Below, in pieces: positions 1 through 53,027 of a stretch of 53,027 bases of DNA (position 1 is its first letter; each line of letters opens with the position of its first letter). This DNA is from Bacteroidales bacterium. Its GTDB lineage: Bacteria > Bacteroidota > Bacteroidia > Bacteroidales > UBA932. Below the pieces are notes generated by a model that did not search any database, was not told where the DNA came from, and saw only the letters and a list, made by a program, of their open reading frames with translations. Both the position numbers and the translations under genes were made by a program. Where the stretch lies: contig JAAYDZ010000054.1 in assembly GCA_012728975.1 (NCBI GenBank), positions 1-53,027 of the forward strand. Reading direction: 5' to 3'.

Positions 1-2
1 TC

Positions 3-770
3 ACTCTTGCAGCAATATTGCTGGCAGGAGTCGTTTCTGCTCAGAATATCACTGTTAAAGGTACAGTGGCAGATAGAGAGACTGGTGAACCCATTCCTTT
101 TGCCTCCATTCAGGTAAAAGGTACAACCACCGGTGTTGCGGCTGATGTTGATGGCCGTTTCACTATAGATGTTTCCTCAAATGCTACTCTTATCTTTAGT
201 TTCATAGGTTACAAGACCATTGAAGTTCCGGTATCAGGCAGAAGCACTATTCATGTAGATCTGGAGGTTGACACTGAAACACTGGAAGAAGTGGTTTTCG
301 TTGCCTTCGGTACAGTAGCCAAAAAAGACTTCACGGGATCGGCAGTGGCTCTTGAGAGCAAAAAGCTTGAAAGCCGTCCTCTTACCAACGTGGCTAACGC
401 ATTGGAAGGTATAGCTGCCGGTGTGCAGTTTACTTCAGCAGGCGGTCAGCCCGGTTCGTCAGGAGGAATCCGTATCCGTGGTTTCGGATCCATCAACGCC
501 AGTTCATCTCCCCTATATGTGGTGGATGGTGTGCCGTTTGATGCTATTTCTAACCTCAATGCCGATGATATCGAGAACATCACTATCCTCAAGGATGCCG
601 CTTCTTCAGCTCTCTATGGAAGCCGTGCAGCAAACGGTGTGGTACTCGTTACTACTAAGAAAGGTCGTAGTGAGAAGGTGCAATTCAATGTGAGAGTTAA
701 TCAGGGTATCAGTATGAGGGCAATCCAAGAGTATGAAAGACTTGACCCATACCAGTACTATCCTATGTAG
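3..770 (+). CDS. SusC/RagA-type TonB-dependent transporter, N-terminal part (ends at in-frame TAG)
   Basis: The reading frame is open from the left edge, so the true start lies outside the window. The first residues (TLAAILLAGVVSAQ) look like the end of a signal peptide. Next comes a carboxypeptidase-regulatory-like domain (VKGTVADRETGEPIPFASI), then a TonB-box-like stretch (EEVVFVAFG) and the plug domain with the SusC signatures LYVVDGVPF and ALYGSRAANGVVLVTTKKG. The frame stops at TAG 768-770 after YYPM and continues in the same frame with WEALRNAYL, where homologues simply read on. SusC proteins form the outer-membrane barrel that imports glycans or peptides with a SusD lid, powered by TonB. 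The gene is either freshly broken or carries a sequence error. The family call is firm; the substrate is unknown. Confidence 0.9.
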   Translation, partial: TLAAILLAGVVSAQNITVKGTVADRETGEPIPFASIQVKGTTTGVAADVDGRFTIDVSSNATLIFSFIGYKTIEVPVSGRSTIHVDLEVDTETLEEVVFVAFGTVAKKDFTGSAVALESKKLESRPLTNVANALEGIAAGVQFTSAGGQPGSSGGIRIRGFGSINASSSPLYVVDGVPFDAISNLNADDIENITILKDAASSALYGSRAANGVVLVTTKKGRSEKVQFNVRVNQGISMRAIQEYERLDPYQYYPM

Positions 771-779
771 TGGGAGGCA

Positions 780-3086
780 TTGCGCAATGCTTATCTTTCA
801 GCTGACGGCTCAACTTATACCATGGAAACAGCATCTGCAGCAGCTTCGAAAAATATTTTCGGACAGCTGTTGAACAATCCTTTCAACGTAGCCAATGACG
901 CAATAGTCAGCGTTGACGGTAAGCTCAACCCTGCCGCAAAGCTTCTCTACACCGAGGACCTTGACTGGGCTGATGGTATTGCACGTATCGGTCACAAACA
1001 GGAGTACTCACTCTCTGCAGGTGGCGCAACAGCTAAAACCGACTACTATATGTCGCTTAGTTATATGGATGAGGAGGGTTTCTCCATAAAATCTTACATG
1101 GAGAGAGCCAATGCCCGTCTTAATATGAATGTGCAGCCCCGCAAGTGGATCAAGGCTGGTGTAAACCTCGCAGCTACTATGGCCAATTCCAATGTTACAA
1201 GTGACGGTAGCAGCACAGCTTATGTGAATCCCTTCTACTTCTCAAGGTTCATCGGTCCGATCTATCCTATCTATGAGCACGACGCTTCAGGTGCATATAA
1301 ACTTGATGATCAAGGTGAAAAAATTTATGATTACACCAATCGTGGTGCAAGTGCAAGCCCCGGTCGTCACGTGATTGCTGAAACTCTGTGGAATGATAAC
1401 CTCTATAAGAGAAATCTGGTAAACGCGAGAGCCTATATTGACATCACTTTCTTTGAGGGATTCAAATTCTCCATCACTGGTGGTTATGACTTCAGGAACT
1501 ACCTCAATTCCGACTATGAGAACCCCCATGTGGGTGACGGTGCTCCCGCAGGTCGTGGCAGCATTACCAATTATCGTTATGATACCTACAACTTCAACCA
1601 GCTGTTGACCTATGTAAAATCATTCAACAACCATAATATTGACCTGCTCCTCGGACACGAGAGCTACAAGAATGATTATAAGTACACCTACGGTATGAAG
1701 CAGGGTATTATCGCAGAGGGTAACGTTGAATTAATCAACTTCACTACCATCAACTCCCTCTACACTTACTCGCAGGCATACAGGACTGAAGGTTATATGG
1801 CGCGTGCCAACTACAACTACAACCACAAGTACTATGTATCCGCATCCTTCAGAAGGGACGCAACCTCGCGCTTCTATAAAGATGCACGTTGGGGTAACTT
1901 CTGGTCAGTAGGTGGATCATGGAGACTTGACCAGGAGTCCTTCATAGCAAGTCAGCCCTGGATCTCCGCCTTGAAACTTAGAGCATCCTACGGTTCCGTA
2001 GGTAATGACGGCACCAGTTCATGGTACCAGTGGCAATCACTCTATGGTATCCTCAACAATGCAAACGCTTCAGGTTTCATACAGTCAACTCAGGCCGGTA
2101 ACAAGGAACTGCAGTGGGAGAAAAACCGTAGTTTTGACGTTGCATTGGAGTTCGGATTCTTTGATAACCGTCTCAACGGACAGATAGAGTTTTTCCACAG
2201 GATTTCCGACAACCTCCTTTTCGAGGTTCCGCTCCCCACCTCTTCAGGTGTACTTTCACAGTGGCAGAACATTGGTACAATGTACAATCAGGGTATTGAG
2301 ATACAGCTTGCGGGTGATATTGTTCGCACCAAGGATTTCACCTGGAATATGATGATCAATGCATCCCACATCAAAAATGAAATTACGAAGCTTCCACAAG
2401 AAGAGATCATTAGCGGCACCAAGAAATATATGGTAGGTCGCTCTATGTACGACTTCTGGCTCAGAAAATGGGAAGGTGTGGATCCCCAAACAGGTGATGC
2501 TCTCTATAGTAAGGATATCAAGGATGATGAGGGCAATGTTACCGGTAGCGAGATCGTCAATGACTACACAAAAGCAGATTATTACTATGTGGGGACTTCA
2601 ATTCCCGATCTATACGGTTCAATTCAGAACTCACTCTCCTGGAAAGGTTTTGAACTTTCCGTACTTATGACCTACCAGATAGGTGGTCAGGTATATGACA
2701 GTGTTTACGGCTCCCTGATGAGTCATTCAGGTTATGGTTCGGCTATGCATATTGACATTCTCAACAGATGGCAGAAGCCGGGTGATATTACTGAAGTTCC
2801 CAGAATTGACACTACTAAAAACCCTAATCAGAATGCAGGCTCCAGCAGATGGCTTACTAGTGCTTCGTACTTATCGTTCAAAAACATAACACTTGCATAT
2901 TCATTCCCCAGGAAGTGGGCTGAAAAGCTTGATCTTTCAGGTATCAGAATCTACGCAAGCGGTGAGAACGTTTATGCATTCACTGCTCGTAAGGGTATGG
3001 ACCCTCAGTATTCGTTTGCGGGTACACAGTCCAACGTTTATTCCCCCGCACGTACTATTACGTTCGGTTTGAATGTTCAGTTTTAA
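780..3086 (+). CDS. SusC/RagA-type TonB-dependent transporter, C-terminal beta-barrel part
   Basis: This is the same reading frame as the preceding segment, resuming at 771 directly after the TAG; 780 is only a TTG codon, not a convincing independent start. It holds the whole 22-strand barrel region: aromatic-rich alternating strands such as YYVSASFRRDATSRF and WSVGGSWRLDQESF, and the C-terminal outer-membrane signature ending TITFGLNVQF with a terminal Phe. Without the plug and signal peptide this half could not work alone, so expression would need stop suppression, or the TAG is not real. No further frameshift or stop is seen over about 2.3 kb, and the partner SusD gene follows after 40 bases, which argues for a very recent lesion or an assembly error. 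Confidence is high for family, low for functionality. Confidence 0.88.
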   Translation: MRNAYLSADGSTYTMETASAAASKNIFGQLLNNPFNVANDAIVSVDGKLNPAAKLLYTEDLDWADGIARIGHKQEYSLSAGGATAKTDYYMSLSYMDEEGFSIKSYMERANARLNMNVQPRKWIKAGVNLAATMANSNVTSDGSSTAYVNPFYFSRFIGPIYPIYEHDASGAYKLDDQGEKIYDYTNRGASASPGRHVIAETLWNDNLYKRNLVNARAYIDITFFEGFKFSITGGYDFRNYLNSDYENPHVGDGAPAGRGSITNYRYDTYNFNQLLTYVKSFNNHNIDLLLGHESYKNDYKYTYGMKQGIIAEGNVELINFTTINSLYTYSQAYRTEGYMARANYNYNHKYYVSASFRRDATSRFYKDARWGNFWSVGGSWRLDQESFIASQPWISALKLRASYGSVGNDGTSSWYQWQSLYGILNNANASGFIQSTQAGNKELQWEKNRSFDVALEFGFFDNRLNGQIEFFHRISDNLLFEVPLPTSSGVLSQWQNIGTMYNQGIEIQLAGDIVRTKDFTWNMMINASHIKNEITKLPQEEIISGTKKYMVGRSMYDFWLRKWEGVDPQTGDALYSKDIKDDEGNVTGSEIVNDYTKADYYYVGTSIPDLYGSIQNSLSWKGFELSVLMTYQIGGQVYDSVYGSLMSHSGYGSAMHIDILNRWQKPGDITEVPRIDTTKNPNQNAGSSRWLTSASYLSFKNITLAYSFPRKWAEKLDLSGIRIYASGENVYAFTARKGMDPQYSFAGTQSNVYSPARTITFGLNVQF

Positions 3087-3126
3087 TCAGCAAAAATCAA
3101 ACATTAACAAACAAGAATAATACAGT

Positions 3127-4614
3127 ATGAAAAATATATTAAAAATATTGGCCTCTCTTGCGGTTTTCGCAGGTATGGCTTCCTGTAGTCCTGATTTTCT
3201 TGAAACTACCCCAACATCATCATATGATGCAAGTTTTATCTTCACTACTACGGAAAATGCTTTTGCTGCTGTAAACGGTCTTCACAAATCAATGGTGAGA
3301 CAGTATTACTCAAGACAGAACATCAGTGGCTACCCCTCATTTCAGATCGCAATGGATGCATTGGGAGAGGATCTCGTATTCCCTACTGCGGGTAATGGGT
3401 GGTGGACCAACACCGGTGAAGTGAAATGGAATGGCCAGAGAAACGCAAATGGTTGGCTTTCTGCATTCCCTTTCAGAATCTCTTATATGTGGATTTCCAA
3501 TGCCAACCAGATCATCGATAATGTGGATAATGCTGTGGGGCCTGAGGCCGATAAGCAGATGATCAAAGGCCAGGCACTTGCATATAGAGGTATGGCTTAT
3601 TTCTGGTTGGTTCAGCTCTATGGAGACAGGTACGAGCCCGGCAAGCAAAACAATCAACTTGCTACCCCCCTCGTTGTCAACACCCAAGAGGTTAAAAAAC
3701 CTCTTGAGACAGTTGAGAATATCTATGCGCAGATTGTTACTGACCTTGAGCAATCAATTACACTGCTCGGTACAAGCTCATTTACATCAAAAACGCACTT
3801 TGTGGCTGCCACGGTTATGGGACTCAGGGCACGTGTTGCTTTGGCAATGCATGATTGGGCAAATGCTAAGAAATACGCGGAGATGGCTATCAACACCACC
3901 AGCGCAAAACTGATGAGTAAGAGTGATTATACGAAGGGCTTCAATGATGCTTCCAACGTAGAGTGGATGTGGGCCTTCCATATGATTCCTGACCAGAATA
4001 TCTACTTCTATGCATATATGGCCTATATGTCCATCAACTTCAACTCCTCCAACATCAGGGGTTGTCCCAAGTGTATCAACAATACTCTTTATGATGCTAT
4101 TCCCGAAACAGATATACGTAAGACTCTATGGGATCCGACCGGTACTGCTTTCCAGGTACCCAGTACCAGGTACACTAAAAAGCCTTATATGAATAGGAAG
4201 TTCCAAGTTGTTGATGATGCCAGTTCGGTTGCTGATCACAACTACATGAGACTTGGTGAGATGTATCTGATAGCAGCTGAGGCTTGCGCAAACCTCAATG
4301 AGAATGGTGCAGCTCAGACTCACCTTTACAATCTCAACAAGACACGTGATGACGCCTATGTAAAGAGCACCAAGACAGGTAAAGATCTTCTCGATGAAAT
4401 TTACTTCTACAGAAGAATCGAGCTTTGGGGTGAAGGACATCGTTTCCTTGACCTGAAACGTCTCGGTTTGGATCTTGACAGACGCAACACCAACCACGAT
4501 CCTGCAGTTTCGACAGCTATGTACGTTGAGGCTAGCGATCCACGCTGGAAATTTGCGATTCCTCAGGAGGAGATTGACTCCAACGATCTGATTCCTAAGA
4601 ATATCAACGACTAA
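3127..4614 (+). CDS. SusD/RagB-family nutrient-binding outer-membrane lipoprotein
   Basis: The product is 495 aa. It has a lipoprotein signal peptide with lipobox GMASC and acylated Cys20, followed by the typical SusD start SPDFLETTPTSSY. Mid-protein there are TPR-like helices (KGQALAYRGMAYFWLVQLYG), and the C-terminal part carries the family motif RIELWGEGHRFLDLKRLG near residues 435-452. SusD proteins sit on the cell surface as the lid of the SusC barrel and capture oligosaccharide or peptide ligands. The start is the ATG 40 bases after the SusC stop, in one transcript with it; a strong terminator follows at 4652. Unlike its partner, this gene is intact. No glycoside hydrolase or regulator is visible in the window, so the substrate cannot be inferred. 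Confidence 0.95.
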   Translation: MKNILKILASLAVFAGMASCSPDFLETTPTSSYDASFIFTTTENAFAAVNGLHKSMVRQYYSRQNISGYPSFQIAMDALGEDLVFPTAGNGWWTNTGEVKWNGQRNANGWLSAFPFRISYMWISNANQIIDNVDNAVGPEADKQMIKGQALAYRGMAYFWLVQLYGDRYEPGKQNNQLATPLVVNTQEVKKPLETVENIYAQIVTDLEQSITLLGTSSFTSKTHFVAATVMGLRARVALAMHDWANAKKYAEMAINTTSAKLMSKSDYTKGFNDASNVEWMWAFHMIPDQNIYFYAYMAYMSINFNSSNIRGCPKCINNTLYDAIPETDIRKTLWDPTGTAFQVPSTRYTKKPYMNRKFQVVDDASSVADHNYMRLGEMYLIAAEACANLNENGAAQTHLYNLNKTRDDAYVKSTKTGKDLLDEIYFYRRIELWGEGHRFLDLKRLGLDLDRRNTNHDPAVSTAMYVEASDPRWKFAIPQEEIDSNDLIPKNIND

Positions 4615-4651
4615 TCTTTGATATTTGGGACAGTTTAGTCCGATGCAATAG

Positions 4652-4680
4652 GCCCCGAAAGAGAAACTTTCGGGGCTTTT
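4652..4680 (+). terminator. Intrinsic terminator after the susCD pair
   Basis: A perfect 10-bp stem (gccccgaaag / ctttcggggc, arms 4652-4661 and 4667-4676) with a 5-base loop is followed by TTTT. It ends the susCD transcript 38 bases after the SusD stop codon and isolates murI. Confidence 0.9.
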
Positions 4681-4706
4681 GTTATACAAACAGGCGATTT
4701 TTTTCT

Positions 4707-4714
4707 TACCTTTG
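4707..4714 (+). promoter_or_regulatory. Bacteroidota -7 box (TACCTTTG) abutting murI
   Basis: TACCTTTG matches the TAnnTTTG element of the primary sigma factor of this phylum. It ends only 4 bases before the murI ATG at 4719, so transcription would begin at or next to the start codon. A TTTG lies at 4678-4681, but 25 bases upstream is longer than the usual -33 spacing, so the promoter is only partly supported. Confidence 0.45.
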
Positions 4715-4718
4715 GCTG

Positions 4719-5498
4719 ATGATTGGCATTTTCGATTCCGGAGTAGGCGGCTTGTCCGTCTGGCGTGAGATTTATCGCCTGATGCCTGGTGAGTCCTGTC
4801 TTTATCTTTCTGACGGGGCTTTTTGCCCATACGGACCTAAGGATCCGGCATTTATCAGGGAAAGGGCGGCTAAGATTTCCGCTTATCTTATTGGTAGAGG
4901 TGCAGAGATTATTGTGGTTGCCTGCAATACGGCCACTGCAGCCGCTATCAGTTTACTCAGGGAGAAGTTCGATATTCCTTTCGTTGGGATGGAACCCGCT
5001 ATTAAGCCTGCTGCACTGCACTCTAAAAGTGGTGTAGTAGGGGTCCTTGCCACAGCAGGAACATTTAGAGGACCTCTTTATCTTGATACTCTGGCGCGTT
5101 TTGCAGGGGATGTCCGGGTAGTTGAGCAAGTGGGAGAGGGGCTTGTGGAGGCGATTGAGAAGGGTGTTTTTGATTCACCGGAAATTGATGATTTGCTACA
5201 TTGCCATATAGATGATATGATAAATGCGGGTGCGGATCATATAGTTTTAGGGTGCACACATTACCCGTTTTTGGAGAAGGCAATACGTAGAATTGCAGGT
5301 CCGGAAATCGTGATTGTCAATCCTGCACCGGCAGTTGCGGCGCAGACAATGAGAGTGCTCTCTCAGAGGAGAAAGATATCTTGTGGGATAGAAGAATCGG
5401 TTTTCTGTTCGACTGGAGATATTACAGTACTCAAGATGCTGGTACGCCGTGAAATACCCAATGTGGATAATTCGATTTTTACTAAAGTTGTAATTTAA
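4719..5498 (+). CDS. murI: Glutamate racemase
   Basis: The product is 259 aa, the normal family length. It interconverts L- and D-glutamate to supply D-Glu for peptidoglycan. The two catalytic cysteines are visible in their motifs, C69 in VACNTATAAA and C179 in LGCTHYP, as is the N-terminal substrate loop FDSGVGGLSV with Asp6. The usual PYG motif is present (CPYGPKDP). The ATG at 4719 is chosen because MIGIFDSGVGG is the canonical N-terminus. It stands alone between the susCD terminator and the G-poor stretch before hppA. No intrinsic terminator follows it. The probable -7 box sits right against the ATG, which suggests a very short or absent 5' leader. Confidence 0.96.
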   Translation: MIGIFDSGVGGLSVWREIYRLMPGESCLYLSDGAFCPYGPKDPAFIRERAAKISAYLIGRGAEIIVVACNTATAAAISLLREKFDIPFVGMEPAIKPAALHSKSGVVGVLATAGTFRGPLYLDTLARFAGDVRVVEQVGEGLVEAIEKGVFDSPEIDDLLHCHIDDMINAGADHIVLGCTHYPFLEKAIRRIAGPEIVIVNPAPAVAAQTMRVLSQRRKISCGIEESVFCSTGDITVLKMLVRREIPNVDNSIFTKVVI

Positions 5499-5788
5499 AT
5501 AAATAAAATCACTCCAAATACTACACAACACAAGGCCACACAACACTATACTATATTACATTATACTACACATTACATTTTACACTATAGTACAATGCCG
5601 CTGCCACACTAGCCTAACCAAGCTACACTACACTGCACACTAATAACTCAAAACACACCCTATACCCCGTAACTTAAGACCCGATACTCAAAACTTATAA
5701 TTCCAAACCAACAACTACATACTCCTAACTACCCACTTATAACTCTAAAATAACTACATTCTCCACACTCTAAACTAACAACTAAATT
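5499..5788 (+). promoter_or_regulatory. 290-base G-depleted, A/C-rich spacer and leader upstream of hppA (candidate Rho-utilisation or unstructured leader)
   Basis: The plus strand here contains only about a dozen G residues, and none in roughly the last 120 bases before the hppA ATG; it is built of A, C and T words such as CTACAC, ACTACA and AACTC. It has no open reading frame of note, no hairpin and no TAnnTTTG promoter. C-rich, G-poor unstructured RNA is the hallmark of Rho-binding sites, so a Rho-dependent terminator for murI or a Rho-sensitive leader for hppA is one explanation; that is inference. Confidence 0.5.
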
Positions 5789-7996
5789 ATGACTCCAATC
5801 TTTTTTCTAGTTCCGGCATGCTCGATTCTGGCACTGGTATTTGCTTATATCTTTTACCGCCGGATGAAGCGGGTGGATGAGGGGACTCCGACCATGAAGG
5901 AGATTGCCTCTCATGTCAGGAAAGGGGCTATGGCCTATATTAAGCAACAGTATAAGATAGTTATCATCGTATTTTTAATTCTCGCTCTATTTTTTGCCAT
6001 TCTTGCATATGGTTTCGGAGTGCAAAACCCCTGGGTACCATTTGCATTTTTGACAGGAGGTTTTTTCTCCGGACTTGCCGGATTTATCGGTATGAAAACC
6101 GCTACTTTTGCCTCTTCGCGTACTGCTAATGCTTGCAGAACTTCGCTTAACTCGGGACTCAAGGTGGCATTTCGTTCTGGAGCGGTGATGGGCTTGACCG
6201 TAGTGGGTCTAGGTCTGTTGGATATCTCCCTCTGGTACCTTATCCTTGAGGCTTTTATTAAGGAAACTACCCCGGAGCAAAAAATAGTAGTAATTACCAC
6301 TACGATGCTTACTTTCGGAATGGGAGCTTCCACCCAGGCACTCTTTGCGAGAGTAGGTGGTGGTATATATACCAAAGCTGCTGATGTGGGAGCTGATCTG
6401 GTAGGAAAATTGGAGGAGGATATTCCTGAGGATGACCCCCGCAACCCAGCAACTATCGCAGACAATGTGGGTGACAACGTGGGAGACGTTGCCGGTATGG
6501 GCGCAGATCTTTATGAGTCTTACTGTGGTGCAATTCTCGCCACTATGGCTCTGGGTGCTTCCGCCTTCTTTTCAAAGGGATATAGTGCCCAGATGAATGC
6601 GGTCTTTGCTCCGATGTTGATTGCAGCGGTGGGAATCGTGCTGTCAATCATAGGAATCTTTACAGTACGCACCAAAGAAAATGCAGGAATGAACCAGCTT
6701 CTCAAATCTCTCAGTCTTGGAGTTAATCTTAGTGCGGTATTCATAGCGATATTCACATTCGTAATATTGTGGCTACTTAAACTGGAAAACTGGGTTTGGA
6801 TCTCCTGTTCAGTAATTGTGGGACTGTTGGCGGGCATCATAATAGGACGTTCAGCAGAGTACTTCACTTCACACTCTTACAAGCCTACCCGCAAGGTTGC
6901 AGAAAGCGGAAAGACAGGTCCCGCTACTGTTATCATCTCGGGCTTTGGAGTAGGTATGATATCAACAGCGATACCGGTCATCACCGTTGCTTTTGCCATT
7001 ATTCTTGCATATCTATTTGCTATCAAATTTGACATATCTGCAATGCTTTCAGCGCAGAACCTAAGTATTGGGCTTTATGGTATCAGTATTTCTGCTGTGG
7101 GTATGCTTTCGACTCTCGGTATTACCCTTGCTACTGACGCCTACGGTCCTATAGCGGACAATGCCGGAGGGAATGCGCAGATGAGCAATCTTGAACCGGA
7201 GGTACGGCAGAGGACTGATGTTCTTGACGCTTTGGGCAATACCACAGCCGCTACCGGTAAGGGATTTGCCATCGGTTCAGCAGCCCTGACAGCTTTGGCA
7301 TTGCTTGCTTCTTACCTTGAGGAGATAAAAATCGCTCTGAGCAATATTGGGCAAACAGTGCTAGATATTGCCGGTCGCGAAGTGGCTGTGGCTCACGCTA
7401 CCATTCCGGATTTATTGGAGTATTATTCTATCAACGTAATGAATCCTAAGCTGCTGGTTGGTCTCTTTATTGGTGCTATGATGTCATTCCTATTCTGTGG
7501 TTTGACTATGAACGCGGTTGGACGCGCTGCCCAGAAAATGGTGGATGAAGTGCGCAGACAATTCCGTGAGATCAAGGGGATACTCACCGGTGAGACAGTT
7601 CCTGATTATGCGAGATGCGTGGAAATTTCCACACGTGGGGCACAGAGGGAGATGCTCCTGCCTTCGCTTCTTGCCATAGTGGTTCCTATCTTGGTAGGAA
7701 TATTTTTCGATGTTGCGGGCGTGGTTGGATTGTTGCTGGGAGGATTAAGTTCCGGATTTGTACTCGCTATCTTCATGGCAAATGCCGGTGGTACATGGGA
7801 TAATGCGAAGAAATATGTGGAGGAAGGCAATTATGGTGGTAGGGGGTCTGTTGCACATAAGGCAACTGTTGTGGGTGATACCGTTGGTGATCCCTTCAAG
7901 GATACTTCAGGTCCTTCACTTAATATTTTGATTAAGCTGATGTCTATGGTTTCCATTGTAATGGCAGGCTTGACTGTAGCTTTTACGATATTGTAA
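5789..7996 (+). CDS. hppA: Membrane-bound ion-translocating pyrophosphatase, K+-dependent type
   Basis: The product is 735 aa with about 16 membrane segments. It couples hydrolysis of pyrophosphate to export of Na+ and/or H+ across the inner membrane. Family motifs are present: DVGADLVGK, EDDPRNPATIADNVGDNVGD and GADLYESY in the active-site loops, and NAGGTWDNAKKYVE with DTVGDPFKDTSGPS near the C-terminus. The sequence GNTTAATGKG has Ala at the site where K+-independent enzymes carry Lys, so the K+-dependent subclass is expected, in which many members pump Na+ (family knowledge). The ATG at 5789 gives the usual hydrophobic N-terminus (MTPIFFLVPACSIL). It follows the odd G-free leader and ends in front of a perfect 22-bp hairpin. 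Which ion it pumps cannot be decided here. Confidence 0.95.
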   Translation: MTPIFFLVPACSILALVFAYIFYRRMKRVDEGTPTMKEIASHVRKGAMAYIKQQYKIVIIVFLILALFFAILAYGFGVQNPWVPFAFLTGGFFSGLAGFIGMKTATFASSRTANACRTSLNSGLKVAFRSGAVMGLTVVGLGLLDISLWYLILEAFIKETTPEQKIVVITTTMLTFGMGASTQALFARVGGGIYTKAADVGADLVGKLEEDIPEDDPRNPATIADNVGDNVGDVAGMGADLYESYCGAILATMALGASAFFSKGYSAQMNAVFAPMLIAAVGIVLSIIGIFTVRTKENAGMNQLLKSLSLGVNLSAVFIAIFTFVILWLLKLENWVWISCSVIVGLLAGIIIGRSAEYFTSHSYKPTRKVAESGKTGPATVIISGFGVGMISTAIPVITVAFAIILAYLFAIKFDISAMLSAQNLSIGLYGISISAVGMLSTLGITLATDAYGPIADNAGGNAQMSNLEPEVRQRTDVLDALGNTTAATGKGFAIGSAALTALALLASYLEEIKIALSNIGQTVLDIAGREVAVAHATIPDLLEYYSINVMNPKLLVGLFIGAMMSFLFCGLTMNAVGRAAQKMVDEVRRQFREIKGILTGETVPDYARCVEISTRGAQREMLLPSLLAIVVPILVGIFFDVAGVVGLLLGGLSSGFVLAIFMANAGGTWDNAKKYVEEGNYGGRGSVAHKATVVGDTVGDPFKDTSGPSLNILIKLMSMVSIVMAGLTVAFTIL

Positions 7997-8014
7997 ATAA
8001 TATGAATTGTAAAG

Positions 8015-8062
8015 AATGATATAACCCCAAAAGTTGAAAACAACTTTTGGGGTTATATCATT
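8015..8062. terminator. Bidirectional hairpin between convergent hppA and the BPL_N gene
   Basis: The arms 8015-8036 and 8041-8062 are perfectly complementary over 22 bp (core ccccaaaag / cttttgggg) with an AAAA loop. It lies 18 bases after the hppA stop and 48 bases before the end of the opposing gene. There is no T-run on either side, so it may act as a stabilising or processing hairpin as well as a terminator. Confidence 0.75.
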
Positions 8063-8110
8063 AGTAGTTACCTGTTATCGATAGCAATCGAATTAGCCGG
8101 ACAGAAGCAA

Positions 8111-9400
8111 TCAATAGAATACGCTTATGGTGTACGGGACACCGTTAAGAACGCCAAGACGACCTGTATACTGTTGACCATATGAAGCTGCTTCAGTATC
8201 TACGGTAGTTGCACAGAAAACAGAAATATACAGTCTGCCGGCAGCAGGTTTTATTATTGTCAAGTCTTTGGTAACACCGTTGCCAACATTGACATACAAC
8301 GAGTTGTCATTGAAAGCGAATGTTTCCGGATTCGCAAATAAGTATAAATCAAATTCTTCCCAACCCTTTTGCGGTGAGATTGTAATTGTAATCTTATCGG
8401 TACCCTTCGGAATATTTACTGCAAAATGATGATACTGTCTATCACCGATTTTTGTGAATTCCGGATTGTTATCAGATGTTGAACACTTCATCTCCCGGGG
8501 TTCACCATTTTCAAGAATACCTTTTAATCTCGGACGTCCGTTTCCGTCAAGGGCGTATTTTATCATAGCAGACATTAACTCCAGTCTTTCTCCGGAAACC
8601 ACTCTTTCAGGATGAGAACCGATGAGAACTACACGTCCATCATATTCGGAGGCCTTGTAGGCCCATCCTGCAACTTCTCTGTGGATGTTTCTCTCAATAT
8701 TGAGGGTATCTCCATCGTAGCGCAAGGTAACTTCTGTGCCTTTAGGCACATTATTTTCCATCCAGGCAAAGCATCCGCCATTGTGGCGTACACTGTCAAT
8801 TACCATGTCACCGCCGAAGGAATAATATTGGAGAAGAGGGGATCCTTTCTCTACAAACAGAGATGTGAAGGACTTATTCAGAGTGGTTCCCCTCGTATAA
8901 CCAGGCCATATTCCGTAGTACTCCGGAACATCCACTATACCGCTGTCTTTAACGAAACCTTTTGAAGCTATGTATGCACCGGCACAAGTGCCAAGATAAC
9001 TGCCGCCTTCTGCAACAAATCGACGTACGTTTTCACGGCCTTTTTCTCCGAGAGAACGTCCGTGCGAAGTGGCTTTTCCGCCGTTTGTGTATATCATTCT
9101 GAATCTGGGAGCACCATCAGGATAGAGAAGGATGCCGTTTTCGTCAATTTCCGATCCGCTGAACAGTAGGGTCTGAATCAGTGTGTCCAGAGCATTTAGA
9201 TCCTCGTTTTTGGATGTATTGAATATCTCGACGGATAGATTCAAATAGTTGGCGGCAGGAAGATCGGGATACGAACTGAGTAATACTCCTCCGTCAATGA
9301 ATAAGTCTTTGTAATAACCCTTTGCGTGGTTCTGCCCAAAGGAAATGAATGGAATTGAGAGTAGAATAACTGCTAATAAACAATAATGTTGGGTTCGCAT
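8111..9400 (-). CDS. Secreted BPL_N (glutamine-amidotransferase-like) protein with C-terminal PPC domain
   Basis: The product is 429 aa. A signal peptide (LLAVILLSIPFISFGQ) sends it out of the cytoplasm. The middle matches the biotin-protein-ligase N-terminal (BPL_N) fold: GGSYLGTCAGAYIAS carries a Cys in the nucleophile elbow used by class I glutamine amidotransferases, followed by YYGIWPGYTRG and VVLIGSHPE. The last 100 residues (HHFAVNIPKG, FDLYLFANPETF, GRLYISVFCAT) look like a pre-peptidase C-terminal beta-sandwich. Such proteins are common in Bacteroidota but their reaction is not known; the domain does not imply biotin ligation. It is transcribed alone, converging on hppA, behind a possible -7 box at 9426-9433 and separated from the upstream MFS genes by a terminator. 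Confidence 0.8.
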   Translation of the reverse strand: MRTQHYCLLAVILLSIPFISFGQNHAKGYYKDLFIDGGVLLSSYPDLPAANYLNLSVEIFNTSKNEDLNALDTLIQTLLFSGSEIDENGILLYPDGAPRFRMIYTNGGKATSHGRSLGEKGRENVRRFVAEGGSYLGTCAGAYIASKGFVKDSGIVDVPEYYGIWPGYTRGTTLNKSFTSLFVEKGSPLLQYYSFGGDMVIDSVRHNGGCFAWMENNVPKGTEVTLRYDGDTLNIERNIHREVAGWAYKASEYDGRVVLIGSHPERVVSGERLELMSAMIKYALDGNGRPRLKGILENGEPREMKCSTSDNNPEFTKIGDRQYHHFAVNIPKGTDKITITISPQKGWEEFDLYLFANPETFAFNDNSLYVNVGNGVTKDLTIIKPAAGRLYISVFCATTVDTEAASYGQQYTGRLGVLNGVPYTISVFY

Positions 9401-9425
9401 AATGATTCATATTGTTATTATTCTA

Positions 9426-9433
9426 CAAATTTA
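9426..9433 (-). promoter_or_regulatory. Possible -7 box (TAAATTTG) for the BPL_N gene
   Basis: On the minus strand TAAATTTG fits the TAnnTTTG consensus and lies 25 bases before the ATG at 9400. No -33 TTTG at proper spacing is seen, so this is tentative. Confidence 0.4.
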
Positions 9434-9477
9434 ATTTTTTTTTAACAAGTGTAAAAATATCAACATTAGTTTAGGTG

Positions 9478-9512
9478 CAAAAATCCCCAGGGCCAAGCTC
9501 CGGGGATTTTTG
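9478..9512 (-). terminator. Intrinsic terminator after the MFS gene pair
   Basis: The 11-bp arms caaaaatcccc (9478-9488) and ggggatttttg (9502-9512) flank a 13-base loop. Read on the minus strand it is a GC stem followed by TTTTT, 22 bases after the stop of the downstream MFS gene. Confidence 0.85.
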
Positions 9513-9534
9513 ATATAGTATGTAATTTAAAGTA

Positions 9535-10932
9535 TTACTTCTTATTGGGTTCGTCCAGTTCCAGATGAGGGTTCTTTTTGGCAGAACGTGCAAAGAGGAT
9601 GGACACCGTAATGGCAATGAGACCTAGGCAAATGAAAATCCATTCCGCATTTACTGCTGCTGTCACTTCCTGTTGAGCAAAGAGTTCTGAACCTACTTCA
9701 GCTGTAATAGTGTTTTTGAAGATTCTGCCAACAAAGAGAGGAACGAGAAGCATACCCATATTTTGAATCCAGAATATGAGTGAATATGCTGTTCCGAGAT
9801 TCTTATCGGGCACAATCTTGGGTACTGAAGGCCACATTGCTGCAGGTACGAGTGAGTAACCTGTTCCCAAAAGGGCAATACCGAGATAACCGTAGAAGGG
9901 GACGCCAGCGGGAGCGAAGCCAACTATAAGGTGTGCAACAAATACCATCACGGATCCGGTAATCATCCAAATTGTCGCTTTTCCGAATTTGTCAACGAGA
10001 ACACCGAATAGTGGAGTGCCTACAACAGTGAAGAAAGGTATCATCGATATCATCCATGTAGCAGCCTCGAGCTCGATGCCGAAACGGGGGATGAGGATGG
10101 ATGTCGCAAATTTCTTGAATGAAATGATGCAAACATAGAAGAATACACAGAGAAGCGAAATCAGGATAAAGTGTTTATTACTGAGAACCTTAAAAATATC
10201 GGAGAATTTGAATTTGTCTTCGTCTGAAGTTACAACCTTGTCTGTGGTACCTACAAGCTTGTCAAATTTGGCATCCATTGCAACGAAGATGGCCCAAAGA
10301 ATACCCCCAATGAGGAGAAGTCCAAGTCCGAACAAAGCAGGTTTGCTGGTCTCGCTTAGTGGATACATACCGTTTTCAGCAGCAGATACGAGTCTAGGTG
10401 AGAGAATAAATGCAGTTGCCGTACCGAGTCTTGCGATGGCAAGCTGGAGTCCCATTGCTAGAGCAGTGTAGCTGCCTTTAAACCATTTAGCAATGGAACG
10501 GGTGACGCCCACTCCTGCAATCTCACTGCCGAGTCCAAAGAGCATACAGCCAATATAAGCTACAGTAAGAGAGTGACCGGCAGCCACGATGGAAGGTGTT
10601 GCGATAGCCACATAGACCAGTGCTGCACCGGCAATCATCAAACCTACGAAGATGGATCCTGTTATGCGTACACCCCATTTGTCGAGAAGCATACCACAGA
10701 CGATCAGTCCGCCCCATACACAGAGGAAGGAGTAGCCACCCGCATAGAATCCATAGTTGGCGGAGTCCCAACCGAGCTCCAGCATTTCAGGATTCTTAAA
10801 GATATGGGAGAGGGTTGAGAACATGTCATCGAAGAAGTAGGATGCAAACATCGGTACCACGAGGCACGCGAGAGCGATCCATGCCCATCTCTGGATGTTC
10901 TTTTTCTTAGCTTTGATTTGTAGTTCAGTCAT
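9535..10932 (-). CDS. MFS transporter, second gene of a tandem paralogue pair
   Basis: The product is 465 aa with about 12 membrane helices. It shows major-facilitator features: the loop GMLLDKWGVRITG between helices 2 and 3 and GVLVDKFGKATIW between helices 8 and 9. It is plainly a paralogue of the adjacent gene: both carry P-A-A-[ML]-W-P-S-V-P-K-I followed by LG[TS]AY.LIFW.QN.G, and IA+WFKG before a [MQ].[IL]A+.RLG helix. The order of motifs recalls the MFSD1-like branch, for which dipeptide transport is reported in animals, but the substrate here is unknown. The start ATG gives MTELQIKAKKK, a short basic cytoplasmic tail. It lies 39 bases downstream of its paralogue in the same direction and is followed by a terminator, so the two form an operon. 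Confidence 0.85.
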   Translation of the reverse strand: MTELQIKAKKKNIQRWAWIALACLVVPMFASYFFDDMFSTLSHIFKNPEMLELGWDSANYGFYAGGYSFLCVWGGLIVCGMLLDKWGVRITGSIFVGLMIAGAALVYVAIATPSIVAAGHSLTVAYIGCMLFGLGSEIAGVGVTRSIAKWFKGSYTALAMGLQLAIARLGTATAFILSPRLVSAAENGMYPLSETSKPALFGLGLLLIGGILWAIFVAMDAKFDKLVGTTDKVVTSDEDKFKFSDIFKVLSNKHFILISLLCVFFYVCIISFKKFATSILIPRFGIELEAATWMISMIPFFTVVGTPLFGVLVDKFGKATIWMITGSVMVFVAHLIVGFAPAGVPFYGYLGIALLGTGYSLVPAAMWPSVPKIVPDKNLGTAYSLIFWIQNMGMLLVPLFVGRIFKNTITAEVGSELFAQQEVTAAVNAEWIFICLGLIAITVSILFARSAKKNPHLELDEPNKK

Positions 10933-10971
10933 AGATAGTTATTATAAAGTTTATATTATTTTAATCCGGTA

Positions 10972-12336
10972 TTATTTCCTGATATTAGGTAATTCGAGAC
11001 CGTAGCCTTTACGGCGGTCTTCTGCTTTGAGTAGGAAGCTGAAGATGAAGGCAAGCACGCCGAAGCTGGAAAATATGAGCATCGGAGCAAAATATCCACC
11101 GGTATAGAGAAGTACCTTTCCGATGAGAAGGGGCACAAAGCTTAGGCCTATGTTCTGCACCCAAAATATAAGACAGTAGGCTGACCCGAGGATCTTTTCG
11201 TCAATAATCTTGGGAACGGAAGGCCAGAGGGCCGCAGGCACAAGAGAGAAAGAGACCCCTAGTACTACTATCAGCAGAAACGCCAACCATTTATGAGGGT
11301 ATAGGGGCAGTATGAATGCGAAACTCAGGTGACATACTATCATTATGATGGAGCCGAGCATCAGCATTGATGCTCCTTTTCCCTTAAAGTCAAGGAAAAT
11401 TCCTAGAACAGGAGTTAGGAACATTGCAAGGATAGGGAAAAAGCTGAATAGTCGTGAAGCTGTACCGGCATCAATATTCAGAGTCACTTCGAGGAAGTTG
11501 GGTGCATATCTCTGGAAGGGAAAAATAGCGCTGTAGTAGAGTACGCAGAGCAGAGCTACAATCCAAAACATCTTGCTTGAGAAAATCTTGCCCAAATCCC
11601 TAACTCGGAATTCGTCCTCGGAACTTTTTTCCTCTTTAACGCCGGCTTCAACAAGCTGATTGTCAAGCTTACGATCCATTACGGTGAATACTAGGAAGAA
11701 GATGAGGCCTACGCAAAGGAGTGTGGAGCAAAATGCTACGGGAGCAAGTACCGAAGCGTTGTAACGGGCAGCAATGATAGGGGCAAGCCACATTACGGCG
11801 AATACACCAAGACGTGCTATAGCCATTTCAAGACCCATTGCAAGAGCCATTTCCTTCCCTTTAAACCATTTTGCAATAATCTTTGAAACCGTAGTGCCGG
11901 CCATTTCAGCACCGCAGCCGAAAATCATAAAACCTAGGGATGCCATCTTGGCGCTGCTTGGAAGAGCGGTCCACCAGCTGTCGAGCCATCCGCTGAATGC
12001 GGTAGTCTGAAACCAGTCAGTGATGCCTACAAATTTAATGGCCGCTCCGATTACCATCAGTGAGGCGGAGAGTGTGCCTGTAAAACGGACACCCATTTTG
12101 TCTAGTATGATTCCTGCAATAATAAGAAATCCACATACGTTGAGAATGTATTCGGATGCTGCATAAGTGCCGAATACGCCGCTATCCCATCCGAGTGAAC
12201 TTTCAACGAGGGATTTGAGCGGTGACATTACATCAACGAACATGTATGTGAAAAACATCATCAGAGAGATGAGGATCAGTGCAGTCCACCTTGCTATAGG
12301 GGAATCGTTGATGAATTTAGCCAATTTTTCTGCCAT
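10972..12336 (-). CDS. MFS transporter, first gene of a tandem paralogue pair
   Basis: The product is 454 aa with about 12 membrane helices. Key stretches are GIILDKMGVRFTG (helix 2-3 loop), IIAKWFKGKEMALAMG, and PAALWPSVPKI with LGSAYCLIFWVQNIG. The aligned motifs show it arose with the next gene by duplication; the two share motif order, helix layout and a long charged central loop (here about residues 210-245). The ATG at 12336 gives MAEKLAKFINDSPIARW. It is the promoter-proximal gene of the pair and is divergent from purA across a 148-base spacer. The substrate is unknown; an organic or amino-acid derivative is possible but unsupported. A working hypothesis is that the two proteins act on related substrates or pair with each other. 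Confidence 0.85.
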   Translation of the reverse strand: MAEKLAKFINDSPIARWTALILISLMMFFTYMFVDVMSPLKSLVESSLGWDSGVFGTYAASEYILNVCGFLIIAGIILDKMGVRFTGTLSASLMVIGAAIKFVGITDWFQTTAFSGWLDSWWTALPSSAKMASLGFMIFGCGAEMAGTTVSKIIAKWFKGKEMALAMGLEMAIARLGVFAVMWLAPIIAARYNASVLAPVAFCSTLLCVGLIFFLVFTVMDRKLDNQLVEAGVKEEKSSEDEFRVRDLGKIFSSKMFWIVALLCVLYYSAIFPFQRYAPNFLEVTLNIDAGTASRLFSFFPILAMFLTPVLGIFLDFKGKGASMLMLGSIIMIVCHLSFAFILPLYPHKWLAFLLIVVLGVSFSLVPAALWPSVPKIIDEKILGSAYCLIFWVQNIGLSFVPLLIGKVLLYTGGYFAPMLIFSSFGVLAFIFSFLLKAEDRRKGYGLELPNIRK

Positions 12337-12484
12337 AATTATTTTTTTTAGGATTTTGCAAAGAAATGCTAAAAATAGTGCATTTCAACGAAATGACAAA
12401 ATATAAATGCGTCCTCCAGATTTATTTCTGCAATTGGAATATAAGTTGTACCTTAGCGTGTTATTTCAAAAATCTATATACATT

Positions 12485-13747
12485 ATGACACTTGATGTAG
12501 TTCTGGGACTCCAATGGGGAGATGAGGGCAAGGGAAAAATAGTTGATGTGCTTGCAGATACATATCCTGTCATAGCTCGTTTCCAGGGAGGGCCCAATGC
12601 CGGACATTCTCTTCACTTCGAAGGCAACAAAATTGTGTTGCATACTGTTCCTTCAGGAGTATTCCGTTCTAATGCCATGAACATCATAGGCAACGGCGTT
12701 GTGCTGGATCCTATTATTTTCAAAAGAGAATGCGAAGCTATCATAAAAATGGGCGTTCCTGTAAAGAAACGTCTTGCCATCTCTAAAAAGGCCCATTTGA
12801 TTTTGCCCACACACCGCACAATAGATGCTGCTCAAGAGGCTGCTAAAGGAGCATCAAGGATCGGATCTACCCTTAAAGGTATTACTCCCACATATACGGA
12901 TAAGATCGGTCGTAGTGGACTTAGGGTGGGTGATATTCTCTCACCGGACTTCATCTCCAGATACAACGCGCTCAAAGAGCAACATATCTCATATCTCAGC
13001 CAATATGACTTTGAATATGATCCCATGCAAGATGAGGCACAATGGTTTGAGGCTGTGGAGTACCTCGGGGATTTTAATATTGTTGACAGCGAATATATGG
13101 TCAACGAATTGCTCAGTTCCGGCAAAAAAGTACTCGCTGAGGGAGCACAGGGCTTACTGCTTGATATAGATTTTGGCTCATATCCTTTTGTAACTTCATC
13201 ATCTACCGCTTGTGCGGGAGCCTGCATTGGGCTTGGAGTTTCTCCAAGATGTGTGGGTCGTGTATATGGTATTTTCAAGGCATATTGTACCAGAGTGGGC
13301 AGTGGCCCCTTCCCAACTGAGATCTTTGATGAGAGAGGGGAAGAGCTCCGTCGCCGTGGATTTGAGTTCGGTGCCACTACCGGACGTCCCCGTCGTACAG
13401 GCTGGCTTGACCTGGTTGCTCTCAAATATGCGATAATGATTAATGGAGTCACCGATCTGATCATGATGAAATCCGATGTTCTTGACACATTTGACACCAT
13501 AAAGGTAGCAACATCATATATAGTTGATGGGCAAAAATGTTACCAGGTGCCTTATGACTCATCTGCTGAAGTGAGGCCCGTATATCGTGAGTTCCCCGGC
13601 TGGAAGAGAGATCTTACAGGAGCACGTGGAGAGGGGGAGCTTCCTCACGAATTTTTGAGATACGTTAAGTTTATCGAACAAGAGACAGGTGTTCCCATAA
13701 AAATTATCTCCATAGGCCCTGACAGGGATCAAACTATAATCAGGTAG
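12485..13747 (+). CDS. purA: Adenylosuccinate synthase
   Basis: The product is 420 aa. It makes adenylosuccinate from IMP, aspartate and GTP, the first committed step to AMP. The P-loop-like GTP site with the catalytic Asp is seen at the N-terminus (GLQWGDEGKGK), followed by GGPNAGHSLHF with the catalytic His, GNGVVLDP, and RTGWLDLVALKYA near residue 300. The frame is open further upstream, but the ATG at 12485 is chosen because MTLDVVLGLQWGDEGKG is the normal N-terminus; the extra 26 residues would be atypical. The stop codon TAG is part of the Shine-Dalgarno sequence of dxs, so translation of the two is probably coupled. A weak -7 element (TACCTTAG, 12449-12456) lies upstream. Confidence 0.97.
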   Translation: MTLDVVLGLQWGDEGKGKIVDVLADTYPVIARFQGGPNAGHSLHFEGNKIVLHTVPSGVFRSNAMNIIGNGVVLDPIIFKRECEAIIKMGVPVKKRLAISKKAHLILPTHRTIDAAQEAAKGASRIGSTLKGITPTYTDKIGRSGLRVGDILSPDFISRYNALKEQHISYLSQYDFEYDPMQDEAQWFEAVEYLGDFNIVDSEYMVNELLSSGKKVLAEGAQGLLLDIDFGSYPFVTSSSTACAGACIGLGVSPRCVGRVYGIFKAYCTRVGSGPFPTEIFDERGEELRRRGFEFGATTGRPRRTGWLDLVALKYAIMINGVTDLIMMKSDVLDTFDTIKVATSYIVDGQKCYQVPYDSSAEVRPVYREFPGWKRDLTGARGEGELPHEFLRYVKFIEQETGVPIKIISIGPDRDQTIIR

Positions 13748-13751
13748 GAGG
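13746..13751 (+). promoter_or_regulatory. Shine-Dalgarno AGGAGG deciding the TTG start of dxs
   Basis: AGGAGG overlaps the last two bases of the purA stop codon (TAG, 13745-13747) and sits 6 bases before the TTG at 13758. A full Shine-Dalgarno is unusual beside the A-rich leaders of the neighbours, and it supports TTG as the real start of dxs. Confidence 0.7.
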
Positions 13752-13757
13752 TATCAG

Positions 13758-15623
13758 TTGACATTGCTTGAAAGAATAGAGTCCCCCGTAGACATTAAAG
13801 ATTTGTCGCACGAAGAGCTGGAGCAGTTGTGTTCTGAGCTTAGGGAGTATATTGTAAGTTGCTGTGCTGAAAATCCAGGTCATATCGGAGCCAGCCTCGG
13901 AGTTGTGGAAATTGCGGTGGCACTGCACAAGGTATTTGATACCCCGAACGATAAGATAGTCTGGGATGTGGGCCATCAGGCGTATGCTCACAAGATTATT
14001 ACCGGCAGACGTGAGGCTTTCAAGACCAATCGCAAGTTAGGCGGCATCAGTGGCTTTCCAAAGCGTTCGGAGAGCGAATATGATGTATTCGGTACAGGAC
14101 ACTCCTCCACTTCTATTTCAGCGGCACTTGGATTGGCTGTAGGATCTCAAATGCAGGGAAGTAAAGATCATTTCGTGGCTATTATTGGTGATGGTTCCAT
14201 GACAGGAGGACTTGCCTTCGAAGGACTCAATAACGCAGGTTCTCTCAAAACAAATCTGCTGGTGATCCTCAATGACAATCAGATCTCAATAGATAAAAGT
14301 ATAGGTGCGCTGCACAACCACCTTATGAAGGTGACTACCAGTCGTAAATATAATCGCATAAAGAAGACGATCTGGGATCGCCTAGGTGCCGGTAAGATCC
14401 GTACACATGTCCAAAATTTCCTCAAATACATCAAAAAGGGCATATTGCGCAATACTAATGCGAGCAATCTTTTTGACTCTTTGGGGTTCAGATATTTCGG
14501 TCCAGTGGATGGCAACGATATAGAACAAATGGTTGATATACTGGGTCGCCTGAAAGAGATTGACGGACCTAAACTACTCCATGTTATAACCAAAAAGGGT
14601 AAAGGCTACAAACCGGCCGAGGATAATCAGACGGTTTGGCATGCCCCGGGCCAGTTTGATCCGGCAACAGGTGCCAGAATCTCAGGCAAGGCTGGTGCCT
14701 CAAAATTCCAGGATGTATTTGGTCATACGCTGCTCGACCTTGCGAAGGAAAATGAGAAAATCATAGGGATTACCCCTGCTATGGCTACCGGCTGCAGTAT
14801 GAATATTATGATGGCCGAGATGCCTGACCGCGTTTTTGACGTGGGAATTGCCGAGCAGCATGCAGTTACTTTCTCTGCAGGCTTGGCGGCTGCCGGTATG
14901 CTTCCATTCTGCAATATCTACTCTTCATTTGCCCAACGCGCATATGACAATGTTATTCATGATGTGGCCCTGCAGGAACTCAAGGTTATTCTCTGTCTTG
15001 ACAGGGCGGGTATTGTCGGAGAAGATGGACCTACTCACCACGGTGCTTTTGACTTTTCCTGTTTCAGACCGGTTCCTAATGTTATGATAGCAGCCCCTCT
15101 GAACGAACTTGAGCTTCGCAATATGATGTATTCAGCAACATTGCCGGAGTACGGTACTATTATAATTAGGTATCCGCGCGGTACCGGCAATGGTACTGCC
15201 TGGAAGAATGAGCCTTTTGAGAGAATCGAGCCCGGACGTGGAGTTATCCTCCAGGAAGGAAAGGATGTCGCGTTGTTGAGTGTCGGTGCTATAGGTTACA
15301 ATGGTTCCCTTGCTGTAAAGAAAGCTCAAGAGAGGGGGATTAGCGTGTTTCACTGCGATATGAGGTTTCTAAAGCCGATTGATGAGAATCTCCTCGAAAA
15401 GGTTTGCTCCAAAGTGGGCCGTATAGTGACACTCGAAGATGGTGCACTTATCGGCGGTCTTTATAGTGCTGTATCAGAGTATGTGGCTTCCCGCCAGCTT
15501 TCCTGTAAGGTGACCGGACTTGGGATGCCTGACAGATTTGTAGGTCAGGGAACACCTGAGCAACTTCATAAGGAGTGCGGATACGATGTTGATGGAATAT
15601 TAAAAGCACTTATAAATGTCTAA
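13758..15623 (+). CDS. dxs: 1-deoxy-D-xylulose-5-phosphate synthase
   Basis: The product is 621 aa. This thiamine-diphosphate enzyme condenses pyruvate and glyceraldehyde 3-phosphate in the first step of the MEP isoprenoid pathway. Motifs seen are NPGHIGASLGVVE at the N-terminus, VWDVGHQAYAHKI, the ThDP/Mg2+ motif GDGSMTGGLAFEGLNNAG (about residues 148-165), the transketolase pyrimidine domain with DVGIAEQHAVTFSAGLA, and DRAGIVGEDGPTHHGAFD. The start is TTG at 13758, supported by the AGGAGG just upstream and by the following MTLLERIESP. The 3' end overlaps the ATG of the FeoB-like gene by 8 bases, so purA, dxs and feoB-core are probably one coupled unit. ispH, the last enzyme of the pathway, is also in this window. 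Confidence 0.97.
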   Translation: MTLLERIESPVDIKDLSHEELEQLCSELREYIVSCCAENPGHIGASLGVVEIAVALHKVFDTPNDKIVWDVGHQAYAHKIITGRREAFKTNRKLGGISGFPKRSESEYDVFGTGHSSTSISAALGLAVGSQMQGSKDHFVAIIGDGSMTGGLAFEGLNNAGSLKTNLLVILNDNQISIDKSIGALHNHLMKVTTSRKYNRIKKTIWDRLGAGKIRTHVQNFLKYIKKGILRNTNASNLFDSLGFRYFGPVDGNDIEQMVDILGRLKEIDGPKLLHVITKKGKGYKPAEDNQTVWHAPGQFDPATGARISGKAGASKFQDVFGHTLLDLAKENEKIIGITPAMATGCSMNIMMAEMPDRVFDVGIAEQHAVTFSAGLAAAGMLPFCNIYSSFAQRAYDNVIHDVALQELKVILCLDRAGIVGEDGPTHHGAFDFSCFRPVPNVMIAAPLNELELRNMMYSATLPEYGTIIIRYPRGTGNGTAWKNEPFERIEPGRGVILQEGKDVALLSVGAIGYNGSLAVKKAQERGISVFHCDMRFLKPIDENLLEKVCSKVGRIVTLEDGALIGGLYSAVSEYVASRQLSCKVTGLGMPDRFVGQGTPEQLHKECGYDVDGILKALINV

Positions 15624-16866
15624 CCGCAGGCACGACCATACCAGAGGTATCCACAATATGGGAGGTGACAGTGATGGCGACTTTCCATTGTTGACCCACA
15701 CATTTTGGGGTCTTCTGATCTTTTTGGCTGTCATCTGGCTGATGTTTTTCTCTACTTTTAAGCTCGGCTCCTACCCTCAACAATGGATTGAGGCTCTTAT
15801 GGGAAAATTTTCATTCTTTCTCGGGCAAAAGATGCAGGATGGATGGCTTCTGGATTTTCTTCAAAACGGTATTATCAATGGTATTGGTGCAGTGCTGGCA
15901 TTCCTGCCAAACATTCTAATACTCTTTTTCTTCATTTTTCTGCTTGAGGAGACGAGATATCTGCCCAGAGCCGCCAAACTGATGGATAAGTACATGCACA
16001 GAATAGGTCTTCACGGCTGTTCCTTTATTCCGTTGCTGATGGGATTTGGGTGTAATGTGCCGGCAATCATGGCGACAAGGAGCATAAAGAGGCGTAGCGA
16101 TCGCATTCTTACTATGATGATGATTCCCTATATCCCATGTAGTGCGCGTATTCCGACATTTTTGCTTTTTTCCGGAATATTTTTCCCTAAACACAGCTCT
16201 TTGGTGATGATGCTCCTCTATTTAGGCGGTATTCTAACCGGTATCGTAATAGCCCTTATCAATAAAAGGATCTTTTTTAGAGGAAAATCCGAGGATTATG
16301 AGACTGAATTGCCTCCGTTAAAGGTCCCTAACATTAGATTAGCTCTTAAAGGTATGTGGGGTGCCGCATCAGAGTATCTTAAGAAAATTGGTACGGTTGT
16401 TTTATTGGCAGTAGTAATTGTCTGGGCTCTGGATTATTTTCCCATCAATGAGGGTGTTCCGGAAGAAGAAGACTCTCCATCTTACCTGCACCGTTTCGGA
16501 CAGGCAGTGGAACCTGTTATGGCACCTCTGGGTTTTGACTGGAAAATGAGTGCTGCATTGATTGCCGGTGTTACAGCTAAGGAATTTATCATTAGCACTC
16601 TGGGAGTTCTATACCAGGAGAGCGGTGAGGAGTTGGATACAACTGCACTTTCAGCAAGGATAGCAGCCGACGATAGTGTCAATCGGGCGAACGCTCTTTC
16701 TTTTATGGTATTTTCGTTACTTTATATCCCCTGTGTGGCGACTGCTACTACTATACGTCGAGAAAGTGGCAGTTGGAAATGGTCTCTAATTTCCATAATT
16801 ACTACGCTTCTGGTTGCCTGGCTCTTCGCTTTTGTTGCTTTTAGGATAGGAAGTCTCTTGTGGTAA
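15616..16866 (+). CDS. FeoB-like membrane core without GTPase domain
   Basis: The product is 416 aa and matches only the C-terminal transport part of FeoB, the ferrous iron permease. It shows two Gate-type repeats with the conserved Cys residues: SFIPLLMGFGCNVPAIMAT, YIPCSARIPTFL, and later GVTAKEFIISTLGVLY and LLYIPCVATATTIRRE. A normal FeoB has about 270 more residues at the N-terminus forming a G domain and helical domain; here the N-terminus is a short polar tail (MSNRRHDHTRGIH) directly before the first membrane helix. The ATG overlaps the end of dxs by 8 bases. It may move Fe2+ or another divalent cation, perhaps with a GTPase encoded elsewhere; nucleoside transport is a less likely reading of the same domain. 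Family is clear, function is inferred. Confidence 0.85.
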   Translation: MSNRRHDHTRGIHNMGGDSDGDFPLLTHTFWGLLIFLAVIWLMFFSTFKLGSYPQQWIEALMGKFSFFLGQKMQDGWLLDFLQNGIINGIGAVLAFLPNILILFFFIFLLEETRYLPRAAKLMDKYMHRIGLHGCSFIPLLMGFGCNVPAIMATRSIKRRSDRILTMMMIPYIPCSARIPTFLLFSGIFFPKHSSLVMMLLYLGGILTGIVIALINKRIFFRGKSEDYETELPPLKVPNIRLALKGMWGAASEYLKKIGTVVLLAVVIVWALDYFPINEGVPEEEDSPSYLHRFGQAVEPVMAPLGFDWKMSAALIAGVTAKEFIISTLGVLYQESGEELDTTALSARIAADDSVNRANALSFMVFSLLYIPCVATATTIRRESGSWKWSLISIITTLLVAWLFAFVAFRIGSLLW

Positions 16867-16895
16867 CGAAAAAAACGCATAATTTCCCTAAAAAT

Positions 16896-16926
16896 TTTGC
16901 CGATTGAGATAAATGGCATATATTTG
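16896..16926 (+). promoter_or_regulatory. Near-consensus promoter for the tRNA-tuf block (TTTG-N19-TATATTTG)
   Basis: The -33 element TTTG is at 16896-16899 and the -7 element TATATTTG at 16919-16926, with the ideal 19-base spacer. The first tRNA begins 27 bases later. This is the clearest promoter in the window and fits the high expression expected of tRNA and EF-Tu genes. Confidence 0.8.
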
Positions 16927-16953
16927 CACTCCCAATTTGGAAAAATTTGGAAA

Positions 16954-17027
16954 GCCGACATAGCTCAGTTGGCCAGAGCAGCTGATTTGTAATCAGCAGG
17001 CCGTGGGTTCGAATCCCTCTGTCGGCT
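16954..17027 (+). tRNA. tRNA-Thr (anticodon TGT)
   Basis: The 74-nt cloverleaf has acceptor stem GCCGACA/TGTCGGC, D-arm GCTCAGTTGGCCAGAGC, anticodon stem-loop CTGATTTGTAATCAG with TGT, and T-arm GTGGGTTCGAATCCCTC. The CCA is not encoded. It is first of four tRNAs ahead of tuf. Confidence 0.97.
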
Positions 17028-17051
17028 CTTATTGAAAGATTGTAAAAGCAT

Positions 17052-17134
17052 GGGGAGATACCAAAGTGGCCAAATGGGGCAGACTGTAAATCTGCTGGCG
17101 TACGCCTTCGTAAGTTCGAATCTTGCTCTCCCCA
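17052..17134 (+). tRNA. tRNA-Tyr (anticodon GTA)
   Basis: The 83-nt class II tRNA has acceptor GGGGAGA/TCTCCCC, anticodon arm GCAGACTGTAAATCTGC with GTA, a long variable arm (about 17052+47 to +60) and T-loop GTTCGAATC. Discriminator is A; the CCA is not encoded. Confidence 0.97.
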
Positions 17135-17150
17135 CTTTTTTTGTAATTAA

Positions 17151-17223
17151 GCGGAAGTAGCTCAGTTGGCAGAGCATCAGCCTTCCAAGCTGAGGGTCGC
17201 GAGTTCGAACCTCGTCTTCCGCT
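17151..17223 (+). tRNA. tRNA-Gly (anticodon TCC)
   Basis: The 73-nt cloverleaf has acceptor GCGGAAG/CTTCCGC, anticodon arm CAGCCTTCCAAGCTG with TCC and T-loop GTTCGAAC. The CCA is not encoded. Confidence 0.97.
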
Positions 17224-17237
17224 CAAATTGAAATATC

Positions 17238-17309
17238 GCCAGTGTAGCTCAGGGGTAGAGCGCTTCCTTGGTAAGGAAGAGGTCGAGAGTTCAATTCTCT
17301 CCACCGGCT
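17238..17309 (+). tRNA. tRNA-Thr (anticodon GGT), with an acceptor-stem mismatch
   Basis: The 72-nt cloverleaf has anticodon arm CTTCCTTGGTAAGGAAG with GGT and T-arm GAGAGTTCAATTCTCTC. The acceptor strands GCCAGTG and CACCGGC pair except at the fourth position, where A faces C; a G would make a perfect stem. All other stems are intact. Confidence 0.93.
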
Positions 17310-17341
17310 CCAACAACTAATAACAATATAAAAACAAAATT

Positions 17342-18529
17342 ATGGCAAAAGAAAGTTTTAAAAGAGATAAACCGCATGTGAACATCGGTACTATCGGCCA
17401 CGTTGACCATGGCAAAACTACTTTGACAGCTGCTATCACCAAGGTATTGGCAAAGCAGGGTCTTTCTGAGGTTAAATCATTTGATCAAATTGACAATGCT
17501 CCTGAGGAGAAAGAGCGTGGTATTACCATTAATACTTCTCACGTAGAGTATGAAACTGCAAACCGCCACTACGCTCACGTAGACTGCCCCGGTCACGCTG
17601 ACTATGTTAAGAACATGGTTACCGGTGCTGCTCAGATGGACGGTGCAATTCTCGTTGTAGCTTCTACAGACGGTCCGATGCCCCAGACCCGCGAGCACAT
17701 TCTTCTCGCCCGTCAGGTGAACGTTCCCCGTATCGTTGTTTTCCTCAACAAGGTGGACATCGTTGACGATCCCGAAATGATTGAACTCGTTGAGATGGAG
17801 GTTCGTGAACTCCTCAGCTTCTACGAGTTTGACGGTGACAATGCTCCCGTTATTCGCGGTTCTGCTCTTGGCGCACTTAACGGCGATCCTGAGTGGGAGG
17901 CAAAAGTTGTTGAGCTTATGGAAGCAGTGGATAATTATATCCCTATTCCCAAGCGTGATAATGAAAAACCTTTCCTATTGCCTGTAGAGGATATCTTCTC
18001 TATCACCGGTCGTGGCACAGTTGCTACAGGTCGTATTGAGACAGGTGTTGTAAAAACAGGTGACGAGGTACATATTATCGGTCTTGGCGAAAAGCCCAGA
18101 AAGTCAGTTGTTACAGGTGTTGAGATGTTCCGCAAAATCCTCAACCAGGGTGAGGCAGGTGATAACGTAGGTCTTCTTCTCCGTGGTATCGATAAGAAAG
18201 AGATCAAGAGAGGTCAGGTTATTGCTCACCCCAACACCATTACTCCTCACAGAAAATTTGAGGCTGCAATTTACGTGTTGAAGAAAGACGAGGGCGGTCG
18301 CCACACTCCTTTCCATAACAAGTATCGTCCGCAGTTCTTCATCCGCACACTTGATATCACCGGTGAGATTGAACTCCCCGCAGGTGTTGAGATGGTAATG
18401 CCTGGTGACAACGTTAAGATTAATGTTGAGCTTATCTATCCTGTAGCTTTGAACGAAGGTCTCCGTTTTGCAATTCGCGAAGGTGGTCGTACAGTAGGTT
18501 CAGGTCAGGTTACTAAGATCATTAGCTAA
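17342..18529 (+). CDS. tuf: Elongation factor Tu
   Basis: The product is 395 aa, the usual length. EF-Tu delivers aminoacyl-tRNA to the ribosomal A site at the cost of GTP. All G-box motifs are in place: GHVDHGKTT (P-loop, residues 18-26), [13 protein letters not shown] (switch I with the conserved Thr), DCPGHADY, and NKVD. Domains 2 and 3 follow ([21 protein letters not shown]-like VEMVMPGDN). The ATG is at the [20 protein letters not shown] start typical of Bacteroidota. It follows four tRNAs within 33 bases and probably shares their promoter; a hairpin ends the unit before tRNA-Trp. The arrangement tRNAs-tuf-tRNA-Trp-secE-nusG is the ancestral bacterial one. Confidence 0.99.
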
Positions 18530-18545
18530 TCAACTATACGAAAAG

Positions 18546-18580
18546 CAGGAGGGTGACATATATTCGAGCACCCTCTTGTT
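18546..18580 (+). terminator. Hairpin after tuf
   Basis: Arms gagggtg (18549-18555) and caccctc (18569-18575), extendable by three pairs with one G-U, enclose a 13-base loop and are followed by TTGTTTT. It lies 17 bases after the tuf stop and 6 bases before tRNA-Trp, so it may partly terminate tuf transcripts or serve in tRNA processing. Confidence 0.6.
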
Positions 18581-18585
18581 TTCAC

Positions 18586-18659
18586 AGGGGAATAGTTCAA
18601 GGGTAGAATAATGGTCTCCAAAACCATAGATGGGAGTTCGAATCTCTCTTCCCCTGCCA
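18586..18659 (+). tRNA. tRNA-Trp (anticodon CCA), CCA tail apparently encoded
   Basis: The body 18586-18656 has acceptor AGGGGAA/TTCCCCT, anticodon arm TGGTCTCCAAAACCA with CCA, T-arm GGGAGTTCGAATCTCTC and discriminator G. The next three bases are CCA, unlike the other complete tRNAs of this window, which lack it. It stands between tuf and secE as in many bacteria. Confidence 0.96.
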
Positions 18660-18724
18660 ATACCGATGGTTACGCGTCGGTATGTTATTAACCGGCAAAA
18701 CAAACGCTTCCAATTGTTTTTGCC
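18660..18724 (+). promoter_or_regulatory. Two hairpins in the tRNA-Trp to secE spacer
   Basis: The first is ataccga/tcggtat (18660-18666 with 18677-18683). The second is ggcaaaaca with tgtttttgcc (18694-18702 with 18715-18724, one bulged T). They may mark the 3' processing site of tRNA-Trp or a leader structure of secE-nusG. Function is inferred only from position. Confidence 0.4.
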
Positions 18725-18739
18725 AACAAAATAATAACA

Positions 18740-18928
18740 ATGAGCAAATTAGGAACTTACGTAAAAGAGTCTTACAAAGAACTTACAACAAAAGTTGCCT
18801 GGCCGGACTGGAGCAAGCTCCAACAGTCAGCTATTCTGGTTATGGTCTGTACGCTGATTCTGTCAGTTGTAATCTGGCTTATTGATTTCGTGATCAAAAC
18901 CATTATGACCGGTCTTTACCAATTGTAA
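18740..18928 (+). CDS. secE: Preprotein translocase subunit SecE
   Basis: The product is 62 aa, the short one-helix form typical outside the enterics. SecE clamps SecY in the inner-membrane SecYEG channel. The amphipathic cytoplasmic helix with the conserved KVAWPDWSKL motif (residues 18-27) is followed by a single membrane helix (AILVMVCTLILSVVIWLIDF). The ATG at 18740 gives MSKLGTYVKESYKEL. It lies 4 bases before nusG, the standard pairing, and was recognised by size, motif and context. Confidence 0.95.
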   Translation: MSKLGTYVKESYKELTTKVAWPDWSKLQQSAILVMVCTLILSVVIWLIDFVIKTIMTGLYQL

Positions 18929-18932
18929 TGTT

Positions 18933-19541
18933 ATGAGTGAAATCACCAAGAAGTGGTATGTTGTCCGCATAATTGGCAACAAAGAGAAAATCGCTAAAGA
19001 ATATATCGAAAAGGAGATGGGCAAGGGAATGCTTAAGCATATCACCGATGTCCTTGTTCCTACCGAAAAATATTTTGTGATTAAAAATGGTAAGCGCGTA
19101 AGCGCCGAACGCAATTTTTTCCCCGGTTATCTCTTTGTGGAAATTACATTCCCTTCCTTTAAGTCCGATGATCCAGATGATGTAAACGAACGCAAGAGGT
19201 TTGAGATGGAAATCCTGGGTATCGCCCAGGATGGGCTTCGCGAGCTACCCAATATTATCGGTTTCCTTACCGAAGGCAAGGAAAGGGTAATCAACCCTGT
19301 GCGTCAGTCAGAGATTGACCGCATATTGGGGCGCGTGGACGAGCTGAGTGATCAGGATGGAGAGATCCTGGTACCGTTTGTTGTAGGAGAAGCTGTAAAG
19401 ATTATTGATGGTCCTTTCAAAGATTTCAGCGGTAATGTTGAGGAGATTCTCGAAGAGAGAAGAAAACTCAAGGTTATGGTTAGAATCTTTGGTAGGAAAT
19501 CAGTTATTGAGTTGAATTTTGCTCAGGTAACAAAAGAATAA
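18933..19541 (+). CDS. nusG: Transcription termination/antitermination factor NusG
   Basis: The product is 202 aa. NusG binds RNA polymerase, limits pausing, and links it to Rho or the ribosome. The N-terminal NGN domain (KWYVVRIIGNKEKIAKEYIE, ERNFFPGYLFVE) contains an acidic insert around residues 73-90 (FKSDDPDDVNERKR) that is longer than in E. coli. The KOW domain is near the C-terminus (VGEAVKIIDGPFKDFSGNVEEI). It is the core copy rather than a capsule-locus UpxY paralogue, because it sits between secE and rplK. The start is the ATG 4 bases after secE. Confidence 0.97.
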   Translation: MSEITKKWYVVRIIGNKEKIAKEYIEKEMGKGMLKHITDVLVPTEKYFVIKNGKRVSAERNFFPGYLFVEITFPSFKSDDPDDVNERKRFEMEILGIAQDGLRELPNIIGFLTEGKERVINPVRQSEIDRILGRVDELSDQDGEILVPFVVGEAVKIIDGPFKDFSGNVEEILEERRKLKVMVRIFGRKSVIELNFAQVTKE

Positions 19542-19556
19542 TAAACAAAAGACATT

Positions 19557-20003
19557 ATGGCTAAAGAAATTGCCGGGTTTATTAAATTGCAGATCAAAGG
19601 CGGAGCTGCCAATCCTTCACCTCCGGTAGGACCGGCACTCGGTTCCAAGGGTGTGAATATTATGGACTTCTGCAAGCAGTTTAATGCCCGCACTCAAGAC
19701 AAAGCCGGCAAGGTATTACCAGTGGTAATTACCGTTTACAGTGACAAGTCTTTTACTTTCATAGTGAAGCAGCCACCTGTAGCAGTCCTCGTAAAAGAGG
19801 CTGCAAAAGTACAGGCCGGATCTGCAGAACCTAACAGGAAAAAGGTTGCCACTATTACCTGGAATCAGATACGCGAGATTGCCAGGGAAAAAATGCCGGA
19901 TCTTAATGCATTCACCGAGAAGTCAGCAATGAATATGGTAGCCGGTACTGCTCGCAGTATGGGTATCAATGTTGAAGGTGAATTTCCTGCCGATGTACAA
20001 TAA
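19557..20003 (+). CDS. rplK: 50S ribosomal protein L11
   Basis: The product is 148 aa. L11 forms the GTPase-associated centre with 23S rRNA helices 43-44 and L10/L12. The proline-rich N-terminal signature [21 protein letters not shown] is followed by [15 protein letters not shown], and the RNA-binding C-terminal domain ends in [19 protein letters not shown]. The ATG lies 15 bases after nusG. It is followed by rplA after 12 bases; the pair is usually one transcript repressed by free L1. Confidence 0.98.
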
Positions 20004-20015
20004 AATCACCACGCT

Positions 20016-20717
20016 ATGAGTAAATTGACAAAAAATCAGAAGGCAGCAGTTGCCAAAGTTGACTCAAGCAGGCAGTACACACTCCTGGAGGCATGTACTC
20101 TGGTAAAGGAGACTTCCTATACCAAGTTCGATGCTTCAGTTGAGTTGGCTGTCCGTTTGGGGGTTGATCCTCGTAAGGCGAACCAGATGGTACGCGGCGT
20201 TGTGACTCTTCCTCATGGTACAGGTAAGGTAACTCGCGTATTGGTTCTGTGTACACCTGACAAAGAGGCTGAAGCTCAAGAGGCAGGTGCTGACTTTGTT
20301 GGTCTTGATGATTATATTGAAAAGATCAAAGGTGGTTGGACTGATGTTGATGTTATTATCTGTACTCCCTCTGTTATGGCAAAAGTTGGTGCTATCGGTC
20401 GTATCCTAGGTCCCCGCGGCTTGATGCCGAACCCTAAGTCCGGTACCGTTACAATGGATGTTGGCCAAGCAGTAAAGGAAGTGAAAGCAGGTAAGATTGA
20501 TTTCAAAGTTGATAAACAGGGTATTGTCCACGCAGCTATTGGCAAGGTGTCATTTGACACCCAAAAAATTGCAGAGAATGCCGTTGAAATGATCAACACC
20601 ATCATCAGACTTAAACCACAGGCTCTAAAAGGCACATATGTAAAGAGTATCTATCTCTCTTCCACTATGGGCCCTGGTATTAGTGTAGATAGCAAGACAA
20701 TTAGTGCTGTTGAATAA
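20016..20717 (+). CDS. rplA: 50S ribosomal protein L1
   Basis: The product is 233 aa. L1 builds the mobile L1 stalk at the E site and is the translational repressor of its own operon in many bacteria. Recognisable stretches are [20 protein letters not shown] (residues about 37-56), [13 protein letters not shown], the L1 signature [18 protein letters not shown] and [15 protein letters not shown]. The start is the ATG 12 bases after rpl[13 protein letters not shown]. It is tightly spaced to rplJ downstream (12 bases). Confidence 0.98.
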
Positions 20718-20729
20718 AATTCGAATGTT

Positions 20730-21248
20730 ATGAGAAAAGAAGAAAAAGCTCAGATTATTGAAACCATAGCAGCACAGATAGCAGAGAATCCTAATTTCTA
20801 CCTTGCAGACATTTCAGGTCTCAATGCAGAAAACACATCAAATCTCCGCCGTGCTTGCTTTGAAAAAGAGGTTAAGCTCATCGTTGTGAAGAATACCCTC
20901 CTCCAGAGGGCGCTAGAAGGCCTGGACACTGAAGGACAAGGCATAAATAACGAAGAACTCATGACTCTGTATCCTACCCTAAAAGGCTCAACAGCTATCA
21001 TGTTTACTGATGTTCCCAGTGCTCCCGCTAAGATTATCAAGGAATTCGGAGCCAGACTTGGCAAACCTGAGCTTAAGAGCGCATATCTCCAAGAGTGTGC
21101 ATATGTTGGTGCAGACCACCTCGCTACTCTTATAAATATCAAGTCTCACGATGAACTTATCGGAGAGATTATCGGTCTTCTCCAGTCGCCTATCAGAAGG
21201 ATCATTTCCGCTCTGCAGGAGGCAAAGAAGGAAGTTACCGAAGAATAG
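20730..21248 (+). CDS. rplJ: 50S ribosomal protein L10
   Basis: The product is 172 aa. L10 anchors the L7/L12 dimers to the ribosome and, with them, represses its own mRNA in known systems. The start MRKEEKAQIIETIAAQI, the motif ADISGLNAENTSNLRRACFE, the core VVKNTLLQRAL, and the C-terminal helix binding L12 (IRRIISALQEAKKEV) are typical. It begins 12 bases after rplA and is 40 bases from rplL. Confidence 0.97.
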   Translation: MRKEEKAQIIETIAAQIAENPNFYLADISGLNAENTSNLRRACFEKEVKLIVVKNTLLQRALEGLDTEGQGINNEELMTLYPTLKGSTAIMFTDVPSAPAKIIKEFGARLGKPELKSAYLQECAYVGADHLATLINIKSHDELIGEIIGLLQSPIRRIISALQEAKKEVTEE

Positions 21249-21288
21249 TTAAATAGTAATAATAAATAATTAAAATCAATAAACAATC

Positions 21289-21666
21289 ATGGCAGACATC
21301 AAAGCTCTTGCGGAAGAACTGGTTAATCTTTCCGTAAAAGAGGTTCAAGAACTTGCAAATATTCTTAAAGAAGAGTACGGAATCGAGCCCGCAGCTGCTG
21401 CAGTCGTAGTGGCAGCAGGCGAAGGCGGTGCCGGCGCAGCAGAAGCTGAGCAGACTGAATTTGACGTAATCCTTATATCAGCCGGTCAGGCAAAACTCCA
21501 GATGGTGAAAGCTGTCAAGGAGATTACCGGTCTCGGACTGAAAGAATCTAAAGATCTCGTAGATCAGGCACCTAACGCCAAGATCAGGGAGAAAGTGTCA
21601 AAGGCAGAAGCTGAGCAGGTAAAAGCTGCTCTTGAAGAGGCAGGCGGAGAAGTTGAAGTTAAATAA
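21289..21666 (+). CDS. rplL: 50S ribosomal protein L7/L12
   Basis: The product is 125 aa. L7/L12 recruits translational GTPases. It has an N-terminal dimerisation part ([20 protein letters not shown]), the flexible Ala/Gly-rich hinge ([19 protein letters not shown], residues about 36-55) and the conserved C-terminal domain ([22 protein letters not shown]-like [19 protein letters not shown]). The ATG follows a 40-base A/T-rich spacer after rplJ. An intrinsic-terminator-like hairpin follows at 21703, so it should be more abundant than RpoB. Confidence 0.98.
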
Positions 21667-21702
21667 GACACTCCCCTCCCGATATAGGGACTAAGTAATC
21701 CG

Positions 21703-21740
21703 GGTTTAGAGCCAATGAGGGCTCTAAACCTTTTGTCGTT
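21703..21740 (+). terminator. Terminator or attenuator between rplL and rpoB
   Basis: A perfect 11-bp stem ggtttagagcc / ggctctaaacc (21703-21713 and 21720-21730) with a 6-base loop is followed by TTTTGTCGTTTTTTT. It lies 36 bases after rplL and 41 bases before rpoB. Since rpoBC has no obvious promoter of its own here, partial read-through, as known for E. coli, is likely. Confidence 0.85.
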
Positions 21741-21771
21741 TTTTTAAGATTTTTTCACCAACCTTTAAATA

Positions 21772-24700
21772 ATGTCGCAAACATCTAATAATCAGCGTAT
21801 TTCATTCGCAACTTCTAAGACCCTTCTTGATTATCCCGATTTTCTAGAGGTCCAGTTGAAATCTTTCCGCGATTTCTTTCAGCTGGACACTACCGCAGAT
21901 AGTCGGCGTGATGAGGGTCTTTTTAAAGTATTTCAGGAGATATTCCCGATTGAAGATACACGCAACAATTTCACTCTGGAGTTTATAGACTATTTTGTAG
22001 ATCCTTCACGTTACTCCATCGAAGAGTGTCTCGAAATGGGTTTGACATACAAGGTTCCTTTGAAAGCCAAACTCAAACTATCCTGCAATGACAAGGAGCA
22101 TGAGGATTTTGAGACCGTCATTCAGGATGTCTATCTTGGTGATATCCCCTACATGACACCTCGAGGTACATTTGTAATTAACGGTTCCGAAAGAATTGTG
22201 GTTTCCCAATTACATCGTTCACCAGGTGTATTCTTTGGACAGAGCCTCCACGCCAATGGAACCAAACTATATTCTGCCCGTATTATTCCCTTCAAGGGAT
22301 CCTGGATCGAGTTTGCAACAGACATCAATAATGTGATGTATGCATACATCGACCGTAAAAAGAAATTGCCCGTAACCACCCTTCTCAGGGCAATCGGTTA
22401 TGAGAGCGACAAGGATATTCTGGATATATTCGGCCTCGCAAACGAAATCGAGGTCACCAAAGAAAACCTTGAGAAGCATATCGGCTCCAAACTCGCGGCA
22501 AGAGTCCTCAAGACCTGGAATGAAGACTTCGTGGATGAAGATACAGGTGAGGTTGTATATATAGAGCGCAACAAGACTATCGTTGACCGTGAAGTAATCC
22601 TCGAAGAGTCACATATCGAGGATATTTTGGAGTCCGGCGCAAGCACCATCCTCATTCACGCTGATAGTGAGGAAGCGGAAGAATTCGCTATAATCCACAA
22701 TACGCTCCAAAAGGACCAATGCAACAACCAAGTTGAAGCAATATATTATACATACAGGCAGTTGCGTAATTCAGAACCGCCTGATGAGTCAACCGCACGC
22801 GACGTGATCGACAAACTCTTCTTCTCTGACAAGAGATATGATCTTGGCGAAGTGGGCCGTTACAGACTCAACCGAAAACTCAATCTAGATACATCGGCTG
22901 ATGTACGAGTTCTGACTAAGAAGGATATTATCGAGATTATAAGGTATCTCGTCCTACTTATCAATTCAAAAGCGACAGTGGATGATATTGACCACCTTAG
23001 CAACAGACGCATCAGGACTGTAGGTGAGCAGCTTGCCAACCAGTTCAGTGTAGGTCTTTCACGTATGGCGCGTACCATTCGTGAAAGAATGAATGTAAGG
23101 GACAACGAGGTTTTCACTCCGATGGAACTCATCAATGCGAAGACACTCTCGTCAGTCATAAGTACATTCTTTGGTACAAGCCAGCTATCACAGTTCATGG
23201 ACCAAACCAACCCCCTTGCGGAGATGACACACAAGCGTCGTCTTTCGGCATTGGGCCCCGGTGGTCTTTCAAGAGATCGTGCTGGTTTTGAAGTTCGAGA
23301 TGTACACTATACACATTATGGACGTCTTTGTCCTATTGAGACTCCTGAGGGACCGAATATCGGTTTGATTTCATCTCTATGCGTCTATGCTAAGATCAAT
23401 GATCTTGGATTTATTGAGACTCCTTACCGTAAGGTAAATAATGGAGTTGTGGATATGAGTGATGATGGATTTGTTTATATGAGTGCAGAGGAAGAGGAGT
23501 ACAAGATGGTAGCGCAGGCAAATGTGACTCTTTCCGATGAAGGTGTTATTCTCGATGAACGCATCAAATGTCGCAAGGAGGCTGATTATCCGGTGGTGAC
23601 CAAAGACCAGGTGCATCTTATGGACGTAGCTCCCAACCAAATAGCGTCTATAGCAGCTTCATTGATTCCTTTCCTGGAGCATGATGACGCCAACCGTGCT
23701 CTTATGGGATCCAATATGATGAGACAGGCAGTTCCTATCATCAAGCCGGAGGCTCCTATTGTAGGTACAGGGCTTGAGGCTGCTGTAGTGAGGGACTCTA
23801 GAACTCAAATTGTCTCAGAAGGGATAGGAGAGGTGGTATATGTGGATGCACGCGAGATCCATATAAGATACGAGCAGTCGGAGGCTGAGAAGTTTGTAAG
23901 TTTTGGTCCCGATGTGACAGTATATAAACTTCCTCAATACCGCAAAACCAACCAAAGCACCTCTATCCACCTCACCCCTGTTGTAAGGAAGGGTGACAAG
24001 GTTGTTGAAGGACAGATTCTCACCGAGGGTTACGCTACTCAGAATGGGGAGCTCGCTCTTGGACGCAACCTCAAAGTGGCTTTCATGCCCTGGAAGGGTT
24101 ACAACTTTGAGGATGCTATCGTGATTTCCGAGAAGATTATCAGGGATGATATTTTTACATCCATCCACGTGGACGAGTATCTGATGGAGGTGCGCGAGAC
24201 CAAGCGCGGTCCTGAGGAGCTTACAGCTGATATCCCCAATGTCAGTGAAGAGGCCACCAAAGAGCTGGATGAGAATGGTATTATCCGTATTGGTGCCAGT
24301 GTTGAACCGGGCGATATTCTCATAGGTAAAATTACTCCCAAGGGTGAAAGTGACCCTTCACCTGAAGAGAAGCTTTTAAGGGCCATTTTCGGTGATAAGG
24401 CGGGTGATGTGAAGGATGCATCTCTCAAGGCCTCACCCTCACTTTCCGGTACAATTATAGATAAACGACTCTATGAGCGTGTTACCAAGGATAATTCCCG
24501 TCAGGGTAAACAGGCACTCAAGGATAGAATTCAGAAGGCTAAAGATAGCTTCGAGAAGCGCGGTGCAGATCTCAAAAAGATATTCATAGAGAAACTTTGG
24601 ACTCTCGTTTCCGACAAAAAGTGTTTGGGTTTAAACGATCTCTATGGAACAAGTATAATAGGTAAAGGTGAGAAATTTAACCGTACCGCACTTGACATAA

Positions 24701-25590
24701 TCGATTACAGCAATATAAATCCTGTGAAGTGGACTTCCGATAAGAAGACCAACGAGCAGATCAAGAAGCTCATCAATAACTATCTCCTTGCTTCCAAGGA
24801 GCTGGATGCCGAATTCAAGCGTGTGGACTACAATCTCACTATCGGTGACGAGCTACCTACCGGTATCATGAAGATTGCAAAGGTATATGTTGCCAAGAAG
24901 AGGAAAATCAAAGTGGGAGATAAGATGGCAGGCCGCCACGGTAACAAAGGTATAGTTGCCAAAGTGGTTCGCGAAGAGGATATGCCTTTCCTTGAGGATG
25001 GTACTACCGTAGACATTGTGCTTAACCCTCTCGGTGTGCCTTCCCGTATGAACCTTGGTCAGATTTATGAGACTGTACTAGGCTGGGCCGGAAAGGAGCT
25101 TGGACTAAGGTTCAGCACACCTATTTTTGATGGTGCAACTCTTGAAGATATAACTAAATATACTGACAAGGCTGGTCTTCCCAGATATGGAAGGACCTAC
25201 CTCCGCGATGGAGGTACCGGTGAACTGTTTGACCAGCCGGCTACGGTGGGTGTAATCTATATGATTAAACTCGGCCATATGGTTGACGATAAGATGCATG
25301 CCCGTTCCATCGGTCCTTACTCTCTCATTACACAGCAACCCCTTGGAGGTAAAGCACAGTTTGGTGGACAAAGATTCGGAGAGATGGAGGTTTGGGCACT
25401 TGAGGCATTTGGTGCTGCGAATATCCTGCAGGAGATTCTGACAATCAAGTCAGATGATGTCAATGGACGTTCCAAGGCATACGAGGCCATAGTCAAAGGC
25501 GATCCTATGCCCATCCCCGGCATTCCTGAGTCTCTCAACGTGCTCCTACATGAGCTTCGTGGCTTAGGTCTTAATGTAATGTTAGATTAA
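21772..25590 (+). CDS. rpoB: DNA-directed RNA polymerase subunit beta
   Basis: The product is 1272 aa, the usual length in Bacteroidota. It forms, with beta', the catalytic cleft of RNA polymerase. The N-terminal lobe, rifampicin-binding region ([19 protein letters not shown], then [19 protein letters not shown], residues about 465-505), the switch and hinge motif [16 protein letters not shown], the catalytic lysine motif [14 protein letters not shown] and the C-terminal clamp ([19 protein letters not shown]) are all present. The rifampicin region shows the usual susceptible-type residues (for example D-Q-T-N, H-K-R-R-L-S). The start ATG 21772 gives [14 protein letters not shown]. rpoC follows after 30 bases. 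Confidence 0.99.
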
Positions 25591-25620
25591 TTCACCGTTT
25601 GATAGAAAAAATATATAACT

Positions 25621-29913
<4,293 letters not shown>

Positions 29914-29914
29914 A

Positions 29915-29956
29915 CAAAACTAAAATGGCAGCCATTTGGCTGCCATTTTAGTTTTG
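29915..29956. terminator. Bidirectional terminator between rpoC and tdk
   Basis: A perfect 19-bp stem (29915-29933 with 29938-29956; core taaaatggcagcc/ggctgccatttta) with an ATTT loop begins one base after the rpoC stop. Its distal arm ends in TTTTAGTTTTG. It separates rpoC from the convergent tdk gene. Confidence 0.9.
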
Positions 29957-29985
29957 GGTGCAAGTTGCGGGTTACGTGGTGCGGG

Positions 29986-30558
29986 TTATTTTTCCGTTTT
30001 TTTTAGTTTGTTGAAGCAGTGACGACAGATGGGCTCGTAAATATCTTGTTCGCCAAGTTCTACAAGTTTGTCACTGGCAGAAAGACGGTGTGAATGATTT
30101 GCAATATCGCCGCATCTGACACAAATTGCATGTACTTTTGTTACATATTCGGCTACTGCCATAAGTGCCGGCATAGGACCAAACGGATTGCCAAGGTAGT
30201 CCATATCCAGTCCTGCTATGATCACCCTGATGCCTTGAGAGGCTAGTTGCTGGACTACATCCACGATGCCCGGGTCAAAAAACTGTGCTTCATCAATGCC
30301 TACCACATCGACATTGCCTGTAAGTAGCAGTATGTTGTTGGATGAATCAACAGGAGTTGACAGTATGGTATTAGAGTCATGGGACACCACTTCTGCTTCA
30401 GAATATCTGACATCTATTTTAGGCTTGAATATTTCAACATTCTGATTGGCGAATTTTGCTCTTTTTAACCGGCGTATCAATTCCTCGGTTTTTCCCGAAA
30501 ACATCGAGCCACAGATGACCTCAATACAACCCGGATTTTTTGCACTTTCTATAAACAT
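29986..30558 (-). CDS. tdk: Thymidine kinase (type II)
   Basis: The product is 190 aa and phosphorylates thymidine with ATP for salvage. The P-loop [15 protein letters not shown] (from residue 17), the Walker B-like DEAQFF, the lasso and substrate region [15 protein letters not shown], and the zinc site (CVRCG ... CRHCF) mark the tetrameric type II family. The ATG at 30558 is the only sensible start ([19 protein letters not shown]). It converges on rpoC and diverges from rsmI with 43 bases between the start codons. Confidence 0.96.
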
Positions 30559-30572
30559 TTTTCTTATTTTTG
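30539..30572 (+). promoter_or_regulatory. Promoter for rsmI (TTTG-N22-TATTTTTG)
   Basis: TTTG at 30539-30542 and TATTTTTG at 30565-30572 are spaced 22 bases and predict a start about 24 bases before the rsmI ATG. The -33 element lies inside the 5' end of the divergent tdk gene. Confidence 0.6.
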
Positions 30573-30601
30573 CATGGAACTCCAGACAAAGGTAATCAAA
30601 A

Positions 30602-31300
30602 ATGTCCAGACTTTATATAGTCCCTACGCCAATCGGCAATCTTGAAGATATAACTCTTAGAGCAGTCAGAATTCTCAAGGAGGTGGATCTAATTTTGGCA
30701 GAGGATACCAGGACAAGTTCGGTTTTGTTGCGTAAATATGGGATTACAACCAGGATGGAGTCACATCATAAGTTTAATGAACATCGGACTGTTGCTTCCG
30801 TTACCGAGAAGATTCTTTCAGGGATCCATGTGGCGTTGATAAGTGATGCAGGTACTCCGGGGATATCAGATCCGGGTTTTCTACTTGTGAGAAGTTGTGT
30901 AGAGGCTGGTGTAGAGGTAGAAACACTTCCCGGTGCTACTGCATTTGTTCCCGCTCTGGTTAATTCGGGTTTTCCCTGTGACAGATTTGTCTTTGAAGGA
31001 TTTCTTCCGGTAAAAAAAGGGCGTCAGACACGCCTAAAAGCTCTTCAAGAGGAGACCAGAACGATGATATTCTATGAATCGCCCCATCGTCTGGCAAAAA
31101 CGCTGACACAGTTTGCGGAATATTTCGGTGCGGAACGTCCTGCAAGTGTATCGAGAGAGATCTCTAAAATATATGATACCACTCATCGCGGAACCCTTGC
31201 ATCGCTGGCCGAATATTTCACATCACACGAACCTAAAGGTGAAATAGTGATTGTCGTTTCTGCGCATAATCCGGCCAAAAATCCAGTGGCGGAAAAATGA
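30602..31300 (+). CDS. rsmI: 16S rRNA (cytidine1402-2'-O)-methyltransferase
   Basis: The product is 232 aa. It methylates the ribose of C1402 in 16S rRNA using S-adenosylmethionine. The tetrapyrrole-methylase fold starts with [19 protein letters not shown], followed by [17 protein letters not shown], the glycine-rich [19 protein letters not shown] (residues about 79-97) and [28 protein letters not shown] and FYESPHRL complete the signature. E. coli RsmI is longer at the C-terminus (about 286 aa); this shorter form is common in the phylum. The next gene follows after 28 bases. Confidence 0.96.
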
Positions 31301-31328
31301 CATTAATCATAAGTTTACAAACACTTTA

Positions 31329-32285
31329 ATGAGCAAGGTAGATATGAAGAGGAAAGAAAAAGTGAAAAAGAGCGCTGCTTCCGGTGTGATTGCACTCATA
31401 TTCTTAATTATTGGTTTTCAGACAGCTATTTTCTTTGAAAAAGTGATCAACAGACCTGCTCCGCAAACGGAATCCAAAGAAACAACGGCTGCTGACCATC
31501 ACTATTCAGTGACAAATGATTCTCTGCTGTTACCGATATCATATTCTTCTCCGGAGTTCTCTTCCGGAACATATTCTCGTAGCAAGACCACAAACAGAAA
31601 TACTTCCGTCGTAGAAAGTAATCAACGAACTCGCTACGGGGGTTATCCGGCTCCCGCGAAGAGTTACAGCAAGCCAAGTCGGCAACCACGAAGAGTGGAG
31701 TCATTTGTATTCGATCCCAACACAGTCACCCTGGAAGAGCTGGTACGGCTTGGACTATCAGAACGTCAGGCAGAGGTGATTCTCAATTACCGAAGCAAAG
31801 GCGGTTCCTTCCGCAGAAAGGAGGATTTCGCCAAAATGTATGTGGTATCCGATACTCTTTATCAGCGTTTAGAGCCATTTATAGATATACCGAAATTGGA
31901 ACTCAATATGGCCGATAGTGCAGCTTTGGTCACCCTTAGGGGGATAGGTCCTTATTATGCGCGCCGGATTATCGAATACAGGGAACGTTTGGGCGGTTTT
32001 TTAGATCCACAACAACTAATGGAGATTGACGGCATAGACCAGGAACGTTTCGATGGTTTCGCCTTCGCTGTTCAGGCTGACAGTAGCCATGTAACGCGTT
32101 TTGATTTCTGGTCATTGACTAAGGAGGAACTTATCGCACACCCCTATGTAGGGACTTTTGCCGCAAAAGGCATACTCCGCTACCGCAGTGTCACTGATAC
32201 ATCGCAATGGAGCTTTAGTGATCTTGTACGAAACAATATCTTGACTCCCGACTGTGGTTCAAAACTATCAAGATACCATAAATAA
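31329..32285 (+). CDS. Membrane-anchored helix-hairpin-helix (ComEA-like) protein
   Basis: The product is about 318 aa from the ATG at 31329; a second ATG at 31344 (MKRKEKVKK) is equally possible, and the more upstream open frame overlaps rsmI and is less likely. A basic N-terminus is followed by one membrane helix (GVIALIFLIIGFQTAIFF), a Ser/Thr/Arg-rich linker of about 100 residues, then two to three helix-hairpin-helix units: LVRLGLSERQAEVILNYR, LVTLRGIGPYYARRIIEYR with FLDPQQLMEIDGID, and a degenerate HPYVGTFAAKGILRYR. This architecture resembles ComEA, which binds incoming DNA at the membrane, but no other competence gene is near, so DNA uptake is only a possibility. The fold is clear, the role is not. 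Confidence 0.8.
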   Translation: MSKVDMKRKEKVKKSAASGVIALIFLIIGFQTAIFFEKVINRPAPQTESKETTAADHHYSVTNDSLLLPISYSSPEFSSGTYSRSKTTNRNTSVVESNQRTRYGGYPAPAKSYSKPSRQPRRVESFVFDPNTVTLEELVRLGLSERQAEVILNYRSKGGSFRRKEDFAKMYVVSDTLYQRLEPFIDIPKLELNMADSAALVTLRGIGPYYARRIIEYRERLGGFLDPQQLMEIDGIDQERFDGFAFAVQADSSHVTRFDFWSLTKEELIAHPYVGTFAAKGILRYRSVTDTSQWSFSDLVRNNILTPDCGSKLSRYHK

Positions 32286-32355
32286 CCTTAATTACTGAAA
32301 ACAGACGGATATTTTGCTTACCTTTACACGCGATTTTTGTTAAAAATAGTATGAA

Positions 32356-33258
32356 ATGTTGGAATGCAGATCCGTCACCAAAAAGTTCGGTGACTTTACG
32401 GCTCTTGACAATGTCTCGATAGAGGCGGATAAGGGGCGTGTTTTTGGTCTGCTGGGCCCGAATGGGGCCGGTAAGACCACCCTAATACGTATCATCAACC
32501 GTATAACCATCCCTACAGCAGGTGAAATTATCTATAACGGCAGATTGATGAACGACGAAATGGTACGCGAAATCGGCTATCTGCCGGAAGAACGCGGTCT
32601 CTACAAAAAGATGAAGGTAGGGGAGCAAGCAATCTATTTGGCGCGTTTAAAAGGCCTTTCCATGGCTCAGGCAAAGAAAGAACTTAAAGAGTGGTTTGTC
32701 AAATTCGGTATTCGCAGCTGGTGGGATAAAAAGGTGGAGGAACTCTCCAAGGGTATGGCACAAAAGGTACAGTTTATCACCACCGTGCTCCACAAACCCT
32801 CGTTGCTGATCCTGGATGAACCTTTTTCAGGTTTTGACCCGGTCAATGTGCAGCTCATCAGAAACGAAATCCTCCGAATGAAGGAGGAGGGGGCAACTAT
32901 AATTCTCTCCACTCATAATATGGAGTCGGTTGAGGAACTTTGCGACGATATTGCACTTATCAACCACGCAAAACTGGTGGTATCGGGTCCTACAGGAGAG
33001 ATTCGCCGGAAATATGGCTCCAACCAAGTGGAGGTGCTCTATCGCTCTTCCCAACCTCTTGCCACCTGGTCCAAATATTTCACCATCTCGCTGGATGAAG
33101 AATACAAACACTTAAGGAGAGCGGTGCTCGATGTGGAAGATGGTGCAGGAGCACAGCAGATCCTTCCGGAACTGCTGAATAGCGTGGATATTGCTTCCTA
33201 TAGGGAGCTTGTTCCACGAATGAACGACATTTTTATTAAACTCGTAAGCGAAAAATAG
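32356..33258 (+). CDS. ABC transporter ATP-binding protein (NatA-like)
   Basis: The product is 300 aa. Walker A is GPNGAGKTT (about residues 35-43), the Q-loop region is replaced by GYLPEERGLYKKM, the signature is the variant LSKGMAQKVQ, Walker B is LLILDEPFSGFDP, and the switch His is in STHNMESVEELC. The C-terminal 80 residues form an accessory domain often seen in NatA/DrrA-type exporters. The permease gene begins 9 bases after the stop, so the two make one exporter, probably for Na+ or a small organic compound; the substrate is not determinable. The spacer upstream (32286-32355) has no convincing promoter, only a TTTTG and a TACCTTTA. Confidence 0.92.
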   Translation: MLECRSVTKKFGDFTALDNVSIEADKGRVFGLLGPNGAGKTTLIRIINRITIPTAGEIIYNGRLMNDEMVREIGYLPEERGLYKKMKVGEQAIYLARLKGLSMAQAKKELKEWFVKFGIRSWWDKKVEELSKGMAQKVQFITTVLHKPSLLILDEPFSGFDPVNVQLIRNEILRMKEEGATIILSTHNMESVEELCDDIALINHAKLVVSGPTGEIRRKYGSNQVEVLYRSSQPLATWSKYFTISLDEEYKHLRRAVLDVEDGAGAQQILPELLNSVDIASYRELVPRMNDIFIKLVSEK

Positions 33259-33267
33259 AAGGAAGAC

Positions 33268-34560
33268 ATGAATTTTAATAAAATAGCAATTATATTGGGA
33301 CGCGAATATTCGGTACGCGTCAAGAAAAAATCATTTATTCTGACAACCATCCTCACTCCAATATTAATGGCAGCTCTTTTTATCGTTCCCACCGTACTGA
33401 TGGTGGTGGGAGGCAAGGATACTGAAAAGGTGATGGTGCAGGATAATTCCGGTATTGTGGCTCCTTATCTTGAGAGTAGTACCACTGCAGAATACATTAT
33501 TGCTCCTGAAGGTAGCTCTCTCGAGCAGTTGAAGGCAGACTTTAATAATTTGGATGTCTATGCGCTTGTGGGTATTTCGGAGCTTGACTCATCCAATAAC
33601 GTGCAGGCAGTGGCCTACTCTGCTGAGCCTCTAAATGTGGATATAAAGAGCGATATTTCAAGCAAAGTCAATAAGGCCGTAGAGACGATGAAACTTTCAC
33701 TCTATAATATTACCGATCTCGACCACATTCTTGAAGAGGTGAAGAGTGATGTGCAGATCACAACTCTCACTCTTACCGACAAAGGAGAGAAGGAGGAATC
33801 AACGGAGATCTATATGGCGCTCTCTTATATTATGAGCTTTTTGATCTATATGTTCATCTTTATGTTCGGCAATATGGTGATGCGTGGAGTGATTGAGGAA
33901 AAAAGCGGTCGTATAGTTGAGGTTATTATCTCATCTGTTAAGTCGGTGGAGCTTATGATCGGCAAGATTTTAGGAATTGCACTTGTTGCTTTGACGCAGT
34001 TTCTGATATGGGTGGTGCTCACTCTGGTCCTAGTTGCGGTGGCAGGTATTTTCATGGGGGGTGATATTATTTCAACTGTAGAGTCGGCCGATATGGCCGG
34101 TATGGGCTCTATTCTAAGCGGCATTTCCGAGGTGAGGTTCGGCTATGTGATCACCTGCTTTGTAATCTATTTCCTACTGGGTTATCTGCTCTATGCCGGT
34201 ATGTTTGCCGCAGTGGGTGCGGCAGTGGATAATGAAGCGGACACGGGCCAACTCTCGATACCTATTACCGTTCCTTTGATCCTGGGTCTCTTCCTGATGA
34301 TTCCTACTTTCCAGAATCCCACAGGACAGCTTGCTTTCTGGTCTTCGATAATACCTTTTACTTCTCCTATGGTGATGATGGCAAGGATTCCTTTCGGTGT
34401 GGTGCCCTTCTGGGAACTCGCTCTATCGATTATTTTGCTTTTGGCGACCGCCCTTCTTATGGCTGTGATTTCAGCGAAGATATATAAGGTAGGTATTCTG
34501 ACCTATGGTAAAAAGGCCTCCTTTAAAGATCTTTTGAAATGGATTAAGGTAAAGAATTAG
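33268..34560 (+). CDS. ABC-2 type transporter permease (NatB-like)
   Basis: The product is 430 aa. It starts with a cytoplasmic motif typical of NatB-like permeases (LGREYSVRVKKKSFILTTIL), the first membrane helix, a large extracytoplasmic domain of about 150 residues, and then five or six helices, including FIFMFGNMVMRGVIEEKSGRIVEVIISSVK, of which the GVIEEK...RIVEV stretch is the ABC-2 signature that contacts the ATPase. It follows its ATP-binding partner by 9 bases and ends 4 bases before the 5'-nucleotidase C-domain gene, so all four genes up to 36180 may be cotranscribed. TAG is used as a normal stop here. Confidence 0.92.
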   Translation: MNFNKIAIILGREYSVRVKKKSFILTTILTPILMAALFIVPTVLMVVGGKDTEKVMVQDNSGIVAPYLESSTTAEYIIAPEGSSLEQLKADFNNLDVYALVGISELDSSNNVQAVAYSAEPLNVDIKSDISSKVNKAVETMKLSLYNITDLDHILEEVKSDVQITTLTLTDKGEKEESTEIYMALSYIMSFLIYMFIFMFGNMVMRGVIEEKSGRIVEVIISSVKSVELMIGKILGIALVALTQFLIWVVLTLVLVAVAGIFMGGDIISTVESADMAGMGSILSGISEVRFGYVITCFVIYFLLGYLLYAGMFAAVGAAVDNEADTGQLSIPITVPLILGLFLMIPTFQNPTGQLAFWSSIIPFTSPMVMMARIPFGVVPFWELALSIILLLATALLMAVISAKIYKVGILTYGKKASFKDLLKWIKVKN

Positions 34561-34564
34561 AACA

Positions 34565-35329
34565 ATGAAGATCAAAAGTCTCTTTTTAACTTTACTGCTC
34601 CTTCTTGGAGTCTCTGCTGCTTATGCTCAGATCAATTATAGATGGACGACAGTTGCCATGGATGCAACTTGGGGTGATATCAAGGACTTCACAGCAACTA
34701 AAATTATCAGTAAATATGAACCGATGGTAGCTCCTTTGATGGAAATTATCGGATATTCCGAGGATGAATATGATAAAGGTATTCCGGAAGGCCCTCTTTC
34801 CAATTTTGCGGTGGATGTAATCCGTGCAGTGGCCGAGAAAGAGACCGGTTCGAAGGTAGACGTGGCTATGACCAACTTTGGAGGTATTCGCACCTCTCTT
34901 CCTAAAGGTGCGGTAAGGGTTTACGACATTTTTTCGATTTTTCCATTTGACAATTACCTCGTAACCTTTGATATTTCAGGGGCTGATCTGGACAAATTCC
35001 TCAGAAGTATGGCTTCAAGAGGTCGTGTTGAGGCTTTGAGCAACGTGAAAGTGGTATTTGACGGCTATAAACTTGAATCGCTTACAGTGGGAGAAGAACC
35101 TATTGATCCGGAAAAGGATTACAAGTTTGCTACAATTAACTTCCTGATGGATGGTGGTGATAGGTTGAGTGTGGGAGATTTCGCTAAAAATATCACTAAT
35201 CTGGAGAATATTTATATTCGGGATGCTATTGTGGATTATGTTAGAGAGATGACCGCACGTGGTGAAATCATTTCTCTTAAAAATGACGGTCGTGTGATAA
35301 CAAAAAATAGGGAGGACTCCCGAAGATGA
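34565..35329 (+). CDS. 5'-nucleotidase C-terminal-domain protein, secreted
   Basis: The product is 254 aa. A cleavable signal peptide (LFLTLLLLLGVSAAYAQ) is followed by a complete 5'-nucleotidase substrate-binding domain: ESPLGNL-like GIPEGPLSNFAVDVIRA, VAMTNFGGIRTSLPKG (the loop that stacks the nucleobase in UshA-type enzymes), VYDIFSIFPFDNYLVTF, and FLMDGGDRLS. There is no metallophosphatase domain; it is encoded by the next gene, which overlaps by 4 bases (ATGA). So the normally fused enzyme is split, with the C-terminal half first. It probably acts with its neighbour in the periplasm or at the outer surface on nucleotides or related phosphoesters. Confidence 0.88.
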   Translation: MKIKSLFLTLLLLLGVSAAYAQINYRWTTVAMDATWGDIKDFTATKIISKYEPMVAPLMEIIGYSEDEYDKGIPEGPLSNFAVDVIRAVAEKETGSKVDVAMTNFGGIRTSLPKGAVRVYDIFSIFPFDNYLVTFDISGADLDKFLRSMASRGRVEALSNVKVVFDGYKLESLTVGEEPIDPEKDYKFATINFLMDGGDRLSVGDFAKNITNLENIYIRDAIVDYVREMTARGEIISLKNDGRVITKNREDSRR

Positions 35330-36180
35330 GACAGAATATTATCAAATATGTTTTGTTGTGTGTTGTAGTGGTTGTAATGGCAGCATCCTGCTCCCCCAGA
35401 CATCTCGTAATACTTCACACAAATGACACCCACAGCCAGATCGAGCCGGTAAGGGTAGGCCGTGATCGTGATAAAGGTGGCGTTGAACGCCGCTTACAGT
35501 ATATCAATTCTGTCAGGAAAGAGGCTGGTCGCCGTAATGTATTGTTGCTCGATGCCGGTGATTACAATCAGGGCACACCCTATTTTACTGTGGCAAAAGG
35601 TGACCTGGAGATAGAGCTTATGAATGCCCTTGGATATGACGTAGCAACTCTGGGTAACCATGAGTTTGACAATGGTCAGGAAGAGCTTGCAAGACGTCTC
35701 GCATCGGCCGAATTTGTTACAGTAACCTGCAATTACGACTTCTCAGGTTCAATTTTAAAGGATTATGTACAGCCTTATACCATCATCCGTAGGGCCGGAT
35801 TGAAAATCGGTATAGTAGGTGTTACATCATATCTTGAAGGAGTTGTGCTCAACAGCCATCTTGAAGGTCTTGTGCGTTTGGATGCAATTTCTGAGGTCAA
35901 TAAATGGGCTGCCCGGCTCAAACATGAGAAAAAGTGTGATCTTGTGATACTTCTATCGCATTTCGGTCATCAAGGAGGTTCAATGGAGCATCCTTCAGAT
36001 ATTCTGATGGCACAAAATTCAAAAGATATAGACATTATCATTGGAGGGCATTCTCATACTTTTCTCAAGAATGCAGTAGAAATAGAAAACCTTGCCGGCC
36101 GCAAAGTGGTTATTGTCCAAAGCGGAGGGCAAGGTGTTATCGTGGGTAGAATGGATATTCCTACTCCCGTTCGACCTTAA
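35326..36180 (+). CDS. 5'-nucleotidase-type metallophosphatase lipoprotein
   Basis: The product is 284 aa. The signal peptide ends in a lipobox (MAASC, Cys22), so it is lipid anchored. The calcineurin-like dimetal phosphatase domain shows all motifs: ILHTNDTHSQIEP, DAGDYNQGTP, TLGNHEFDNGQEE, LLSHFGHQGG and IIGGHSHTF. It lacks the C-terminal substrate-binding domain, which the preceding gene supplies. The start overlaps that gene by ATGA, implying coupled translation and equal amounts. Its 3' end overlaps the opposing DUF4783 gene by 20 bases. The likely reaction is hydrolysis of exported or scavenged nucleotides; the exact substrate is inferred from family only. Confidence 0.9.
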   Translation: MRQNIIKYVLLCVVVVVMAASCSPRHLVILHTNDTHSQIEPVRVGRDRDKGGVERRLQYINSVRKEAGRRNVLLLDAGDYNQGTPYFTVAKGDLEIELMNALGYDVATLGNHEFDNGQEELARRLASAEFVTVTCNYDFSGSILKDYVQPYTIIRRAGLKIGIVGVTSYLEGVVLNSHLEGLVRLDAISEVNKWAARLKHEKKCDLVILLSHFGHQGGSMEHPSDILMAQNSKDIDIIIGGHSHTFLKNAVEIENLAGRKVVIVQSGGQGVIVGRMDIPTPVRP

Positions 36181-36595
36181 GCTGCTGGATTGAATTTACT
36201 CCGTCTGTAGTTTTGACGTAGAGTATCACTCTGAATTTTTCACCGCCCGCGGTAAGTGAGCCAACCGCATATTTCATAGGAGCCTTTCCACTCTTATGAA
36301 TGATGGTAAACTTTTTAGGTGTATAATTGGTGAAAAAGTTTTTAATAATCAGACGTGCCTGATTTCGGGTGCAATTATTGATGGCACCCAAAATGTTCAG
36401 TTCAAGGTTGTCGGCAAACCAGGCGGAGAGTTTTTCATAGTCGCCAGATTGGATATATTTGCCGATAGGGGTGAATACATCCTGATCGGTGTTGCTTTGG
36501 ACATTGGTCTGGGAAGTCCTGATCATCTGCATCGTCTGAGCCGGTACAGTGAAAGATAATATCCCGAACAAGGCCAATAATAAAATCTTCTTCAT
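36161..36595 (-). CDS. DUF4783 secreted protein (NTF2-like)
   Basis: The product is 144 aa. A signal peptide (LLLALFGILSFTVPAQ) is followed by a compact alpha/beta domain: FTPIGKYIQSGDYEKLSAWF, VELSILG-like LELNILGAINNCTRNQA, the helix ARLIIKNFFTNYTPKKFTI and the strand pair FRVILYVKTTDG / IQQLKVERE. This pattern matches the Bacteroidota family DUF4783, thought to be NTF2-like; its function is not known. It is a single gene, convergent with and overlapping the metallophosphatase at the last 20 bases, and divergent from rlmH with about 106 bases between starts. Confidence 0.82.
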   Translation of the reverse strand: MKKILLLALFGILSFTVPAQTMQMIRTSQTNVQSNTDQDVFTPIGKYIQSGDYEKLSAWFADNLELNILGAINNCTRNQARLIIKNFFTNYTPKKFTIIHKSGKAPMKYAVGSLTAGGEKFRVILYVKTTDGVNSIQQLKVERE

Positions 36596-36689
36596 TTGGC
36601 GTGATAGGTTTAGAAGTGATAAAACTGCTTATTATATCGTAAATCAGCAAAAATCACGCCATCGGAAGAATAAATCCCCCTAAAAATGT

Positions 36690-36697
36690 TATTTTTG
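36690..36697 (+). promoter_or_regulatory. -7 box (TATTTTTG) abutting rlmH
   Basis: TATTTTTG fits TAnnTTTG and ends 4 bases before the rlmH ATG at 36702, so the transcript would have nearly no leader. No TTTG is found at -33 spacing. Confidence 0.45.
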
Positions 36698-36701
36698 TAG
36701 T

Positions 36702-37175
36702 ATGAAAGTCAAACTACTCCTTGTTGGCAAGAGCGTAGATGGCTGGCTCCAGTCGGGAATCAGACTCTATACCAACCGTATAGAGTACTATGTGCCATTT
36801 GAAATGACTGTTATTCCCGAACTGAAACAGACATCGTCATTCTCTGTTGAACAAATCAAAGAGAGGGAAGGGGAACTCATTCTGGCCAAATTAAAGAGTA
36901 CTGATGAAGTGATCTTACTTGATGAGCGCGGCAAGATGTACTCATCGGAAGATTGGGCACGACATTTGGAGCAGAAAATGACATACGGATCAAAAGATTT
37001 GGTCTTTGTGGTAGGAGGCGCATACGGATTTTCAGAAAAAGTCTATCAGCGGGCAGACAGTAAACTTTCTCTCTCACAGATGACATTTTCACATCAGATG
37101 GTGCGCCTGATTTTTGTTGAACAATTATACAGGGCATTCACTATCATTAAAGGCGAGCCATACCACCATAAGTGA
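36702..37175 (+). CDS. rlmH: 23S rRNA (pseudouridine1915-N3)-methyltransferase
   Basis: The product is 157 aa, the usual size of this SPOUT-class methyltransferase, which modifies pseudouridine 1915 in helix 69 of 23S rRNA on the 70S ribosome. The knot region reads VVGGAYGFSEKVYQRADSKL, followed by LSLSQMTFSHQMVRLIFVEQLYRAFTI and the C-terminal KGEPYHHK, all hallmark sequences. The start ATG gives MKVKLLLVGKS. Its stop codon overlaps the GTG start of the large histidine kinase gene (GTGA), so the two are translationally coupled. Confidence 0.97.
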   Translation: MKVKLLLVGKSVDGWLQSGIRLYTNRIEYYVPFEMTVIPELKQTSSFSVEQIKEREGELILAKLKSTDEVILLDERGKMYSSEDWARHLEQKMTYGSKDLVFVVGGAYGFSEKVYQRADSKLSLSQMTFSHQMVRLIFVEQLYRAFTIIKGEPYHHK

Positions 37176-40100
37176 AAGGATTCAGGACTATATACAAACG
37201 GATTACGGGAGCCGGCAACAAATATCTGACGATATTTGTTGCGGTCGTGGCCATCGTGTTTGCCATTATCTCTTTTGCGGGTAGTTCAGGGACCTATAAT
37301 CTCCGTCGGGAAGTGCGAAAGGTGCAAAAACAGGTTCATCACCGGCAGCATTTAATCGAAAAATATGCCCATCGTGCCATCACTACACCGGATGATCAAT
37401 GGGTAGATCTTAGCGACCTGCCGGATGATATGGTTATATACAAATATGTCTCCGATACGCTTCAGTCCTGGGCCAACCAGTTTCCTATAAGCAATGATGA
37501 AGTAGATGCCTATTCATTTACTTACCGTCTCCACTATTTGAGCAATGCCAACCTTTCCAGTTCGCCGCTGGCTTATTTGGGACTTGAGGAGCAATATGTC
37601 AATCTCGGCTCGGCGTGGTACATAGTGAATACCTATATTTCTCCCTCATACAGAACTAAAGTAATCACCGGTATTTTGGTCAAAACGGATTATCTTGACG
37701 ACCGGGGTCTGAAAAACCATACAAATAAGAATCTTCGCATTAGCGCAGGCTTTGATCCGGTAAGCGTCAATGTGGATGATGCCGGTGTGGTCTATGGAAT
37801 TGAGGGTCTGCCACTTTTCTCACTGGTTTCCGAAAGTCCGAGTCTAGCCAGGAGCACAAATCTCACTCCGATGTGGATTTCGATGCTTTTTGCGGTCATG
37901 GCTCTTTTCTTATTCCATGTAAGAAAGCGAAACTGGTTATCATTCATGATAACAGCTGTTGTTCTTTTGGCGATTAGAATTGTGGCCTTCATCGTGGTGG
38001 CCCGTAATGATATGCCGGGAGAATTATTTTCGCCGATCTATTATGCGGACAATCGCTTGTTTGATTCCCTGGGCAATTTTCTACTTAACAATGTACTAAT
38101 CGCCCTCCTTGCTTATGCCGTATTCATAACTCGTCTCCATATAGTTAAGCGTATCAAGCAATCCGGCAGGAATATGAGGATTGTGCGCTCCGTAGTCGCT
38201 GTTTTAGCAACTCTCCTTCTGGCGCTTTATATCCACCTGACGCTCCGTTCGCTGATTATTAACTCTAATATTGTTCTGGAGCCCTTCCGCATCGACGAAC
38301 TTTCCTTATATTCCATCCTGGCGTATTTCGCCTCAGCGATGATATTTCTTGGGCTTTTGCTGATGCTGCAGTTGCTGGTGTTGATCTTCCGTAAAAGACG
38401 GACATTCTCTCTGTTGTCCTGGTTCAATATGACACTCTATGTGTTGATAATATCGCTTTACTGCGTGACAATGATTGTGGTATATGGTTTTGAAAAGGAA
38501 TATGAGACAAACCGTGTAAGAACCAATAAACTTGCAATGGAGCGGGACTTAAGTCTTGAACTTCAGTTACGCAACGTAGAGGAAACAATAGCTTATGATC
38601 CTATTATTGCATTGCTGACCGCGGTGGATAGACGCGAAGTAATCCGTAGCCGTCTGCTTGAACGCTACTTATATCGTAATGTTGCTCAAAAATATAATAT
38701 AGAGTTGACCGTCTGCTCTCCCAATGACCTGCTGGACTTGGGACAGGGCAGTGAACTGATACCATGTTATCCCTTCTATCAGGACCAGATAACGAGGTTT
38801 GGTACACCGTTGGCACCTAATTCGAGATTTTTCTATATTAATAAATACAATGGTCTGACTTCGTACTTGGGCATGTTTACATTCTTTGACCCTGTGAGTT
38901 CGAGAGTTACCCGACTTTTTGTGGAAATTGAGTCCAAATACTCTTCAGAGTTTGAAGGTCTGCCGACCATACTTAGTGGCGACGAGGGTTACAATGATCT
39001 TCGGCTTCCGCGAAATTATTCTTTTGCAAGATACAGCAATGGTCGTATTATTACATACAAGGGTGATTATGAGTATCCCTTAATTTTTGATCAGAGTTGT
39101 CCTGATGGCTATTCAATGCAGATCAAGAAGGGCTACGTTCACTTTATTAACAAGTTTTCAGCCGATGAAATAACACTTGTAAGCCGTCCCAGCCACAAGT
39201 TTTTCTCAAATGTAGTCTCATTCTCATATATAGCAATTTTCTTCGGACTCTTCTTCTCCATAATGACATTCTGGGAGAGAGATAGCAAGTTATTTTCCCT
39301 TCCAAAGAGGTCCATTAAGAGAAAGATCACCATCATCATTACCTCAGCGATGATCTTCTCCATTCTCTTCCTTGGAGTAGCCAGTATCCATTATATCAGC
39401 AGATTGAACAAAACTAGCAATGAACGTGAGATGGATGAGAAGATCACTACTGCTCGCAACGTACTTTCAGAATATTGCAGATATGCAAATGTCTACAGTC
39501 AGGTGCAGTCAGTGGAGTTCTTCAACGCGATGGATGACTTGTCAAAAGTGATTAGAACCGATATCAACCTCTATGACACTCATGGAGGCCTTATACGTAC
39601 CACACAGCCCGATATCTACGAACAGTTCCTGATGGGCAAACGTATGAACGGAAATGCATATCATGAGATTGCGCACAACAATGCCCTTAAATACACCACC
39701 ATGGAGGAGGTGGCCGGGATGAAGTACTTCTCTGTATACGCACCGCTATTCAACAACCAGGGCTCTATGGTGGCTATAATCAACCTTCCTTATTTCTCCC
39801 GTTCGGCGGATATGTTGAGTGCTTCATCCTCAATGATTGCTACCATCATCAATATCTATCTTGTATTGATTATCCTCGCGTTCATAATAAGTGTGCTACT
39901 CTCTAACTCCCTCTCCAGGCCTCTAGTGGAGATTAAGGAGAGAATTCAGGGGTTGACCACATCATCCAACAGGAACAGATATATTTCCTACCACAATAAC
40001 AGGGACGAAATAGGAGTGCTTGTGAGTGCCTACAACAAGATGGTAGATGACCTTGATGAAAGTAGACTGCAACTGGCACAGGCAGAGCGAGAACAGGCCT

Positions 40101-40783
40101 GGAAGGAGATGGCCAGGCAGATTGCCCACGAGATTAAGAATCCCCTTACCCCGATGAAACTCCGCATACAGTATTTGATTAGAATGAAGGAGGAGGGACG
40201 CCCCGGATGGGAAGAGCAGGTACAACCCACTCTGAATTCTATTTTGGGACAGATAGCGAATCTTAGTGAGGTAGCGAATGCGTTCTCATCATTCTCAAGA
40301 TTCTATAACGAAGAGGTGGTGGATGTGAATTTGAATGAGGCTATTTCCGAGCAGGTATTTTTCTTTGACACCAATGATGATATCACAATCGAAATCCGCA
40401 ACAATGTTTCAGATCCTGTGGTATCTGCAAGAAGACAACAGCTCTCCCGTGTCTTTGTCAACATTATCCAGAATGCCATTGAGTCAATACAAAATTCACG
40501 TGGAACAGGGCACATTCTAATCACGATCGATGCTGTGGAGCATGAAGAAGGACTCTATTACAAAGTGGATTTTGCAGATGATGGCCAAGGGGTTGCCGAG
40601 GAACATATGGAGAGACTTTTCCATCCCAATTTTACTACCAAAAGCGGAGGTACCGGTCTTGGACTTGCTATATGTCGCAACATCATAGAGCAATCCCAGG
40701 GCACAATATCCTACTCCAGATCATCTCTGGGAGGGGCTTGCTTTACAATACTGCTTCCGGCTAAAAAATCTACTTTTTCCTGA
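37172..40783 (+). CDS. Large NtrY-like sensor histidine kinase
   Basis: The product is 1203 aa, starting with GTG at 37172 in a GTGA overlap with the rlmH stop. It has a membrane helix at about 18-36, an extracytoplasmic region, a block of about six helices between 233 and 440, a second large sensor region, more helices near 712 and 745, a further sensor region and a last helix near 900. Then come a HAMP-like segment, the HisKA H-box [18 protein letters not shown] with phospho-acceptor His near 986, and the ATPase boxes [25 protein letters not shown] and [13 protein letters not shown]. The H-box sequence is of the NtrY/AtoS type that pairs with NtrC-like regulators; such a regulator lies 2 kb downstream on the other strand. 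The signal sensed is unknown. Its last 14 bases overlap der. Confidence 0.9.
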
Positions 40784-42080
40784 GATAAATTTGAATCGTG
40801 CAGCCACTGAAATCGAAATGTTCCCTGAGTCTGTTTTCCAGAAATCTCTTGTAGGGTTCCCTTACATATTGAGGCAGATTGCAGAAAAAGGCGAATGAGG
40901 GGAACTGTGTGGGCAGCTGGGTCACATATTTAATTCTGATATATTTGCCTTTCCATGCCGGAGGAGGGTAGTTCTCAATCTCGGGAAGCATCACTTCGTT
41001 CAGTTCTGATGTGGGGATTTTTCTCGAGTAATTGGAATAGACTGTGCCCGCTGCATTGAGCACGTCGAGAATCCTCTGCTTGTTAATTACTGATGTAAAT
41101 ATAATAGGAACGTCGCTGAATGGCGCAATGCGCTTCTTGATCACTTCAGTAAACTCTTTCATCGTATTGTTACCTTTTTCAACGGTGTCCCATTTATTGA
41201 CAACTATCACACAACCTTTTTTGTTGCGGACTATGAGGTTGAAAATGGCCATATCCTGTGATTCAATACCGGTTGAGGCATCAACCATCAACACACATAC
41301 ATCGGAGTTTTCTATAGCCCTGATGGAGCGCATCACTGAATAGAATTCCAGATCCTCTTTGACGCGGGTTTTCTTACGGAGGCCTGCTGTATCGATGAGC
41401 ATGAATTCGTGCCCGAATTTATTGTAATAAGTGGAAATAGAATCGCGTGTGGTGCCCGCAATTGGGGTTACGATATGGCGCTCTTCTCCCAGAAAGGCAT
41501 TGACGAGTGACGATTTGCCCACATTTGGCTTACCCACAATTGCTATGCGCGGAACATCGGCGTAGGGATCATCCTCAATAGTGTTTTGATCCGGAAGCAA
41601 TTCCACAATTCTATCCAACAGGTCGCCTGTACCGCTGCCGTTGGCTGAAGAAATACACCATGGGTCACCCAGACCGAGAGCGTGGAATTCGTGTGCACCA
41701 TACATTTTGTTACCGGTGTCCACCTTGTTGACGGCAAGCACAACGGGTTTATCGCTCCTGCGTAATAGGTCTGCAATCTCAGCATCAAAGTCGGTGATAC
41801 CGGTACCTACCTCCACGACAAAAAGTACCAGATCGCACTCTTCTATTGCAATCATCACCTGTTTGCGTATTTCGCTCTCGAATATGTCATCTGATTTGGA
41901 TGTGAAGCCTCCGGTATCCACCACTGAAAATTCATTGCCACACCATTCACAAGTACCATAGTGTCGGTCACGTGTCACACCCTCCGTCTCATCGACTATT
42001 GCCTGTCTCATACCTACAAGGCGGTTGAAAAGGGTGGATTTCCCCACATTCGGTCTTCCTACTATTGCTACCAGATTCAT
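40770..42080 (-). CDS. der: Ribosome-biogenesis GTPase Der (EngA)
   Basis: The product is 436 aa with the tandem GTPase domains unique to Der, needed for 50S subunit assembly. G1 of domain 1 is [11 protein letters not shown] (residues 7-17) with DTGGF and NKVD; domain 2 has [14 protein letters not shown] near residue 180, [19 protein letters not shown] and NKWD. The C-terminal KH-like domain ([27 protein letters not shown]) closes the protein. The ATG at 42080 starts [15 protein letters not shown]. It lies 12 bases downstream of the NtrC-like regulator on the same strand and is likely cotranscribed with it. Confidence 0.97.
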
Positions 42081-42092
42081 GTCTTATCTATG

Positions 42093-43253
42093 TTAGATTG
42101 CCGGCGTGGCGTATGCTATTATATCTTCTTTAGTGATTTCAGGCCCGCAGAGGATCATCAGACGTTCGGTGACATTGCGGAGTTCGCGTATGTTTCCTCT
42201 CCAAGGGAGTTTGCTCAATTCCTTATAAGCATCGGGATGCACTTTTTTAGTAGTGATGCCCATTTCCCGGCTTATCTGTTTTATGAAATGTTCCACTAGA
42301 AGAGGAATATCTTCAGTACGCTCAGCGAGCGTGGGCACATGGATCAGAATAACGCTAAGACGGTGGTAGAGGTCCTCCCTGAAATTTCCTTTTTCAATTT
42401 CTTCTGTGACGTTTTTGTTGGTTGCAGCTATAACCCTGACATTGACAGTAATATCCTTGTCGCTACCAACCCTGGAGATTTTGTTCTCTTGGAGTACTCT
42501 TAGTACCTTAGCCTGAGCAGCGAGACTCATATCTCCGATTTCGTCGAGGAAGAGAGTTCCTCCGTCTGCCTGTTCAAACTTACCCTTGTGCTGCCTTACG
42601 GCTGAGGTAAATGCTCCCTTTTCGTGCCCAAAAAGCTCACTTTCGATAAGTTCACTGGGAATAGCAGCACAGTTGACTTCTACAAAGGGTGCTGCAGCAC
42701 GAGCGCTGTTTTCGTGGAGACGTCTGGCTACAAGTTCTTTTCCTGTGCCATTGGATCCTGTGATAAGGACTCTTGCCTCGGTAGGTGCTACCCTGTCAAC
42801 GAGGTCCTTGATATGTTTGATGGCTTTAGATTCGCCTATGATTTCATATTTAGCACTAACCTTTTTCTTGAGAATTGTGGTTTCCTTGACCAGTTTGGTC
42901 TTATCTGTGGCATTTTTTAGAGTGATGAGGATTCTGTTGAGGTCAAGTGGTTTTTCAATAAAATCGAAGGCACCCTTTTTTATGCACTCTACCGCCGTGT
43001 CAATTGTACCGTGGCCTGAAATCATGATTATGGATGATTCGCAGCCCTCTTTGGCGAGGGTGTCAAGTACCTCGATTCCATCCATTTTGGGCATTTTGAT
43101 ATCACAGAATATAGCATCGTAGTTGCCGCTGAGAGCTGCTTCCACACCTTCTTTGCCGTCACAAGCCAGTGCTACGGTGTGATTGTCCATTTCGAGGATA
43201 TCTTTCAGAGCATTGCGGATACTACGTTCGTCATCAATAATCAGGATTTTCAT
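42093..43253 (-). CDS. NtrC-like sigma-54 response regulator lacking a DNA-binding domain
   Basis: The product is 386 aa. The receiver domain has DDE at the N-terminus, phospho-acceptor Asp51 in FCDIKMPKMDG and the Ser/Lys pair (MISGH, EKP). The AAA+ domain has Walker A GSNGTGKE (166-173), the sigma-54 contact loop as GAFTSA (213-218, where most have GAFTGA), Walker B TLFLDEIGDM and the R-finger region FREDLYHRL. The protein ends after the helical subdomain (LPWRGNIRELRNVTERL) with only a short tail; the Fis-type helix-turn-helix of about 60 residues usual in NtrC is absent, without a visible frameshift. It may activate sigma-54 polymerase from solution or by protein contacts. The partner kinase is probably the NtrY-like gene nearby; der follows in the same operon. 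Confidence 0.9.
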   Translation of the reverse strand: MKILIIDDERSIRNALKDILEMDNHTVALACDGKEGVEAALSGNYDAIFCDIKMPKMDGIEVLDTLAKEGCESSIIMISGHGTIDTAVECIKKGAFDFIEKPLDLNRILITLKNATDKTKLVKETTILKKKVSAKYEIIGESKAIKHIKDLVDRVAPTEARVLITGSNGTGKELVARRLHENSARAAAPFVEVNCAAIPSELIESELFGHEKGAFTSAVRQHKGKFEQADGGTLFLDEIGDMSLAAQAKVLRVLQENKISRVGSDKDITVNVRVIAATNKNVTEEIEKGNFREDLYHRLSVILIHVPTLAERTEDIPLLVEHFIKQISREMGITTKKVHPDAYKELSKLPWRGNIRELRNVTERLMILCGPEITKEDIIAYATPAI

Positions 43254-43334
43254 GAGCGGTTATATATTTGTTATAAGGAGCAAAGATAGAGTTTTTTTAT
43301 CTATTTTTGTATTTTCACACCAAATGAGAGAGAT
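43254..43334. promoter_or_regulatory. Divergent promoter region of the NtrC-like regulator and cmk
   Basis: The 81-base spacer holds a minus-strand -7 box TATCTTTG (plus-strand positions 43281-43288) for the regulator, and a plus-strand -7 box TATTTTTG (43302-43309) for cmk. Both give leaders of roughly 20-25 bases. Neither has a TTTG at standard -33 spacing, so activity of each is a guess. Confidence 0.45.
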
Positions 43335-44024
43335 ATGATTATTGCAATTGACGGCTATTCTTCTACAGGCAAAAGCACATTCGCTAAACTTATTGCAGCC
43401 CGTTTAGGCCTAATATACCTTGATTCTGGAGCTATTTATAGAGCAGTTACCCTTTTCGCACTGCAGCGTGGTTATATTGCAGACAATGTGATAGATACTG
43501 CTGCTCTCGAACAAGATCTTGTAGAGGGCAAAGTGGAGATTTCCTACTCCAAGGATAATCCTGAGGGAAGGGCCGAAATCTGTCTCAATGGGGTGAATGT
43601 CGAGTCTCGTATACGCCTACTTGATGTTTCGAACAGCGTAAGTCCCATAGCTACGCTCCCTTTTGTCCGAAATTTCGTGGATTCACTGCTTCGCGGCTAC
43701 GGCCCTCTTGGAGTTGTGATGGATGGTCGTGATATCGGTACCGCAGTTTTTCCGGAAGCAGATTTAAAGATTTTCATGGTAGCAGACGCTAAAATCAGGG
43801 CGCAGAGGCGTGTTGATCAATTGCTCGACAAAGGTGAAAAGGCTGATTTTGATGAAATTTATCGCAATGTGCTCGAGAGAGACTACATTGATTCACATCG
43901 TGAAATGAATCCCCTTCGCCAGGCGGAGGATGCGGTGGTGCTGGATAATAGCTATATTTCTGTCGACCAACAGATGATATGGTTGGGTTGGGTACTCAAG
44001 GCTAAGTTTGATATGGAGTTCTAA
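43335..44024 (+). CDS. cmk: Cytidylate kinase
   Basis: The product is 229 aa and phosphorylates CMP and dCMP. The P-loop IDGYSSTGKSTFAKLIA (from residue 5), YLDSGAIYRAVTLFAL, the NMP-binding region with NGVNVESRIR, VMDGRDIGTAVFPEADLKIFM and the LID-helix ERDYIDSHREMNPLRQAEDA are typical. The ATG at 43335 fits MIIAIDGYSSTGK. The stop codon TAA shares its last A with the ATG of ispH (TAATG), a common cmk-ispH pairing. Confidence 0.96.
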   Translation: MIIAIDGYSSTGKSTFAKLIAARLGLIYLDSGAIYRAVTLFALQRGYIADNVIDTAALEQDLVEGKVEISYSKDNPEGRAEICLNGVNVESRIRLLDVSNSVSPIATLPFVRNFVDSLLRGYGPLGVVMDGRDIGTAVFPEADLKIFMVADAKIRAQRRVDQLLDKGEKADFDEIYRNVLERDYIDSHREMNPLRQAEDAVVLDNSYISVDQQMIWLGWVLKAKFDMEF

Positions 44025-44884
44025 TGAAGGTTTCACTTGAAATAGATCCCTCTTCAGGCTTTTGCCCTGGGGTAGTAAGAGCGGTACGACAAGCGGAAGA
44101 CTATCTTGCACTACATGACACTCTGCACTCTCTGGGCCCCATAGTGCACAACTCACTCGAGATTGATCGGCTTAAGGCAAAGGGGTTGCGTATCGTGGAT
44201 ATTGACTCTATGGAGAGTATAGCGGGTAGCGTGCTTCTTATAAGGGCTCATGGTGAGCCTCCTTCTACTTATGAAGCGGCAGCCGCCAAGGAAATTGAGC
44301 TGATTGACTGCACCTGTCCGGTGGTGTTACGCCTACAGCAGGAGGTGCGTAAGGCTTTTCTCCGTATGAAGAGTGTGGACGGAACAGTAGTAATCTTCGG
44401 TAAGCACGGACATGCTGAGGTCAATGGCCTTGTGGGGCAGACCGAAGGAAGTGCGGTGGTCATTGGCAGTATTGACGACGTTGCAGATGTGGATTTCACC
44501 AGGCCGATTGAACTCTTCTCTCAGACCACAAAGGATCCTGTAGAGTATGAGACCATAGTGGAGATTATGAGATCCAGAGGGAAAGATGTGAAGGTGCACA
44601 ATACCATCTGTGCGCAGGTGAGTACAAGACACGAGTCGCTTGTAAATTTTGCGAGGAGTCACTCGATGATACTCTTTATCAGCGGTAGGGAGAGCTCCAA
44701 TGGAAAAGTGCTCTTCAACCTTTGCAAAAGTGTTAATCCCCGTTCCTGGTGGATAGAGGAGGCTTCTCAGGTTGACCCCGCCTGGATTCGCGATGGCGAC
44801 AGTATTGGCATCTGCGGTGCTACTTCTACTCCTGCGTGGCAATTGGAAGAGGCAATGGCAAACCTTTCTTCTATATTGGAATAA
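44024..44884 (+). CDS. ispH: 4-hydroxy-3-methylbut-2-enyl diphosphate reductase
   Basis: The product is 286 aa. IspH makes IPP and DMAPP in the last step of the MEP pathway, using a [4Fe-4S] cluster. The three cluster cysteines are visible: C14 in SGFCPGVVRA, C98 in DCTCPVV and C196 in NTICAQVS. The substrate His residues are in GPIVHN (42), IRAHGEPP (76) and HGHAEVNG (130). The remaining pattern FSQTTKDPVEYETIV and GICGATSTPAWQLEE is complete. It overlaps cmk by one base. With dxs in the same window, both ends of the isoprenoid pathway are covered. Confidence 0.97.
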   Translation: MKVSLEIDPSSGFCPGVVRAVRQAEDYLALHDTLHSLGPIVHNSLEIDRLKAKGLRIVDIDSMESIAGSVLLIRAHGEPPSTYEAAAAKEIELIDCTCPVVLRLQQEVRKAFLRMKSVDGTVVIFGKHGHAEVNGLVGQTEGSAVVIGSIDDVADVDFTRPIELFSQTTKDPVEYETIVEIMRSRGKDVKVHNTICAQVSTRHESLVNFARSHSMILFISGRESSNGKVLFNLCKSVNPRSWWIEEASQVDPAWIRDGDSIGICGATSTPAWQLEEAMANLSSILE

Positions 44885-44890
44885 AATCAG

Positions 44891-44898
44891 TATATTTG
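44891..44898 (+). promoter_or_regulatory. -7 box (TATATTTG) upstream of efp
   Basis: TATATTTG matches the TAnnTTTG consensus exactly and predicts a leader of about 40 bases before the efp ATG at 44945. A TTTC lies 22 bases upstream inside ispH in place of TTTG. Confidence 0.55.
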
Positions 44899-44944
44899 TA
44901 GATTGAACGATTTCGGGACAATTATCAAATTATATATACTTTTT

Positions 44945-45511
44945 ATGGCAACAACAGCAGATTTTAAAAACGGACTCTATTTGAATTATAAAGGAATACC
45001 CTGCTCTATTGTATGGTTCCAGCACGTAAAACCGGGCAAAGGTCCCGCTTTTGTCAAAACCAAGCTCCGTAACCTCGAAAATGGACGTATCCTCGAGAAT
45101 ACCTTTACCGCAGGAGAAAAAATAGACACCATAACAGTAGAACACCGCACTTACCAGTTCCTCTACGCCGATGAGGATGGTTTCCACTTTATGAATACGG
45201 AAACTTATGATCAGGTTCATCTTGATAAAGACATGGTTGAGAATAATGATCTTATGAAGGATGGACAGACAGTGCAGATGGTTTATTTCGCCGAAGAGGA
45301 GAGATATCTTACCTGCGAGCTTCCCACATATGTTGAGCTTGAGGTGACCTATACCGAACCGGCCGTTAAGGGTGATACTGCTTCCACAAATGCTCTGAAG
45401 GCTGCTACTCTTGAGACAGGTGCTGAGATTATGGTTCCCCTTTTTATCAACCAGGGTGACCGTATCAGGGTTAATACTACTGACAGGTCATATGGTGAAA
45501 GAGTAAGGTAG
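44945..45511 (+). CDS. efp: Elongation factor P
   Basis: The product is 188 aa. EF-P rescues ribosomes stalled at polyproline stretches. The N-terminal KOW domain carries the modifiable Lys32 at the tip of the loop HVKPGKGPAF; two OB domains follow, ending in the signature YLTCELPTYVELEVTYTEPAV, TLETGAEIMVPLFINQGD and TTDRSYGERV. The frame is open upstream to a TTG at 44903, but the ATG at 44945 (MATTADFKNGLYLNY) matches the family start. It lies 60 bases after ispH with its own likely promoter. Whether Lys32 is beta-lysylated cannot be told here. Confidence 0.96.
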   Translation: MATTADFKNGLYLNYKGIPCSIVWFQHVKPGKGPAFVKTKLRNLENGRILENTFTAGEKIDTITVEHRTYQFLYADEDGFHFMNTETYDQVHLDKDMVENNDLMKDGQTVQMVYFAEEERYLTCELPTYVELEVTYTEPAVKGDTASTNALKAATLETGAEIMVPLFINQGDRIRVNTTDRSYGERVR

Positions 45512-45539
45512 CTTTTGATATGATTTAACTTTTACATAT

Positions 45540-46895
45540 ATGCGTAAATTATTCATAATATTTATGTCCATGTCCGTGGTATGCGGATGTGGACGTTTTT
45601 CATCTTCCGATCCTTCGGTCAATATCACGGAAGATGAAAGAGAGGCGAGGATCGCCATCGATTTTTCCCGCGACAGCAACTATATTGTCAACTATCTGAA
45701 ACTCTACTATCCGGAGCTGACAGCTGAACAGGTTGCTGCCTGGGAGGCTACAAATGCTTTAGAGCATAGATACATAGATGGACATAAGCGTTATTTCCGC
45801 AATGCGGGACGCAATCTTTTCCGTATAGACAGGGAAGCGAAACAAGTATACGAGCAAGTTGAGGGAGTGCAGGTGGATCAATTACACCTATTTCTGGATG
45901 GCTATAATAAAGAGGTTATTAAGGCCGCAAGAGAGCAGAAGAAAAGTCTTGTGCTTCCCGTCACAATGACTATCAAGTACACTTTGACTGTCAAACCCGA
46001 TGTAGTGCCTGACAGTACCGTGCTCCGTGCATGGATGCCTTATCCCCGTGAGGACCAGAACAGCGTCAAAGACATTCGCCTGATTTCCACTTCCGAGCCG
46101 GAGTACAAGATTTCTTCGGACAAATATGTCCACAAGAGCATATATATGGAGAAAATCGCGGTTGCCGGACAGCCTACTGTTTTCTCTTACGAACTCTCTT
46201 TCAAGGGTTATAACGAAAGGTATGACTTCAATCCCGAGGATATTAAGCCCTATGACACAGGAAGTCGACTCTACAAGGAGTACACCGCCGAAAGGGCAAC
46301 CCATGTCATATTCAGCGACCGTATAAAGAAGATTACCGATTCTATCGTAGGCACGGAAACCAATCCTTACATTAAGGTTAAGAAGATCTACCGCTGGATT
46401 GCCGACAACTATCCATGGGCAAGTGCCCGCGAGTACTCTACTATTGAAAACATTCCGGAATATGTGCTCGACAACAATCATGGTGATTGTGGCCAGGTGG
46501 GTCTTCTTTTGATTACCATGGCGCGCTATGCAGGGGTACCTGCAAGATGGCAAAGCGGTTGGATGCTTCATCCGAATAGTGTCAATATGCACGATTGGCT
46601 CGAGGTATATTACGAGGGCATCGGATGGGTGCCTACCGATCAGTCATTCGGAAGAGGACGCTACAATGTTAAGGATAACGACGACGAATACAACTTCTAT
46701 ACAAAGGGTCTAGATGCTTTCCGCTGGATTGTGAACAGCGACTATTCAGGTGAGTTTTCTCCTGCCAAGAAATTTATCCGCAGCGAGACTGTGGATTTCC
46801 AGCGCGGTGAAGTGGAGTGGGATGGAGGTAACCTCTATTTCGACAAATGGAGCGGCTGGATTTCGGATATTCAGTATAAGTATGAGGATAAATAA
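45540..46895 (+). CDS. Transglutaminase-like lipoprotein (putative peptidase)
   Basis: The product is 451 aa. The short signal peptide ends in VCGC (Cys17 the likely lipidated residue). After an N-terminal helical region of about 140 residues and a beta-rich middle (YTLTVKPD, FSYELSFKGYNE), it has a transglutaminase-core domain with the Cys-His-Asp triad: C317 in NNHGDCGQVGLLLITMARYAG, H351 in NMHDWLEVYYEGIGW and D367 in VPTDQSFG. Members of this superfamily in bacteria are usually proteases or peptidoglycan-related hydrolases rather than cross-linkers. The ATG at 45540 is preceded by a short A/T-rich spacer after efp, so it may be read from the efp promoter. A terminator follows. The substrate is unknown. 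Confidence 0.88.
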   Translation: MRKLFIIFMSMSVVCGCGRFSSSDPSVNITEDEREARIAIDFSRDSNYIVNYLKLYYPELTAEQVAAWEATNALEHRYIDGHKRYFRNAGRNLFRIDREAKQVYEQVEGVQVDQLHLFLDGYNKEVIKAAREQKKSLVLPVTMTIKYTLTVKPDVVPDSTVLRAWMPYPREDQNSVKDIRLISTSEPEYKISSDKYVHKSIYMEKIAVAGQPTVFSYELSFKGYNERYDFNPEDIKPYDTGSRLYKEYTAERATHVIFSDRIKKITDSIVGTETNPYIKVKKIYRWIADNYPWASAREYSTIENIPEYVLDNNHGDCGQVGLLLITMARYAGVPARWQSGWMLHPNSVNMHDWLEVYYEGIGWVPTDQSFGRGRYNVKDNDDEYNFYTKGLDAFRWIVNSDYSGEFSPAKKFIRSETVDFQRGEVEWDGGNLYFDKWSGWISDIQYKYEDK

Positions 46896-46935
46896 ATGCT
46901 AAGCGTTGTATGACGCTAATGCTTTTTGTGAAATA

Positions 46936-46975
46936 AATTCCGCCGCTGAACTACAACGGCGGAATTGTTTTTTCG
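46936..46975 (+). terminator. Terminator after the transglutaminase-like gene
   Basis: A 10-bp stem aattccgccg / cggcggaatt (46936-46945 and 46957-46966) with an 11-base loop is followed by GTTTTTT. It lies between this gene and the convergent thioredoxin-like gene. Confidence 0.85.
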
Positions 46976-47002
46976 CATTACTTGGTGTTAATTTGCCAAT
47001 TA

Positions 47003-47860
47003 CTATCGTTTATTTAACGCCCTATTTAATTCTCGTCTCATTGTATTTACCCCGGGAAAACCGGTGCTGTGAAATGATTGATTTCCTTCACGGTCTATAA
47101 TGATAAAGGTAGGGACACCTTTCACATCTAAAAGGTCGTGGAGATAATCCCATTGTTCGGCACTCAAGCGGTGGTGGGAGCCGGATATATCCGCAATCAC
47201 ATTTTCCCACACAATAGCCGGCGAATCTTCTCCGGCAAGGTATAAAAATTCCACATCCTTATTGGCAAATTGAACTTTTATCGGTTGCATCAGTAGGTGT
47301 GATGCCAGGCAGGGACCACACCAGGTGGCCCATATATCTATCAATATTACTTTTCCTTCAAATGGTTTTATTAAGTTATGGAATAGCTGCTCATGTTTAC
47401 CGGAGGGGGAATCCGAAACGGAATAATCTGTTTCCTCGTTATTCTCTTCTGTTAAATTGACACCGTATATTTTATAATAATCGTCGCTATCGCTTCCTAT
47501 AAAGTCGAATGTGGTTGTTTCCATTGGTAGCGGTTCAAATATCAGCATAAACTCGATTGCACCTGATTTGGGCATTCCAAACAGCAGATCGAGTTCAAGG
47601 CCTTCGCCACTGCTAATCATGTACTTTTTTTCGTTGGCAAGCAGATAGGTTTCCGATGTTATCTTAATCGAATTATCGAGGTGAACAGGTGCATAGATGT
47701 CAAGCACGGTCGCCGTGTCTGATAATGTTACTTTAGTGATTTCCAGGGAAGGCGTGTCGGCATATGACGCATATGGCCGCTCAACTACTTTGATTTGTTG
47801 TGCTTGTGCTGTCATTCCTATGGTAAGCAGCAAAAGTGTGAGAAGTGATTTTATTTTCAT
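47003..47860 (-). CDS. TlpA-like thioredoxin-fold protein, exported
   Basis: The product is about 285 aa from the ATG at 47860 (MKIKSLLTLLLL); an ATG six codons earlier would weaken the signal peptide. The signal sequence ends around TAQAQ. The N-terminal 150 residues form a beta-rich domain of the kind fused to TlpA/ResA proteins in Bacteroidota, and the C-terminal domain has the redox motif in IDIWATWCGPCLASH, a central strand VEFLYLAGEDSP, and the cis-Pro loop GVPTFIIID. It probably reduces or shuttles disulfides in the periplasm, as in cytochrome maturation or oxidative-stress protection; the partner is not visible. It is transcribed alone, with the Fic gene upstream in the same direction behind a G-run tract. 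Confidence 0.87.
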   Translation of the reverse strand: MKIKSLLTLLLLTIGMTAQAQQIKVVERPYASYADTPSLEITKVTLSDTATVLDIYAPVHLDNSIKITSETYLLANEKKYMISSGEGLELDLLFGMPKSGAIEFMLIFEPLPMETTTFDFIGSDSDDYYKIYGVNLTEENNEETDYSVSDSPSGKHEQLFHNLIKPFEGKVILIDIWATWCGPCLASHLLMQPIKVQFANKDVEFLYLAGEDSPAIVWENVIADISGSHHRLSAEQWDYLHDLLDVKGVPTFIIIDREGNQSFHSTGFPGVNTMRRELNRALNKR

Positions 47861-47981
47861 TTTATTGTGATTAGTCATTTGTGGTTTCTGATATGCTAAT
47901 TTATGCCCAGAAGCGTAACCGTAAAATTAATTGAAAATTGACAATTACGTTAAGAATATCTGTGACAATTCGTTGACAAAA

Positions 47982-48014
47982 GGGAGGGATGGGGAGGGGG
48001 AGGGGGAGGGGGAG
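47982..48014 (+). repeat. G-run tract (GGGGGA repeats), G-quadruplex candidate
   Basis: Six consecutive G-runs of 3 to 5 bases separated by single A or AT (core AGGGGG repeated) lie directly beyond the fic stop codon, 122 bases upstream of the TlpA-like ATG. The plus strand could fold into a four-layer quadruplex. On the transcribed minus strand the same tract reads as C-runs in the fic mRNA 3' end. Confidence 0.75.
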
Positions 48015-48016
48015 GT

Positions 48017-49120
48017 TTACTCTTTCAATAGGTAATTGGTGCTTCGTCCACCATCATTGGAGACGACTAGTATCCCTTTTTCTATAAGGTCAGTTATATC
48101 TCTTAGGGCTGTAGCCTGTGAATTCTTTGTCATCTTTGCCCACTTTGAAGTAGTAAGCTTGCCTTCAAAACCATCCCAAAGTCTATTTATAACTTTGACT
48201 TGCCTCTCGTTCATAGATACCTCACGATTTCTTTGCCAGAAAGAAGCCTTCTTAACTACTCTCTGCACTATCTGCTCAGAATAAAGTATTGCAGACTTCA
48301 TGGTTAGTAAAAACCACTCAAGCCATGCCGTTATGTCGGTCGAACCTGTTGTAGTCTTCTCGAGTATTTCATAATATGCCTTTTTTTCTTTTAGAATTTG
48401 AGCAGACATACTGTAGAATCTGTGCGGCATACCGTCAGCTTTTGCCAGCAACATATCTGTGATTGTCCTTGTCAGACGACCATTACCATCATCAAACGGG
48501 TGTATGGCTACGAACCACATATGTGCAATAGCGGCTTTGAGTACGGGATCAATGCTGTTACCGGCATTTACCCATGAGAGGAATTCATCCATCATAGCCG
48601 GCACATCCTCTGACCTAGGTGCTTCATAATGGATTTTTTCCTTACCCATAGCTCCTGAAACCACTTGCATCGGCTCTTTTCCTACTCTATATGCTGCAAC
48701 GGTTATAGGGTACATACCGCTGCGTCCGGTAGGGAATAGGGCTGCATGCCAATTGAATAGTCTTTCATGAGTCAATGATTTGTCACTACCCCTGACAGCA
48801 TCGAGCATTACCTGCACGATGCCTTCCGTATAGTTGTCTGTAGCTGGTAAACCCTCTACTTCTATGCCTAGCTTCCTGGCAATTGATGAGCGTACTTTGT
48901 CATAATTGAGTATTTCTCCCTCTATCTCACTTGAGCGTACCACTTCCTCGGTCATCACATCAAGCGATGTCTTATTTTGGATTTCAAAGCCTAATCCACT
49001 CATTAATCCCCCTATCCTGCCTTCGAGGTTGCGCACCTCCGAAAGAAGGTTGATCAAGCGAGAATTGTCCCATGTAAACTCTGGCCAAGTCGGGTGTTGC
49101 CATATATAAATCGGTCTCAT
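48017..49120 (-). CDS. Fic/DOC-family protein with N-terminal inhibitory motif (DUF4172-Fic-wHTH)
   Basis: The product is 367 aa. The N-terminal DUF4172 part (YIWQHPTWPEFTWD) contains the inhibitory helix motif S-x3-E-G (S63 to G68, SSEIEG), as in class II Fic enzymes. The catalytic Fic motif is HPFDDGNGR (207-215), preceded by the flap region. The last 80 residues look like a winged helix (MNERQVKVINRLWDGF, TTSKWAKMTKNSQATALRDI). Fic proteins transfer AMP, sometimes other nucleotide parts, onto Ser/Thr/Tyr hydroxyls of target proteins, and the motif keeps it silent until released. The ATG at 49120 (MRPIYIWQHP) is chosen over an upstream one because the promoter at 49139-49170 lies in between. 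Targets are unknown; a partner antitoxin gene is not needed for this class and none is seen. Confidence 0.9.
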   Translation of the reverse strand: MRPIYIWQHPTWPEFTWDNSRLINLLSEVRNLEGRIGGLMSGLGFEIQNKTSLDVMTEEVVRSSEIEGEILNYDKVRSSIARKLGIEVEGLPATDNYTEGIVQVMLDAVRGSDKSLTHERLFNWHAALFPTGRSGMYPITVAAYRVGKEPMQVVSGAMGKEKIHYEAPRSEDVPAMMDEFLSWVNAGNSIDPVLKAAIAHMWFVAIHPFDDGNGRLTRTITDMLLAKADGMPHRFYSMSAQILKEKKAYYEILEKTTTGSTDITAWLEWFLLTMKSAILYSEQIVQRVVKKASFWQRNREVSMNERQVKVINRLWDGFEGKLTTSKWAKMTKNSQATALRDITDLIEKGILVVSNDGGRSTNYLLKE

Positions 49121-49138
49121 AACTGGATTATTTTGAGA

Positions 49139-49170
49139 CAAAGATAAGTAGATGATGCGAAAAAACAAAT
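49139..49170 (-). promoter_or_regulatory. Promoter of the Fic gene (TTTG-N20-TATCTTTG)
   Basis: On the minus strand TTTG (plus 49167-49170) and TATCTTTG (plus 49139-49146) are 20 bases apart, and the predicted start is about 13 bases before the ATG at 49120. It overlaps the first codons of the remnant reading frame on the plus strand, which argues against coding there. Confidence 0.65.
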
Positions 49171-49172
49171 TA

Positions 49173-49197
49173 TTCTCGTCATTATTTGACGAGAATA
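49173..49197. repeat. Inverted repeat upstream of fic
   Basis: The arms attctcgtca and tgacgagaat (10 bp perfect, 5-base loop) lie just upstream of the -33 element of the fic promoter. This could be an operator or the scar of an insertion; function is inferred. Confidence 0.5.
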
Positions 49198-49219
49198 GGG
49201 GGAAAAGTGTGTCATATGA

Positions 49220-49247
49220 GGGATTTGGTCACTTCGTTCCCACATTC
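49220..49247 (+). repeat. 28-base dispersed repeat, copy a
   Basis: Begins GGGATTT followed by GGTCACTTCGTTCCCACATTC. Upstream it shares TGTCATATGAG with copy d (TGTCATATGGAG). It lies at the left boundary of the remnant gene. Confidence 0.6.
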
Positions 49248-49665
49248 ATCGAATATATTATGTATCTTGCGGGGTACATTGAACAACTGGGTACTGGCAC
49301 CGAAGATATGGTCGAAAGAATGATTAAAAATGGCCTCCCAGAACCTTTATTTGTTCAGGATCAGGACTTTAGAGCGATTATCTATCGTTATGCCCCGCAA
49401 GGTGCCGTGCAAGATACCCCCAAAGTTACCGAACAAGTTTATAGACTGATATTGACTTTGGAAGGTGAAATGACAAGAGACGAACTTATGGGCAAATTAA
49501 ATTTAAGACATAGACCAACTTTTGTTTATAATTATACAAATCCTGCATTGAGTGGCGGATGGATTGAGAGGACGGAAGCTGAAGCTAATCATCCAAGACA
49601 AAAATATCGCTTGACTACAAAAGGACTGAAGGCAAAACAGCAGTGGGAAAAGTAATATTTTAGGG

Positions 49666-49693
49666 GGGATTTCGTCGCTTCGCTCGTACATAC
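49666..49693 (+). repeat. 28-base dispersed repeat, copy b
   Basis: Begins GGGATTT followed by CGTCGCTTCGCTCGTACATAC. It lies 10 bases after the stop of the remnant gene and before the three-gene AT-rich cluster. Confidence 0.6.
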
Positions 49694-49777
49694 ACTCTCT
49701 TCCAAGTCTAATCATATCACTTGATGTCCATCGTGATTGATTATAAGTGGTATAGCAGCAGAACAAAAAATATTTCT

Positions 49778-49785
49778 TAGATTTG
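49778..49785 (+). promoter_or_regulatory. -7 box (TAGATTTG) of the AT-rich gene cluster
   Basis: TAGATTTG fits TAnnTTTG and lies 26 bases before the ATG at 49812. No -33 TTTG at proper distance is seen. Confidence 0.45.
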
Positions 49786-49811
49786 TAACATAATATTATA
49801 TATTACATAGT

Positions 49812-50738
49812 ATGAGAGAGATTTGTACATTTTCCCTTTTGACTATCACTTTATTTCTGACAGCATGTTCTCATCATTCGACTGAACTTAAAAAAGTTGT
49901 TGCGCAACGAGATTCCCTTGCAATAATTGTTTCAAGTAAGCAGCAGTTAATTCAAAGAATGCGTGATTCTATTAATATGCTTTCATTTCCTTCCGATCAA
50001 CGTCTTTTGAAAATTAAGGAGTTAATAAATAATAATTGTTTTTCAGATGCACGTTCAGAATTAATATGTTTAGTTAACTTATTCCCGAACTCGCAAGAGG
50101 CACATTTAGCTGATGAACTTGAAAAACAAATCCAAATTGAAATAGAGAAGCAAGAAGCGGAGGCATCTCGCCTTAGAGCACTAGGATTTAAAGCAATTAA
50201 AGCATCTTTAACTGCCCAAATTGATTGCAACCAAGTCTCATTTTCCGAAATTAAGGTTGCAAACACTTTTACTTTCGATAGTTATGATTATAGTTATTTT
50301 TATATTACAGCAGATCGTGGAAGTAAATTTGTTTCTGTGGCGATGAAGGTAACATCATCTTCCAAAGACCCTAAGCTTCCTCAACTTGCTGTTTATTCAA
50401 TCAATGGAGACACGATGCATAAGGAAGGAACATTCATTACAAAGTTCCGTAGATGGAAAGATTATGGCTATTACCTAGGTAATTATCATGACAATAGCAA
50501 TGATTTTGCGAAAACAAGTACAATTAATTTTAAATTAGGCTGCGAGTTGTCAGAAGAAATACTTAAACAACCATATGCAATTGTTCTAAAGAAAGAGAAT
50601 GCTTTAATTAGGCGCGAGGATAGGTTTGAAAATCCACCTGTATCATATGTGGGTTCTGTTGATTATGCATATTCTTTGTCAGTAGATGATTTTGGTCAAT
50701 CGGGAAGATATCAACTTATAAAATTAAGCAATCTATAA
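49812..50738 (+). CDS. Hypothetical lipoprotein with coiled coil, first gene of AT-rich cluster
   Basis: The product is 308 aa and I do not recognise its family. The signal peptide has a good lipobox (FLTAC, Cys19). Residues about 25-60 (VVAQRDSLAIIVSSKQQLI) and 100-125 (EKQIQIEIEKQEAEASRLRAL) look like coiled coil or helical repeats; the C-terminal 170 residues are beta-rich with aromatic pairs (YDYSYFYITADRGSKF, WKDYGYYLGNYHDN). The base composition is clearly richer in A+T than the housekeeping genes to the left. It begins 14 bases before the end of the -7/leader region, with gene two following after 13 bases; the three genes probably form one transcript. Likely location is the periplasmic face of a membrane or the surface; the function is unknown. 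Confidence 0.8.
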   Translation: MREICTFSLLTITLFLTACSHHSTELKKVVAQRDSLAIIVSSKQQLIQRMRDSINMLSFPSDQRLLKIKELINNNCFSDARSELICLVNLFPNSQEAHLADELEKQIQIEIEKQEAEASRLRALGFKAIKASLTAQIDCNQVSFSEIKVANTFTFDSYDYSYFYITADRGSKFVSVAMKVTSSSKDPKLPQLAVYSINGDTMHKEGTFITKFRRWKDYGYYLGNYHDNSNDFAKTSTINFKLGCELSEEILKQPYAIVLKKENALIRREDRFENPPVSYVGSVDYAYSLSVDDFGQSGRYQLIKLSNL

Positions 50739-50751
50739 ACAGTCCAATAAA

Positions 50752-51105
50752 ATGAAAAAGTCACTTATTGTCATTTTATCCATAGCTGTATCTATTATTA
50801 TGTCCTCATGCTCAACGCATGCTGATTTATATAGACATACGGATTATTTTGTTGAACAACTTTCAACTGTCTACGTAAGTTATGGCCTAGTAGGCTTGAA
50901 GTACAAAAGATTTACCGATGATGGTAAATATGGGATTTTCCCAACAGGACGTCTTATTAATGTTCGAATAGAGAGTCCTTATGCTACAACCAAGGATTAT
51001 GAGAATCTTCGTAAAGATTTAGAACGGTACTACAGGGGCAATCCGAACGTTAACAAAGTTTACATTTGCCAGGGTGGTACAATAATGATTGATTGTAGAA
51101 ATTAA
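50752..51105 (+). CDS. Small hypothetical lipoprotein, second gene of AT-rich cluster
   Basis: The product is 117 aa, family not recognised. It has a lipoprotein signal peptide (SIIMSSC, Cys20), then a compact domain with VYVSYGLVGLKYKRFTDDG, TKDYENLRKDLERYY and the C-terminal VYICQGGTIMIDCRN. Two Cys in the last 14 residues could form a disulfide after export. The gene starts 13 bases after the first gene of the cluster and ends ahead of the third; the start is the ATG giving MKKSLIVILSIAV. Nothing in it suggests an enzyme. Confidence 0.78.
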   Translation: MKKSLIVILSIAVSIIMSSCSTHADLYRHTDYFVEQLSTVYVSYGLVGLKYKRFTDDGKYGIFPTGRLINVRIESPYATTKDYENLRKDLERYYRGNPNVNKVYICQGGTIMIDCRN

Positions 51106-51172
51106 ACCTATTGCTTATTTTGAAAACCCCTTATATAGTCTTAATGAATTGATAATCACAATAATAACTGCT

Positions 51173-52660
51173 ATGGTTGATAGAATCTTTAAAATAATCC
51201 TTATAATCTCTGCGCTCCTTTTTTTAGAGTTTGGCTATTTTGCTTATGGCCAAGATTCATTTAGTGTCGTTGATTCATTAGTTGGTAAGAGAGTCGTTTT
51301 ATACGATGCTTCAGGCCTTCTTAATGAGTATGGACCTTATATGTATATGGAGCAAAAGGGCAAGTTAAAAGTTGTGAAAGATGTATCACAATACAATCAG
51401 GCTTTTGACAATGGACGCGTGTTAGAAGTTCAGTCGCAAGAAATAGTAAAGAAAAAGAAATATTTGTTGCTAACAAGTGATGGTATAAGTTATTATATCT
51501 TGATTGATGGTAAGAAAAACTATCTTAATAATGTACGTTCATATTCGTTCTGGGAGGATAAGTTATCATATTTTCAGGATAATTTTCAGCTATTTCTTAT
51601 TCCCGGAGCGGACGCAGAAGATCATCCTAGCAATCATTATAAGTTGATTTATTGGTCAGGGTTTAAAATGCCAGAATCATTTACAACTGATGTTCAATTT
51701 TTTTATTATGAGTCGGACATTTTGGGGAGTGATGAGGCAAATGAGAAAGGCGCAGAACGCAGTTTGCCATCTGAGGCAATTCGTTTAAACGCATCAAAAT
51801 ATATTAGTAAAGAAACATACAATTCTCTTGTTACTGAATATTTGGAAAGAAAAGAAAATGAGAGGTTGGACTCCTTAGCTGATTTGCGACCTATTATTGC
51901 AAAGGTTCTTCATACATATGATGCGAAAAATACTTACAAAAAAGTAGATATTACATATGATGATGGAGATGATAATGAGATTCGTCTGTATTTATGTAAT
52001 ACTACTGTAAAATACGGCAAGACAAGTTATACTTTTTCGGGATACTCATTGGGCAATGACTTGACTTTTAATGATTCCGATTTGAAGTTTATCAATCCGG
52101 CTGAGTCAGATTATCTTAAACGTAGAGGCTCAAATGGAATATCCGTAAGGAAAAAAATTGCCAAAGATTCTGATCTTGAATATAGTTCTGCCAAGTTAGA
52201 TAGTCTTCAAGCTGAATTGGATAAACTGTATCAAAAAGTACAGAAGATGTATTCATTTTATGATAAGAAGAAAATATTCATTACTGGACATGATTATGTG
52301 TTTGGGGATTACGGTCAGTTTGGGATGAGTTTTGAGTTATATAATTGCTATTCTCAACCAATAAAGTATGTTGAAATCAAAATGGCTCCTTATAATGCTG
52401 TCGATGATGTTCAAACTGATGATATGGGAAGAGGTATCAGAGAAGTTAGGTGTATTGGGCCTATAGAACCTAAGGAGAGTGCAACTTATAAATTTGAAAA
52501 GCTATGGTGGGATGAGCGCGATATAATAAGAAGAGTCGATATAATTAGGGTTAAACTGATTTTTAAAGATAATTCATCAATTATCTTTCCTTCAAAATCT
52601 AAAGTTGATGCTCACCGTAGTTCTAATTATTCTTTATTAGACATGGGTATAACTGAGTAA
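51173..52660 (+). CDS. Hypothetical exported protein, third gene of AT-rich cluster
   Basis: The product is about 495 aa from the ATG at 51173. The frame is open 28 codons further up, overlapping the previous gene, but MVDRIFKIILIISALLFLEF gives the natural signal peptide, ending near GYFAYGQ. No catalytic motif is visible. The middle has charged helices (LVTEYLERKENERLDSL, SAKLDSLQAELDKLYQKVQKMY); the C-terminal 110 residues (FELYNCYSQPIKYVEIKMAPYN, RCIGPIEPKESATYKFEKLWW, IRVKLIFKDNS) resemble the FxLYD-like beta-sandwiches that end many exported Bacteroidota proteins. It has no lipobox. A+T richness is as in the two preceding genes. Function unknown; family resemblance of the C-terminus is a by-eye judgement. 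Confidence 0.78.
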   Translation: MVDRIFKIILIISALLFLEFGYFAYGQDSFSVVDSLVGKRVVLYDASGLLNEYGPYMYMEQKGKLKVVKDVSQYNQAFDNGRVLEVQSQEIVKKKKYLLLTSDGISYYILIDGKKNYLNNVRSYSFWEDKLSYFQDNFQLFLIPGADAEDHPSNHYKLIYWSGFKMPESFTTDVQFFYYESDILGSDEANEKGAERSLPSEAIRLNASKYISKETYNSLVTEYLERKENERLDSLADLRPIIAKVLHTYDAKNTYKKVDITYDDGDDNEIRLYLCNTTVKYGKTSYTFSGYSLGNDLTFNDSDLKFINPAESDYLKRRGSNGISVRKKIAKDSDLEYSSAKLDSLQAELDKLYQKVQKMYSFYDKKKIFITGHDYVFGDYGQFGMSFELYNCYSQPIKYVEIKMAPYNAVDDVQTDDMGRGIREVRCIGPIEPKESATYKFEKLWWDERDIIRRVDIIRVKLIFKDNSSIIFPSKSKVDAHRSSNYSLLDMGITE

Positions 52661-52693
52661 TACAAAAATAATTGAATCTTAACTTTAGTGAAT

Positions 52694-52719
52694 AAGTCTA
52701 AAGGCCAGAAGCTGCGCTA
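52694..52719 (+). repeat. 26-base direct repeat, copy 1
   Basis: Pattern aagtcNaaaggccNgaagctgcgctN, identical to copy 2 at 23 of 26 positions. Confidence 0.65.
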
Positions 52720-52741
52720 GAATGTTCCTCTCTCACTCCTC

Positions 52742-52769
52742 GGGATTTGCTCGTTTCACTCGCACATTC
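52742..52769 (+). repeat. 28-base dispersed repeat, copy c
   Basis: Begins GGGATTT followed by GCTCGTTTCACTCGCACATTC. It lies about 80 bases after the AT-rich cluster. Confidence 0.6.
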
Positions 52770-52771
52770 CT

Positions 52772-52788
52772 CCCCGCCTGCGGCGGGG
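52772..52788. repeat. GC-rich hairpin
   Basis: ccccgcc and ggcgggg pair perfectly around a TGC loop. It has no T-run, lies between repeat copies c and d, and its role is unknown. Confidence 0.6.
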
Positions 52789-52824
52789 CGATGCTAGGTG
52801 CGAAATAAAAAAATGTCATATGGA

Positions 52825-52852
52825 GGGATTTGCTCACTGCGTTCGCATTTCC
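52825..52852 (+). repeat. 28-base dispersed repeat, copy d
   Basis: Begins GGGATTT followed by GCTCACTGCGTTCGCATTTCC, preceded by TGTCATATGGAG as in copy a. Confidence 0.6.
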
Positions 52853-52879
52853 CTTTCCACTCGCCGTGGGGGCCCTTGC

Positions 52880-52905
52880 AAGTCGAAAGGCCTGAAGCTG
52901 CGCTT
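52880..52905 (+). repeat. 26-base direct repeat, copy 2
   Basis: Second copy of the element at 52694, differing at three positions; spacing between the copies is 186 bases. Confidence 0.65.
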
Positions 52906-52922
52906 CATTTTTTTATACAACA

Positions 52923-52952
52923 AATCCCCTTTTGAGCAAGCTCAAGGGGATT
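52923..52952 (-). terminator. Second hairpin downstream of the tRNA
   Basis: aatccccttttgagc and gctcaaggggatt pair with a two-base bulge around AA. On the minus strand it is followed by TTTGTTGT. It backs up the terminator next to the tRNA. Confidence 0.6.
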
Positions 52953-52960
52953 CATTATAT

Positions 52961-52988
52961 AAAAAACCGAATGACTGACGTCATTCGG
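52961..52988 (-). terminator. Intrinsic terminator of the minus-strand tRNA
   Basis: On the minus strand ccgaatgac, loop GTCA, gtcattcgg is followed by TTTTTT (plus 52961-52966). It lies 12 bases beyond the tRNA 3' end. Confidence 0.85.
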
Positions 52989-53000
52989 CCTTTCGCTTTG

Positions 53001-53027
53001 CGGAGAGAGAGGGATTCGAACCCTCGA
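53001..53027 (-). tRNA. 3' end of a tRNA, probably tRNA-Ser (cut by window edge)
   Basis: Read on the minus strand the edge holds T-arm GAGGGTTCGAATCCCTC, acceptor strand TCTCTCC and discriminator G, with no encoded CCA. Acceptor sequence and the G discriminator suit tRNA-Ser, but the anticodon lies outside the window. Confidence 0.75.

Follow-up and report, generated by a model that had tools for sequence, protein, structure and literature searches.

What are the short repeats that lie at the edges of accessory genes beside a tRNA gene of a Bacteroidales bacterium, and how did they come to be there? The window analyzed here (the whole stretch of 53,027 nucleotides, positions 1 to 53,027 of contig JAAYDZ010000054.1, assembly GCA_012728975.1, lineage UBA932) ends within a tRNA-Ser(GGA) gene, and four copies of a 28-base repeat are found towards that end. 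The original prediction took them for an intergenic mobile repeat or for recombination sites used to swap cassettes. In this study, we draw from searches of this genome and of public genomes, as well as from folding, covariation and permutation tests, to place the copies in a wider hairpin family and to weigh the ways in which that family may have arisen.

Four repeats at a single locus

The copies at 49220, 49666, 52742 and 52825 on the forward strand all start with GGGATTT and align over 28 bases without gaps. As predicted, they are intergenic, flank a gene remnant (49.2-49.7 kb) and an AT-rich three-gene cluster, and stand at the edges of accessory genes, with related species differing in what lies between adjacent copies. 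The features of the region, from left to right, are as follows.

48017..49168 (−): SoFic-like Fic/DUF4172 gene, an accessory module on the left side of the hotspot
49220..49247 (+): hairpin repeat, copy R1, also towards the hotspot’s left end
49260..49655 (+): remnant of a HATPase_c_4/Fic-like_C gene, its 5′ part lost at R1
49666..49693 (+): copy R2, directly 3′ of the Fic-like_C remnant
49704..49711 (+): AAGTCTAA, left 8-base direct repeat flanking the three-gene cluster
49812..52660 (+): three-gene cluster with ORFs of 308, 117 and 523 aa, inside a repeat unit
52694..52701 (+): AAGTCTAA, right 8-base direct repeat flanking the three-gene cluster
52724..52741 (+): box before R3, a partly decayed inverted copy of the tRNA-Ser(GGA) 3′ end
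52742..52770 (+): copy R3, hairpin beside the tRNA-Ser flank
52772..52788 (+): GC-rich hairpin CCCCGCC-TGC-GGCGGGG, next in the unit after the repeat hairpin
52825..52853 (+): copy R4, with which the terminal unit has its second hairpin
52869..52881 (+): GGGGCCCTTGCAA, a signature found in tRNA-Ser 3′ flanks of the genus
52881..52999 (no strand): branched palindromic terminator-like structure downstream of tRNA-Ser, predicted by folding (as ssDNA, MFE −31.7 kcal/mol, z −8.3)
53000..53027 (−): tRNA-Ser(GGA) gene, truncated to its 3′ end where the contig stops

Within the window, a 20-base core with up to 3 mismatches matches four times, at the four copies, against 0.23 matches expected and with at least four matches in 0 of 100 shuffled windows; the patterns were taken from the copies themselves, so that this enrichment is somewhat overstated. 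The GGGATTT start is by itself unremarkable (16 matches in the window versus 9.9 expected, a count reached in 4 of 100 shuffles). Across the genome, a MAG of 1.83 Mb in 76 contigs that is 90.55% complete, nothing besides these four copies matches the 28-base pattern when up to 3 mismatches are allowed. A looser 20-mer with 2 mismatches gives 78 matches (46 forward and 32 reverse) compared with 44 (20 and 24) for its reversed control, and its zero-mismatch matches are again confined to the four window copies. The random scatter across the genome, core genes included, that would have told against the prediction did not occur; with four copies at one locus, neither did the repeat turn out to be a genome-wide mobile one.

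A hairpin family at the 3′ ends of tRNA-Ser genes

The window copies are decayed members of a wider family of 29-base imperfect hairpins with compensatory changes. Taken alone, they fold no better than shuffles (in a fold test that left L163 out of 8 stretches). A scan of the genome collection with a window-like pattern gave 0 matches, this first pattern being too near the window’s decayed copies to find anything, and the consensus of the relatives’ copies found 50 stretches. The covariation score of the family is 0.368 versus 0.201 in shuffles, and two of five covariation measures do not exceed shuffles (pairs changed on both sides, 4 versus 2.9; pair types, 9 versus 9.2). The S positions of the hairpin pair in 55 of 56 members (52% expected) and the RY positions in 54 of 56 (64% expected), counts that describe consensus hairpins rather than decayed ones because the exact-pattern set is biased to the consensus. 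An identical 29-mer is present in 20 of the 56, and near-identical hairpins recur across isoacceptor loci and species. By eye, one variant seemed likely to have spread within a genome across its isoacceptor loci; permutation rejected this, within-genome similarity being 0.722 versus 0.758 permuted (7 pairs; as high in 1459 of 2000 permutations). A viral origin was likewise discarded, with 0 exact matches among viral contigs.

The hairpins are mostly found just 3′ of tRNA-Ser genes in gut Bacteroidales. Among 61 exact hairpins from the scan of public genomes, 42 have a tRNA gene less than 350 nt away, and every one of these is 3′ of that gene and convergent with it, on the opposite strand; for a further 9, the sequence runs out (at a contig or locus end) on the side where a tRNA would be expected. 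The neighboring tRNAs are Ser in 38 cases, Gln in 2 and Arg in 2, and all four tRNA-Ser isoacceptors are represented. A typical unit consists of an inverted copy of the tRNA 3′ end, the 29-base hairpin, the GC-rich hairpin, the palindromic terminator and the tRNA-Ser gene on the opposite strand; small arrays have formed from it at some insertion hotspots. In the window, R3 scores 46.2 bits with the hairpin model (whose counts per genome are lower bounds, at most 150 candidates in each having been scored), the same GC-rich hairpin is present in L041, L042, L043 and L073, and the tRNA end is identical in 28 of 28 positions to the tRNA-Ser(GGA) of L041, L042 and L043. The signature GGGGCCCTTGCAA has 24 matches in 19 of 40 genomes of the genus: 17 adjoin tRNA-Ser, 2 lie in the array of relative G019, and 1 belongs to a tRNA-Ser flank that an integrase element has displaced. 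Hairpin-like sequence was found in 22 of 45 filtered tRNA-Ser flanks, leaving about half without any.

An inverted copy of the tRNA end

The bases before the hairpin (the box) are often an inverted copy of the 3′ end of the local tRNA, at 10/12 or better in 18 of 42 hairpins. Summed over loci, the box scores 356 against its own tRNA and 295.7±6.0 against permuted ones (0 of 2000 permutations as high), a test that left out 19 of the 61 hairpins (contig ends, arrays or no tRNA), describes consensus hairpins in the sense given above, and is based on 42 hairpins that are not fully independent (L091 and L110 have the same array, and L095 and L104 share a box). The box follows the tRNA even at the tRNA-Gln locus L125 (10/12 and 8/12). 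At the two tRNA-Arg loci no box matches. In 11 of the 42, the 12-mer of another locus fits better (in L111, 11/12 versus 8/12). Before R3, where the box is less well kept than in relatives, the best inverted 12-mer match is 10/12, at 261 nt from the tRNA.

Starting from the tRNA instead of the hairpin, an inverted copy at 11/12 or better lies within 300 nt in 15 of 57 tRNA-Ser flanks, versus a direct copy in 1 of 57, where shuffles predict about 0.03 inverted copies. The 57 flanks are unfiltered and represent 59 rows minus two which are copies in their own right; coarse filtering retained 45 of the 59 rows, 13 of them with an inverted copy (L138 counted twice). A wider set of tRNA flanks, biased to hairpin loci, has inverted copies at 23 of 67 tRNA-Ser genes, at 0 of 28 non-Ser tRNAs and at none upstream of tRNA-Ser. 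In L138 the inverted copy lies directly across the terminator. Inversion of the tRNA gene itself was considered as a source of the box, since G036 and G033 have tRNA-Ser(TGA) in inverted orientation with respect to lspA; this arrangement would also be expected from a pre-existing unit and hence does not explain the box.

An insertion hotspot between thioredoxin and tRNA-Ser

tRNA genes are well-known landing sites of genomic islands. The stretch from the thioredoxin gene (about 48.0 kb) to tRNA-Ser(GGA) is an insertion hotspot, with modules inside, and differing between, units: the content of 48.0-53.0 kb differs between the window and the four sister species compared, and in G016, G012 and G062 homology of the flank stops at 47994-48004. 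The same place, at a tRNA-Ser 3′ end, is occupied in L041, L042, L043 and L074, and restriction-modification and other defense-type genes are found at the tRNA-Ser hotspots of several relatives.

The individual copies can be traced in these relatives. The R1 stretch at 49215-49243 is 29/29 identical to a copy in G019, and its right flank TCGAATATATTAT also occurs at the left-border hairpin of G016 and G012, where hairpin-like GGGATT sequence is all that the left borders show. R2 is followed by a decayed tRNA-end-like stretch, ACTCTCTTCC; 3′ of the same Fic-like_C gene, G016 has a hairpin and G019 a GGGATTT sequence that has diverged further, the copy of the gene in G019 being longer (319 aa). 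G016 is uninterrupted where the window holds the three-gene cluster, and reads AAGTCGAA (7/8) at the place corresponding to the right 8-base repeat. The cluster is bounded by an 8-base direct repeat within a unit (chance probability ~1.3%), not by the 28-base repeats.

How the units may have arisen

We give about an even chance to an account in which the copies are tRNA-Ser-linked repeat units, with inverted boxes formed by fold-back template switching and repeats that represent scars or fragile points at the hotspot. The replicating strand would fold at the very stable terminator palindrome and briefly copy the tRNA end backwards, which could yield both the inverted tRNA-end copies and the compensatory changes in the hairpin. 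The resulting palindromes, beside an integrase-targeted tRNA gene, may then favor the gain and loss of accessory genes; instead of serving as dedicated recombination sites, the repeats would be fragile points and scars. What was found at these loci, a reverse-complement copy of nearby DNA at a palindrome, is what template switching leaves: template-switch or quasipalindrome mutations make local reverse-complement copies and compensatory stem changes in one event (PMC8794818). The account cited concerns RNA genes in general, as distinct from a process that recurs and builds arrays beside tRNA 3′ ends. The near-identical hairpins across isoacceptor loci and species suggest dispersal, which template switching alone does not explain.

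For the origin of the inverted copy, fold-back template switching is most likely, with att-site scarring next. In the latter reading, possible but clearly less probable, the T-arm/acceptor end is the integration site of tyrosine-recombinase elements specific to tRNA-Ser, or of non-autonomous relatives. The hairpin would be an element end mimicking the T-stem (GGGAT..ATCCC), and the boxes would be decayed att cores from serial integration. The hairpin ends do match the tRNA T-stem, and the loci share with tRNA 3′-end islands (tyrosine integrase, att core in the T-arm/acceptor) their place, variable accessory and defense-type genes, and copies of the tRNA 3′ end. In this genus, integrase genes stand beside tRNA-Ser in G061 and G003 and beside a truncated tRNA-Ser 3′ end in G009, and there are true integrase elements at tRNA-Ser in L086, L157 and L158. 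A direct, att-like tRNA end precedes the hairpin in L114, L123 and L137, and a direct repeat of the tRNA 3′ end is clear at the far border in L086 and L157, with none recognized in the window. However, the matching copies described here are mostly inverted, unlike those of normal integration, as well as short, local and joined to a covarying hairpin, and many units have no island. Nor was a linked recombinase found: the genome’s only two matches to PF00589 are on other contigs (C67 and C16), with none on the window contig of this 90.55% complete MAG. More doubtful again is a family of miniature homing elements with the 3′ ends of tRNA-Ser genes as target, each insertion gaining an inverted copy of the target end beside a structure-conserved hairpin, such that the copies would record the target and seed defense-gene hotspots.

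We consider it unlikely that the unit is a selected functional structure of the tRNA-Ser 3′ flank (a terminator, antisense barrier or small RNA). The compensatory changes, the fixed place and strand relative to tRNA-Ser and the stability of the terminator-like structure are consistent with such a role, as is a weak whole-length match of 52814-52976 (−) to Clostridiales-1 RNA (RF01699), with its GCUUGC-centered hairpin and a GGAUUGC..GCAAUCC hairpin. The unit is, however, missing from many tRNA-Ser flanks of the genus, and several boxes have decayed relative to their tRNA. The RNA match, at 35.4 bits, falls below the gathering cut-off of 48, and we rejected this assignment as a single sub-threshold match that neither L073 (12000-12600) nor any of 25 other loci shows.

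Slightly less likely still is the proposal that the 28-base repeats are recombination sites for cassette swapping. Part of it stood, in that adjacent copies bracket modules and species differ between copies, much as integron cassettes lie between imperfect palindromic attC sites beside one fixed end. Against it, the three-gene module sits between 8-base direct repeats inside a unit, the 5′ breakpoints of the Fic-like_C gene differ between the window and G016, with that of the window alone at a repeat, and the contig has no recombinase. Integron attC core boxes are RYYYAAC/GTTRRRY, and inspection of the aligned hairpins found neither.

The ends of IS200/IS605 elements carry a target-matching box followed by a small palindrome. 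A small palindrome likewise follows a target-matching box here, and Y1_Tnp matches occur in 6 of 13 genomes; two of the matches, which score below the family cut-off, lie near a tRNA-Ser array, at distances of ~0.4 and 1 kb. Yet mobilization of a REP-like element by a RAYT/Y1 transposase is very improbable, as is a single-strand element that bears a guide, with the box as target guide. No linked RAYT was found: Y1_Tnp has 0 matches in this genome (90.55% complete) and in six others of the 13, all seven with hairpin or unit matches. The two nearby Y1 genes carry their own, different flanking repeats, and no aligned copy ends in a GTAG or CGTC tag (CGTC occurs only inside some hairpins). REP/RAYT/TIRYT sequences resemble the units as imperfect palindromes of 20-40 bases that are intergenic and occur in arrays (PMC3733652), and differ from the window’s four tRNA-Ser-tied copies at one locus in a genome without a Y1 match, for which we rejected RAYT/REP. 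An IS110-type transposase was also discarded, with 0 matches in this genome and matches in 2 of the 13, none on an array contig.

Implications for tRNA-Ser hotspots

Among the top results of our literature search, we found no description of a recurrent local inverted tRNA 3′-end copy with a covarying hairpin at tRNA-Ser, for all four isoacceptors and in many Bacteroidales. The repeats do stand at the edges of modules; they are best read as scars left at a tRNA-Ser hotspot, and not as mobile repeats of the whole genome. With the unit, hotspots of this kind can be recognized by a simple signature in the sequence, and it provides a case in which to study how the end of an essential gene comes to be copied in inverse orientation time after time.

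Four decayed copies of a tRNA-linked hairpin

The original prediction described four copies of a 28-base repeat, each beginning GGGATTT, and all four are present in the window:

49220 (+), repeat copy R1
49666 (+), repeat copy R2
52742 (+), repeat copy R3
52825 (+), repeat copy R4

R1–R4 are the sole matches in the window to the 20-base core at 3 mismatches (0.23 expected; four reached by 0 of 100 shuffles), and they remain the only ones when the 28-base pattern is run at 3 mismatches against all 1.83 Mb of the source genome (a MAG of 76 contigs, 90.55% complete, in which the window is contig C47). Across the source genome and 60 relatives, matches at ≤1 mismatch occur in 5 of 61 genomes. Most relatives' copies end in CATCC(C), from which the repeat was recognised as an imperfect palindrome with the hairpin consensus GGGAT-T-TSS-TC-RY-TNC-RY-TC-SSA-C-ATCCC. 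As single strands, R1–R4 fold no better than shuffled sequence (z = −0.3, 1.2, 0.0 and −0.9) and two relatives' hairpin copies fold at z = −1.9 and −2.4; the window copies are decayed members of the hairpin family.

In 14 aligned copies (12 distinct), standard pairs fill 91.7% of pair cells (81.6 ± 2.1 shuffled), 15 cells are altered on both sides (6.7 ± 1.8 shuffled) and the covariation score is 0.368 (0.201 shuffled; ≤0.082 when slid), while the number of pairs altered on both sides (4 versus 2.9 shuffled) and of pair types (9 versus 9.2) is not outstanding. An exact pattern that kept the choice at S and R/Y open on either side found 56 non-redundant hairpins; pairing at the two S positions holds in 55 of these (independence would give 52%) and at the RY positions in 54 (64%); for the 14 distinct sequences, S and RY pairing both stand at 93%, against 36% and 52% expected.

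Association with tRNA-Ser genes

In relatives the hairpin belongs to a larger unit, of which a 249-base example from the sister species G019 has matches in 16 of the 40 genomes of the genus; the hairpin model has hits in at least 15 of the 40. Thirteen of the 15 stretches fetched after these searches (L073–L087) contain a tRNA-Ser gene, and all four anticodons (GGA, TGA, GCT and CGA) are represented among them. When named public genomes were scanned with the hairpin pattern, 50 stretches emerged. The label is Bacteroidales, Bacteroidia or Bacteroidota for 47 of them; the other three are labelled Thermoclostridium (with the same array as G019), Acholeplasmataceae and Rhodothermales, labels that may include mis-binning. 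These stretches hold 61 hairpins, 42 with a tRNA gene ≤350 nt away that is downstream and on the opposite strand in every case (38 Ser, 2 Gln, 2 Arg); of the other 19, nine run into the end of a contig or locus where the tRNA would be expected, five have their nearest tRNA farther away, and the pieces with the last five contain no tRNA. Viral contigs gave no match to the hairpin pattern. Of 24 matches to the flank signature GGGGCCCTTGCAA, spread over 19 of the 40 genus genomes, 17 lie beside tRNA-Ser, two in the G019 array, one at a displaced tRNA-Ser flank (L086) and four elsewhere. The family's tie to tRNA-Ser, and the hotspot described below, are well supported; among the top-ranked results of literature searches, none was seen to describe a tRNA-Ser-linked unit of this kind.

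Two sub-cut-off Rfam matches were also seen. Window 52814–52976 (−), directly downstream of the tRNA-Ser, matches Clostridiales-1 RNA (RF01699) over its whole length at 35.4 bits (cut-off 48), a match not seen in 26 related loci. RF04351 (Plastid-psbl-rps4 3'UTR) matches the antisense of tRNA-Ser at window 53001–53027 (+) and at most loci scanned, and this family may simply be antisense tRNA-Ser. Two loci (L199, L200) have tRNA-Ser(TGA) in inverted orientation with respect to ileS-dksA-lspA; wherever else a fetched locus holds both this tRNA gene and lspA, the two point the same way.

Inverted copies of the tRNA 3' end

The stretch preceding the hairpin's GGGAT, which we call the box, often copies the T-stem and acceptor 3' strand of the local tRNA, running in the sense direction on the strand that does not carry the tRNA gene.

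Box sequences by locus
CCCTCTCTCTCC, GGA loci
CCCTTTCTCTC, GGA locus of G015
CCCTCACTCACC, CGA loci
CCCGTTCTTTCC, locus L102
CCCTCCGCCTCC, locus L124
ATCTCAAC, tRNA-Gln locus

The summed match of box to local tRNA is 356, versus 295.7 ± 6.0 with tRNAs re-dealt among loci (0/2000). Taken singly, 18 of 42 loci match at ≥10/12, a 12-mer from another locus fits better in 11 of 42 (most clearly at L111), and the boxes of the two tRNA-Arg loci score 3/12 and 6/12. Three loci (L114, L123, L137) instead carry a direct-orientation copy (12/12), as at an att site. In 57 tRNA-Ser flanks found by tRNA pattern (two further rows, themselves copies, were excluded), copies of ≥11/12 within 300 nt are inverted at 15 and direct at one (L080), with ~0.03 copies in all in shuffled flanks. 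In a broader set that over-represents hairpin loci, inverted copies occur at 23 of 67 distinct tRNA-Ser flanks and direct ones at four, with no inverted copies at 28 non-Ser flanks or upstream of tRNA-Ser. At L138 a perfect inverted copy lies directly across the terminator. At L138, L139, L178, L185 and L192, inverted copies of the tRNA-Ser 3' end that are longer or adjoin the terminator are immediately preceded by a GC-rich repeat, CCCCTCTCCCGAGGAGAGGGGTTTGGGG.

A variable insertion hotspot

The window copies lie between a thioredoxin gene and the following tRNA gene, in a region (~48.0–53.0 kb) that also holds a gene cluster:

49704 and 52694, octamer AAGTCTAA on either side of the three genes
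49812–52660, AT-rich three-gene cluster; largest protein 523 aa
53000 (−), start of tRNA-Ser(GGA), truncated where the contig ends; identical to three relatives at 28/28 positions

Colinearity of the left flank extends to 47994–48004 with the sister species G016, G012 and G062 and to 46894 with G019; between it and the tRNA-proximal units, content differs in each of the five species. The G019 island carries an AbiEii-like gene (19.6 bits, where Pfam requires 22.5) alongside a phosphoesterase, DNA methyltransferases, Vsr and a HATPase_c_4/Fic-like_C gene of 319 aa. In G016 the first part of this content has relatives and a Fic-like_C fragment is present; G012 has a pair judged AbiE-like by eye only. 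PADLOC named five of ten island proteins submitted, three of them restriction-modification or Fic-like, and gave no match for the AbiE-like pair.

The window island runs from a Fic/DUF4172 gene (SoFic-like) through R1, a Fic-like_C remnant and R2 to the three genes. From 49260 onward the remnant shares 88% identity with G019, and from 49302 onward 86% with G016. The sequence TCGAATATATTAT comes after R1 and likewise after the hairpin at the left border in G016 and G012, so R1 probably represents the former left border, which the Fic module displaced. In G016, the stretch after the Fic-like_C gene is unbroken from the hairpin through TTGCAAGTCGAAAGGCC; its window counterpart is split by the ~3 kb holding the three genes, and a short GC-rich stretch left of the repeat is absent there. 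Neither strand of the window has a further copy of the octamer, and 261 of 20000 random pairs of 30-nt stretches from the region share an octamer. None of the three genes has a Pfam match, and among 392 other genomes in the order two hold a relative of the 523-aa protein, one of these matches being weak (8.2e-6).

Another hotspot, at tRNA-Ser(TGA) in L073, holds an MmeI-type restriction-modification gene, a Bro-N/DinD-like gene and an 806-aa ORF with a weak methyltransferase match only, all parted by repeat units.

Recombinases and transposases

The linked recombinase or RAYT-type transposase envisaged originally was not found: the genome's two tyrosine-recombinase matches are both on contigs other than the window's, and the genome has no Y1_Tnp match, nor one to an IS110-type transposase. 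Elsewhere in the genus, integrase genes adjoin tRNA-Ser ends.

Integrase genes at tRNA-Ser ends
L158, integrase gene, 412 aa, beside tRNA-Ser end
L157, integrase, 433-aa ORF; tRNA end repeated in direct orientation at 8621, with inverted-box units past it
L086, order hairpin, GC-hairpin, terminator, tRNA end GCGGAGAGTGAGGGATT, then sequence with integrase gene

L157 is the tRNA-Ser(CGA) island of G003, where a CRISPR-like repeat array accompanies the integrase near old hairpin units; a 1218-aa ORF in this island may encode a Cas9-like protein. Y1_Tnp-like genes, below the family cut-off, lie near tRNA-Ser arrays in L079 (~6.3–8 kb) and L083 (7300–8600), flanked by their own ~150-base inverted-repeat elements, which are unrelated to the 28-base repeat; they resemble the TIR-flanked tyrosine transposases described in PMC3733652.

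Origin of the copies

Template switching is described in PMC8794818 as a known source of reverse-complement local copies and of mended stems. Fold-back switching at the palindromic terminator would give both the inverted tRNA-end copies and the compensatory hairpin changes. We favour this inferred copying mechanism; the process is known and fits the orientation, shortness, local identity and decay observed. Homogenisation of hairpins within genomes was tested and not found. Template switching alone does not account for near-same hairpins at different tRNA-Ser loci and in different species (one identical hairpin makes up 20 of the 56 in the exact-pattern set), so that dispersal of the hairpin by some route, or att-site scarring, must act in addition.
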